Source of the DNA: Argopecten irradians | Taxonomy: Eukaryota; Mollusca; Bivalvia; Pectinida; Pectinidae | Direction of reading: 5' to 3' | NCBI RefSeq assembly: GCF_041381155.1 | Contig: NC_091134.1 | Location: forward strand, 17,362,008 to 17,426,007 | Length of the DNA: 64,000 nucleotides | The notes under the pieces: model-generated | Told to the model about the DNA's origin: nothing | Databases searched by the model: none | What the model saw: the letters and a program-made list of their open reading frames with translations, nothing else | Shown: positions 1 through 64,000 of the stretch, one piece after another | Numbering within the stretch: position 1 is the stretch's first letter | Layout of the letters: each line of letters begins with the position of its first letter | Translations under genes and position numbers: made by a program

Positions 1-1256
1 TATTTAAGTTTAAGTAAAGATAAGAATGCATACATTTTAGAAATTGCTAAAAATGGTTTGAAACTTGATTTTTATATCTATGCTATTGCTATAGTTACTT
101 GTGATGTTTCAATTGTTTTAGGTAAAGCTAACAATGAGGTTTGGGCACGCGGAAGTTTGGTGAGGGACGGGTATAAATTTTCACACCTGTCATGGGCCGG
201 GACGTTAGTCGTCTGGGTAGATACCGGGGAGATGCAACTAACATCTTATCGCACCTGTCAGATACCTAGGAATCTGACACACCTGTATATTGCATCCATG
301 ACGGGTAATTTGTGTGTCATTTAATTACCTGTATATTTCACTGGGTATCGAAGAGTCAGGTGTATAACAAGTCGGAGCTAAACTCATCATAGTTTCCTTT
401 TTACACGAAGGACCATCAGCGAAAATCTTGACCTGTTCAGGTGAGAACCAATTAATTGATTTCTAGTATAAAACATTTTAGTATGTAAATAAACCTTTTT
501 TGTGCAATTATAAATATGTAGAGAAATACTGTTATTTATAATTTTCAAATTCCATTTACTTAAATGATAGCTTATTGTGTGCATTGCAGTAATTTTGCTT
601 GTAGTTTCCAGAATAAAGTTCGTTTTTCTACCAAGTATATTACAATGATCAGAAGTGAATGTGTCTTTGTTTGGTTTGTAAGTATAAGGTCCTAGTAACA
701 GTTATAGGGTCATATAATTGCATACATACAGGCTAAGGACGTATACCACTTCTAAATCCTTGATGCAGCCTATAAATATGTTTTATTATTTCATAAAATG
801 GTGTTTTCTCCAGACACTATAGACTTTAGATACTGTTTGTTTACTATAATATTGCATTACATTTCTTGTGAAGGCACATTATCAGATAAAATATGGTAGC
901 AAATCACATAATAAAGTCTTTGATTTCGCTCTAATCTATTACAACTTACAATTTCTGTCGGCAAATCGTGAAATGGCAAACGAATTCTGCTTATTTCTTT
1001 TGAACTAGGAATGTCTAACGGTACTTCGCGCAGATCGTACAGAGTCTAAATTAATGTGGCAAACATTAAAATGCGTTCACGAAAAATAAAATTGATTTCT
1101 TTCCATCGACAGTGATCCCCATATAATCTTCACCTTAGGCGGGTTCTATATAAAATTCATTTTTGTTTTGAATGATATCTTTAAATACATCAACATAATT
1201 CGATTGTTTATTTTCTCTAAAACCTTAAAACATACAGCTCCTTTTAAGTCTTATAA
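1..1256. other. No gene recognised
   Basis: AT-rich sequence. An open frame across roughly 58-324 has no ATG start, no recognisable family and no convincing splice sites. The stretch around 130-380 is richer in GC and has CACCTGTCA-like words that recur, suggesting a decayed repeat. Nothing else can be supported. Confidence 0.5.
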
Positions 1257-1870
1257 GTCCAAAGAAGGGCAACCAAACGAGTGAACTCATTGCAAGACTT
1301 GCCGTATAGTGAACGACTAAAACGTCTCGGCCTACCAACTCTAGAGTACAGGAGGATTAGATTAGACATGGTGGAGGTGTTCAAAATCATCAACAATATA
1401 GATATTGTAGACCATCAAAGAATGTTTTCCTTCGCACGATATGGATCTACCAGAGGACACTCAAAAAAACTATACAAGAGACAAGTTAGACTTAATACCA
1501 GCAAAAATGTGTTCAGTAACAGAGTCATTACACAATGGAACTCACTACCAGAATCAGTTGTATCGGCGCCAACGACCAATAGTTTCAAAAGCCGCCTAAA
1601 CAATCATTGGAAAGACCATCCCAATAAATTCACACCATCATTTTAATATGTAAAGGATCAAAATGTGGTTAATATGGACCAAGAGACATTTAACGGTTCA
1701 ATATCCCCTAAACAACCATTGGAAAGACTCAATATCTGTCTAATAAATTATTGGTAGGACCATCCCAATTAATTCTAACCATCATTACATTATGTACAGG
1801 ATCATATGTGCTAAATATTGACCAAGAGACAATTAACGGTTCAATATCCCCTTATCGAAATTATGTAAAT
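1257..1870 (+). mobile_element. 5'-truncated LINE (CR1/Jockey-like) C-terminal end with duplicated 3' tail
   Basis: The frame 1257-1646 encodes the C-terminal part of a non-LTR reverse transcriptase polyprotein. It begins VQRRATKRVNSL, continues with GLPTLEYRRIRLDM and a conserved WNSLPESVV block, and stops after NKFTPSF. The same region is present in the second LINE of this window (32849-33232, minus strand), which shows GLLTLEYRRKRNDV and WNSLPNFVV. The upstream RT domain is absent, as expected from 5' truncation at insertion. The 3' untranslated tail is present twice: CATTGGAAAGAC to TCAATATCCCC occurs at about 1600-1706 and again, diverged, at about 1707-1850. This suggests a tandem duplication of the tail or a second very short insertion. 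The coding stretch is open, so the copy is not very old. Confidence 0.8.
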
Positions 1871-1988
1871 ATTTTTTTTCGTTTACTTTTTTCTCATATA
1901 AGTAACGAAAGGACAAGTTCGATCAAGTGCATCTAAGGTACCAATATATTTCAGCTACAAGTGAGGCATAGTGTCTATATATTTTATC

Positions 1989-2016
<28 letters not shown>
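1989..2016. repeat. Poly-A tract
   Basis: An uninterrupted run of 28 A. It lies about 120 bp past the LINE tail, so it may belong to another retroposed copy or be simple expansion. A second impure run, about ten C followed by about fifteen A, lies at 2240-2266. Confidence 0.9.
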
Positions 2017-2019
<3 letters not shown>

Positions 2020-2396
2020 GAGAAGAACTATCAATATTAGGTTAACAAATTAGGATGCTAATGTATATATACGTCACACCGGAAGAAGTATCTATAAGTA
2101 TAGAAGTTATCCACTAAGGGACAACCATATCTACTATGAGCCATGACATTCAAGAGGCATCTTTACAAGCCAAGACAGGCTTCCTTTTGATGCAGTTTTC
2201 AGCCAAAGTTCAGCCAAAGTTATACCATCTATAGGCATGCCCCCCCCCCCAAAAAAAAAAAAAAAATAATAATTCAAAGAAGTTAGTGCTCATTTAAAGA
2301 GGTGTTACTCAAGGTAATGTCTTACATTTAGGGACAAGGAAAATATCTTAATGGGTAATGAACTATACTGTTAATCGTGAATGTTTTATATTACAG

Positions 2397-2943
2397 AATG
2401 AGTAATTACTATGAGGACAACGAAGAGCCACATTATGCTACTATACAGTCAGTTTGTGGGTCAGACACTGGAACCGGAAGTTCTTCAAAATTACCGGAAG
2501 TTAAATTTCTCGCGAGAAAGGTGCACAGAACAACATCGCCTGACTTAGAAAGCATAGATTACAACGATGTTGACTTTCAGTGTCTTAGCAGGGGTATCCA
2601 GGCATTAAATCTGACACATAGACGATATTTCGCACAGGACTCGTCATTTCCGGTGATCGTGTCCGGCCACAAGGATTGTTTATGTTGCAGTCATGAGCGG
2701 AAGTGGATCGGGTGGAGGATTGAGCTAAACAAACAGATATCGGACAATATTCTGAAGGGAGATCAGTGTGTTGGTGATTTTCGAGAGACAGAATTCTCCG
2801 TTTCCCACACTAAAGGGTGTGATTTTATCTCAGATATAGGAGAGTTCCCTAAACAAACTGGTAGTGAGAGTTGTCTCCCTTCTCATGATTATCTCATGTA
2901 TGGAATTCCGAGAGCACGACTTCATTGTCGGTCCCGCCGTTGA
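2397..2943 (+). CDS. Terminal exon of an unrecognised gene with an ITIM-like tyrosine motif
   Basis: A TTTTATATTACAG acceptor precedes an open frame of about 180 codons that ends in TGA at 2941-2943. Base composition is clearly more GC-rich and codon-like than the flanks. The protein is polar and has no signal peptide or membrane segment. It starts with an acidic, tyrosine-rich stretch (SNYYEDNEEPHYATI), in which HYATI fits a YxxI SH2-type motif. Further along it has SIDYNDVDF, a CLCC cysteine cluster and an Arg-rich C terminus. It could be the cytoplasmic tail of a receptor whose earlier exons lie to the left, or a single-exon gene starting at the ATG at 2398. No family was recognised. No upstream exon could be supported within the window. 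Confidence 0.45.
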
Positions 2944-3201
2944 AAGATTCTACAGTGTATTTTTTAATTTGATTCGTCATTAAAAGACAATTCGCTCATA
3001 CCTGCCAGGATGGATGAAAGTAACATACGCCAAAGCTAGTCACAAAAGACAGCTTGATCGAAATTCGTAACACTTGCAATAAATATATATGTTGAAAACA
3101 TTTATTTATTAAAACTAGGAACATTGAACATATATTTTCTGTCGTTTTTACTTGACCCTTTAACAATATTTATTGATAATGATTGTCTTCTCAACTCTAG
3201 T

Positions 3202-3848
3202 CATCTGACCCACAGGGATCCATCTGAGAATTAAAATTATAATCAATATGGACACCACCAGAAAGGATTCAATCTAGCTCTGATTTATTACCGTTTCATG
3301 AGTAAATTTCCCCTCAAGGAATGAATTCCCCTCTGGCCTAAAATTCCCCTGAAGATGTAAAAATTCACCATTTGAAGCTAAAAAAATGACCGTTTTTGTA
3401 ACACAATTTCCTCTGTGACTTTTTTCGTAAATGTTTTTAGACTTTTGTTTGCAGATTTCTTCATATTTATCATACAGTTACTGCATATTTTATGATTAAC
3501 TCAAATTTTTCAAATTTTGATTTATAAAATATCAAAATAAAATTAGTTGTTTTACAGTTCTTTTTCTTCAAAATGAGTACGATTTTGGACCATAGTAAGA
3601 AGATTCAAATTCCCCTATATTTCGCCAAACTTTTCCCCTGTTTTGAACAAGGGTAGTTTCCGGCCAAACCTAGATTGATCCCTGTAGTAGGCTAGCCTAC
3701 CAAGGATTATTTATTTACTATGCGTATTCAAATTTTACCGATTTTTTTTTACATAGACTCTTAAATCGTCTAAAAATTGTCAATAGGTACTCTGGTGGGT
3801 CAAATTGATATAAACAGTAACTAATTCTCAGATCCCTGTAATCTGATG
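3202..3848. mobile_element. Degenerate fold-back (MITE-like) element
   Basis: The left end (CATCTGACCCACAGGGATC, CTGAGAATTA, CACCACCAGA) reappears inverted at the right end (TCTGGTGGGTC, TAATTCTCAG, ATCCCTGTAATCTGATG). This gives terminal inverted repeats of about 60 bp with indels. The interior has repeated TTCCCCT words and a nested inverted pair built on TCAATCTAG / CTAGATTGATC. No coding capacity is visible. The class is uncertain. Confidence 0.55.
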
Positions 3849-4343
3849 AACGCGAAAAGTTTCGGTGAGTAATCTCGTAATCAAATCAAATGTATCCTGA
3901 GGCGTTTTTCGGAGTCTGTTGTAGCACATTATGTCTGTCATACAACCTTATTAAAATTCGATGTTCATTATCTACTCCGTATGAACAGGACAGATTTTCC
4001 GAAAGATGATTGGTTTGTCTTTTTTTCTAATTTATGTGGGAAATTTTAACCCTGACGTGACCCCCAATGGGATGTGGTTAGATGTTCATACGGTAATGAA
4101 CATCAAATTCTAATTAGATTGGTCTGTCATAGATCTAGAGTTTTTGGGAACTTCTCACTACGGACATGGGAAAATTTGGTAAGGATGTTCTTATTACATG
4201 CTGAATTCGATATTCCATGTCTAAAAACCCCTTTCTCATCAATGATATACTGTACATGTACCATCGGCTCACATATTGGAGATTAAACCCAAACGTCTGT
4301 AGCAACTGAAGTAGGTTCTTAGGATAGTTTTCGATAGTCCGCT

Positions 4344-4435
4344 AAACCTGCCTATATTATTAGGTTTTCTTATTTTCATCTTTTTTGCTTAACATATATT
4401 AGGCCAAAAAATAGCTTAATAATATGGGCAGGTTT
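4344..4435. mobile_element. Miniature inverted-repeat element, 92 bp
   Basis: AAACCTGCCTATATTATTA at the left pairs with TAATAATATGGGCAGGTTT at the right, 19-bp arms with one mismatch. The direct word AGTTTTCGATA lies just outside both ends and may be a target duplication, with a few unexplained bases between it and the arms. Confidence 0.5.
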
Positions 4436-5009
4436 AAATGAGTAAGTTTTCGATAACTTTGTAGAGCCATTTATTGTCGCGTCGCAGCTATGGATAGTTA
4501 AATATGACATGACGCATGTAGGCAAGAGCGATTCTGTCAACTCCAACTTAGAATCAGTATAAAGTGTATTTCGTCTCATTTAAATGCGCATTATTTAGTT
4601 CTTAATTAGGATCCTCGTTTATTGGGTCGAATACGATAAACGCCTCCATATAAGTACCTCCTTTTTTTGAAGCCTCAATTTCAAGCACTTATCCTTTTTT
4701 AAAGCCTCAATTTCAATTACCTCAAATTAATTGTAGATTGAAAATATAATACCTGTGTAGGTTTCTATATTTGATTTCTTTTGCTTTTTAATTGATTTAT
4801 GGCTCAATCTGTGGAATGCCTTTCATAAACAATGTGTTGATATATTGCGCAAGTAAATTTGGGCGGCTGCATTCTTGTTTATCAAGAGCTACTTCCTTTC
4901 GTTTCACTGAAGTGACTGATACAGACCAGAATGGAGAGACTATGATACTGGTATAAGTAATAAATCACTTCAATAACTAAAAATAAACAAAGCACTTTTA
5001 TTTCAAACA

Positions 5010-6046
5010 TTACTTTTTTGTCTTTTTATTATTATTATTAAAATTCCTATTAAATTTATCAAGTTGTTGTAACCATTCCTTGTTCCTATCAGAGCGTCTA
5101 CTCAGTGACATGTGAACGTCTGGTCGCGGATAGTCCTCTGTATAAATACGATTTCTTTGTCTCCAATGTTCAGTACTGTCCAGATCTGTCCACAAATCAT
5201 CCTCTTTCTCCAGTAAAGACAGGCGGCTGAACCCGGAAGTACCAAGACCAGGAAATTCACTTCTATTTGCAAACTTATCAGATCTTAAGTCTTCGCCGTG
5301 TGAGAAACGATCACCTCCGCGTGCTGTATCACTTATTTTTGATTTAGCTTTGCTATGTATTGTCATTTCATTATCATTATGATCACTTTGATTTTCTGTT
5401 TGTATATCGACATTTTCTGTCCTCTTTTCCCTTTTTCGTTTCTTTTTCTTCCCTAATTCATGAACAGAAGGAAAGGATTCCTCAGAACTCCACAACTCTC
5501 GCAAGCTCACTTGTTTCTTCTGTAAAATAAGTGGAAGTTAATTCACTTTTTGTAATTTCATTTAATTGTTCTACAAGTGTATGAGCCCCTTTAATATCAT
5601 TTGCTATTTTTTTATAACAATGTAATAAACTGAATGTACCGTTTTTATAAATGAAAAATAAATAATCAAAATAAAATTACTCTAGTAAGTTATACCCATG
5701 TTAGCATATATACATAGCAGATACATAATATATCATAGTCTACCTAACAAATAATAAATTACTGTTAAACAGCCTTCATTACTACAGTACTTTCACAAAA
5801 TTACACGCCTTCATTACTACAGTACTTTCACAAAGTTACACGCCTTCATTACTACAGTACTTTCACAAAATTACACAACCCCTGGGGCGTGGTTGGCTGT
5901 TAGACAAATACATTTCATATATACCTTTAATTTGTTGTTATGTCCCTCTATACGTGTATCTTGAGATTCTGTATCCAGACCATGGTGGTAGGGATTCACG
6001 TCACTTTTCTTAGCATTAACTACATAAGATACATGCAATTGTCTGT
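5010..6046 (-). CDS. 3' end of an unrecognised gene encoding a basic, low-complexity protein
   Basis: Two exons join in frame on the minus strand. Exon 5925-6046 has acceptor CAATTTACAG, donor GTATAT and ends in phase 0. The final exon, about 5010-5522, has acceptor TTATTTTACAG, starts KKQVSLRELW and ends at the TAA at 5010. The first exon encodes a polar segment containing NPYHHGLDTESQD. The second has a lysine/arginine-rich, nuclear-localisation-like run (GKKKKRKREKR) near its start, then a Ser/Asp-rich middle, and ends in an Asn/Lys run. An AATAAA-type signal lies just past the stop at about 4998-5003. Earlier exons were not found, and the incoming phase of the first exon is 1. No domain was recognised. 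It could be a nuclear protein or a receptor tail. Confidence 0.55.
5772..5876. repeat. Three-copy 35-bp tandem repeat
   Basis: Three near-identical 35-bp copies starting GCCTTCATTACTACAGTACT lie in the intron of the minus-strand gene, just downstream of the donor of its penultimate exon. One copy differs by a single A to G change. Confidence 0.9.
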
Positions 6047-6430
6047 CTGTAAATTGAAACAAAAGTCTTTAAAGACAACAAAATCACATAAGTAAGTATT
6101 ACTAGTACTACTAGAAAACATTAGCAGTGATGTCGAGTAAAAACGAAGCTTTCCTATAAAATGTAGCAGGGTCTGGTTTATGGTTTCTGTATCTTTATGA
6201 CTCTTCATATATACTGAGCATTCTGACCAAGGTGACCGGCCTGCAGACAGAAGAGATCACGGCACACAAGTGTTTATTTTACAGTCTGAATTGGTCTTAT
6301 AAAAGAGGTAATCCAATAATGTTCCACGTCGATATTGAGAGAAACATCTGATGGGCACGACGTAACGATCAAGTGTCTCGTCGTGCTTTATATATGTGTA
6401 TACCACTTACATTATTGGAGCAGTATAAGA

Positions 6431-6973
6431 GGCATGGCAGGGGCGTAGGAAACGGCGTAGGAAATTGCCCCCCCCTGTTCCCCAGGGCGGGGGGGGGGGG
6501 GGGGCAAACATGTCTTTTTGCACCCCCCCCCCCATTTTCGTCGAGTGAAATGCACATTTGAATTTGTTAATATATGTCTTTGTAAGACAATCAATAATTC
6601 ATTATTATTTTGAGTTACACAACAATGTGCCGATGGTGTGAATCCGGTATGTTCAGATCGCGCAGGGTTGCATAATAAGATAACACTCACAATTATCATT
6701 TCTAAATGCAGGAAACATTAACGTGTTAAGAACGCTTAAAAATTATCAAGATACAAAATCATAATATTTTTTTCTCGGGAGGGGGGAGGAGACCCCGTGA
6801 CTGTCTGTAGATGATTACAAGGATTATATGTAATGATAAATGAAAAAAAAAAGTATATCAAGTATTTTCCTGTGGGTGCGGGGCGCGCGAGGGGGGGGGG
6901 GGGGGTGGTGTTACGAAATATGGAGGACCTTTGCCCCCCCATTACGTTTCATCTTCCTACGCCACTGCATGGC
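6431..6973. mobile_element. MITE-like element with GTAGGAA ends and long G/C runs
   Basis: GGCATGGCAGGGGCGTAGGAA at the left is the inverted counterpart of TTCCTACGCCACTGCATGGC at the right. Inside are unusually long homopolymers: G runs near 6487-6502 and 6891-6905, and C runs near 6468-6475, 6522-6532 and 6935-6941. The ORFs crossing these runs are compositional artefacts. The element lies between the minus-strand gene at 5-6 kb and the VWA gene. Confidence 0.6.
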
Positions 6974-8532
6974 ATTTCTCTCTGATACATTTTATAAATT
7001 ACAAAGAGCTGACAATGTGATAACATGATAATAGATGCGTACAAATATCAAACGAACCCCTGTGATACGAGACTCGGTATTAAAAATACTCTATGATCTA
7101 TCGAATCCCTGTGATAAGAGAATGGGTACAAGCCTCGAACGGACCCGTACTGCGGTAATGAATAGTACTATAACTCTGTTATGATATTAACCCCTGACTG
7201 TGATAAGAAACCATATGATAAACGATTAAGTTTAAGTCACTGTCGTATCAGTCTCTATCGAAACTAACCGTTATATAATATAATGGATTCGGTACTGTAA
7301 AAGGTCTGTACATTACTGTAACGATCCCCTGTGAAAGTGGTCCGAACCCCTGCACAGGAAAATATGGAAATTGGTGCTAACAATTAGCAGTTATTACTTA
7401 CAATGAACTGTGCTGAATTTTTCAAATTGACACTTTCTAATAAGTTGAACACAGAATCTCTTGAAAAACAAAGATTTTGACATTTTAACACTGACGTGTC
7501 CTTACACCAAAATACACCCACGAGGGTTTCCTTCGTCCTCGGTTGTTAACATACATGAGGTGGATAAATATAGAGAGCTTCCAAAAAATTTCTGATCACG
7601 AGTTATTGCTGCGTTTGTCATAAACAGGGTTTGAGAGTTATTATCGAGCGTTGCATTGACGTGGATTGTAAATGCTGCAATCACAACAAGCGATGAGTCA
7701 AATGCTCTGTATATATTCGAGATTCTGTTGATGATTTTCCATAGAATTTAGCGCCTGCTTGTTGGAAACATATAATGTAAGTATATTTAAGTTAGTGATA
7801 CACATATGTAAGCTGTAAAACAAAATAATTGTCATGGTTGATTTGGAGTCATGATGTAGATTATCTCTTCCGTAACACACTCGGTAACATTTTAAAAGTA
7901 GCTGAGTAGGCCTAGATCTAGCATCCCTATGGTCTTGTTGTCAGATCACGGGTGCTTTCATCCTCGATATTCCAGGGTTTACTATCACAAGGGATTTGGA
8001 TAGCCTAGTATCTTGATTTCTGCCATCACTGCCATTATATCCACCACTGTAACATGCCATAGCAAAACTGAAAGATTTGTGCTGTTGTATGCGACAACAG
8101 ATGAGACAGGTTGTTTCAGTTTGGTTCTTTGTTAACCGTATAACAGACTAAACGCTATATATATCAAAAGAATTGTATTGTACACATACACTGAAGTTGA
8201 CTATGTAGCTTTGAAGTTGGGTTTCATTTTGACATTTTCGTCCAACCAAGTTAATTAACATGTTGCAGGTAGTAATGATACACTATGCAGGTACTGTATC
8301 TTACACATTGTTATGTTCCAAGCTCTGAATATGAAATGAAGAGGTGGTGCAACAGGGACACCTGGTGTTAGGATATTTGGTGTGTTTTATTATCTTCATG
8401 GGAACTTTTTTATTTCTCAAATACATGTATGTGGACCATTTCAGCTAACCACAGACATTGTTATAACACAAGATATAGTGAGATCAGCTATCATGTAAAT
8501 TATTTATCAATAAAATGTTTGTTTACTTTCAG
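6974..8532. other. Intergenic, no gene recognised
   Basis: AT-rich. Around 7050-7360 the words ACCCCTGTGATA and GATAAGA recur irregularly, a decayed tandem repeat. A fold-back element copy occupies about 7960-8260. A probable 5'-UTR exon of the VWA gene begins at about 8533, after TTTACTTTCAG, with a duplicated GAGTCTAATATCTGAACAAC word just before its ATG. Confidence 0.5.
7960..8260 (+). repeat. Dispersed CTCGATATTCCAGGG repeat, copy 1 of 3
   Basis: Begins TCCTCGATATTCCAGGG and shares a series of blocks with copies at about 32203-32495 and 48140-48590: CATTATATCCACC, a CAAAACTGAA block, ATCAAAAGAAT and GTAGCTTTGAAGTT. This copy is diverged and its right end is not clear. Confidence 0.6.
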
Positions 8533-8622
8533 ATAAACACTACACATTCAAGAAGAAGTTGAGTCTAATATCTGAACAACAAACACATTCACAGAGGAGC
8601 TGAGTCTAATATCTGAACAACA

Positions 8623-11600
8623 ATGGAAATAATCAGTCTGATAATATTTGGTATTATTGTATACATACTGTGGACTTGTTGTGGTGGCAGCAGCAGTAAA
8701 AAGACATATTCCACAGCATCAATGTCATCGAGAGAGAAGACGAGCTGCACTCAGAGTAACCTTTACCCTGACCTTAGCCAGCTCCAGAACAACAGTATAT
8801 TTAACCTTTTTGGCGGAGGTAGTTATGAAGCTATCCTTGACAAGTTCAGTACGTTAGAGGAGGTACAGACAGCCATAAGGAAAGCCGGACTAGAATCATG
8901 CAATCTGATATTTGGTAATTATGTTATAAGTTTATCAATTGCAGGTAAATGTGTTATTGGTTTATCAATTACAGGTAAATGTTATTCAGGGTTAGTTACT
9001 TATATATAGTAAATATTTAGCATACCTGTTTGAATTGTCTATATGTCAAGGTAATCTGACATGTTGACAAGGCGCTGCTATATATATATTTACTCGGTAC
9101 TACCAAGCTTGCAGAAAAAAAATGAATGTTTCCTAGCTTGACCATTGTTATACACAATGTGTATCTGAGTGTAATAAAAGTATTGAATTGAATTGAATTG
9201 ATATTCATAATAATTCATTATTCAAGCCCCGATCTAGGGATGCTGAATACTGAAACAGCTTCAGTTAATTAAATACATGTAACTGAGTGAAAACCATAAC
9301 CTGCAGTATAGCTGTATAAAAGACAGTGTTAATTATAAGCTGACAGTAGAAACAGGTATTTGAAGTCATTATAAAAACAAAATATTGTTAAATTGTTTTT
9401 CAGAAGTTCCCAGATGTCAATTGCTCATGCCATTAGATGCTACCATATTTTTCTGTTGTTTAATAACCAATCTGCTTTGTAGGGGTTGATTATACGGCCA
9501 GTAATTTGCAGCAAGGCATACAAACGTTTGGCGGCCGGTCCTTGCATGACACTTTCTCTGGAACTCCAAATCCTTATCAAAGAGTATGCAGCTATAGATG
9601 TGTTTTAATGTATACATGCTGGTTTGTTTATAGCCTATACCTAAACTAATTCTGACGGCTTGACTAGTTACTGATACAAACAATACTCATCTCAATTTTC
9701 AGTTCCCGTTTTAGAATGCTTATACTTTGATACACTGTACTGTGCATGTGGATTTTCTTTGTCTTTGCTTGTTTATGGGCTACCATACTCATAAACCATC
9801 AATTAGTGTTGTGTCAGTTCAGTTTGTATGTTTTATATATGAAGCATGAAAAAGGATTCCATAATTAGAAATTGTTAAATTTTCAAAACGTACTATAGAT
9901 ATTTATAAATCATCTGACATCATGTTTAAATCATCAAATGTCATCCGTTGATAAAAAAAAAAAATCAATACTTATTATATTAAGAAAATCTTCACTCTAT
10001 ATAAGAAGTATTTATCATTGATATAAAAAAGCATATCACATTTTTAGCTCGCCTATTGAGTAATGTTGTCACCCCGGCGTCAGTGTTGGCGTCCCATTTC
10101 ACGTTAAGTTTTTGAGCAAGTTTCTGTTTCGTCAATTGTTTAAGCTTAAGTCATCATACATGTTTATGATTTTATTTTCCTAATGTGTATGGATGCTGAC
10201 GTGATAATACAACCAATTTGGGGCCCTTTAGGGTTTTTTGAGTCTGTTAATTTGTCATATTTCCATGTTAAAGTTTTTGAGCAAGTTTCTATTTTATCTA
10301 TTGTTTAAGCATAAGTCATCATAAATGTTTATGATTTTATTTTCCTATTTCCTAATGTGTATGGATGCATGAACGTGATAATACAACCAGTTTGGGGGCT
10401 TTTAGGGGTTTTTTGAGTCTGTTAATTTGTCATATTTCCATGTTTAAATAGTAAATACTTGAACATCAACTTCTTCTGAATAGGCGAGCTTTGCTGTTCT
10501 CCAACAGCTCTTGTTTAAGAAGGATCTTGTAATTTGTAGCCATTGTTATATTAGCTAGGATTTTCATTTCTTAAGTAAGACAATATGTAATATAAGACGG
10601 CATTAGTACTAAACCTCAACAAAATATGTAAACAGAGTAGTAATGTATAGTTATGGAATCCAGTTACTTTCGCTAATTTGGATAGATATATATATTTTCT
10701 TCTGCTTTCTGCTTTCATTTTTTCAACAACCTGATCAAGTGGCCTCATTTGAAAGTTTTCGTAACAAAGTTCCGTTAATATTGCTATCAAATATACCTGT
10801 ATGTACCGGATAAAAAAAGAAAGGAGTTGGTTAGCTATTGGAACAGTAAAGTTTCTCATCTGTTTTAAACATTACAATGTTTCATAGGTTTTCCTCAGTC
10901 CTTAGTAAGCCCCAGTCCAAAACAAAACACCTTCCACAGTGTTGGCAATAATGACAGTGGCAGTGAGATTGTTCATAGATGGCAATCACATTCTGGTCTA
11001 TCAGACTTACTTCCCTTCATTTCACTAGCTTCATCAGTACTGACAGAGTAAAACGAAGGGAAGTAACTCTGATAGACAAACATATTGATATTAAAAAGAG
11101 GATTTGTAGTCAATGTTGGCATGCATAACAGGGGAAATGTTTGCAATTATGATATAGGAAGTGTTATAAGTATGGCTCTTAGTGGATGGGTAGGCAGTGG
11201 CAATATATTTAATTCACACATTGGGGGTCTGTCACTTGATAGTTGCATTTTTGGGCATTGCTTGATCATTATGAAAGAATATTGTGACTGTAACTGGCTG
11301 CTGACGGTTTGGCTTTACTGTAAAATTTAGGCTGTTGATAAACAAAGGAATTAAGTACTAGTAGGGTACGTTATATGATCGCAATCAACGCTGCATGTCC
11401 AATTTGAGCTTCATAGTTTTCTAAACTTTGTTACACTTGTAGCATTACAGATTGTTTACCTGCTGTGTGCTGCATGAAGTCATCCTCTTCATGAGTGCAG
11501 AAAAAGTATATATTTTCATATAATTCTAAGTTAGAACTGTGACCTTTGACCTTTGTCTTCTTGACCTTCACAGGCATAGACTACACCGTCAGTAATATGC

Positions 11601-14576
11601 ACTCGGGTCAAATGTCATTTGGTGGTAAAAGTCTTCATGCCATAGGACCAATGTTCATGAACCCCTACCAGCAGGTGAGAATATCTTTTTTCTGCTTTAC
11701 ATTCAATTTCCTAGCAGAAATTCATGAACATGCATGGTCAGGAGAAAATAAAGTACTTTGCTCAATTTCATGACTCAAATAATCTAGCTGTTCATTATTT
11801 ACCTGTAGTTCATTAGTTACAAAGCCTAAGTTTTTGAAGTGTATGACCTAACATTGTACCTTGATCATTCCTGAATAGTCACACTGGATTGTTTTGAATA
11901 GTCAAACTGTGTCTTATAATGATGAATGGTTATATCATTTATATATTTTACCAAACTAACTTATACTGCAGACAAAATTGTCAAAAATTACACTGAAATT
12001 AAATGATAATACTGACAGTATCCTATCTATTTCAAATATTCTAGGAAAAAATTATTAAGAGTAAAATGTACTGAATTTAATGCAATATTTTAGTCAGTTG
12101 AAATATTAAAGTGTTGGCTCTGTTATCAAGAGTTGTAAATCTGAGGTACATGGTTTGATGCTTCCTACTCGTGATGGTTTGTGTTTTCTGTGTGAGAAAC
12201 AAACTGGTCTTTACTGTCATGGTTTTGACATACACTTCCCCCAGCAATTAGAATGCTTTGTAAAGCATGTGATGCAGTCTTCCTGTATGTGATCCACCCA
12301 GATAGCCATCAGCTAACACAAAGAAACTTTCCTCAATAATCTGTCCTATTACAATAACCGTAGTGAAGAACACAAGTCTGGCCACTTGAATCATTTCAAA
12401 TCTTCTCATTCTACTTAACATACCAATTGTATCTATGTTCATCTGAGTTGTCCAGCATTATTTTGAATTTTCAAAATAAAATCGCATACATTTTTGTATA
12501 TCAATAAATCTGGCTTAACAGTAAACACTGATAACCTATTATTCTTTACAGGACAAAGTACAAGTTAATCAAACTTGATTATATCATATTTCACTTCAAA
12601 TAAGACACCCACACCCCACCCATGGAATAAATAAAGGTCAAAAGTGGTGGGGGGTCTTTTTTGCAGACAAATCCCCTAATTATGAAAGGTTATGAAAACA
12701 GGTGGTGGACCTAACCGTCTTACTTACAACAGGAGTCTTATTTGTGGTGAAATATGATATTGTATATATGGAAAGAGGAAACTCAAATTAACTTTGTATG
12801 CTTGTATAGTTCTTTAAAATTTCTATCTGTATATCGCGGTCACCATTTATAATCCATAATATATTATTTACAATGGTAAATCTATTTTTACTAACAATAA
12901 TACATATTTTCAGGTACTTAATGTAAGCTGTGTTTGTAATGAACAGAAAATGAAGTACATTATTATTATACTTACTTATAACTCTTTATCTGAAATGTAT
13001 ATCTGACGTGACTCAATCCTGTATAATTCTTCTAAAGCAAATATATATATTCTTTTTTAATGAGTCAAAGTAAAACTTTGTATATTTGTATAAAAAAATT
13101 GAGCTGTTTGTGGTTAAAGATTTAATAAAACATTAATTAAATATTAATATTTGATATGAATAGATTTGTATATTAAATATATTACTCCTTCCTTCCACAG
13201 GTTATTTGTATCCTCGGAGAGACGTTAGAACCATTTGATGATGATGGTATCATCCCTGCGTTTGGCTTTGGAGATGTGTCCACTAGAGGCCATGGTGTAT
13301 TTGCTTTTCGGACTGAAGTATGTATACAGATAGTAATGTAATGTATGAATAGGATATCCATTCATTTGCTTAAAAAGTACATGCTCGTACAATTTTTAAA
13401 TGTCTTGACTCTCGAAAGTTTTCAAGACGTAATCAATCTTAGAGAATCTTGAGTCTTTTGAATATTTTAATCGAAAAGCTTTGTGCAGAAAACAAACAAA
13501 ACAAAAAAAGTAGTTAACATTTGCTGGTTTATAAGTAAAAGAATACTTTTCTGTTTTATTTTACCTTAACCTTTTGTTTTTTTTTATTTTCAGGGATATT
13601 GTAATGGGTTCCATGACGTCCTGGAAGCTTACAACCAGATAACACCAAACGTGAGAATGAGTGGTCCAACAAACTTCGCTCCTCTTATTCGACAAGCTAT
13701 CGACATTGTAAAGAAAACAAAGTCTGTAAGTACTCTAGTTTTGTCTGATAGTGGATTGCAATGTGAACATTTGAACATTAATCGTGAAACAAAACTTCCA
13801 AGAATTTGCTGATGAAGGAAAGTGAGTCTAATGGGATATTGTCACTTGATCACCTCATTAAGCTAGCATGGCCCCTTTATCCCAGAGTAGACAGCTAGAC
13901 TCATTTATAACAGCATCCTATATCTACAACTGTCTACAAAACTTGATCAAAAGTAACATAAAAATATACTTGGTACATGAAATAATTGATAATAATCGAT
14001 CTTGAACAGTATAAGGAAAGAATCAATATAGACACTGCCTGTTATCCAATCCTTTTGTTGATCAATGAAATATTTTGAATTGAATCTTTATCAGTAAGGG
14101 AGACAACTATATGAGCATTTTCTAGGCATATGCAATTAAAGGGAGATAACTAGGTTCATTTTTCCTTGTCTCTTACATAATACTTTATATGAGAGTTTAG
14201 ACAAGAACATTGATGGTTTTACTTTGGCACTAAGGGGAGATGGATTATGAGTGTTTCTTTATTACAGTATCACATTCTGGTGATTGTAGCAGACGGTCAG
14301 GTGACCAACGAACAGGACACAATAAACGCTATTGTGGAAGCTTCAAGATGGCCACTCTCCATCGTGATGGTTGGCGTAGGGGATGGACCCTGGGAAGTTA
14401 TGAAAGAGTTCGATGATAAAATTCCTCACAGAAAATTTGATAATTTCCAGTTTGTAGACTTTAACAGTGTGATGGTGTCCTCGAGAAATCCTCAGGCAGC
14501 GTTTGCTCTACATGCATTGATGGAAATACCGGACCAATATAAACTCATACAGAAACATGGACTACTCAAGTTCTAA
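8623..14576 (+). CDS. RGLG/copine-type VWA domain protein with N-terminal membrane anchor
   Basis: Five exons give a 316-residue protein: 8623-8914, 11574-11674, 13201-13317, 13594-13725 and 14268-14576, all with GT-AG borders and matching phases. Residues 2-17 ([16 protein letters not shown]) form a signal anchor. A Ser-rich linker follows, then [19 protein letters not shown] and a copine/RGLG-type von Willebrand A domain from about residue 98. That domain has GIDYTVSN (DxTxSN metal site), [41 protein letters not shown] and [14 protein letters not shown]. The C terminus is [10 protein letters not shown] followed by HGLLKF. Plant RGLG proteins, which this resembles closely, end in a RING ubiquitin-ligase domain. 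Here the frame stops before any RING, so ligase activity is not expected. A cytoplasm-facing Ca2+- or metal-dependent adaptor at a membrane is likely. Intron 1 carries a repeat element. Confidence 0.9.
10042..10518 (+). mobile_element. Terminal-hairpin repeat element (TAGCTCGCCTATT family)
   Basis: Starts TTTTAGCTCGCCTATTGAG and ends AATAGGCGAGCT...CCAACAGCTCTTGTTT, so the ends are inverted relative to each other. Inside are two direct copies of a ~170-bp unit (GTTAAGTTTTTGAGCAAGTT ... TTTGTCATATTTCCATGTT). It sits in intron 1 of the VWA gene. No ORF. Its layout matches the elements at 22427, 37204 and 62390. Confidence 0.75.
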
Positions 14577-16191
14577 TATGTATATAATACCTTATTTCAG
14601 TCTCATGTCATATGAACTCTGTTTTATATATAGGGCAAGACGCCCACTGGTGGTAATAATGATTTAAAATAACATTTTTGTATATTTATTGTGTGTAAAG
14701 TGTCTTATGCTAATCACAATGTTAATATATATGATAATATGATTTAATTTAAGGCAAAGATTTGTCACTTCAATATATTGAATTACAAAATATCTTAACT
14801 TCAGTGTTCATTTCCTTAGTGTTCATTACCTTACTGTTTTTGGCAATAATTTGCTAACTGTTTGCTGTTTTAATTAAATACAGTATGTGTGTTTGTTATG
14901 TTTCACAACTCATTCCTGTTCACCATGACATTGTTCATCATCGTTTAACAAGACAATCAAAGTATGCTTTAAACTGTCATATGTCTTAGTATTTATTTGT
15001 AGGTATATATATGTGTTATGTAGTATGTAGGTATGTTATGTACAGGTACAAGATTGAAAATGTTAACTTTCATAATTTCAGCATATCAGAGAAAATTCAG
15101 AGCCAATAGTTTCTTTTCTGTAATGTTGTTACAATAGAATTAATACTGAATTAGTTTCTTAAAAATGTTGTTGTAGTGGAATCATATGTTCATGAGTGCA
15201 AAAGTGATTTTGAAGAGATAACTGCAATGATGAATTAGTACATTTGTAGTAATTGCTCTATCATCAACATATGTAAATGTAACTGGTGTAAAGTCTATTT
15301 TATTTTTAAGCCTAAGTTGGGTTTTTTTTTGGCACAAAACACTGAAATATGATTAACAAGTTATGTGTAAAATTTGATTGTGCAAAAGTAAGTCTCTCGA
15401 CTTGTTATTTTTTATCTCCAGTTACATTTGTAAATAGTGTATATATATGTGTGTGTGTAAGCAGTAATATATGATTGTGAATGTCCATTAGAATGCCTTA
15501 AGTAATTAATGTGATCAGATTGTTCCATTTCTTCTGTGATACCTTTTTGTAATAAATCAGGGGCGCATACTATCCCTGAACAAATGTATTTTTCAGAAAT
15601 AAAACATTTATTATACATTTGTACCTGGTGTGGTATTAGTTTATGTTGATAAAGGAGTCACAGAATAATGAAACAAAGAGAAAAAATTGTATTTGATACA
15701 CCATTCAGGACATACTATACCAGAGGATGATGGGACTTATCACCTTTGTCTTGCAGGGTGAATTCCTAGATGGTGTTTTTAACGAAGTGATTCTGTTGGT
15801 CTTCTGAGGTTCGTTATGACTAATGTTTACTGAAGCTTTGATTGCAAATGCTATTTTATTGCTTCAATATCAGACGGAATGACCTTCTAGTGACACTTTA
15901 AATGTCATGAATAAATGTGGGTAACTCCAATAATATTAATATACATACCTTTAATAGTTCATTACAATATAGACATTATTTTTTTTTTAATGTAGATTTG
16001 AAAATTGGCAACTAATATCATCCTGGATTTTCATGGGTTACGATCTCTACACCCCTAGATTATGACACATTTAGATAAGTAGATTGAAAACGCCATCATC
16101 GCTTGTAAACGATTAAAGTTCTTTTTGATCCCATGCAATTACCGTCATTGATTTCAACGTCTTTGAACTTTGACCTTTTTGTGGACAAATT
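14577..16191. other. 3'-UTR of the VWA gene and intergenic AT-rich DNA
   Basis: No coding sequence seen. Candidate AATAAA signals on the plus strand near 15551 and 15597 could end the VWA transcript. The rest, up to the CARD-only stop codon, shows only simple AT-rich sequence. Confidence 0.5.
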
Positions 16192-17167
16192 TTACTGGTG
16201 CTGTTGTGGGGAAACGATGGAAACCTTTCTTTGATTATTCTTGTCATTGTCTACAGCAGAGTCTTCTTCGGATTTCTGGGTTGAACTAATGTCGGCGACA
16301 TCTATACTAGCGCCTTGGTTTTGTCCCTGAGTAGTACCCTGTGTACTTGGTCCTGAGCATACCATATTTGGGTATCTAAGTTCCCGCTCTTTTTGTTCAA
16401 TTGTGTCTGCCACAAACTTATGTCCAGATTCACGCAGATATTCAAGGAATATCCGATAAGCATTCGGTCCACGTTGAGGTAACATGTCGAGCATTATACG
16501 ACATCTGGCACTCTGCGTTTGCCCACTCTGTAATAAATTCGGATTACGATACAAAATTGTGATTCTGTTTTTTATATCGGTTACCTTAAGTATTCCAATA
16601 CTATTTCGAAAATGGTCACCGGAAGACATGATTTCGAGGTAGATATCTACACTACTTACTAAAAGTCTAGCTATAGTCAGATACCTCGTTTTCGGAGCAT
16701 TCATCTTCCTCATCAAAACTGTTAATGATCGCCCTACTTTTCTATCATAACCCTCATCATCAATCAAAACTCTTCTGCCTCCTCAATTATAAATAATTCA
16801 TAAATCGAAACATAGAAAAATACAAACCCGAAAACTTATTAGCGCTCAGTAAGTAATTCCACCTGTATTTCTGAAAACTTTTAAACGACCTCAGTGACAT
16901 CTTGTTATAACGAGATCGATATACGTTATCTTGTTACAACGAAATACATCTTGTTATAACGAGATATTACATGACACATAAAATCAATTAAATCGAATTA
17001 AACACTAGAGAAGCAATAAAAACAAGAATTACCTGGATTTTTTCAATCATTTGTTTTGTGAAGATGCGTTCGTCGGCCATTTGATCATTCAGTTCCATAT
17101 CTGGATTGATACTTTTGACAAGATGTGACCGAAGTTTTTGAAGTGCCTTGTTGTGTAGTTTGTCCAT
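16192..17167 (-). CDS. CARD-only protein
   Basis: Two exons on the minus strand: 17033-17167 (ATG, 45 codons, phase 0, donor GTAATT) and 16192-16527 (acceptor TTATTACAG, 111 codons, TAA). The 156-residue product is a caspase-recruitment domain. Exon 1 is MDKLHNKALQKLRSHLVKSI...IFTKQMIEKIQ, and exon 2 carries the second half with LPQRGPNAYRIFLEYLRESG at about residues 58-77. Exon 1 length, phase and sequence match exon 1 of the two CARD caspases in this window. After the CARD there is a Gln/Ser/Asp-rich tail of about 60 residues and then a stop, with no protease exons downstream. Such proteins in vertebrates (COP, INCA, ICEBERG) block CARD-CARD assembly of caspases, so a decoy role is plausible but inferred. 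It could instead be an adaptor. Exon 2 is extensible upstream as an open frame, but the acceptor and homology favour this start. Confidence 0.8.
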
Positions 17168-19289
17168 TTTCTTTGCGACACGTCATTTTTGATATACCAT
17201 ACTGAAAATGTTTGACAGTGCTTACGTTAATTGAGAGTTCGACTTTTTGAATGAATATTGTTATAATGTTTTGACTGTTGTGATGATAAAATAGAATGAT
17301 AAAATTGATCATGATGCAATATTTGCAGCTGCCTTCACTATCTGGTTGAAATACAGATCGTTATCACCACTCCGCAGAGATATCCCATCACATTCTGATG
17401 AGCTCGGTACTACATCAGTTCATCATTTCGTCCTAGAACGAATATACCTACCCGACCTACTATATCTTCCAGAAACATATACATAGAGACTGGCAACTCC
17501 GCCATTTTTACGATCAGCAGATGTACCTCTGTATGTGCTTAGGGGTTTTTAGATAAACTTTTAAATAGTTTAACACAGCAGAATAACTTTGAAATGTTAT
17601 AAAAGTTTGAGGATGATTTTGGAAAGAAAAAATAATATTTTAACTTATATATTAATAAAACAAAATGCACTTTCGGTTTTGAATGTCTGATTTTCGAAAA
17701 ACCAGGTAAAATTGCCGATTTTCATGCTTTCAAAAAACATATTAAATAACATCTTTTGGAAAAACTGGTCACATCAAACCATGATATAATGTTTAAACTT
17801 TGTATTGATGCAAAAATATCATGTTTAAAAGAATACACTTGAAAGAAGTTAGCCAAGGGAAAATGCCTATAAACCGGAGGTCCCGCTGCCTGTCAACAAA
17901 GACAAAGAAGGAGTTTCCAATCTCTATGTACAAATGTATATATGTTTCTGATCTTTCGGCCGGACGACACCATCATCTGTCTTAAAGTCTTTTGAGCTAC
18001 AATATTGCTGCTACATTTCGTACCAGGATACATTATTGCTTCATGAACAAAGATGATTCTGACAGTTCTTGCAAACTATTAATGAAATTTGTGGGTTGTC
18101 AGTTGATTGGTCAATCCGAAATACCTGAGCGTGTTGTCAGATCCTCAATAAACGGAGTGACAATAAAGATCATCAGTATTCCAATCAGATTGCTGTGTTG
18201 AGTGTAATCACATAATGACAGTTGCCATAATTCATTCACATACATATAAATATGACATAGGTAACTACGTACTGTGTGATCATGTTATTTTGTTTGAGAT
18301 AAAGCCCTATCAATGATCATGAGTTTCCTTTGAAATGGCGAAGTTAGGATAATCAACATCTTATATTTACCGGTATTACCTGTGAAACAAAAACGAAAGT
18401 AACTATGAAATACAAAAGGTTTACATTAAAAATATTTGTTTTACAAATAGTAAATGTACATTATATACAGTGTGTAATTGGATGTTCATTACCTTTCAGT
18501 GGTTCCAAAGTAAATAGCAACAAATAAAAAGTGCCTGCAGTCGCTTTGAAAATAAAATCTGGAGATTGGTTTTTCCAGTTAAGTAAAAATAGTTACACCT
18601 AATTAGTTCTATCGGCGGAAACGGAAGCAGTAAAATAATATAGAGAATCTATATATATAGTAAACGAAAGTAATGTAGGTCTGTATGACCTTGTTTTGTG
18701 TCATAGGACCATAGCATTATGGAGCAGCATGGTTAATGCTTTTTTGTGAGAAAAGACTAGCCTGCTTAACAAAACTGACGATTAAAAGTTTATGTACTTA
18801 AATAAGATAAGACCAATATTTTACCCTATAAAACACATTGCGTAGCTGTTTAGAATCTGTAAGTTATTAACATGTAGGTACATGTATTGTAATCCTTCCA
18901 TTCGTTAGAAGTGTCAAGGTTTATATTAATATAATGTATTTTGTGGTTTAGTTTCTATATCTTGTTGTTTATTTTAATCATCTTCACATTTTTCTTTTTA
19001 TATCAACATCAATTTTCTAGTAGAATCTACGGTTGTATTCTATTTAATCTTGACTACCATTGATCCGCCTTTCTAGCATCCTCTTGTTTTTCCTCAGTTC
19101 TTCTTGTTCCGAATATTATACGGAAACGTGGGACCAGTTGAGTCGAATTGACTTCTTGTTAGTTCACGCGCGGATAATTTCATACATTATACAGTACATA
19201 AAAAAGTCTTTATATTACAACACTGGGTGAGCACCTATTATGCGTTGACAAAACGCGCAGGGTATTAAACCTAGTGAGACGTGGAGGAG
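17168..19289. other. Intergenic, no gene recognised
   Basis: AT-rich DNA upstream of the CARD-only gene, presumably including its promoter. Small open frames (for example 17992-18201) show no domain or splice context. Nothing else can be supported. Confidence 0.5.
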
Positions 19290-21765
19290 GAGGTAGTTAG
19301 AAAACAGCAGCAGTCAACATATCCCCGAGGTCAGGTTACAGGAACCAAACCTGGCTGATAGCAGGAAAGCAAAGATCAAGTGGTCATCAAGTGCAAACAA
19401 AGCAGAACGACAGAAGTTTGATGTGGATGTGAATACAATCCTAAATACATATTTGACAGGAGGAGTCGATAGGAAGATCGAAGGCATGACATCAGTAATG
19501 TATATTGTGAGTCTTGATAAATATGGTGCAGAAGAGAGAAAAAAACCAAAGAAGACTATCACTAAGAATAGGAGGCAGAAGGAAATAACAGTCATGAGGA
19601 AAGATCTGAGACGGCTAGCAAAATCATTCAGATTTGCAAGTGAAGAAGAGAGACCTGCATTGTCAGAACTTCGCAGAAACATCAGAGAAAGGATGAAACT
19701 TTTAAGAAGAGATCAAAGGAGTAGACGAAGAAGGACGGATAGAGAAAGCGCACGTGCAAGATTCATATCCATCACTTTCCAACGTACACATCCTTGGTAG
19801 CAAAGGGTCTGCAACACTGAAAGCAGAGAGGGAGACACAGCGATCCTAAGAGGGATGAGGTGCTGGAGCACAACTAAAAGCTCATTCGGCCATATGAACC
19901 AGAACATTTCTTTGATGAGTCTGAACCAAAAGTTAAAGGAAATAAAAGATGTCATCAGGAAAGCAAGAACAGCATCATCACCTGGTCCCAACAGCATACA
20001 TTATATAGTATATAAGAAATGTCCGAGATTGACAAAGCGACTATGGCAGCTCATTAGGATAGTATGGAGAGGAGGAAAGCTTGTTAACTGTTGGTACCAG
20101 ACAGAGGGATGTTTCATATCAAACGAGGAACAATCTGAGACGCTGTAGCAATTTCGGGTCATATCCTTATTTAACCTCAAAGAAGTAATGATATCAGCGA
20201 GTTCGATCACTGACTAATGACTATGGCCATGCTGTTCTATTTATTGAGATTACACATGCGTGTAAGCCACAACCAATCACTGCCATGTTTTCAAAAAATG
20301 ACGCATGCGCAAAAGAAGTTTAGTTAACGTTGAACGACTAAAGGAAATCGGTGGTTGAGCTCTAGTCGATAAGACATGCGCATTACAATTTTTTGTTTCT
20401 GTGCACATGTGCACAACATGAAACTAAAGTAAGTTCGATCACACTTTAGTTTTACTACGGTGACTATAGCTTGTGATCGAACTAAAGCGAAGAGAATGAC
20501 CGATTACATGCTGCACAACTACATCGACATCTCTGTATAGAAAGGAGGGATTCCTGGTGTGTCAGAATGTGTGGAACCTCCCTTCGTCTTGAGACAGTTA
20601 ATCAGATAAGCAAAGGTGATGAAAGGGGAGCGTGCTGTCAGTTGGCTACATCTAGCAAATGCATAAGGTTCAATGCCACACAAGCTGGTCCAACTTACAC
20701 TAGAACGGTATCACGTTCTGGAGAAGACACGACATCTGCTGGAAAGCTATTTAGAGCATATATCGAGGCAACGTATAGAATTCGGGATAGTCACTGGCTG
20801 TCCGGTTACAGTGATTCTGTTTGTTGCAGTCATGATCCTGATGGTAAAATCAGTGGAGAAGATGAGCAGGGAACCATGGATGAGAGCTGCAGTTAGACAA
20901 CCCCCAGTAAGGGCATTTATGGATGACATGACCATCAGCACCAAGACAGCCATAAAGGCAAGATGGAACCAGAAAATTGAAAATATCGTAGTTTGGGCCC
21001 ATATGCAGATAAAACCATCCAGAAGCATAGTTCTGAAGAAGGGAAAGATCAAGAACGAAGCATTCAAGACTGCAGAGGAAGCCATTCCAACAATTTCTGA
21101 GAAGCCAGTTAAGTGCCTGGGGAAATGTTTTTACGATGGACGATACATCTGGCGTCATGACAAGGTTCTTAATGTACTTTTAGACACCCTGGAGAGCAGC
21201 AGAATGAGACTAAGGAGGGACAAAAGCGGCTTGAAATTTATCAATTTCGTCAAGACTGGGGAACAGAGTGTGAAAGGCAATGTGGAAGGCAGTGGAGTGC
21301 TAGGTACATCAGGAGATTGGCAGTTGAGGGCAAATCTGAATGGCCGGATGACGTTTCCATCAAAAATAGCAGTCACCAATTAAAAGCCAGACATAGTAAT
21401 TTGGTCTTTATCGTCCAAGTAGGCTGTGCTGGTGGAGCTGATAATGGCATAGATGGGAGGACTGTATCAACAACGCCTATGAGTTGGTATCAGACTGCCC
21501 GCAACGAAGGGGAAGACTCTGGCGTTTTCCTGTAGAGGTTGGTTGTCGTGGTTTCGTTGCCAGTCTATGTAGAGGGTCCTGCGGATCATTGGCATCACTG
21601 GCATAGAGAAAAGGAGATTGATAAGGTGGCTGTGCAGAGAAGCTATGTGGCATCAATGTGCTATGAAAGGAGAGAAATGAGCAGTGGAGAAGGCAACACC
21701 AGAAACACCAAGTTGTGTATGAACATTAACTATCAGAATAACATTGTTGCAATATACTAGCTGAC
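19290..21765 (+). mobile_element. Decayed LINE-type reverse transcriptase element
   Basis: Three segments of one RT polyprotein lie in order. The N-terminal part (19423-19800) has GGVDRKIEGMTSVMY and a strongly basic helix with SEEERPALSELRR. The RT start (about 19900-20160) has RKARTASSPGPNS and a PRLTKRLWQLIRIVWRGGK block. The RT core and C-terminal part (20500-21760) has KGGIPGV, PHKLVQL, the catalytic PPVRAFMDDMT, KPSRSIVLKKGK and EKPVKCLGK. It then continues as DGRYIWRHDKVLN, KPDIVIWS and WRFPVEVGCRGFVA. Several stops and frame changes make it a fossil. The sequence between SLGK and DGRYRWRHD of related elements, some hundreds of residues, is missing here without loss of frame. A ~284-bp MITE interrupts the RT region. 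I recognise the protein family from bivalve, coral and fish genomes, but its LINE clade is uncertain. Confidence 0.8.
20200..20483. mobile_element. MITE inserted in the reverse transcriptase remnant
   Basis: AGTTCGATCAC at the left end pairs with GTGATCGAACT at the right end. The RT homology stops just before it (QFRVISLFNLK) and resumes just after it (RMTDYMLHNYIDISV). A further internal copy of AGTTCGATCAC near 20432 gives the right end its own short fold-back. No coding capacity. Confidence 0.7.
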
Positions 21766-22426
21766 AGCTGAGTGGTTCCGGGCTGGGACCTGGTCACCCC
21801 AGTCGGAGGACCTCCGGACATTATAGTTAACAGAGCTGAAACAACCAATAACGGAAACCTCACCCGAAGACAGGACCATGACGCATCAGTACCATCCAAG
21901 AGAAACAACATATATACTTTAGCCTCAAACAACATGCAATCCCCACAGATGCATGCAGCACATCACATACAGGGGAGGCTGTCCTGATTGGACCACATAC
22001 AGGGGGGGGGGGGGGCTGTCCTGATTGGACCACAGCTATAAACAGAGTTCTCAGACAACATATAAGGTGCTTCATCAGGATATAACTACACTTGGTGTTG
22101 TGATGTCATCAATCCTAATTATGACTTGCAATTAAAAACAAAAAGCATGAATGAGTTAAATAAAGCACAATTAATTGACTTTTTCTAAATGATGCAAAAT
22201 ACAAAAACAAGTGTTGAAGTGAGCAAATATAGTTGCCCTGATAAGCTGGTCATCGATTCCAATGTGTGTGATAAAAAGGCCATAACAACATTGTCTGACA
22301 TACCAGTATTTATTTCATCATGAAACAATGATAATGTGGACATAAAGTTTGTATTTAGGAATTACTTCTGTACACATAACACAATGATTGTATGTTTGTT
22401 GACATACACAGAGTCTCATCATATTA
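21766..22426. other. Intergenic, no gene recognised
   Basis: Contains a short duplication of GGCTGTCCTGATTGGACCAC (about 21977-22032) separated by a run of 13 G. No gene or clear element boundary seen. Confidence 0.5.
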
Positions 22427-24471
22427 CAAGAGGCCCATGGGCCTTAACGGTCACCTGAGTTCATGCAGATACAGAATGAAACAAAGACATGCATATAAAC
22501 CCTATATATTTGCTCATCAGGCCCTTGAAGTCAGTCAGTGATTTTATAAATTTGACTTTTTAATCTGTGAAGATTATTTGGTTCCATCAAATCTGTGAAT
22601 TCAGAACAAGGATTTTTGAAATGTTATCCATTTTGGCTCCACCCCTCTGGCCCCTGGGGGGCGACCAGGACCAATATGGATATGATGTTAAAATGCTATC
22701 TCAGGCTAATAATTCTAACCCAGATTGACTAATTTCCTATGAAAACTAAGCAAATAATATTCCTAAATGTGTTTTTCCTATATAAACTAAAGTAAACTTG
22801 ACCTCCTTCCCAGAGGGAAACATGAGACCCCAGGGTCATATTATTTACAATTTTTGTAAAGGACTTTAAGACCTTCCCATCTATGCAGAGTATTTGATTC
22901 TACCAGTTCCAGAAATTCAGAAGAAGATTTTTGAAGTTTTAGCCTATTTGACCCGTTTTGGCCCCGCCCCTAAGGCCCCTGGGGATCAGTCATGGAAAAT
23001 TTGGTAATAAGATTCAATGGCCATCACATAGGGGTAATGACTAATTCCCTATTATAATGACTAAATAATACTCAAAAATGGGTTTTCCCTATATAAACTA
23101 CAGTCAACTTAACCCCCTCCCCAGGGGGAAACCTGAGACCCAAGGGTCATATAATTCATAATTTCATAAAACACCTTAAGACCTGTCCACCTATGACGAG
23201 TATTTGATTCTACCATTTCCAGTATTTAAGAAGAAGATTTTTAAAGTTTTAGCCTATTTGCCCCTTTTGGCCACGCCCCTCAGCCCCGAGGGGGTTGACC
23301 AGGACCAATATAGATACAATATTAAAATGTTATCTCAGGCTAATAATTCTAAACAAGTTTGACTCATTTCCTATGAAAATTGAGCAAAAAATGCTCATAA
23401 ATGTGTTTTCCCTATATAAACTATAGTAAACTTGACCCCCTCCCCAGGGGGAAACGTGAGACCCCAGGGTCATATAATTCACAATTTTCATAAAACACCT
23501 TAAGACCTGTCCATCTATGAAGAGTATTTGATTCTACCATTTCCAGTATCTAAGAAGAAGATTTTTAAAGCTTTAGCCTATTTGCACCTTTTGGCCACGC
23601 CCCTCTGCCCAGAGGATATTGACCAGGACCAATATAGATATGATATTAAAATGCTATCTCAGGCTAATAATTCTAAACAAGTTTGACTCATTTCCTATGA
23701 AAATTGAGCAAAAAATGCTCATAAATGTGTTTTCCCTATATAAACTATAGTAAACTTGACCCCCTCCCCAGGGGGAAACGTGAGACCCCAGGGTCATATA
23801 ATTCACAATTTTTGTAAAGGACCTCAAGACCTTTCCATCTATGAAGAGTATGTGATTCTACCATTTCCAGAATTTCAGAAGAAGATTTTTGAAGTTATAG
23901 CCTATTTGACCCCTTTTGACCCCGCCCCTAAAGCCCCTGGGGGTCAGTCATGGAAAATTGGTTAATAGGATTCAATGGCCATCTCTTACTGATAATTCTG
24001 ACAATATTTGACTCATTTCCTATTACAAATGATCAAACAATACTCAAAAATGTGTTTTCCCTATATAAACTATAGTAAACTTTACCCCCTCCCCAGGGGG
24101 GAAACCTGAGACCCCAGGGTCATATAATTCACAATTTTTGTAAAGGACCTTAGGACCTTTCTATCTATAAAGAGTATTTAATTCCATCACATCTGTGAGT
24201 GGAGAAGAAGATTTTTGAAATTTTAGTCAATTTTACCCCTTTTGGACCCTCCCATAGCTCCCTGGGGGGTGGGGACCATATAATTCACAATTTTGATTGG
24301 CCTTATGCCTTAGAAGGTTTGTGCAAAATTTTATTGAAATTGCTTCAGCTGTTTTGGAGAAGAAGTCGAAAATGTAAATTGTTTACGGACATACGATGGA
24401 CGACGCACGGCGACGGACAAAAGGCGATTAGAATAGGTCACTTGAGACTTCGTCTCAGGTGACCTAATAAT
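22427..24471 (-). mobile_element. Terminal-hairpin repeat element with five ~320-bp internal units
   Basis: Begins AAGAGGCCCATGGGCCTTAA with CACCTGAGT and ends with the hairpin GGTCACTTGAGACTTCGTCTCAGGTGACC. The right end, read on the minus strand, resembles the TAGCTCACCTG start of the element at 37204, so this copy lies in the opposite orientation. Inside, a ~320-bp unit is repeated five times, each with CCTATATAAACTA, CCCCTCCCCAGGGGGAAAC, GGGTCATATAATTCA, AAGAAGATTTTTGAAGTTTT and GGCCCCGCCCCT. GACGGAC-rich DNA precedes the right end, as is common in this repeat type. No functional ORF. It lies downstream of caspase A. Confidence 0.8.
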
Positions 24472-25059
24472 TCATATAAATAGTAAGAAGAGTAATGATT
24501 TGACAACATACATATGTCTTGGATTAGGTCCAGTAAAAAGATACACCGTAATACTAAAACTAACTCCATGTATCCGACGTCAACATGTTTCATGAAACTA
24601 TTTTAAATCTTGTAGACAAACCTTTCATCAGTATCAATCACATTGCGTTGGTGTAGCATTTGACAAAGGTTTGAAAACAATCCATTCTGTATCTATGTCT
24701 CACATTCGTGGCTGATAAACATATCCCAATTATCACTTCATTCATGGAGGATCTAGATCTCACGTCATCCAAGATGACACTGTGCTGTGTTTTGCTAACT
24801 AAATTTCACCTTCAGCAGTTATCATAATCAACTGTATCACAAAGTCTGTATGTAATTCATAACATAATTCTTTCACAGATGAAATTCAGTCACTTGATGC
24901 AGGAATAAATAATTCAGTTCATGTCCAAGCCTGTTGCATTATAAAACGTACAAACTCGCATGTAATTTGAATATGCTGTAGAAACTTACACACACTATGA
25001 ATCATTATTATTAACTTTGTACAGGTAACATACTGTACTGGTTAAAAAAATGATGAACC
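24472..25059. other. 3' flank of caspase A, no gene recognised
   Basis: AT-rich DNA holding the presumed 3'-UTR of the minus-strand caspase. No feature seen. Confidence 0.5.
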
Positions 25060-28000
25060 TCAAATATTTGTTGGAGGGTTAAAATACCAGTCCTTGGTCA
25101 GTGTGTTTGAAGGGGCCGGTACCTGAACCTCCATAGATTGTGGATCGTACATACCAGCTACTCGCCGATTTACCTGGGGAAAAAAACAACAATTAATCAA
25201 GGGTAAATCATTTTCTTTTTAATGATATTGACACTGTAAAATTTTTCATCCAAATAAAAAAGTACTTATATTAAACTTGAACAAAAAGTATACTGGTGAA
25301 AGTGTTAGTTCCAACGAAGTGGGAGGACTGGTTGTCATTATAATGTGACTGGGTAAGGTGCTTCAGTGAGAGAGCACTATAAAGCCCACTATCACATAGA
25401 GACACAACACAAATATACCACCGTCCACAGCTTCACCAATCTGATTAAAATTAGCTGCTTGTTTCTCCTCTTACTTCTTGCTAGGCTACAACCTTATTGC
25501 GTAGCATGAAGTAAGCAGAAAAACAAACAGCTGATTTTATAATCAGATTGCAGCATCTCAGAACATATACTACACATACCACATAACACATCGTATATAT
25601 AGGGAGGCTGTCCTAGTAAATCACGCTACCAAGTAAGTATAAGTTTAGTGAAAATTCATGGAAGTAGTTGTATATAGCTGAAATAAATTTAGAATTACAT
25701 ATTGTCTTAGATCATTAAGACCCAGCTCTATTGTTTGTGTCAAAGACAAATAGAGTGGTGTTTCTGGGTTTCCAAAAAGCGTTTGTCCTTTGAAATGTGA
25801 CACAAACAAACTATCGCCAGGTATTTCAATTTTCAATGATCAGTGTTTTAATAGTGATGTACAAACTTTATATATACAAGATAATATATATCTATGTTTT
25901 ATGTGGCTAATCTGCATATTGGTTATTATTGGTTGTCATGGCCATTTTGAGAAGTAGATGCGGTGGCATTACTTTATATATATATATATATGCTACACGT
26001 TATACAATTTGTATGTCAAATTAGAATAAACAAGAAAAATGAACACAAAATGGCATATATTTGTAAGGAGAAGATTTACAATTCCGTTCATTACCACCAG
26101 CTCAATACAAACCTGTGTCATCATAGCGTTGATGTCACACAAAGCTGCTTGCTCCCGGAAGACCTCCACAAATTTCTGGATATACCAGCTTCCTTCATTT
26201 CTGTTCCGGTAGGAAACATGGCCTGCAATATGATGAATGAATCTCAAAATACTTTGGTGAATTAAAGTCCTCTTTGTATGTGCCATAAAGTTGTATTTCT
26301 CTCTGACTAGTAATAGGCAGAGTTAGGTAGGTGGTTGACAAGTAAGAGACAGAGTTATGTAGGTGGTTAACCAGTAACTAATTAATAGCATCTCACATGC
26401 TTAGATCATCATCGGAGACTCACGAGTGATTGTACCACACTATACCCATACACTAGATAAGTGAAGTATAGTGTAGTGCAATCACCTGTAAGTCTCTGAT
26501 GATGGCTTAGATATGCCCATAAACCAATAGTAATCAATAAAACGTTACCGTGGAAAGTAGAATAGGCGAGATACAGGTCCTGAAAGTTTGGGATTAGTTG
26601 TGATTTATCTTGAGAACGTGCAGTCAATGGTCTAGTATCAACTTCAACCGCATCAGATTCTGTACTTCCTCCGTTGGTACTATCAGCTGGACATCCAACG
26701 TCTCTTTGGTCTGTGTGAAACAGAAAAAAAAAATAAATCCTTAATTACCTTGAATTTATCTGGATACTAAATGAGTGAAGAGGTTTAGAGTAAACTCTGA
26801 GACAAACAAAATTCTTTGAGTTGAAGAAGTAAGATTTGTATAGTTACCTCCCCTACATGAGTTCATCAGAAATAACTTGGGCTTTCCCTTCATGACTGGA
26901 CACTCCCGTGGACTGAACACCTTAAATACATCATTCTGTACATACACAGGTATCCCATCCACCCCATACAACTTCTCACTGTTACCATGGCAAAGGAACG
27001 CCACCACCACAGAGTCGACAGCTGGCAATCCACCATAAGCAGCAAATTGCTTTAAAGTAGTTTTCATCTCCTAAATATTGAGAAAAAAACTCTAGAAATA
27101 TCTGTATTAGTGTAAATGCTAGACCACATACACCAAAACGGGATGTAATGAGAAGCGTTGGGACAGGCATGGGAAACATTCTATATCTCTTCATTTTGAG
27201 ACATGTGCCTAAAAATCTATTTTAGAACTTGTACACTATTTCTATGTAATAGGCACTGAATTTAGTCAACAGATCTAGATCAGACACTTCTCCAAGTGTA
27301 GGTCACACACAATATGGCTTTATTATGATACAAAGACACGGCACTCAACTACAAAAGTTGGACTATGTGATAGAGATGCTTATATACATAAACATTCACA
27401 ACAAAAAAGAAAACGTTCAGATATGATTCAGAAATCAAAGATTGCACAATTATCTTACCTCTCCTGTCAAGTTATTTTTTGCGTCGACTTCAAAGCCTAG
27501 AAAGTTAAAAAGACTCCATAGTTCGTCCCTGTTAACGTCCGTACCGACTCTTGGATCCATCAGAGATTCCAGAGTATAGTCCCTGTTGTTAATTATGAGA
27601 CAGTATCCACGAGGGTTTGACTCCATTTTGTAAGTCTGCAAATTATGTCAGTCATTATTACATATTTCAATGAACTAAATCTGTTTAATCATATACACAA
27701 AATGTACTGAATTTCACAAACTTAATTATAGTTAAACCTGTCAATAAAGAGATGTCGATATAGCCAAGTGGTCTTTATACGCAGGTGAAATTGTGTTAAA
27801 ATGGGCTACTTGGGACCCCATGGACAATGTCTAATTATGCAGGTAAACAAAAGTGTTTGCTACTGTATGGCATTAACAAAATCATACCAAGTCCTAAGCA
27901 ATCAAAATGCTGGTAGGATCAATGCAAAGAAATTATAATGACTTCATCCCACTTACAAGTAAAATACTCCATTTAGAGCAGAGCTAAAACATCAATTCCA

Positions 28001-31000
28001 CAAATTAATCAATGCTTATAACAGGTAGTTAAAAGAAATACCAAAAAGATACAGTAATTATTCGTTTAGGCAGTTATGAACTGTGAGTTGTAGTGGGGAA
28101 TCCAGGGTGATTTTTTGGGCTTCAAGAAACTTCCTATCTGTAAGAATTTTCTTAAAAACATTATGTATTTTTCGATAATTTCCTTAATATTACACTCCTG
28201 GAATCCCTTAAAGTCCCATTATGTTTTTATGAATGCTCTACAAATTAAATATCGATGATCCTGATGAATTTATCTTTACTTAATTTTGTTCAAATATGTA
28301 CAGCTTCGACAAAAATGCATATTAAAAATATATATAGATAGAACACGTAAATGTGTATGTCTGAAAATAGCCTATGTGCTTGTACGTACCCGGATGATCA
28401 CCAGGTAAATCCCAGCGACACCACGGGGAAATTTAGAACAAGTTTAGATATATTAAATGTTTTACAATGATCATCCTTATAAAAGTTCTTGGTTCTTCTT
28501 TCCAAAATAAAAACACAATACTTCAGTAGAACTATATACTCCATTCTGATGACTTTAAACATGCACTTGTACGCTAAAACTACAATAGAGTGAAGTATTA
28601 CTAAGTAGAGAATACCCCTCAGATGCCTCTTAAGCGAGTGCATGTACCCGCTTCGCTCTTACAATGTACCTGTGTAGGGTGCATTTTATGTTCTCATACA
28701 AAAGTGGTTGTTCACTTAATACTTGCTTATTCCCAAGTAATTGACTTTCCATGGTTAACTCTCTAACTGTTTTCATATGAACAATCTCTGATAATAGTTT
28801 TTAAAGGATTTGATGATTTAAAGTAGGATTTTAATTAATGCTCATAGAGACTCATTTATAAAAATGACGAAAATAAGATGACAATGCATTAGCGTCATCT
28901 ATTAGTTGACAAACATACCTTGAGTCAAAGGTTATACAAAGCAGTTCTCATGTGTGATGTTTACCCACGTGTGGACTGTGGCACCAACAAAGCGTAACAA
29001 CGGGATCCCCTGGTATTCCCCCATCATTGCTACAATCCGGATTAACTAGGACATTTTTAATTAAGAAATATCACCATAAGGATATCAACTCTGTAATTTC
29101 TACGATTAAATATATTGCAAAAACCTAATGGGACTTTAAGGGAATTTGTAAACCCTAATATAGTTCTCTGGCTCCCTCCCCGAGTTGTATGATATAATAC
29201 TAGCAGTTTTCACTTACAGGTCTTTCTGCAAACGCTCTTTGGTATGCTGTTAAAACAAAACACATAGAAAGACTGTAATAAATATAATCAGTCAGAATTA
29301 TTTTAGGCAAGTTAGATATAAATCTTATTACAAGGGTCGAAATTAACTTCTTTATTCACTAAAGCAATTCACTGTGAGTGGCAAAAATTTCTACTAGCAA
29401 ACTGGAAATCTAGACTTGCAAAATATCTAGTGATGAATTCATTCAATATAAATAATGTTTTATATAACTACTTGATCAATATCATTGTCCTGTGTATAAT
29501 ACTAGAGGATGCAAAGAGAGTTAATGTAAAGATGTCTTTTTACAAAGATAACTACATATGTGTACATATAATTCTTAGTAATATACCTGTAACACACAAA
29601 TCATGTACCTGTAGAAAAATGGTCACAAATTACCAGCTATACCCACCAGTTTCTGGGACTTGGGCATCAGCTGTCTCCATAGCAACATCATCATCTCCAC
29701 ACAGGCCAGCTGTATTCCCTGATGCTATAGGACTGCCTGATTGTGAGGTTGTTGCTATGTGATCCTCTGGTTGTGAGGTTGTTGCTATGGGATTCCCTAG
29801 TTGTGAGGTCATTTCTATGTGACCTCCTGGTTGTGGAGCCATTGCTATGTGACCCCCTGGTTGTGGGGCCATCGCTATGTGACCCCCTGATTGTGAGGCC
29901 GTTGCTATGTGACCCCCTGATTGTGGGGCTGTTGCTATGTGACCCCCTGGTTGTGAAGAAGAATTCCCTAATAGATTAACCATTGGTACTGTTTCAGCTC
30001 CTGAAGGGATCACCAAACTATAGGCCAGACTTGCTGGACCTGATTGATCTTCTGCTGAAGGCTGATGTGTCCCACTGCTTTCCTCTGGTAGCTACAAATG
30101 TAATTAGGACTAAAACTACCACAAACTCTGGTATGATAAGGAAGTAATTTGGTGAGAACTTAATCTGTATTGGAACAGAACAGCTAAATTAAGCATACAA
30201 AACATATTTGATTGTAAAAAGTATAAAGTTAGCAAATTGTAATGTATGCATATTGTAACTCTATCAAAATCTATTGATACTGGCTAGACATATTGCCAAC
30301 AAAACATTATTTGCTGGAGGTAAACATCAGAGGCTAACCTAAAATAGAGATTCATGAGACTCTGTACCTGGGCAGTAGTTGGTCCTCTGTTAACACTGGA
30401 CTGACTAGATGTCTGGACTGGTGGTACTACTTCACAATGTCTTGGTGGCACCTCTGCCCTGAAAGGGACAGGCAGGCCCCTCAATGTAAGTTCATTGTCC
30501 TCCAACGCATTTGCTAAATCCTCATGTCCAGAGCTGCGTAGACATTTCATGAACTTCTGATAAGCTTTTGGGCCACGCCTCACTAAATCATCTAAAAGTT
30601 TCCGTACTTTATCTGCTCTTGTTTTTTCAGCCTAAAAGTTAACAAAAAGTAAATATTCATTTTGTATAATAAGAGGCAACTTACAGACATGGCTATAAAA
30701 GTTTAAAAATATAGTTGAACCTTAAAGATGTTCCACCGCCAACAGAGCATAAAATATTCTCATCATTTGAACAAGATTTGGCGCTTACTCATGTACATAT
30801 GTCTAATTAACACAAAAAAATTATATAAAATAATTTATTTTGCTTTTGGAGCATGCGCTATAAGTACTTCTTTTTTATTGAGAAAAAATACTATTTGTCA
30901 GCAAAAATAATTAACCTTCAGTATAAATGATACTGAACCTGTATGTACTCCATCATTATAGGGGTAAAAATACCCTCTGCCACCAACATGTCCCATAGTT

Positions 31001-31073
31001 CGGCATCAGGGTGAAGGTCACCTACGAGTCTGATCCGAGTCTTCCGTAACGCATCTTTATGAATCTTCTCCAT
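25060..31073 (-). CDS. CARD initiator caspase A (caspase-9-like), catalytic and S1 residues intact
   Basis: Nine minus-strand exons with matching phases give 552 residues: 30939-31073, 30368-30631, 29647-30091, 29218-29246, 27459-27635, 26848-27070, 26549-26710, 26113-26222 and 25060-25173. A CARD spans about residues 1-98 (RIRLVGDL, ELWDMLV, VRRGPKAYQKF, SSGHEDLAN) and resembles that of caspase-9. A linker follows with about eight 10-residue repeats. The protease domain runs from about 292. It has PRGYCLIINN, His378 in FLCHGN and Cys422 in MNSCRGDQRD, where vertebrate initiators have QAC(R/G)G. It also has YSTFHGHVSYRNRNEGSWYIQ and QVPAPSNTLTK near the end. Arg320 (DPRVGTDV) and Arg484 (SYRN) match the P1-Asp-binding arginines of caspase-3. 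The linker at 425-478 contains Asp sites (EVDT) suited to processing. Expected to be a CARD-recruited cysteine protease that starts apoptosis or inflammation. A 5'-UTR exon probably ends near 31491. Confidence 0.92.
29711..29962 (-). repeat. Coding 30-bp minisatellite in the caspase A linker
   Basis: About eight tandem 30-bp units encode a 10-residue repeat of type GGHIAMAPQP, with variants GGHIATASQS, GNPIATTSQP and EDHIATTSQS. It lies within exon 3 (29647-30091), between CARD and protease. The reading frame is kept because the unit is a multiple of three. Caspase B has no such repeat at the matching place. Confidence 0.9.
30722..30905. mobile_element. MITE (AAAGATGYTCCACCRC family), shortened copy 1 of 3
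   Basis: Starts TTAAAGATGTTCCACCGCCA, has the family interior TAATTAACACAAAAAA and GCTTTTGGAGCATGCGC, and reaches TACTATTTGTCAGC at the right. It is about half the length of the copies at 51102 and 56228, so it is an internally deleted derivative. It lies in intron 1 of caspase A. Confidence 0.75.
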
Positions 31074-32202
31074 ATTCTAATTGGTGTCAGCTATACATCC
31101 TTTATAATGAAAAACAGTGTTGATATTATATATCATTATATCAGGTTGGGGAAAACACAACATACACATGAGAGGTTTCTACATGTGCTAATAAAGCCAT
31201 TTCCAGCATAAACTGAAATTATCATTTTTGACTGCACAAATCCTTTAAAGCTTATGTGAAGATCAGAGGAGGTACATGGTGACACCCAAGTATTTACTAT
31301 CACTATCAGCTACATTGTAAATGTACTCATTGTAATTTTTATAGCAACTTTGTTTGTATTTTACACGTTTAACAGACTAAAATATATTCGCTTCCTTTAA
31401 TTTAATTTGTACTTATAGATTAATTATCATGAACTGCTAAATATCAGTGTATTTTGATAGAAAATCCTCGTTTCACATAACTTACCTCTAGATCTACAAG
31501 TAGTTTTTATCGCTACTTCAACAATGTAAGGTAATTACGTCATGTCTAACGACACTGTCTTTAAGGAGTTTTTCAATGTGGTGCATCTACAGTTGTATTT
31601 ACATTCTCGGAAAATCCAATCTACCAAAACGAAAGTAGAAAAGTCGCTAAGATGTTTGTAATGAACAGGACTGTGTTTCCTTTATCAAGCGTATCAATAA
31701 CTATGACTGTCAAAAACAATTCTGGGAAATCCAGCTGCTCATTATGGTGGTTAGTCTAGTGTGATGATTTATTCGGCAGCTACCAATCTGATTTTATTTG
31801 TTCATAACTGGCTCAGCTACAGTTACTATTAAATTAATATTTTTTTACGCTAGAATACTGTACGGTTACTTACGAGTTATATTACAGTGTAGATTCCCCC
31901 TGCCTAGGAATTATCATGAAACCACATGCACGTAGCACTTGACGTACCGTTTCGACCAGCTTGTTATATGTAGGAAACGTTAACGGTACTGGATCAACAT
32001 ACACGACGTACATACCGATACGAGGTAAGTAATTCAAATTCACACAAACCCTTAGATTAATCATATAGTCTAGATAATTCAATGTTTTGCTGTTCTACAT
32101 AAGCACGTTGTGTCTTGGCCGCAATTAAATCTGTTATTTTCTCATTAAACTATTGTTAATTCTATTTTTGAGTCATAGGATCTCGCCTATTGTACTAGTC
32201 TA

Positions 32203-32495
32203 CCATTCTCGATACTCCAGGGGTTACTATCACTGTCATTATATCCACCCCTGGAATATTTCATGACAAAACTGAAGGTTCTGTTTCCTACCACAGATCA
32301 AAAGGTAGTTTTGGTCATTTGATATACATACATGTGCGTACATCAAAAGAATCGAATAACAATACACTGGTCGACTGTGTGGCTTTGAAGTTAGCCTTTG
32401 CAGGCCTGTGATTGTTCAGTTTTTATCTCCTGAAATGCTTGCAGTTCTGCTATGAAATATTCCAGGAGTGGAGATTGCGATAGCGATTGTAACCA
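32203..32495 (+). mobile_element. Fold-back repeat, copy 2 of 3 (CTCGATACTCCAGGGG family)
   Basis: The left end CTCCAGGGGTTACTATCAC...CACCCCTGGAATATTTCATGACA is the degenerate inverse of the right end TGCTATGAAATATTCCAGGAGTGGAGATTGCGATAG. This gives inverted ends of about 50 bp. Copies of the same family lie at about 7960 and 48140. No ORF. Confidence 0.65.
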
Positions 32496-33411
32496 GGGAG
32501 ATTTATTTTTACCATAGAAGCAAAATATGGTAAAGAATTATGTCATTTAAATGTCATGATCTCAAAGGAGAGATAGCGAGGGGTATAATTAGCCATTGGC
32601 TTACAGTTCTAGGTTTAGTTTGAATATGATAAAAGCTAGGAAAGTGTGAACAGAGTCCATGATTGTCACCTTATACAAATGTATCTTATCAATCTTTTAT
32701 TGTGATTGCAGTGAAAAATGGCTGTAAAACAGAACAGATAATTTATTATCAAGAGTCTGAATGAATATACAAAGTAAGTACCAGTATATTTTTTTTTATT
32801 TTGTAGCAAAATTATCTGTTACCTGTTACCTCTTCTTAGACACCGTAGTTAGCTGGTTCCAGCTAGTTGTGGCGCGTTTTGTTCATTTACTAAGTTATTG
32901 TCCGGTTGTGCCATATAAAAACTGGGGTAAAATTTACATGGTGCTGAATTCCAGTGAGTGTTAAGTCGGTTTTTAAACGAGTTCAGAGTAGGGGCTTCTA
33001 CTACGAAGTTTGGAAGGGAGTTCCACGAATCTACCACTCGCCGACTAAATATACTTTGTGTGACTTTAGTCCTGCTCTGTTTCTTAAAGAGTTTTAAACT
33101 ATTACCTCTAGTACTAGCTGAAGACATTGTAAATAGCTTGTCTTTATCTAGTTTATCTATTCCATTCAGAATTTTATAGACTTCGATCACATCGTTCCTT
33201 TTACGTCTATATTCTAAGGTGAGAAGTCCCAACTTTTTAAGTCTTGAATGGTATGGTAGATCTTCAATAGAGTGAACTCTTTTAGAAGCTCTTCGTTGGA
33301 CGTTTTCAAGAGCGATCTGATCTTTTTTTAGCAGTGGAGACCATACCTGGGTTGCATATTCTAAGTTAGGTCTAAAATTAGGCTTTGGTACAGGGTTAAG
33401 AACATAGTTTT

Positions 33412-34360
33412 ATCGCACCTCGGACAGAAATGTCCCCAAATGATTGGCGGAGAGCCGTCACGTGGTGACCCCCTAATACTTTATAGGGGGTCAGTAAATT
33501 TTATTATGGTGCAATATGGCGGCTGTCGCCCTCGCTTCAAAATTTTAACACATTCTCTTCAACTAAATATACCATTTCTTTACCGTAAAAATATATTTTA
33601 CTTTTTATTTTTTATGTAAAATTCATTTAAAATCGTTTCTATACTTCAAAATAAATGAAACGCATTTTTTTTAAATACGAGTTGCTTCCCCTACGCCAGT
33701 TTGAAAGTTGATGACGCGGTGAAAGTCAAACGTAAGAATTCAAGCGTTTTCTTGACTGCGACCATAAACAAATGGAGGGGTTCGTATCTTTAGATCTATC
33801 AACCCTCACTCTTCAGCTAATTTATCGGCATTACTTTAAGTGATTATCTCAGCGAGAATGCAGAGATGATCATGTGTCTGCGCTATAAATGTTGGATGGA
33901 TGTTTGTGTCACTTTTGTTTGTGATGCTTTCAATATACAACCAGTCTGATGTCGCATTGAGGTAGGCCTATTGTGCACTAGGAATGTCGAATTATTGTTC
34001 TTCAGGTTCCTTATACAGTTATTTGCAGATTCCGGAAAGAAATACATACATGTAAATAAATACGTAGGCCTACTGTATGCCAAATATTTAAAAATGCGGC
34101 GATGTTGTATACTTCGCCAGCATGGTTCAGGTTTGATATCGGATTCCTGAGAAAACAAATAGGAAACAAAGATCTAATGAAACAAATAAATGGTCCTCGA
34201 TGCGATAAATTCGTTATATAGTCAGTTACTGACCCCCTATAAAGGCATAGAGGGTCAGTAAGAAGTATAGGAGGCTCGGGCTACGCCCTCGCCCCCTATA
34301 AATCTTACTGACCCTCTATGCCTTTATAGGGGGTCAGTAACTGACTATATAACTAATAAT
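33412..34360. mobile_element. ~950-bp non-autonomous element inserted in the LINE
   Basis: The insertion is precise: LINE homology breaks at ...FVYID and resumes at KTMFL, with an ATC at both junctions. Near its left end is TTTATCGCACCTCGGAC, matched by GTCCTCGATGCGATAAA at about 34195-34210 (subterminal inverted repeat). The right end is a very strong hairpin (34213-34353). The left end also carries the related GACCCCCTAATACTTTATAGGGGGTC. No ORF of note. Subterminal inverted repeats plus a 3' hairpin are features of Helentron-like non-autonomous elements, but TIR-type MITEs cannot be excluded. Confidence 0.7.
34213..34353. repeat. Perfect 50-bp inverted repeat (41-bp loop)
   Basis: The arm 34213-34262 (GTTATATAGTCAGTTACTGA...) is exactly complementary to 34304-34353. 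The loop is itself nearly palindromic (TATAGGAGGC ... GCCCCCTATA), so the whole 141 bp can fold into one long hairpin. It is the right end of the element inserted in the LINE. Confidence 0.95.
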
Positions 34361-35368
34361 ATCTATATAGACAAATGTCCTGAATATTAGCCCCAGTATG
34401 CGATTTCCTTTGTTAACTGCTTGACTAACATGCTGACTAAATTTAAGTTTGTTGTCGAAAAGTACACCTAAATCTTTCTCACACTGTACCTTCTCTATTT
34501 GTTCATTTTGTGGGAAGGAATAATGCGTATCTTGTTCTAGATTACCTATATTGAGGTGTTTGCATTTTTTAGTGTTCAAGGCCATTTTCCAGTCTCTAGT
34601 CCAAGTGACTACACTGTCTATGTCTGCTTGAAGTTCTTGAGACTCAGTAGGGTTATTGTTGTTTCTAAAAATTTTAGAGTCGTCAGCAAATAATTCTATT
34701 GTGCTATGTTGGACTACTTCGGGTAGGTCATTGATATATATCAGAAATAGAACAGGACCTAAGACACTACCTTGTGGTACACCACTAGTCACATCTACAA
34801 GTCCAGAAGTTTCACCATGAATAACAACTCGTTGTTGTAGGTTGGATAAGAAGTCTTCAATCCACTTCAGTACTTTTCCGGTGATACCATAACCCTTTAG
34901 GTTTTTAAGTAGATGTTTGTGAGGGACTTTGTCGAAAGCTTTACTGAAGTCTATATAAATCGAATTGACATTACTCCCTTTGTCTATGGCTTCTGCCCAG
35001 TGTTCAAGGACCTCCAATAGATTGGTAGTACAGGATTTACCAGATCTAAAGCCATGTTGATGTTCTGTGAAGAGATGATTCCTGTCCATATGGTCTACGA
35101 GCTTGTCCCTAATGATTCTTTGGAGAATTTTGCCTGGGATTGAAGTCAGACTTATTGGACGGTAGTTCTCCACTTTGTTGTGATTCCCACTCTTGTATTA
35201 TCTTAACAATTCTGCAAAAAGGGTTCTGACTAGTATATTCAATTTGCTATTAAACAAGTGTATAGTATTTTGATGAGATCAGTATATGCAGCATCCTTTT
35301 ATTAACCCCAAACCTTATGTTCTTGTTCCTTACTTCAGGTGTTAACCAATAACTTATAGCTGGCTATA

Positions 35369-38300
35369 ATGGAAGAAATTCACAGGAAAGCTTTACAGAA
35401 GACGCGGACTAAACTCGTTCGTGACCTTGACCCCAGTTGCGAACTACAGGACCAGTTGGTGTCTGAACACATATTCACTCCGATAATGCTAGAATATATA
35501 CAGGTAATTACTGGATTGATATACCTTGATTGATAACCCATGCTCACCAATATCAGATTGAATTTGTTTCTTCCATGGTCCATCATCTGCATATCTGTCA
35601 CTGTTTGTAACGAAATGTTGTTGACATTATTTCTCAAACTTTATATACATTGTACTTGTAGGTTTTGTATTTGTTTTCACTTGTTTGGTCTTAATAATTT
35701 TAACAATTAAGGCCCTTGGCTTCTTGTTGCTCACCTGGTCCAAAGAACTAAGATGACATGATACAATATTGTTGTCCCCCAATGCAGAATTATTTTTCAA
35801 AGCTTGAGATGTTAATGAAGGAACATATCACCAAATTATATGTTTGGATATCATGGTTGATTCCAGGCTGAAAGGACACGATCAGATAGGGTGAGAAGAC
35901 TATTAGATGATTTGGTGAGGAGAGGACCAAGGGCTTACTCAGTATTTCTGAAATGTTTACGGGAGTCGGGACATGAGGATTTGGCCAATAGTGTGGAGGA
36001 CAAAGAGTATGAACTACGAGGGATACCTCCCCCTGTCAGGTTAGAGCGTCATAGCGAAGGTGCTTCTGTTATATCGACACCTACGACGATCTACACCCGT
36101 GAGCAAGGGCCAGCGGTAAACCCTGTAAACAACGGGATCCAACCTTCACAACCTTCTGGTGTACAGCCACAGGAATATCAGACCATGCCACATCAGCCGT
36201 CAGATGACAACAACCCATATAGTAGTATGTTCGCACCTTCTGGTGCCAGCATGTCTCAACAGTTAGCCAATCAGGGGTCAGATATGAGTCATGTGACCCC
36301 AGGTCAGAGGAGTGAAAATGTGATGGAAGTTGTCGATGGAGGTGAGCCCCAGACAACAGCTGGTAAGCAACAGTAATTACTGTAATGGGAGTAAAAGAAA
36401 GTGCATTGACCATTTTTATCCTCATTAAACACAGCCAAATCTGTCTATAAAGACCACCTAAGGGACAGGGAAAATGTGGTCCCTATAACCAAGTGGCCTT
36501 TATACACAGGTCAAATTTGGCCATAAGCGGTCATTTGATACCCTAAGAGAGTGGTCTTAAATAATAAACAGGTGGTCTATATATACAGAGGTGGTCACTG
36601 AGGCAGATTTTTTTGTATTTTTCTTAAGTTGTAGTTCCATTTGCATCAATACCAAATTCATCAAGTAAAATATTGCAATTGAAGTTATTCAAGGATACAT
36701 GTACATATCTCTCTCAGAATTATTTCCAACCCACATTAGATAAAGAAAATCAATTCTTTGATAATTACGTATACTGATACAGACTACCAATTACTTTACA
36801 AATTTGGTATAAACACAAAATTCGTGATTTTTATAACTGAGGACAAATACGGTATATAAAAAAATGAATTAGCTGATGAAAAACCAAAATTTACCGCAAA
36901 TACACAATACATTACATTTCATATTTTGTGCATGTAAGCAAATACTATACTTAAGTACATTCAGGTGGTAAATAATTTAAGATCCATGTTTGTTTATTGT
37001 AGAACCTGTCATGAGTGCATATCAGATGGCTCCAGAAAATAGGGTATGTAAAAGGGACTGAAATTACAGAAACTATAAATTGTTTAAAAACCAAAGTGAG
37101 GAAGTTAGTTACTGCCCCACATGGGTCCCCTTGTTGATATCTGAGAGTGTTTGCAAAACATTTGTCAATGCAAAAAAAAATCATCAAGCATTGGTCCATT
37201 TTTTAGCTCACCTGGTCCGAAGGACCGAGCTCGGTGAGCTTATGGGATACCGCGGCGTCCGGCGTCCGGTGTCTGTCGTCCGGCCTCTGTCGTCCGTCAA
37301 CAATCGACTTCTTCTCCATAATCACTGCTCGCATGTCGACAAAATTTGACTGGTAGCATCCTTGTGTGCTACTACCTGAAAATGTACAAATGATGGGACT
37401 GACCCCCCAGGGGTCTGAGGGGCGGGGTCAAAAGAAGTCAATTTGGCTAGCAACTAAGCATGGGATAGCACCCATAATGCAATGGTAGCATCCTTATAGT
37501 GTGGGGATTCAAAATTGTACAAATGATTGGGCTGACCCCCCTGGGGGCCTGAGGGGCGGGGTCAAAAGGGGTCAATTTGGCTATTTCCATATAAACAATT
37601 TCTTTTCTGAATCTAAGCATGGGATAGCACTTTTAATGCAATGGTAGCATTGTTAAAGGATGCGAATTCAAAATTGTACAAATGATGGGGCTGACCCCTG
37701 GTGGCCTGAGGGGCGGGGTCAAAAGGGGTTAATTTGGCTATTCCCATGTAAACGACTTCTTTTTTGCAACTAAGCATGGGATAGCACTTTTAATGCAATG
37801 GTAGCTTCCTTATAGGGTGGGGATTCAAAATTGTACAAATGATGAGGCTGACCACCTAGGGGCCTGAAGGGCGGGGTCAAAAGGGCTCAATTTGGCTATT
37901 TCCATATAAATGACTTCTTCTTTGAAAGTAAGCATGTAGGGATATCAGCCATAATGCAATGGTAGCATCCTTGTAGGGTGGGGATTCAGAATTGTGCAAA
38001 TGATAGGGCTGACTCCCGGGGTCTGAAGGGCTGGGTCGAAAGTGGTCAATTAGACTATTTCCATATAAACGACTTCTTCTCTGCAACTAAACATGGGAAT
38101 TGGCTCATAATGCAATGGTAGCATCCTTATAGGGTGGGGATTAAAAATTGTGCAAATGATGGGGCAGACCTCCCAGGAACCTCAGGGGCGGGATCAAAAG
38201 GGGTCAATTTGGCTATTTCCATATAAACTACTTCTTCTCTGCAACTAAGCATGGAAGAGCACTCATAATGCAATGGTAATATCCTTATAGGGTGGGGATT

Positions 38301-41300
38301 TGAAATTGTACAAATGATAGGGTTGACCCCCCGGGGCCTTAGATGCGGGGCCAAAAAGGTCAATTGGGCTTCTATTTTCATATGAATTACTTCTGCTCTG
38401 AACCTATGTATTGGATAGCATATTTGTATGGTATCTATAGCATCATTATATGGCTGTGATTTAAAATTGAACAAATTTTAGAGTCAATTTTGCTAATTTT
38501 TCTAATTGTAAGAGTCTTTGTGATAATTACTAAAAAAAAACCAGGTGAACGATACAGGCCCTCTGGGCTTCTTGTTTTTTCAGCGATACAAAATGGAATC
38601 CACTCCCAGGGGCCTGTGTTTCATTATCAACAACAAAAACTATGTGAACATGCCTATTTGTGAAGGGACTGATGTGAATCGGGACCAACTCAGTGATCTG
38701 TTTACTTCTCTCAGTTTTGGAGTAGAGACCAAGAATGATTTAACAGGAGCAGTAAGTAGAATGAAAAGACAATACGTCAATATCAAGATACTATAACGAT
38801 GTGGGTAACGTACGAATTACTGTTGATTAATCCGAGGTTCCAGTGATTGTCACATCATATTTTGATGAGATTTTTGTAAAGTCACAATCACCAGAAGGTG
38901 GGACTAATCGACGGTAAATCATCCTTTACCCATGTCATATTTATATTTCGAAACCCTTCTATCTAACAGTGATACCACTTTTTAGCACGTCTTTTGAAGA
39001 AAAGAATGACCTTGGCAATGGTCTCATCCTCTGCATTGGTTAAGGTTTGAATGTAATTTGTGAAATATTATTGTCTATAATCTGTCTGTGTCTGGAATCA
39101 TGATTATATTTTCTCTCATACCTACACATGTAATACTGGCTGATCTCTCATACCTACACGTGTAATACTGGCTGGTCTGTCATACCTACATATGTAGTAC
39201 TGGCTGGTCCAGGGCAATACACTCATGTCGCCTGAGGCTGTATTGCATCGCTACCCATACAATAAAACCTCATGACATCACAGTGTTAACAAAACAAAAA
39301 AATTAAGGTACAATTTTAACAATTTTCTCCACTAGGTTGAAAATATCATGCAATTTTCATGTAATTAAGAATTAACTGATAAATATTCAGAAGCAACTAC
39401 ATATCTCAAAAATAATTCTCTCACATTTAGCCCCTAAACATTTCAACAGGAAGGTAGGCGTGCACTTATTAGATTCAGTATCCTGTTAATCTTAATACAA
39501 TATTTAAGGATTAACTTGAATAGATACAATATTTAAGGATTAACTTGAATAGATTTTTTATGTTATGGAGATATAACACAAAAATCTGAGAGTACTCTAA
39601 ATAATCCGCGAAGCGGTTTATGATGAGAGTACACTCAGATTTTTGTGTTATATCTCCATAACATAAAAAATCTATTCAAGTTAATCCTTATAATTCAATT
39701 TACTAAAGATAATCTCTTCAATATTCAAGATTCATTTTGGGACTCTTTTGTCTATGAAATCATTACGCCGTCATCTCAGCCAATCAGAAGCAACGTTATT
39801 TTTTCCTTTATGGGCTGATAAAGTAAATTTTTAAGCCAATGAAAATGCTCGTAGCAAGCAAAATTGAATTATTTAAAGCAAATGGCAATTTCACTGGATC
39901 TAAAGGGGTTCCATGATATTTATCTTCAGTGTGTATGGAATTAAAAAAAACCCAGATTAAACCTGACATGAAGGTGTGGCAGTTTACTTTTCTTTATTGT
40001 TTTAGGAAATGAAGAGCATATTATCAGAATTAACCCGATATGAAGGTTTGACGATAGTGGACTCCCTTGTCGTGTGCCTCCTGTGCCATGGCGATAGCGA
40101 CAATGTGTATGGAATAGACGGCGAGGCAGTTAATCTTCTCAGTGACGTCTTCAAGATATTTGGCCCTCAAACATGCCAACCTATGATTGGAAAACCAAAA
40201 TTATTTGTTTTGAATTCCTGTAGAGGGCGTGAGTGTATAATATTTTGACCACTTTTTGTATCGCCTGCAACGCAAGGGCGACACTTAGGTATCACTAAGT
40301 CAGGCGTCGGCATTGGTGACGGCGTATGGGAAATGGTTTCCATGCGATAACTTAAGTATCTATCGTTCAATTTCAACCAAATTTGGTATGTTGCTTTATA
40401 TCAATGAGATCTCGCATGAGTTCGATAATGGTCAAAATCCGTCAATATTTGCAAGAGTTACAGGACTTTAAAATTGTCAAAATAGATAAATCCATGGTTT
40501 CCGCTCGATAACTTTAGTAATTATTGTCCGATTTCAACCAAATTTGGTATATTGCTTTATATCAATGAGATCTCGAATGAGTTTGATATTGGTCAACATC
40601 CGTCAATATTGCAAGAGTTATGGGACTTTAAAATCGTCAAAACATGGTTTCCGCTCAATAACTTTAGTATTCATTGTCTGATTTCAACTAAATTTGATAT
40701 ATTGCTTTATATCAATGAGATCTTAGATGGATTTGATACTGGTAAAAATCCATCAATATTTGCAAGAGTTACAGACCTGTTAACTTCACCTAATTATTAA
40801 CAATATTTTCAACTGTAAATAAGTTTTTTTGTGATGCTGTCCAGGCGACACATCCACTTCCGTGGAATTCTTGTAATAATATAAATATGTATGATCATGG
40901 TTTGCCACTATGGTACGTGTAACCACCTAGCAGGAAGCGTGTATAATCAGTGACATTGATGTAGGTTTTCTGCAATCCATCATCAGAATAAAACAAACTG
41001 AGTAATTGAAACCCTGTTTCATATTGATATTTATACATTGTAATACATGTATCAAACATGAGCTGTAAACTTCTATTGAATTGTCGCCAGTAAAACCGGT
41101 AAGTCGTTGTTTCTTTCTCCACAGGTGAGCGAGATTTTGGCAGTCACTTCAGTACTGTTGAGTTGCAGCCTACAGTAGCACAGGCAGACGTCACACTTCA
41201 CCCCCCTTCCAATGTACCAGACGTCCGTCCCACCACCCAGTTAACACTACCAGAGACTAACCCTTCCTTCAAGGATCTCTACATAGCCTACTCCACATTC

Positions 41301-43814
41301 CAAGGTATCCGTCATACTAGCAAAATATTTCTCTTGATGACCCAAAATAGTGAAAATTTTAGTTTATTATTGACAGACAGTTGAACCTCTTTGATGACTC
41401 AATTTGGCTCAAGACCAGATTTAATCTGAACTATTTCTACTGTGTATCCATGACATTATCTGTAAACTGACTTATTTTAGTGCAACATAAATTAATATTT
41501 TCATGTCTAACGATTCTTTCACAGCGATTTACAAATATGTAATTTAGCAGTTTAGAGTTATAGGATTGTTGTATACATCTTCTTTTAAAAGTACAATAAT
41601 GCTTTTAGATATTAATGTTTCAGAAAAATTAAAAGTGCATGTTTCAATTATCAGTTATGATTTTGCACTGATAACATCATGCATCTGTCTTCGGCGGTCA
41701 TGTTTACTTAAGATTTTTTTCTTCTTTTTCATCTTTTTAGGACATGTTTCCTACCTTGATAGTGAGGACGGCAGTTGGTTTATACAAAAACTTGTAGAAG
41801 TCTTCAAGGAAGAAGCCTCACTTTATGAAATAGATATAATGATGAGAGAGGTTTGCATTATATCTAACTATCTACAAATTTTTATCTCATACTGTATTAG
41901 CTCACTCAAATGTTCGATGTAATTGGTATACACAATTACGCTCAGACAAATTTTAGCGCTGTACTTAAATGAAGTGCAATGACGTGCTAAAATTTTCATT
42001 TCAAATTGCAAATATTTTGACTTGCAAAAATAACGGGCTATATGATATCATCTGGAAACCAAAATTTGATGAAATTTTATTTTTTATTTTTGCAATAATG
42101 ACCTTTGGCCCAAATCCTTTCTCAAGTTGTCATCAGTAAACCCAGTATCTGGACAGACAGAGACCAACACTCTAGTCACTCCTGATAAAGGATGTAACGA
42201 GAACCGAATGAAATTGTTCAACCTTCCTTTAAACATCAGTCAGACTCCCAGAATACAATATTTACAAGTTTATTTATAACAAATAATACTAATTACAGTC
42301 ATAGCAGCACATAACACACACTCATACAACAGGCTCTCTCCATCTAACGTTATCATGATATATTATGTACAGATGTTTATTTACAACGATATAAAAATGA
42401 TCATCATATGGTTGCTTTCCATTGGTACAATCCACTGTTCGGAAATAACTAGGTGAAGGTCACACAGACCCGTCACTGGTGAATGTAGAGGTCACACAGA
42501 CCCGCTAGTAGTCGTAGAGGCCACACAGACCTTCTGATAAATGTAGAGGTCATACAGACCCGCGACTTGTCGTAGAGGTCACACAGATCTTCTGGTATAT
42601 GTAGAGGTCACATTGGCTAGCGACGATATGGCTTAATGGCATATGTATCCATCAGTTTCTGGATAGTTCTCTAGTTCTCCATGGGTGGAAAGCTATAATA
42701 TACGTATGTTATGATATAACACCAATTAACAATTATATGTTTGCTCTATACAAATAAATGCTATTTATCTTAATATTGACTATCTCAAAGGCATACTATA
42801 TAGCTATATCACTAATACTAAGATAATCATCTCATTTCTAAGCATTTATGGTAAATAATATCACGTATGCTGACTTAACAACCTAACAATGCTTTACAAA
42901 ACACACCCGGCCTCATACTCACGCATATACACATGGCCCGTGCACACACGTTACCGTGTACGCAAGCACAAACGCCGGGTGAATTACACCTAACCATAAC
43001 TTATAAACTATAGCAAATACCTATATATATGAAACCTCATTATAATTAATACTATGACAAGGACATATAAATGTATTTACTTACCGCAAGCTGTATTTCG
43101 CGCTCTGAATTCCAACCCTGCTATTGTTCGCTACCGTTTTACCTGTGTCCTCTGCTTTCAACTCACACCTGTGTGCATGTGTGACTTACCTTTCGGACTC
43201 TTTAGAGAAACTTAAATGGCGCGAAATCCAAATTACAAACTAACATACATATAATTATACAATGGCACGTGACAAAGGACTTATAGATTAATAGACTCGT
43301 ACATGGGACTATTTTGAAAGATTTTGGCTGCCAACCCTCGGCAAGCTCCGAGTTGACCAGCCAACATTTTTCACTCGGGTTGAGATATCCCTGTCCACTG
43401 ATAAACCCATGTTTAATTTTTTTTCTCCCATGTTTTGAAGAAAAATTCAGTTATTTAGAGTTATTTCTATAGTGTCAACATCACAGAGATGTCGCAATGC
43501 ATCTTCAAAAAATGATGATGTCCTTGACAGTAGTCTCCACAAGTATCGATGACATCATTGTCAAGCGCATGTGAGCTGTCTTTTCTCTACCCTGGTAAAA
43601 GACAGAGATAACTTTTTCCCAAGCAACTGCGGGATAAACTTGTCAAGTGTTGGAGAGAAGAAAATGCAGTATTAAATGAATATAATTTTCCCTCTAGGTA
43701 AACCGTCGTGTCGCCAGTGATTATGATCCCAGTTCATTAGAAGTTCAAATGCCGTCACCTTCCAATACTTTAACTCGACAGTGGTTCTTCAACCCACCTC
43801 AGCAGGGACAATGA
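35369..43814 (+). CDS. CARD caspase B, catalytic dyad kept but P1-Asp pocket altered
   Basis: Eight plus-strand exons with matching phases give 489 residues: 35369-35503, 35867-36362, 37003-37043, 38584-38751, 40006-40228, 41125-41304, 41741-41850 and 43698-43814. The CARD (1-98) and the protease domain (from 225) are close to caspase A. Exon lengths of 135, 223 and 110 are identical between the two genes. A's exons 2 and 3 correspond to one exon here. His308 (LLCHGD) and Cys352 (LNSCRGRERD) are present. The two arginines that hold a P1 aspartate in caspases are replaced: the GTDV loop reads PICEGTDV (Cys250) and the SWR motif reads SYLD (Leu420). The protease may thus have a new specificity or act mainly as a scaffold or regulator of A. 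Introns are rich in repeats, and a repeat abuts the acceptor of exon 38584. The tail is QMPSPSNTLTRQWFFNPP. Confidence 0.92.
36428..36612 (+). repeat. Dispersed CTATAAAGACCACC repeat
   Basis: Built of recurring words CTATAAAGACCACCTAAGGG, AAGTGGCCTTTATACACAGG and GGTGGTC. A diverged copy lies at about 27735-27830 in a caspase A intron (AAGTGGTCTTTATACGCAGG). It lies in the intron after exon 2 of caspase B. Confidence 0.55.
37204..38578 (+). mobile_element. Terminal-hairpin repeat element abutting a caspase B splice acceptor
   Basis: Starts TTAGCTCACCTGGTCCGAAG followed by GGTGAGC (hairpin) and a GTCCGGCGTCCGG-rich head. It ends AACGATACAGGCCCTCTGGGCTTCTTGTTTT. In between are about seven or eight ~170-bp units with ATGCAATGGTAGCATCCTTA, GGGTGGGGATTCAAAATTGT, GGGGCGGGGTCAAAAGGGGT and TTCCATATAAACGACTTCTT. 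No ORF. The pyrimidine-rich end runs straight into TTCAG, the 3' splice site of the exon at 38584. A fragment joining the same kind of ends (GGCCCTTGGCTTCTTGTTGC followed by TCACCTGGTCC) lies near 35710. Confidence 0.85.
39535..39689. repeat. 64-bp inverted repeat (27-bp loop)
   Basis: The arm 39535-39598 (AAGGATTAACTTGAATAGAT...) is complementary to 39626-39689 with one mismatch. The loop carries its own mini-hairpin CCGCGAAGCGG. Part of the left arm is also directly duplicated just upstream (TATTTAAGGATTAACTTGAA twice at 39501-39550). It lies in the intron between caspase B exons 38584 and 40006. Sequence to the right, up to about 39880, ends in AAATTGAATTATTTAA, which is inverted relative to ATAATTCAATTTAC at 39691, so a larger MITE may surround it. 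Confidence 0.9.
40257..40873 (+). mobile_element. Repeat element (TATCGCCTGCAACGCAAGGG family)
   Basis: Starts GTATCGCCTGCAACGCAAGGGCGAC and ends CCAGGCGACACATCCACTTCCGTGGAATTCTTG, so both ends carry small hairpins (GTCGCC / GGCGAC). Inside are three ~125-bp units with TTTCAACCAAATTTGGTATA, TTGCTTTATATCAATGAGAT and CAAGAGTTA-GGACTTTAAAA. It lies directly after the donor of the caspase B exon carrying His and Cys. Confidence 0.7.
42120..43210. repeat. Repeat-rich intron segment with ~33-bp VNTR
   Basis: In the last intron of caspase B. About 42445-42612 holds four to five imperfect ~33-bp units built on GTAGAGGTCACACAGACC. Flanking sequence (TCTGGACAGACAGAGACCAA..., CGCTCTGAATTCCAACCCTG...) looks like a dispersed element, but no ends or ORF could be fixed. 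Confidence 0.45.
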
Positions 43815-43852
43815 ATTCTTTGAAAGCTGGAACATACACAAATAGGTAGAAA

Positions 43853-44345
43853 GTTGGAGCAGAAACAAAAAGCTCTGGATCAGACACAAATAGCTCTAGA
43901 GCAGAGACAAATAGTTCTGGAGCAGACACAAATAGCTAGGAGCAGACTCAAAAGTTCTGGAGCAACACAAATATTTCTGGGGCAGACACAAATAGTTCTG
44001 GAGCAGACACAAATAGTTCTGGAGCAGACACGAAAAGCCGTGGAGCTGAATCAAATAGTTCTTGAGCAGACGCAAATAGCTCTGGAGCAGACACAAATAG
44101 CTCTGGAGCGGAATCAAATAGTTCTTGAGCAGACAAAAATAGCTCTGGAGCAGACACAAATAGTTCTAGGGCAGACAAAAAGAGTTCTGGAGCAGACACA
44201 TATAGCTCTGGAGCAGACACAAATACCTCTGGAGCAGACACAAATACCTCTGGAGCATGCAGACACAAATACCTCTGGAGCAGACACAATAGTTTTGATG
44301 GAAAAATGGAGCAGAAAAAACTCAGGAACAGACACAAATAGTGTA
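43853..44345. repeat. 21-bp tandem repeat just past the caspase B stop
   Basis: About 23 units of type CTGGAGCAGACACAAATAGTT, with variants. The unit is a multiple of three, so frames on both strands stay open (LEQTQIA-type heptads on plus, SAPELFV-type on minus). These are most likely by-products and not proteins. The array starts about 40 bp after the caspase B stop and so lies within its presumed 3'-UTR. Confidence 0.9.
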
Positions 44346-44943
44346 TAGGCGGACAGGTGGTGCAGGCACAAATATTTTTGGTGAAAACTTGAAGCAGACT
44401 TAAAGTGCTTTTCCTATCAATGTAAATCAATTTAGATGCATTCACTTTGTTTTGTTTTAAATAATATTTTATTATAATATTTTAGCATGCTTAATGTTTG
44501 TTAAATTCATGTTTTTTGTTACTATTGTCAATTTTAGCAAACTGTATTCGACCCAATAAGTGCCCAGGGCGTTTGAAAAATCGAAAAATGAAAAGGTGCT
44601 AAAAAGACGAAATTGTTGCAAATCTTTACAGTATTGTATAGTTTTGGTCTTTGTTTATGCATGGACAAATGAAATCGAGGTCTCAAAAAAGGGGGAGGGG
44701 CGCTTATAGGGACATGTGCGCCTATTAGGTCGAATACGGTATCCCATTATACATGCAGTTATAGCTAAAATTTAGAGTTATCTCCCATTTTATTTCTTAT
44801 TGTAATTCAGAGGTATACCACTTTACAAATATTTCACAAAGTTGTCGTCTTTTTTAGCTCTAGCCACAGTTCACACACTTCTCTACAATTTCAGTTATAT
44901 CCATTTTCAAAGTTATCTCCCATAGTAACTGTACCCACAATTT

Positions 44944-46361
44944 ATAGTTTGATGTCTGTTATTTTACCAGTAGTTGTATCAGTGAAATAGTTTGATGTCT
45001 GTCATTTTACCAGTAGTTGTATCAGTGAAATAGTTTGATGTCTGTCATTTTACCAGTAGTTGTGAAGTCTTATCAGTGAAATAGTTTGATGTCTGTCATT
45101 TTACCAGTAGTTGTATCAGTGAAATCTTGTGTAGTTTGATATCTGTCATTTTACCAGTAGTTGTATCAGTGAAATCTTGTGTAGTTTGATGTCTGTCATT
45201 TTACCAGTAGTTGTATCAGTGAAATCTTGTGTAGTTTGATATCTGTCATTTTACCAGTAGTTGTATCAGTGAAATCTTGTGTAGTTTGATATCTGTCATT
45301 TTACCAGTAGTTGTATCAGTAAAATCTTGTGTAGTTTGATATCTGTCATTTTACCAGTAGTTGTATCAGTAAAATCTTGTGTAGTTTGATATCTGTCATT
45401 TTACCAGTAGTTGTATCAGTGAAGTCTTGTGTAGTTTGATGTCTGTCATTTTACCAGTAGTTGTATCAGTGAAATCTTGTGTAGTTTGATATCTGTCATT
45501 TTACCAGTAGTTGTATCAGTGAAGTGTTGAGTACTTTAATTTGATATCTGTCATTTTACCAGTAGTTGTAGCAATGAAATCTTGTGTAGTTTGATATCTG
45601 TCATTTTACCAGTAGTTGTATCAGTAAAATCTTGTGTAGTTTGATATCTGTCATTTTACCAGTAGTTGTATCAGTGAAGTGTTGAGTACTTTAATTTGAT
45701 ATCTGTCATTTTACCAGTAGTTGTAGCAAGAAATCTTGTGTAGTTTGATATCTGTCATTTTACCAGTAGTTGTATCAGTGAAATCTTGTGTAGTTTGATG
45801 TCTGTCATTTTACCAGTAGTTGTATCAGTGAAATCTTGTGTAGTTTGATGTCTGTCATTTTACCAGTAGTTGTATCAGTGAAATAGTTTGATGTCTGTCA
45901 TTTTACCAGTAGTTGTATCAGTGAAATCTTGTGTAGTTTGATATCTGTCATTTTACCAGTAGTTGTATCAGTGAAATCTTGTGTAGTTTGATATCTGTCA
46001 TTTTACCAGTAGTTGTATCAGTGAAATCTTGTGTAGTTTGATGTCTGTCATTTTACCAGTAGTTGTATCAGTGAAATAGTTTGATGTCTGTCATTTTACC
46101 AGTAGTTGTATCAGTGAAATAGTTTGATGTCTGTCATTTTACCAGTAGTTGTATCAGTGAAATAGTTTGATGTCTGTCATTTTACCAGTAGTTGTATCAG
46201 TGAAATCTTGTGTAGTTTGATATCTGTCATTTTACCAGTAGTTGTATCAGTGAAATCTTGTGTAGTTTGATATCTGTCATTTTACCAGTAGTTGTATCAG
46301 TGAAATCTTGTGTAGTTTGATATCTGTCATTTTACCAGTAGTTGTAGCAATGAAATCTTGT
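44944..46361. repeat. 43/50-bp satellite array, ~1.4 kb
   Basis: About 29 units, each containing GATATCTGTCATTTTACCAG and TAGTTGTATCAGTGAAAT. Two unit lengths alternate: a 50-bp form with CTTGTGTAG before TTTGAT and a 43-bp form lacking 7 bp of it. A few units have GAGTACTTTAA variants. The high identity between units implies recent expansion or gene conversion. No coding potential. Confidence 0.95.
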
Positions 46362-48139
46362 CGTCATTTATTTGTACACCAAATCTAATGTAATATGCTC
46401 ATCAATAATTATATAATCTTAAGGCCCACATCTTAGATGTGGGAGTTCTAAAATAATCTCTGTCTGTCTGCTCATAAATAATCTCCAGAGAGTTAATACC
46501 GTTTGGCAAATTGGTTTGGTATTGTACATGGTAATAGCTGGTGGTATGTAGATGTGCAGTAGGGATTTCCTGTGAAATTCAATATGGCCGCCATGATTCA
46601 GAAAGGAATCATTAGATTTTAGTGTATATTGGTATACTAGGGTTTTGGGAGACATTGATTACCATGGTCGCAATTTTGAAGGTCTGGATATCCAAGATCC
46701 AGAGTTTAAAAAAATCATCTGATTTCAAGGACAAATTGTATATACCGTAGTCTCATAGTCATTCAAACCTTTCCTTTGTTTTCTTCATGGTGTTAAAAAG
46801 ATTTTTTTTCATGGTGTTAAATAGATTCAATATGTCAGAACTTAAAAACTGATGATTATGATTTTATGTGTTATTTATGTATGATAAATTGATACCAAAA
46901 TTACAAATTTATATCTAAATCATCAACATGTGAATGTTATACATTATGTATATAATCTATCGAGTATATAATGTGAGAGTGTTGCTCATGTATTACCATA
47001 ATGAAGCATTGTGGATTATTACTTACCTTGGATCACGTACCTTATGTAAGAATACTGTTTAGTAATACATAAGTATTTCATTAAGAATGTGAAGTTGGAA
47101 GTGGAGTCCTTCTGCAGTATTGTACCAGGTTTCATTCTTGGATGGATTTTCTCTTTAAAAAAAAACATCTTTTCTTCTTTGAAATGTTTTACTGAATAGC
47201 CAATTTAATTTCCACAGGATTGATATTTTTGGGGTCCCATAAGACAATGATATGATCGCAAAAATATTATTCACAAAACTTTAAGAAATAGATGAATTAT
47301 GGGTATATACTCTTGCAGTCCAATTGCGAAATGTCAAATCTGCTGAAATTAATTTTCTAGTTTTTAGTCCAAATCACAAAAATATTGAGCCACAAAAATT
47401 ACTGGCTATGCAGTATATTACATATGTATACACGGTCCGTGTACACTAGATATATTAAATTTGAAGTCATAACATTACTGATGGCAATATCTGGCAGCCA
47501 TATTGTTTAATGATTATAGTTTTTAGTGTACTATAAATAGTACATTTTCTCTTGTTTGTCATACACTGTCGTTAACCTAACTTGCTAGCAAGGTTCATCT
47601 TGGGAGACCTCTGAACTCTTTTTTTTGTTTCCATGGTGACTGGACGTAACTCAGTACGTACTTCGCAAGTAAGAAAGACAAGAGTCGCAGTTAAAAGTTA
47701 CCTCTGTCTTTCATTTCGCGAAAAGAAACCAGGTCATAAAGATTTATCATGTAGTACATGTACTTCAGAATAGTCATGAAATGTTAAAAATTTTGTCGAT
47801 CTTTCAAAGAATGTTTTGCTTAGAAATAGGTCAGTTGAATAAGCATGTGTGATAAAAATCCATCTGGTTAATGTTACTGCTTAATACAGTAATAATATGT
47901 GAAGATGTATAAAATAGTATTTTTTTATGAATAAAAACTCGATAAGTCATGCTTTGATTCATTGAATTTAAATTTAATTTTACAAAAATATATATAAGTT
48001 ATTCATGATGTCCTGATCATACGTATGAGGATGGTTGGTCAGTACAGCTGTATGTACCGTAGAGTGGGTGGTGACACAATAGTATTGTGTAATAACTATA
48101 TAGGGGCATGGTGTCATGAATATCATTATTACATAACTC

Positions 48140-48590
48140 TACTATCATCCTCAAAACTCCAGGGGTTACTCTCAGTGTCGTTACATATCCACTCCTAGCT
48201 ACTGTTGTAGCGGAAAAGATATAACATTTTTAAGTCATTCAGAAGGTGATATCTTTTCCGCTACAACAGTAGCCAATCTACTCCTGGACTATGTCATAGT
48301 GAAACTAAAATTAAGGCATTTCATGATCAGGAGATAAAAACTGATCAATCTTTGGGCAGCAGAAACTTTGTTTGAAAATTACAGACAGTGACTGCCCACC
48401 TTCAAAGCCATACAGTCCACTGTTACCTGATTTCCTTTAATGTACATGCATGTACATCAAATGAGAAAACTACCTGTCTCATCTGTTGTCTCACACAGAG
48501 CCTTCACTTACACAATGACATAATCCAGGTGTGGACATTACAACAGTGAAAGTAGCCCCTGGAATATCCAGGGATTCTAGACTGCCTTAT
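48140..48590 (+). repeat. Fold-back repeat, copy 3 of 3
   Basis: Starts ATCCTCAAAACTCCAGGGG and ends GCCCCTGGAATATCCAGGGATT, matching the ends of the copy at 32203. Interior blocks (TCAGGAGATAAAAACTGATC, CTTCAAAGCCATACAGTCCA) are present in reverse orientation relative to that copy. A 76-bp hairpin has inserted near its left end. Confidence 0.6.
48198..48273. mobile_element. 76-bp fold-back insertion with perfect 25-bp arms
   Basis: 48198-48222 (GCTACTGTTGTAGCGGAAAA...) is exactly complementary to 48249-48273, with a 26-bp loop. The word ACTCCT occurs on both sides and may be the target duplication. Confidence 0.85.
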
Positions 48591-49059
48591 TATGGAGCCT
48601 TGCCAAACACAATGTGGCAGTTATCAGTGCATGAATGCCATTCAATTTTTTATCATATAAAGTCAGTATAATTGTGAGACCACTCAAATAAACAAACATT
48701 GATGATGGCTGTTGAAAGTTCTGTTTTGGACAATAATGACATGTTTATTCATGAGGAATGCGAAATCCCTTATGATAAGAAATAATATTCAAGTTGGATT
48801 TATCCTTGTTTTCAAATTGTCCAGTTGGCATTCTATTATCATTCGGTAACTGCTAGCTGAATACATTTCATTGCTTATAATTATACATGTATATGAGAAT
48901 CTGAACACAAGGACTTATATATCTAATGTGACATTCTATTGGATTTATAATGGTTTATGTAAATTCCATGTAACACTTAAGTGATATACCAAACACATCA
49001 GATATAAATACGAGATAATAATATACATATTCAGTAATTACATTACTGATTCAGAATTG

Positions 49060-49275
49060 TGAAGCGTTTAACATCCTAGTAACAGCCAGGACCATTTAAG
49101 GACAAACCAGTTTTAGGAGGTGAAGGAGTGGCGAGGAACCTCGAGAAAAACCACTTGTTACCTGCGGTCAGGACTTGGCAACTGCCACAGATAGTTTTCG
49201 AACTTGCAACCCAGAGGTGAAGGGCTTGTGGTAATATGTCGATCAAGACATCAAAACTACTTGGCCTTAAGTTGG
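49060..49275 (-). mobile_element. Degenerate tRNA-derived SINE
   Basis: Read on the minus strand: GTGGCCAACTTAAGGCCAAG, then CCCTTCACCTCTGGGTTGCAAG, GTTCGAAAAC (B-box-like), GGCAGTTGCCAAGTCCTGAC, CTTCACCTCCTAAAACTGG and TCCTTAAATGGTCCTGGCTG. It closes with TTACTAGGATGTTAAACG. Recognised as a copy of a widespread molluscan SINE with a tRNA-like head. The A box is decayed and no A-rich tail is clear. Confidence 0.6.
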
Positions 49276-49522
49276 CCACAACAAGTACTTTCCTTTATGG
49301 TTTAGAGATTCCAAATTATTTCCTAAGAAGAAATGTTAGAAATACATGTATGGAGAGAAAATGAGAACAACAATGTATAAAGGTGAACAAAAAGAAAAAC
49401 TCCAGAAGAAGAAATTCTTAAGAACCAACATCCTGCTATAAGTTCATGTGTGTTGTGGTTCATCTTCTGGTCATCGGGAGGATCCTAATGAATACAGAGC
49501 CCTCTTAAAAACATAGTAGGAT

Positions 49523-49665
49523 CATCGAAAAATAAGAGATGCAACTCCTGAGCCAGATACTAAATGGTATATATTTTATATTGCTGGGCAACCAGCAGCA
49601 CCAGATGAACCTAGAATATACCATTTAGTACCTGGCTCAGGAGTTGCATCTCTTATTTTTCGATG
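49523..49665. repeat. 50-bp inverted repeat (43-bp loop)
   Basis: The arm 49523-49572 (CATCGAAAAATAAGAGATGC...) is complementary to 49616-49665 with one mismatch. The loop has a small hairpin (GCTGGGCAACCAGC). It lies about 720 bp past the 3' end of the lectin receptor coding region. Confidence 0.9.
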
Positions 49666-50170
49666 AACAATGTATAAAATATATTTTCGAAAATTCCAAC
49701 ATAATTTTGGAAATATTTTATACTATATTATAAGTTAAAGTGCTTAATTACAATTCCTAGTAAAGTATACTGGTATCCATGTATATTGAAACCCTCTCTT
49801 TCTTCAATTAATCTCCATCAATATGCATGGTTTTTGTAAATATTGCTACTACATAAGAATTGAAATGGTACAAATACATATTGAAATCATGGTTACAAAA
49901 ACATACACTATTACAATATTGCATCCAGATACTGACCAATATTGACCATGATCAACATGAAATATGATTGTTGCGATGAATTATCATGGTTGATCATCTA
50001 GCACTATGGATCTGAGAATGGTAACCATGGTTACCGTTGGTCTACCTGGTAACAACACATCCCATATCATGATCGGCCATCTTTCCACAGTCATGGAAAA
50101 TCATTTATAGTGTAGTGAAGGGTAGTCTATAAATATATTTTGTAGTGATGTTCAATTACCTCTAGATGTA

Positions 50171-50176
50171 TTTATT
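50171..50176 (-). terminator. Candidate polyadenylation signal of the lectin receptor
   Basis: AATAAA on the minus strand, about 210 bp past the stop codon at 50385. Assigned from the motif and spacing only. Confidence 0.4.
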
Positions 50177-50384
50177 TGACAATATTATATACAGAGTAAT
50201 TGTCTCTTGAGAATTCTACAGTAATATGCATTATTGATGTGGCAATATAGGCAATTCTTTTGTACTAGTATACACTTAAAAAAATATATATCCTCAAATT
50301 TCAATTCTGGCAGGAATGTATCCTTAAACATGAATCACAATATAATTAATCTGGCAGGAGTAAACCCACAATGTATCAACTTTA

Positions 50385-53300
50385 TCACAGGGACTTGTTT
50401 TTATCACAGACATACAAATTGTTGTCGTATCCTGTCGGAGCTTTGTTGAACTCCTCAAAATATCTTAAAAGTTCTTCATTACTGCGATTTTCCACAACAT
50501 GGTGACTAGCCTCTTTCTGAGGTACGTTAGAGTAAGTAGGATCAGACATTACACTGCTTGCATCGCAACTCTGAGTATCGTCACATCCTGCAAAATCCAC
50601 CTCAGAATAATGTTTGTCAGGTAGGTCAACCATATCAGCCTCTTTCATTGAATCGTAGTAACTGTCCGCTCCTTTACAAGCTACAGGGTCATGGGTCATT
50701 GGATCTGGACCCATGCAGTCTAAAGTGTCACGGTTGACTGGTTTTTCGTAACTAAAATCATGGAAGCTGTCTCCATTGCACGCTTTTGGTCCTGGTGTTT
50801 CGTAAATATTTTCGACGGTATGTTGAATGTTACTAGTCTCCATTTGTTCATCGACAAAAGAATTGGGAAGTCGATTTGTATCATAAGTATGGTTCTGGAA
50901 TCTAACTTGAAATTCCTCTGCTTCAAACCTCTTCTTTCTGTTTCTGAGATTAAAAAGTTAAATCAAATTGGTTTTACTCCACAAAAACAAAACATGTTGA
51001 AGTTTTTACTTGTGAAGTCAATCAACATGTAAAGGAACTTGAAATGAAATTGGAATTTTTAGCAAATAGAAACAAGAAAAATCTGTAAGACATCAACCCT
51101 CTGGTGTCATTAAGCAAAATACATATTCCACCGCCGACAGACCAAAAATGGTATTCATCATTAGAACAATAATTAGTGTTTAACCGTGTGTATAATAGTC
51201 TGATTAACACAAAAAATAATATAAAATAATTTAGATTGCTTTTGGTACATGCGCATTCAGTAGTTCATTTCATATAGGATATAGTGGTACGGATTTTTTT
51301 CGGGATGCAATTAATTATTTTTCATATTTTTAACTTGAAGTAAAATTAGGAGCTCAAACTTTTCAATGGTGGTAATGGTGTAAAGTAAGTAACTTTTGTA
51401 ACTGAAGAAAAATACTAAATCGTCTGCTCCTGTTTTTAATAGTGAAAAAATACCATTTGTCAGCGGTGGAGTGTCATTAAGCAAAATACCATATTATAAT
51501 AACTTACCGTCGTCTGATAATCAGGAGCAGGACAGCGAGGATCAGCAGGATGAGAATGATCAGAGTAACGACCAGTCCTGCTAGACCACCTGTGATAATA
51601 AAACAGGGACTTAGAAAGAATCACCCTGTATCATCCCAATATCATTATTATATTATTTCTGTAGTCTTCCGCTGATATAGGATGGGGGACTGAAGGTTTG
51701 CATTATGTTCATTCGCTTGTCCTTCTGCACATTATTTTGTCCGTGCTCTAATTCCTACAATTAGGCTTTAGAACTTCATACTTGTCATATGGCTTTATCT
51801 ACCGTTATAGCAAGATGGCGTGTTTAAGACACCATAATTAGGTCACTGTGACCAGTATTTTGACCTTGACATCAAATTAAGAAAACACTTGTCCAGGTTC
51901 AATCTCCTTTATTATATTAAGGCACTTATAGAACGTCATACCTGGTATATGAATCTAAGAAGATGAAATGTGTGTGATGGACCAAAACTAGGTCACTATG
52001 ACCTTAATTACGACATTTGACCTCATTAAAGAAAATCTGTTCCAGTACATATTTAAGATAGTAACCCAGATTAATTTTGTAAAGATACATATTTATACCT
52101 TTGTGATATGGCCAGTTGGATGGATGAACAAAAACAAATGCCATGACCCAGTATCTCACCAGTTTATGCCATGACCCAGTAACTCACCAGTTTAACATCA
52201 ATAGAAAACCTATGGGCTTGTTTAGATGTAAAGTTATATTTACATTTATGGTTAAAAGATACAAGTGATATATTGTATATAAAATGTTAAGTTCTGAGTT
52301 ATTGCCAATCGGGGCCGCCATATTTACCAGAGTCCAAACCTACCTGCTGATAATACTTTGTCTTCTTTCTGTAACTGACCTGGAAAGTTCAAAGTGGGTT
52401 ATTAATACAGATACAGATCTAAAAAACGTTCATGGTAACGGAGACACAATTATAAACTACCCATGGTTATGTGAATATATTTTAGTTGAAAAAGACTTGG
52501 TATTAGTCATCTGACTATTGGCACAATACAACATCTCAATGTATATAGTAGTGGCAAACAATTGAGGCAATGCCATTTATTTGAACAAACTTGGTAGCCC
52601 TTCATCCCAGCATGCTACAGGCCCAATATCAGGTCTCTATGCCTCTTTGTTATTCACAAGAAGTCGCTTAAAAGTTTTAGCCTATTTGACCCCTGTGACC
52701 TTGAATGGCTGTCAGGTTCATTCATTTGAACAAACTTGGTAGCCCTTCATCCCAGCATGATACAGGCCTAGGCCTTTCGGTTATAATACCGGTTATATAA
52801 AGTATATATAATATGTTACATTGTACTCACCCATTCCAACGACAGTTTGCTGGGTTGTCGTTGTCACTTGTGTTGTCAAGGTTACAGATGCAGCAGCTGT
52901 GCTCGTTGTAGTTGTGGTTGTCGTTGTTGTAGTAGATGTTGAAGTTGTAGTTGGAGTGGTTTTAGTTGTTGGTGATGGAGTTGTGGTTGTAGTTGTTGGT
53001 GTGGTGGTTGTAGTTGTTGGTGTTGTAGTCGTAGTTGTTGGTGTCGTAGTCGTTGTAGTTGTTGGTGTCGTTGTTGGTGTCGTTGTTGAAGCAGTAGTTG
53101 GTCCCATGTCTGAAAAAATGTGTACATGAGTTTTGTTTCAGTATCTAACCTTATCTTTCATGATGATATATTGTTTGAATGACTTTTTTTTCACTGTTTC
53201 ACACTCTTATAAAATACATAATTAATCATAACATTAACACCTCCTCCCCGCCCCACCCACTCTCAAACATGCCAATGATTTAATATAAAATAATTTCTAA

Positions 53301-56300
53301 TTAAAAGTTGATTTTTAATCGAAAACAACAAAACAAATTGATATCATTTTGGTATGTCATGTTTTACCAGTGTATAAGAAATGTGAATAAGGATTATAAC
53401 TCTATTAGTAGTACAGTACATGTAGTCGGTCGATTGCTTTGTAACGAAGGGCTATAAAAGAGAGAGGTAACTTGATCCTATATAAATAAGGGGGCACAAC
53501 TCTGTTGAGAGTGTAAGGAGGGAGTGGGGGTGTGTTTGGGTTTTAATTTGTTCCAATACAAATTACACACATCTTCACTGTATAAGAATCCCTCTGGTTA
53601 TTTATGAAGTGTAGTTATAGTGTTTTGCAACAAAGGGGCATAACTCTGAAAAAGGTGTAGGTATCTTCTAATATAGATAATGCACATCTACACTAGAGAG
53701 AATTATTGTCATAAAGTTTCATTAAAATCGTTCCAGTAGGAGGAGGAGTGGTTGGTTGATCACTGTGTCTAAAGATGGACAACTTGAATCCAGTACACTC
53801 CCTATTATATGGCTATAACTTCCTCTAAATAAATATATACACATGTACATTCAACCTTTGTAAACTTAACTTATTTAACTCAAAACCTGTGTTTCATTTA
53901 AAACTCTTTAATTTGACTATAGGATCAATTATACCTACCGTACTGACAAACATACTGGTATTTCACATTGTTATTGTTACAATGATCTTCTCTCCATTTC
54001 CCGTCTGATGTTCGCATGTACGCACAGTCTTCAGGACAAACACTGTTTCCTCCATAACATAGTTCTGGGTAACCCAAACTCCAGGAATCATACCTGGAGG
54101 AAGCTCCTTAGTGACAAACACAGAAAACCATCAGTTTAGCAGTTAGGGTTATAATTAAGATAACAATAATTATTTCTAGCTTTTAACATTCCGAAATAAA
54201 AACATGTTTTTATTTGATATAAAAACTCTTTAAAGGGTTTTCATACTAATGTCATTTTCGCAATTTTTTCCTTGACATGAATGCACTTATTTAACGAATC
54301 CTTAAAATGAAATGAAATTAATTAATACATGTAATTTTATTAGGTCATTATATTATGTTCTTAAAGTCAGAATATGAAATCAATCCATTGAAAATTTGAA
54401 ATTCAACTTTATCATTTTTATAGAAAATTGCAAAATCATTTATGACTACATTTAGTATAAAACTCTATTTATAATAAGCTTAACCTTTTTGACGTAGATA
54501 TTTACTTCATCAATCAATTCCTTTACCTGTGACCCACTTCCAAAGTTGTTCCTGATCCTTGTCGGTGAACCCTATCCAAATCTGGTACGTTGTTGAAGAA
54601 AATGGTAACGATGAAATGAAATTGTTGGTAGACTGATCAAGTATTACAACAAGATGGCCGCCATTTGTAGAGGAACAGTCTGCACTTGCTGCGTCCCAGG
54701 TAACTCTGGTATCCATGTAACGGTAACAATGACCGTCGTGTGTGTGCATCGTACCAGACAACCCCGTCGGACATCTGTACAATTCAGACGACTTCATTGG
54801 TACTGTAAACGACAATGTTTAATTACTACCAACACGGACAACATGGAATTTAATTATAAGGATCGAAAGCAAATTGTGGAATTGAAGTTTTAATCTTAAG
54901 CGCATTTTAGTTGACGTCACACGACGTCACATTTTACTTCATATCCATGATCTAGGATGGATGATGCATTATAATAGTATACAAATCCAGTCCCTGTGAT
55001 CTTCGATCATGTGGTGTATAATCTAACTTGAGATTTATTGTATAGAAACCAATTCACTGTATTCTTGTAGATTAAATCACTAGTGTGATTTAGTTTTATG
55101 TTTGTGTATTAACCAAGCCGGCTGCCACTGTGATCTTGTACACAAAGTCGTAAACCAAACCCCTGTGGTCTAAGAAGTTTGTATATAAACCAAACCCCTG
55201 TGGTCTAAGAAGTTTATATATAAACAAAACCTCTGTGGTTTAAGAACTTTGTATATAAACCAAACCCCTGTGGTCTAAGAAGTTTGTATATAAACCAAAC
55301 CCCTGTGATCTAAGAAGTTTATATATAATCAAGACCTCTGTGGTCTAAGAAGTTTGTTTATAAACCATTAAGCTCTTGTGATCTTGATGTATGTAAAACA
55401 AGCCAAATATTATGTGATCTTGTAAATAAATCAATCAAGCCCCTGTGTGATTGTGTTTTTATGAACAAAACTTGTGTGATATCTGGTTGTTTGTGGACAA
55501 CACTCATCGCTCTTATTTTAAATAAACAGCTAATCCAATGTGACCTTGTAAACATAAACCTTGTCCCTGTGATCTTGCTGTAACTAAAAAAGCCATTGTG
55601 GTCTTGTATATACAAACCAGGTCCCTGTGACCTTGTTGTTAATAAACAGCCTGTTACCTAGGTATCACATATACCAAGTAAATCTTACACTCCACTTAAT
55701 ACCTTTATTTTTTATTCTAAACTTATTTTGGGGGGTATCTGTATTAATATTACGTTAGACCAGGAAAAGCGTTTATCAACAATGATGTAATCCACAAGAT
55801 GGAACAGTCATTTTATAGTGATCAGTTGACATTACCATGTCAACATTCATATATTGACGTCATATTGGTCATGTTTTGGGTGCCAGTTATACCCACATAG
55901 ACTTCATTTTGTCTTGGTTTGTTTATACACAAGAAGTGACAAGAGAATATATACAGATATAATCCTGTGACCTGCAGACTATGGTGGGACCATATACCTG
56001 ACTTTAATGGTCTCAGCATGTATTAGTTTACATTAGAGGATTTTACAATGTTTCTCCTGACAAGTGTGTCAGTCCCAGTATATAAATAAAATGCTATAAA
56101 TGTTTTAATGGATACCAATAAACAAGTCCTACATAAAACCAGCCACATTAACTTTCAGTCATCACAGAGATTTAAAATTTGAAAATTATTGATTTTACAT
56201 TTGCAGATGCATGCATAGCTAAAATACTTAAAGATGCTCCACCACTGACAAATGTTTTTTTTTACTATCAAAAACAAAAGCAGACGATTTATTATTTTTC

Positions 56301-58869
56301 TTCGGTTACAAAAATTACTTACTTTACACTATGACCACCATTGAAAAGTCTGAGCTTCTAATTTTACTTCAAGTTAAAAATATAACAAATAATTAATTGC
56401 ATCCCAAAAAAAATTCCATAACACTACTGATTGTGCATGCACAAAAGCCAAAATATATCATTTTATATTATTTTTTGTGTTAATTTAGAAATATATATAT
56501 ACATGATTAAATACCAATTATTGTTCATATGATGAATATCATTCATGCTCTGTCAGCGATGGAGCATCTTTAAGAAGATGTCCTAGACTTTCTTGTATAA
56601 TTTTGAAAAGAGTGTTGATGTATGACACAGGGGTCAGTTCATGTAAGACACAAGGGTCTGTTAATGTATCACAAACAGGTGTTGCCAGGACACTAAATCT
56701 GTTGACCTGTGACTTGTATGACCACAGGGACCTGTGATGTATGACCACATAGACCTTAAATGTATACCACATAGACCTTAAATGTATACCAACAGAGACG
56801 TGTAATGTTGGACCACAGGGACGTGTAATGTTGGACCACAGGGACCTGTGATGTTTGACCACAGGGACATGTGATGAAGACATGAGGTCCTGGGTAATAT
56901 GGCCACAGGGACATGTGATGTATGGCCACAGGGGCCTGTGATATATGACTACAGAGACATGTGATGTATGGCCATAGCGACATGTGATGTATGGCCACAG
57001 GGACCTGTGATGTATGACCACAAAGACCTGTGATGTATGACTACAGAGAATTGTGATATAGGACCACAGAGACCTGTGGTGTATTGCCACAGAAACATGT
57101 GATGTATGACAACAGGGATCTGTAATGTATGACAACAGGGACCTGTTATTTATGACCACAGAGACATGTGATGTTTGACCACAGGGACATGTAATGTATA
57201 CCAACAGAGACCTGTGATGTATGACCACAGGGACCTGTGATGTAGGACCACAAAGACCTGTGGTGTATGACTACAGAGAATTGTGATGTAGGACCACAGG
57301 GACCTGTGATGTATTGCCATAGGGATCTATAATCTAGGGCCAGATATCTGTGATGTATGACCACATGTCTGTATGATCACATGGTTTTTTAAAGGCCCAA
57401 TACCTTTCCGGAGAAAAATTTAAAGGTTTCTTAAAAACATTAATAACAAAAGAAAATATATATCGATGGCTTAAGATGAGGTTACAGCACCAAACATATG
57501 CAAGATTTCCTGTCTAATGTACGATAACAGTGGAGATTCATTTCGCTGTTTTGCCGTCCGGCGCAGTGATAGTCAACTACCGCGCGGCATTTAGGACGAC
57601 GGCGGGAAACATAAAACGACCCGCGTTATGAAAATTAACATTTTATTTATTCTAATTAAACAGTTCTGAAGGTGATGATAAGTGTGCTAGTAAACGTATA
57701 GTTAATAACTTCTGCGACTCTACAAAATTATTGATCTCATTTTACATTCCTATTTTAAAAATTAAAAGCCGTTTCGGAAAGGTAGTGACCCTTTAATGTA
57801 TGACCTCAGAGACCTAAGATGTATAACCACAGGGACATGAGATGTATAGCTACAGGGACCTGTGATGTATGACCACATAGACCTTAGATGTATACCAACA
57901 GAGACCTGTGATTTATGACCACAGGAACATGTGATGATTGACCACAGGGACATGTGAATGTAAAGCCACAGGAACCTGTAATGTATTGCCACAGAAATGT
58001 GGGATATATGGTCACAGGGACCAGTGATGTAGGGAAAAAAAGACCTGTGATGTATGACAACATGGGCCTGTGATGTATGACTACAGAGAATGGTGATGTA
58101 GGACCACAGGGACCTGTTATGTATTGCCACAGAAACATGTGATGTATGATCACAGGGACCTGTGATGTAGGTTGACATGTATATGTGATATATGAACACA
58201 TGGCTGTATGATCACAGGGACCTGTGATTATGAAGACATGGTGACATTTTACCACAGGTGTAAATGATGATAAATAAACATTAAAGAAATTATGAACAAA
58301 TCGATTGTGGATTATGTCACAACTTGGGTCTGTAAGGAATTATGATGAAAAGTACAGACATGTTCAGTAATGTATGCCAGTATATGTGGTTACAGTATAA
58401 AAGAAAACAGAAAATCAGTATAAAAAGATGCATGATATCCTGTGGTCAGCATGCATGCATATATACTTCTTTACATTTTGTAGCAAGTGTTCCCCTTCAG
58501 TTAGGCAAGTGTGTGCCGTGTATCATTATAATCAGTGCAGTGTATACATACATAAATAAATATAGTATGTGTTTACATGTATACTCGTCCTCATACCTAT
58601 AAACTAGGGCAGAGAAAGGTATAAACATTAGATACAATGTAATTATATTGTTGTCTGATTTGTTTTGTCGGCTCCATCACTTGTACCTTTATGTACAGTA
58701 GTATGGCGTCATGTTACCAATCCGTTGAAATGTTACAAGTTGCGATCGGCTAACAGTAAATAATACACACCTGTGTAGTGTATACCGACTCACCTGTACA
58801 GGTAAATTTACCTATATACAACACCAGTACTAGAATACTAGTACGAAGTATCCCGGGGGTCACAAACAT
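50385..58869 (-). CDS. Type I membrane C-type lectin receptor with multi-tyrosine tail
   Basis: Seven minus-strand exons give 491 residues: 58794-58869, 54527-54802, 53939-54106, 52831-53109, 52344-52379, 51508-51589 and 50385-50943. The first five all end in phase 1. Order: signal peptide (MFVTPGILRTSILVLVLYIG); C-type lectin domain at about 34-173 (GHCYRYMDTRVTWDAASADC, WIGFTDKDQEQLWKW, CPEDCAYM, final CNNNNVKYQYVC); mucin-like Thr-rich stalk (174-266); a 12-residue exon; membrane segment (about 280-302); Arg/Lys stop-transfer run; and a 185-residue cytoplasmic tail. The usual EPN/QPD sugar-binding triplet is absent, so carbohydrate or Ca2+ binding is doubtful. The tail has Tyr402 in YDSM (PI3K-type YxxM), Tyr443 in YSNV and Tyr478 in YDNN (Grb2-type YxN), plus YSEV, YETP and YEKP. 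A pathogen- or self-sensing signalling receptor is inferred. Intron 1 (4 kb) is full of tandem repeats. Confidence 0.88.
51102..51498. mobile_element. MITE (AAAGATGYTCCACCRC family), copy 2 of 3
   Basis: TATTCCACCGCCGACAG at the left is inverse to TTGTCAGCGGTGGAGTG at the right. The interior (TAACACAAAAAATAATATAA, TACATGCGCATTCAGTAG, TAACTTGAAGTAAAATTAGG) matches the copy at 56228 in reverse. GTGTCATTAAGCAAAATAC (19 bp) flanks both sides, an unusually long direct repeat. Lies in the last intron of the lectin receptor. Confidence 0.8.
55120..55650. repeat. Degenerate ~34-bp tandem repeat in lectin receptor intron 1
   Basis: Clean units of type AAACCAAACCCCTGTGGTCT followed by AAGAAGTTTGTATAT at about 55150-55360 fade on both sides into looser ...CCTGTGATCTTG... 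units. It may share an origin with the 23-bp array further along the same intron, which also has CCTGTGAT words. Confidence 0.8.
56228..56573. mobile_element. MITE (AAAGATGCTCCACC family), copy 3 of 3
   Basis: TTAAAGATGCTCCACCACTG and CTGTCAGCGATGGAGCATCT are inverted ends with TTAA/TTTAA at the borders. It is the most complete of the three copies and lies in intron 1 of the lectin receptor. Confidence 0.85.
56700..58250. repeat. 23-bp tandem array split by a MITE
   Basis: Units of type GACCACAGGGACCTGTGATG followed by TAT run from about 56700 to 57385 and again from about 57800 to 58250. CAGGGACCTG in the unit is a near-palindrome. Because 23 is not a multiple of three, an open minus-strand frame of 229 codons simply reads the unit in all three frames in turn, so it is not a gene. 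The array is in intron 1 of the lectin receptor. Confidence 0.9.
57389..57796. mobile_element. MITE (TTAAAGG...ACCTTTCCG) inside the 23-bp array
   Basis: TTAAAGGCCCAATACCTTTCCG-type left end and CGGAAAGGTAGTGACCCTTTAA right end are inverted with a few mismatches. It interrupts the tandem array exactly, with array units on both sides. The interior includes GGCATTTAGGACGACGGCGGG and lacks an ORF. Confidence 0.85.
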
Positions 58870-61356
58870 CCTGAGTCCCGGGGGTTACACAGTGTTATGG
58901 ATGGTGATCCCTCTCCACATTTCAGACACCTGTATTTAGTCTTCCTTGACTTCCGACTGAGGGGATGTAATTCCGGGTTTTCCTGTGTGTGTTTGTAAAT
59001 TGTAAGTAGAGGTGATCACGTGATTTAATAGTTCACTGCACCCAATAATACAACAATGAAGTGACGTCAGCCAGTGCTAGCAGTACCGATCAATACAAAA
59101 AATGGAAGTTTACATTAGATCTTCTCTTCTCTAACAATATATACCAAAATTCTTGTGGTTTCACATAATAATACCGACAGATATACAATTGTTTTATCAA
59201 AACTGTGATGTACATATACAATGTATAATCTTGTCAAAACAACTTCACCAAAAAGCCATAATACGAATAGCGCATGTGAAAAATATCGTTTACTGATACA
59301 CATGTGTATATTCATTAAAATAAATTTCTTAAAATACATTGTAACATACTGCTTAGATCTCTATTATCTTTCTAACGAAATATCGATATTACAAGTAAAA
59401 TATTCGGCTCCTATCTATTTTACTTTACTATCTATGTCGCTGTGATAAGACACACTTAAAATCTGATTAGCACATTAGTTGACACCTCGAAAGTACGTAT
59501 GACTCAGGTGGTATTTCCTGACCTCTCGGGAAGTGAGAGAAACGAAAGTAGAACCCATGGGATTACCGTAGATAGATTAAGTCATTGTCATATCATTATC
59601 ATGACACAACAGTAGGTCATTTCATATTTCACAGGGATATCCAACATTAAATCAGTTATTAGTTCATTTATTCATTTCATTCATTCATAATCATGATTCA
59701 TTCATTCATTCATTCATTCACGTGTTTCATTCAGTCAGAGATTTGAATAGCTATGTGTCTGATTCAGTCTTGATAATTTTAACTTCGTGGGTCTTAGAAT
59801 AAGAAATATGCACCTTCATTAATTCTGACGTTAGATAGAAAACTCTTTTCATCGACAGCAACCTGCTGCAAAGTCTATAGCACTGACAATGAGGCAATTT
59901 CCGATAATGAATGTAATTGATTGCGATGTTTCAATATTTTGTTTAATCAATATACAAAATTAATTTTTAGACAAATTATATTATTCCACATATATAATTA
60001 TAATGTTTTGTTAGTTCCAAGAAGTTCGAAATATTGTCTTATCATGAACATTTTCATGTATATTCCGTTATATTATCTATTCTATCCAATTTTCGGCCTA
60101 CTTTCTAGTCGCTACTCGATTCTTATATCATTACGACTTGCGGTTACAATCTGACAGTGACGACTGTAAGTGTTTGACCTTTCCCACTACGATACAACGG
60201 TATATAAAGATATATAATAGGTATCAAGTGATTTCTAAGTTTATGTACAAAAGTCGAGCACTATCAACATCTATAGGATAATAAATGTGCTCCATGTTTA
60301 TTTAGATAATGGAGTGTCCATAAATATGTGACGTTTTTATGTTCATGATCGTGACCCACATCAACAACATGCAGTGTCTACAAGGACGACGTATACGGTG
60401 GCTGCAGCCATGAAAACAACAGCGCACAGCAATATAAACAACAGCAGCAACAACACATAGCAGTCGAATCGGTAATTGCACTGCAGCATCATCGCCATCA
60501 ACCACAAACGCCAAAACAACAACATAAACAGCGATTAAGGTACATAAGCAGCAGCAACTTCGAAATAACGACAACTTCGAATTAACGACAACTTCGAAAT
60601 AACGACAACTTCGAATTAACGACAACTTCGAAATAACGACAACTTCGAAATAACGACAACTTCGAATTAACGACAACTTCGAAATAACGACAACTTCGAA
60701 ATAACGACAATAAAATAGCAGATCGCGTAAATAACCCTAGCAACAACAACAAAAAACATTAGTCAATCAAAAATGACGTCATAAAACACGGTTTATAATC
60801 TTTATTGGTAGAATAGAACAAAGAAGACTTATATTCCTGTCAAGGGAGATGACAAAACGTCCTGGTTCTAGAACTTATAAAGTATAATTTATTCGAAGCT
60901 TACCCACAAGAAAGTAACAAACTGCATTTTAGCAATTGAATCCACAATAAGATAAGTCTTGATTTATTTGCAGTACACGAAAACAAGGGGTTATTATTCG
61001 TTATAAATCATCCACGGTTGTAACTTGTTCCGGGAAAACATCCACATATAGTTCAGTTCACCTAGTTTCAGACCAATTAAATATCGTTTTAATATCGGAG
61101 TGATGTATCTGTGCTTTAGAGACGTTCTTACCGATCATACATCTACAGTACCTGTCGGAAAGCAGGAATTCGCCTATAACCAATTGGAATAAGATAAATA
61201 AACTTCATCATAAATGAACGATGTTCAAGATTCCGGGAAACTACCCCTTAAATTCAAATGCCAAACGACAGTGATAATGGATATAAATAAAATAAAATAC
61301 TTGACTGTCCAAAACGTTGGGAATCTTTGACAGGAAGTGGATGCCTGGGAAGAGGC
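58870..61356. other. Intergenic between lectin receptor and secreted-protein gene
   Basis: Presumed promoters of two divergent genes, which start about 2.5 kb apart. Holds an ATTC microsatellite (about 59655-59720), CAACAGCAA-rich DNA (about 60355-60560) and a 17-bp TTCGAA array (60556-60708). No gene recognised. Confidence 0.5.
60556..60708. repeat. Nine-copy 17-bp array with TTCGAA in every unit
   Basis: Nine exact-length units of AACTTCGAAATAACGAC or AACTTCGAATTAACGAC. The A/T variant base follows the order A T A T A A T A A, consistent with recent expansion by larger blocks. Confidence 0.95.
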
Positions 61357-64000
61357 ATGGCTTCTTTTAGCATCACCATCTTTCTGGTGCTAGCTTGTCT
61401 TTTAGGGGAACGTGATGGTTATCCCAATAACTACGGTAAGTGTCACAATTCAGTTCTGAAGTATCAGTTCAACCTCCTTGACTCGAACACGAAAGACCTC
61501 CTTCAGGAAACTCGATTTTAGTGTTACGTAATTTGCTGGCCCCGATCAACTGTTTTGCATTACACACAATGTACTTCAAGTTACTGAGGGTTGACTATGA
61601 TATGCACAATTTTAAATTGTTAATCTCCAAATAATTATTTTGTTAGTTTTGGTATATTTCAAAGAGAATTATATGGTACATTGGGAGAAACGTGTGTTTG
61701 GGAAACATGTATAGACACTATATCGCACTAAGTCAGATACTATATCACACTATGTCAGATATTGTATTCGACGCTGATCAGAAATAAAAAAAAAATGAAC
61801 AAAAAGGTATGTCCACTTGCAAAAAGATAAATAATGGTTTGGATTCCGAGTTAATATGTTGGAATTACCGATAATAAGGCTGGAGTTGAAAAAAAAAACA
61901 AAAAAACAACCACACATTATGAAAGTGTCATGATCTGATTTTAACACTTAGATAACGAAATTAATCGGTGATGGCAAAACTGTCTGTCACATTAGGTAAA
62001 CACCAGTGTTCCAAACATGTAACAGTGACGAAGTGGACCGTAGCATGCAGCGTGCGTACGTCAAAGTTCAAAAGAATCAACCTACTGTAATTTAATTTCA
62101 TATGTTACACTCATTTCTACTGGTTAGATCTTTGAGGTTATTTTTCCATAGACCTAAAGAATTGTACGTCAAGTATTATGACATCATACATAAAGAACGT
62201 TTTCGCGGGGAATTTTAAAAGCGACACAGTCATTGGCCAAACTGAATTATTGGATAAGATATCAATGCACCACAACTCAATTTGTTTTATTGTAAAAAAG
62301 TAAGTAAAATCACGGAAATTTATGCCGAATTAGTACTCGCTTGAGTTCTTTGAATTCAATTACAAGGACATAGTCATTCAGATCCCCCGCCAATGGAGAG
62401 CTAAATCAATTAATGCATGTAAGAGTATAGGGAAAGTATTTTAAAACCCAACTGCAATTGAAGAATATATACAAAACATATTTATGTTTTTTTCTAACAA
62501 AGTGAAACCAACTTTGAAAACATTTGCTTCTTTGAAAAATACCAGAATTGATCTTAGCTTTAACAAAGTTCAGCAGCTAACAGTGTGATTTTGATTTGTT
62601 TTACAGCGCTGTAAACAGCGACGAGTTACATAGGAATTAAGTGAATGTTCATAGTAATTGAGTTTGATATATCTGAGTTTTACTGCATGCATATTAAATA
62701 AAAAGTAAAGCATAATACAAAATTATAAGTCCTACATAAAATGTGTCTATGAAGTTTCATGGAAATATCTCTGCTGGTTTTAGAGTTATGCTCCGAAAAC
62801 GATTCTTACACAAAAATCTGCCATTTTCAGCAATGTTTCCATGGTTACAGAAAAAAGTACAAAAAGTGAAAACCTTAAAATAGCAAAAGGCACTGCTAGA
62901 CCATAAGACTAATGTGCCTTTGGAGTTCCGTGCATATATCTCAACCGGTTTTCCAGTTATGCTGCGGAAACGAACCTGGTACAAAAATATGATATTTTCA
63001 GCAATGTTTCCATGGTTACGGAAAAAGTGCAAAAAATGAAAACCTAAAAATAGCAAAAGGCACAACTAGACCATAAGAACAATGTGTCTATGAAGTTTCA
63101 TGGAAATATCTCTGCTGGTTTTAGAGTTGTGCTCCGGAAACGATTCTTACACAAAAATCTGCCATTTTCAGCAATGTTTCCATGGTTACAGAAAAAAGTA
63201 CAAAAAGTGAAAACCTTAAAATAGCAAAAGGCACTACTAAACCATAAGATCAATGTGTCTATGAAGTTTCGTGGAAATATCTCTACTGGTTTTAGAGTTA
63301 TGCTCCGGAAACCATTCGTACGGACGGACAGATGGACGGACGGAACCCATTTGTATATCCCCCGCCCAACGAAGTTGGCGGGGGATAATAAGCATTATTC
63401 TCATTATCTTTTGGGGTTATGAAGTCATAGAAAGATAACGGAAGGACATTCTTTATACACGCGTGTCCTTACGACTTTTATTTAAATAGTTTTAGACTAT
63501 AACTGCCCACAGAAATTGCAGTTATGAGGATTCTTCATTTCCAAAATCAGTTTGTTTTTAGAGTATTCATAATTTTAGACGTCTATCTAAATAACGTTGT
63601 TTTCTGATAGAACGAAGATGTACAATTGTAATATGAATTCAGACTAAGTGGTCTTCTGTCATATGATGTTATATAAGAATAAGAATATAGTATATTTTTT
63701 ATTTCATGACTTCGAAAACCGTACATGTATCTAATGACGCTACCAACTTGAGAAATGGGCCCTGGGCTCTGCAATGTCGACGGCGTTGCTGGTCAATGAC
63801 AAATTTGATATCAAGCATTTCATTCAATCTTCTGTATTTTATACTGAAAGTTCTCTCTCGCGCTATAGACAAATTCCCCACATGAAGTGCAGTGATGAGA
63901 AATCCATATTCTCTACAATTATTTTTATCTTATTGTTTCAGCACCTTCCATTCCGAGTCAGCCTACTTCCTTGACGGGTACCAGTTACGGTGATTTTTGG
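61357..64000 (+). CDS. 5' part of a secreted or surface protein (signal-peptide exon and exon 2, runs off window)
   Basis: Exon 61357-61435 starts at ATG and encodes MASFSITIFLVLACLLGERD followed by GYPNNY. This is a classical signal peptide with a hydrophobic core at residues 3-16 and likely cleavage near Gly/Glu 17-18. The donor is GTAAGT in phase 1. A matching phase-1 acceptor (TATTGTTTCAG) at 63941 starts an exon encoding APSIPSQPTSLTGTSYGDFW, which remains open at the right edge. The mature protein therefore begins with a Pro/Ser/Thr-rich stretch. No domain is visible yet. The 2.5-kb intron carries a terminal-hairpin repeat. The signal peptide and phase match are the evidence, and the pairing of the two exons is inference. 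Confidence 0.6.
62390..63389 (+). mobile_element. Repeat element ending in CCCGCC...GGCGGGG hairpin
   Basis: A left CCCCCGCCAATGG at about 62383 and a right hairpin CCCGCCCAACGAAGTTGGCGGG at 63361-63382 frame about three and a half ~172-bp units. Each unit has TGTCTATGAAGTTTCATGGA, CTCTGCTGGTTTTAGAGTTA, TTTCAGCAATGTTTCCATGG and TAGCAAAAGGCAC. A GGACGGACAGATGGACGGAC stretch precedes the right end. No real ORF. The layout is shared with the elements at 10042, 22427 and 37204. Confidence 0.75.

Follow-up and report, generated by a model that had tools for sequence, protein, structure and literature searches.

Caspases bind the aspartate at P1 of their substrates in a basic pocket, S1, which is built from the side chains of an arginine, a glutamine and a second arginine; in caspase-7 these are Arg87, Gln184 and Arg233, as given in the description of the pocket in PMC4357240. 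In PMC11121540 mouse caspase-12 is argued from its Arg341Lys replacement to be a pseudocaspase, with a proposed role as modulator of a related caspase, while cFLIP-L, whose gene adjoins that of caspase-8, has lost its catalytic residues and pairs productively with caspase-8. CASPS18 of Aedes is an inactive paralogue, called in PMC4840389 a decoy that enhances CASPS19 (it is also mentioned in PMC3141678).

Bivalve caspases are varied at these sites as well. The S1 Arg and Gln are stated to be "deleted or mutated in many" caspases of Mytilus coruscus (PMC10967218), and S1 substitutions are recorded for M. galloprovincialis (PMC3037946). The oyster has caspase-2-like CARD genes, Cg2-like A-C, with unusual pentapeptides, of which Cg2-like A and B are placed close together; Cg2-like C is described as having no His, and Mg2-like as having neither His nor Cys (PMC7836458). 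According to the same article, a direct homologue of caspase-9 was not found in bivalves, and PMC10967218 places six bivalve genes in a group with vertebrate caspase-9. For Chlamys farreri, PMC8878197 describes six CARD caspases and a pentapeptide that varies in many of the caspases of this species. No paper on the gene described here, caspase B of the scallop Argopecten irradians, was recognised among the papers that searches of the open-licence literature listed.

Caspase B resembles CED-3 and caspase-9 in joining a CARD to p20 and p10, with a first loop as long as that of CED-3, but all three of its S1 residues are replaced. Mouse caspase-12, too, is altered at the second arginine of S1; the replacement in caspase-12, a member of the inflammatory group, is a conservative lysine, whereas both arginines and the glutamine are replaced in caspase B. 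Like cFLIP-L, it is encoded beside an active relative and has kept a recruitment domain and the fold; however, the catalytic residues are lost in cFLIP-L and the His/Cys dyad is kept in caspase B. The recruitment domain of cFLIP-L is a DED, not a CARD. CASPS18 differs, going by its description only, in that it is said to have no catalytic domain of its own and to be of the effector type (PMC4840389). The caspase-2-like genes and caspase-2/9 expansions of bivalves (Cg2-like A-C, Mg caspase-2 and the caspase-2/9 genes of Mytilus coruscus) are, again by description only, similar to caspase B as CARD caspases with unusual pentapeptides and reported changes at S1, and the reported loss of catalytic residues in Cg2-like C and Mg2-like sets these two apart from it.

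Caspase B and its neighbours

The window, by which we mean the whole stretch of 64,000 nucleotides that was analysed (G000:C1:17362008-17426007, from a genome of 846 Mb in 1508 contigs), holds caspase B, a divergent gene for a second CARD caspase, caspase A, and a gene for a protein with a CARD only (Table 1). The start codons of caspases A and B are 4296 bases apart. Pfam recognised in caspase B a CARD (2.1e-16) and a Peptidase_C14 domain (4.5e-43, residues 233-479, covering p20 and p10), and both domains also in caspase A. The sequence-only reading, made before this analysis, had dealt with the part of caspase B that runs from the start of exon 4 to the end of exon 7 (38584-41850).

Table 1. 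Genes, exons, diagnostic codons and other features of the window (positions counted from its first letter)
Feature	Position	Strand	Remarks
Caspase B gene, coding part	35369-43814	+	8 exons, 489 aa; all introns GT/AG; no internal stop; model predicted from DNA
Caspase B exon 1	35369-35503	+	
Caspase B exon 2	35867-36362	+	
CARD of caspase B (Pfam)	35384-36001	+	residues 6-90, in exons 1 and 2
Caspase B exon 3	37003-37043	+	
Caspase B exon 4	38584-38751	+	p20 start
Cys250 codon (TGT)	38659-38661	+	first P1-Asp arginine site, exon 4
Caspase B exon 5	40006-40228	+	p20
His308 codon (CAT)	40087-40089	+	catalytic His, exon 5
Asn350 codon	40213-40215	+	S1 Gln site, exon 5
Cys352 codon (TGT)	40219-40221	+	catalytic Cys, exon 5
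Caspase B exon 6	41125-41304	+	intersubunit linker and p10 start
Caspase B exon 7	41741-41850	+	p10
Leu420 codon (CTT)	41755-41757	+	second P1-Asp arginine site, exon 7
Caspase B exon 8	43698-43814	+	p10 end and stop
21-bp tandem repeat	43855-44289		~21 copies, directly past the caspase B stop codon
50-bp tandem repeat	45031-46361		27 copies, further downstream of caspase B
Open frames of reverse-transcriptase type	32849-33409 and 34334-35197	-	between caspases A and B
Caspase A gene	31073-25060	-	9 exons, 552 aa; divergent from caspase B; model predicted from DNA
Caspase A exons	31073-30939, 30631-30368, 30091-29647, 29246-29218, 27635-27459, 27070-26848, 26710-26549, 26222-26113, 25173-25060	-	
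30-bp coding minisatellite	29736-29956	-	7.4 copies, caspase A exon 3
Residues 299-317 of caspase A, second match	29131-29075	-	caspase A intron 4, weak (E 7e-4)
CARD-only gene	17167-16192	-	exons 17167-17033 and 16527-16192; 156 aa; Pfam CARD 5.5e-15, Peptidase_C14 not reported

By their best matches among solved structures, caspases A and B look like CARD caspases of the initiator type, which would be recruited to a platform, perhaps of the Apaf-1 type, as the likeness of the CARDs to that of caspase-9 suggests. Caspase B has the N-terminal CARD in two exons by which CARD initiators are recognised. Among PDB chains this CARD is matched best by that of caspase-9 (1.3e-11), and the CARD of caspase A matches procaspase-9 at 2.4e-13, second by a narrow margin to a chain (2.1e-13) whose name is given simply as "Caspase". 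The protease domain of both has CED-3 as its best PDB match (1.6e-33 for caspase B).

The CARD-only gene follows the coding part of caspase A at a distance of about 8 kb. In all three genes the first coding exon measures 135 bases, and the intron within the CARD has the same position. Neither the Peptidase_C14 search nor tblastn of caspases A and B revealed a caspase exon in the vicinity of the CARD-only gene, where tblastn gave CARD matches only. The gene was absent from the matches of an exon-by-exon CARD search of the genome, and it matches the CARDs of RAIDD (2.9e-5) and caspase-9 (2.3e-4) weakly. A weak splice donor may be present just ahead of its stop codon. In primates CARD-only proteins adjoin caspase-1; the scallop gene is a possible natural CARD decoy.

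Several other features were observed around the two caspases. The minisatellite in exon 3 of caspase A lengthens the linker between CARD and protease, and the second match in intron 4 is perhaps the relic of a duplicated exon. The open frames between the genes, recognised by eye as reverse-transcriptase-like, belong to a LINE-type element near the start of caspase B. The tandem-repeat scan listed no repeat in the coding exons of caspase B.

The S1 pocket of caspase B

The sequence-only reading held that caspase B has lost both arginines that bind the P1 aspartate and has kept the catalytic His and Cys, and the codons confirm it: Cys250 and Leu420 stand at the two arginine sites, and His308 and Cys352, the two residues by which membership of the caspase family is judged, are in place. 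Caspase A does carry both arginines, as had been claimed (Arg320, AGA; Arg484, CGG), together with His378 and Cys422. It is nevertheless not fully canonical at S1, since the third S1 residue, the Gln two positions before the catalytic Cys, on which that reading was silent, is replaced by Asn in both proteins (Asn420 in caspase A, Asn350 in caspase B). Caspase A is changed at this position only; in caspase B all three are changed, leaving it without the Arg, Gln, Arg pocket for a P1 aspartate.

The match of arginine to cysteine at the first site is not a choice of alignment, because phmmer aligned caspase B to CED-3 without a gap through the first loop (MPICEGTD against MPTRNGTK) and Cys250 also falls under the arginine in the alignment to caspase-3. 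This loop had been pointed out as three residues shorter than in caspase A. The length was correct, and caspase-3 has the longer loop as well, but it is no oddity: CED-3 and the locus L023 have loops as long as that of caspase B, and a deletion peculiar to caspase B was rejected.

How often these sites vary was judged from the caspase exons of the same genome, where a Peptidase_C14 search gave 44 exon-level matches, all of them in the window or in the other retrieved loci. The exons were scored with a profile seeded with caspases A and B, CED-3 and caspase-3, with rows accepted up to E 0.1 and overlapping loci counted once; the tallies are of exons, not genes, and many genes are represented without every exon. 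Arginine was found at the first site in 15 of 16 scored exons, the exception being the Cys of caspase B; L024, which has Pro there and which we take by its motif to be a paracaspase-like gene, was left out of this tally. The second site has Arg in 15/17 exons, with Leu in caspase B and Gln in L031. At the remaining site Gln is present in 20/23, with Asn in caspases A and B and Glu in L031, although the Gln read at exon edges (L036 and one piece of L025) may be translated intron.

Other loci showed changes of their own. At L030/L031 (C6 39.72-39.73 Mb) a CARD match is followed 7.5 kb on by caspase exons, probably as parts of one gene, and this probable CARD caspase is partly altered at S1, with Glu for Gln (EACPG) and Gln for the second Arg; the first Arg is kept. 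Tyr replaces the catalytic His in an exon at L038 (C2 6.24 Mb), and an exon at L043 (C13 10.15 Mb) has Phe at the catalytic Cys if its edge is read rightly, which may be translated intron. The acidic residues that follow the two lost arginines in caspase B, Glu251 and Asp421, were considered as special to this protein and rejected as such, Glu following the first site in the Arg-bearing paralogues L025, L026 and L039 (3/15) and Asp the second in L021 and L040 (2/15).

Constraint on the two sister caspases

In a tree of 14 sequences of joined exon matches, in which several deeper nodes are weakly supported, caspases A and B group together as sisters with an aLRT of 99.4 and an ultrafast bootstrap of 100, on branches of 0.37 and 0.40. 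Relative-rate counts of changes seen only in caspase A or only in caspase B were 14/21 with CED-3 (p 0.31) and 13/9 with caspase-3 (p 0.52), showing no significant difference. Pairwise codon maximum likelihood gave a dN/dS of 0.058 for p20 and p10 (2 delta lnL against 1 = 166), a rough value that averages the branches of A and B at a saturated dS of 5.2. The CARD gave 0.149 at a dS of 1.46, and the prodomain linker 0.070 at a meaningless dS of 10. Because both branches are averaged, free drift of caspase B over most of the time since the two separated does not fit these values; a late relaxation may have occurred.

We compared the two proteins over 39 columns that are at least 80% conserved, with at least 8 rows, among the other caspase exon matches of the genome (E up to 0.01), CED-3 and caspase-3. 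Caspase A retains 32 of these and caspase B 29. Six, including the Gln site, are lost in both, and one is retained by caspase B and not by caspase A. Four are retained by caspase A and lost in caspase B, where Cys250 and Leu420 each replace an Arg, Arg478 replaces Lys and Phe481 replaces Tyr; of these, only the two S1 arginines are non-conservative losses. That four columns drawn at random from the 32 kept in caspase A would include both arginines has a probability of 0.012, a value that rests on one gene and on two sites named by the sequence-only reading before the count was made. His308, Gly309, Cys352 and the motifs around them are all retained in caspase B.

Caspase B scores below caspase A with Peptidase_C14 (148 against 167 bits) and with CED-3 (119 against 129 bits), and some extra divergence of caspase B is possible on account of these lower scores; against caspase-3 (4qud) it scores higher (115 against 107 bits). 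A scan of viral contigs with exon 5 of caspase B found no relative. Taken by its sequence, caspase B gives no impression of a copy in decay, and the earlier statement that it is not a simple dead copy is upheld by purifying selection averaged over A and B, by rates that do not differ significantly and by non-conservative loss confined to S1.

A probable regulator of caspase A, or possibly a protease of another specificity

Of the two readings offered earlier, a caspase with an altered P1 preference or a CARD-bearing regulator, we favour the regulator and keep the other as its rival. Caspase B is probably a CARD pseudocaspase of the caspase-9/CED-3-like kind, whose role would most likely be to regulate its sister caspase A. 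It has the features of a pseudocaspase, a retained fold, judged by sequence profile only, together with loss of a residue needed for cleavage. With its CARD and dyad kept, and with an S1 that has no aspartate-binding side chains, it is expected to be unable to cleave substrates behind Asp or to bring about its own activation at such sites. We suppose that it would join the same CARD platform as caspase A and pair with it through the p10 dimer face, and that it would then either supply caspase A with a partner, the part that cFLIP-L plays for caspase-8 and that is ascribed to CASPS18 for CASPS19, or dilute it. Regulation of caspase A by pairing is inferred from the adjacency of the genes and their shared type of CARD, and its direction may be either of these two. 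Retention of the dyad and its motifs at saturated dS suggests that these still matter, which speaks against a pure scaffold. The retained dyad is the main reason for leaving the case open: caspase B may yet be a protease that cleaves behind some other residue.

An active protease with an S1 that takes a residue other than Asp, either a neutral one or a basic one held through Glu251 and Asp421, is a less likely reading that we nevertheless take seriously. It would explain why the dyad, the oxyanion Gly and most conserved columns are retained under purifying selection, and there is precedent in MALT1, which is described in PMC4357240 as having acids at the three corresponding positions and cutting after Arg. 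The S1 residues of caspase B are however neutral (Cys, Asn and Leu), and the acidic neighbours occur, as said above, in paralogues that have their arginines. A caspase of the MALT1 or paracaspase type, with Arg at P1, was rejected, no acid standing at Cys250, Asn350 or Leu420. Rather doubtful is the fuller form of this reading, in which the S1 of caspase B has been re-made as a non-basic pocket and this CARD protease still works, now cleaving behind neutral or basic residues, on one platform with a sister that cuts after Asp. If it were true, one CARD platform would serve two cleavage codes.

The intact catalytic residues are also compatible with a weak Asp, or Asp/Glu, protease that holds the P1 carboxylate by its main chain or by another basic residue. 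We consider this very improbable, as no new basic residue lies beside either site (MPICEGTD, SYLDSEDG) and the Lys of NNKNY is found in the same place in caspase-3 and hence is not a replacement. Dronc, with a changed pentapeptide, tolerates Glu. That caspase B is a copy on its way to becoming a pseudogene might be argued from the loss of two otherwise near-invariant residues and from a profile score somewhat below that of caspase A, yet it is very unlikely given the points listed above against a dead copy. Its splice sites are intact too, and none of its 489 codons has become a stop at saturated dS, though a stop would arise from 4.5% of single base changes. Least credible of all is an error of assembly or gene model that hides arginines present in the real transcript. 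There is a single assembly and the model comes from DNA alone, but both codons lie inside single open-frame exons, and tblastn with the two proteins across the entire window gave a single copy of each caspase exon, 4 and 7 included, at the caspase B locus, none of which would restore an arginine. The window showed no sign of the different exon choice that the sequence-only reading had named as a possible refutation.

The regulatory reading of caspase B is the one we prefer. Loss of S1 residues in bivalve caspases is already published, as the statements in PMC10967218 and PMC3037946 make plain, and caspase B adds a clean case. The catalytic residues themselves are described as lost in cFLIP-L (PMC11121540); in caspase B the dyad instead stands and the specificity pocket alone is gone. 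Its neighbours are a sister that has kept the two arginines and, not far off, a CARD-only relative. It forms with caspase A a natural pair for study, one that lets us ask whether a caspase that has lost the pocket for Asp serves as a dimer partner, as a competitor or as a protease with another target residue.
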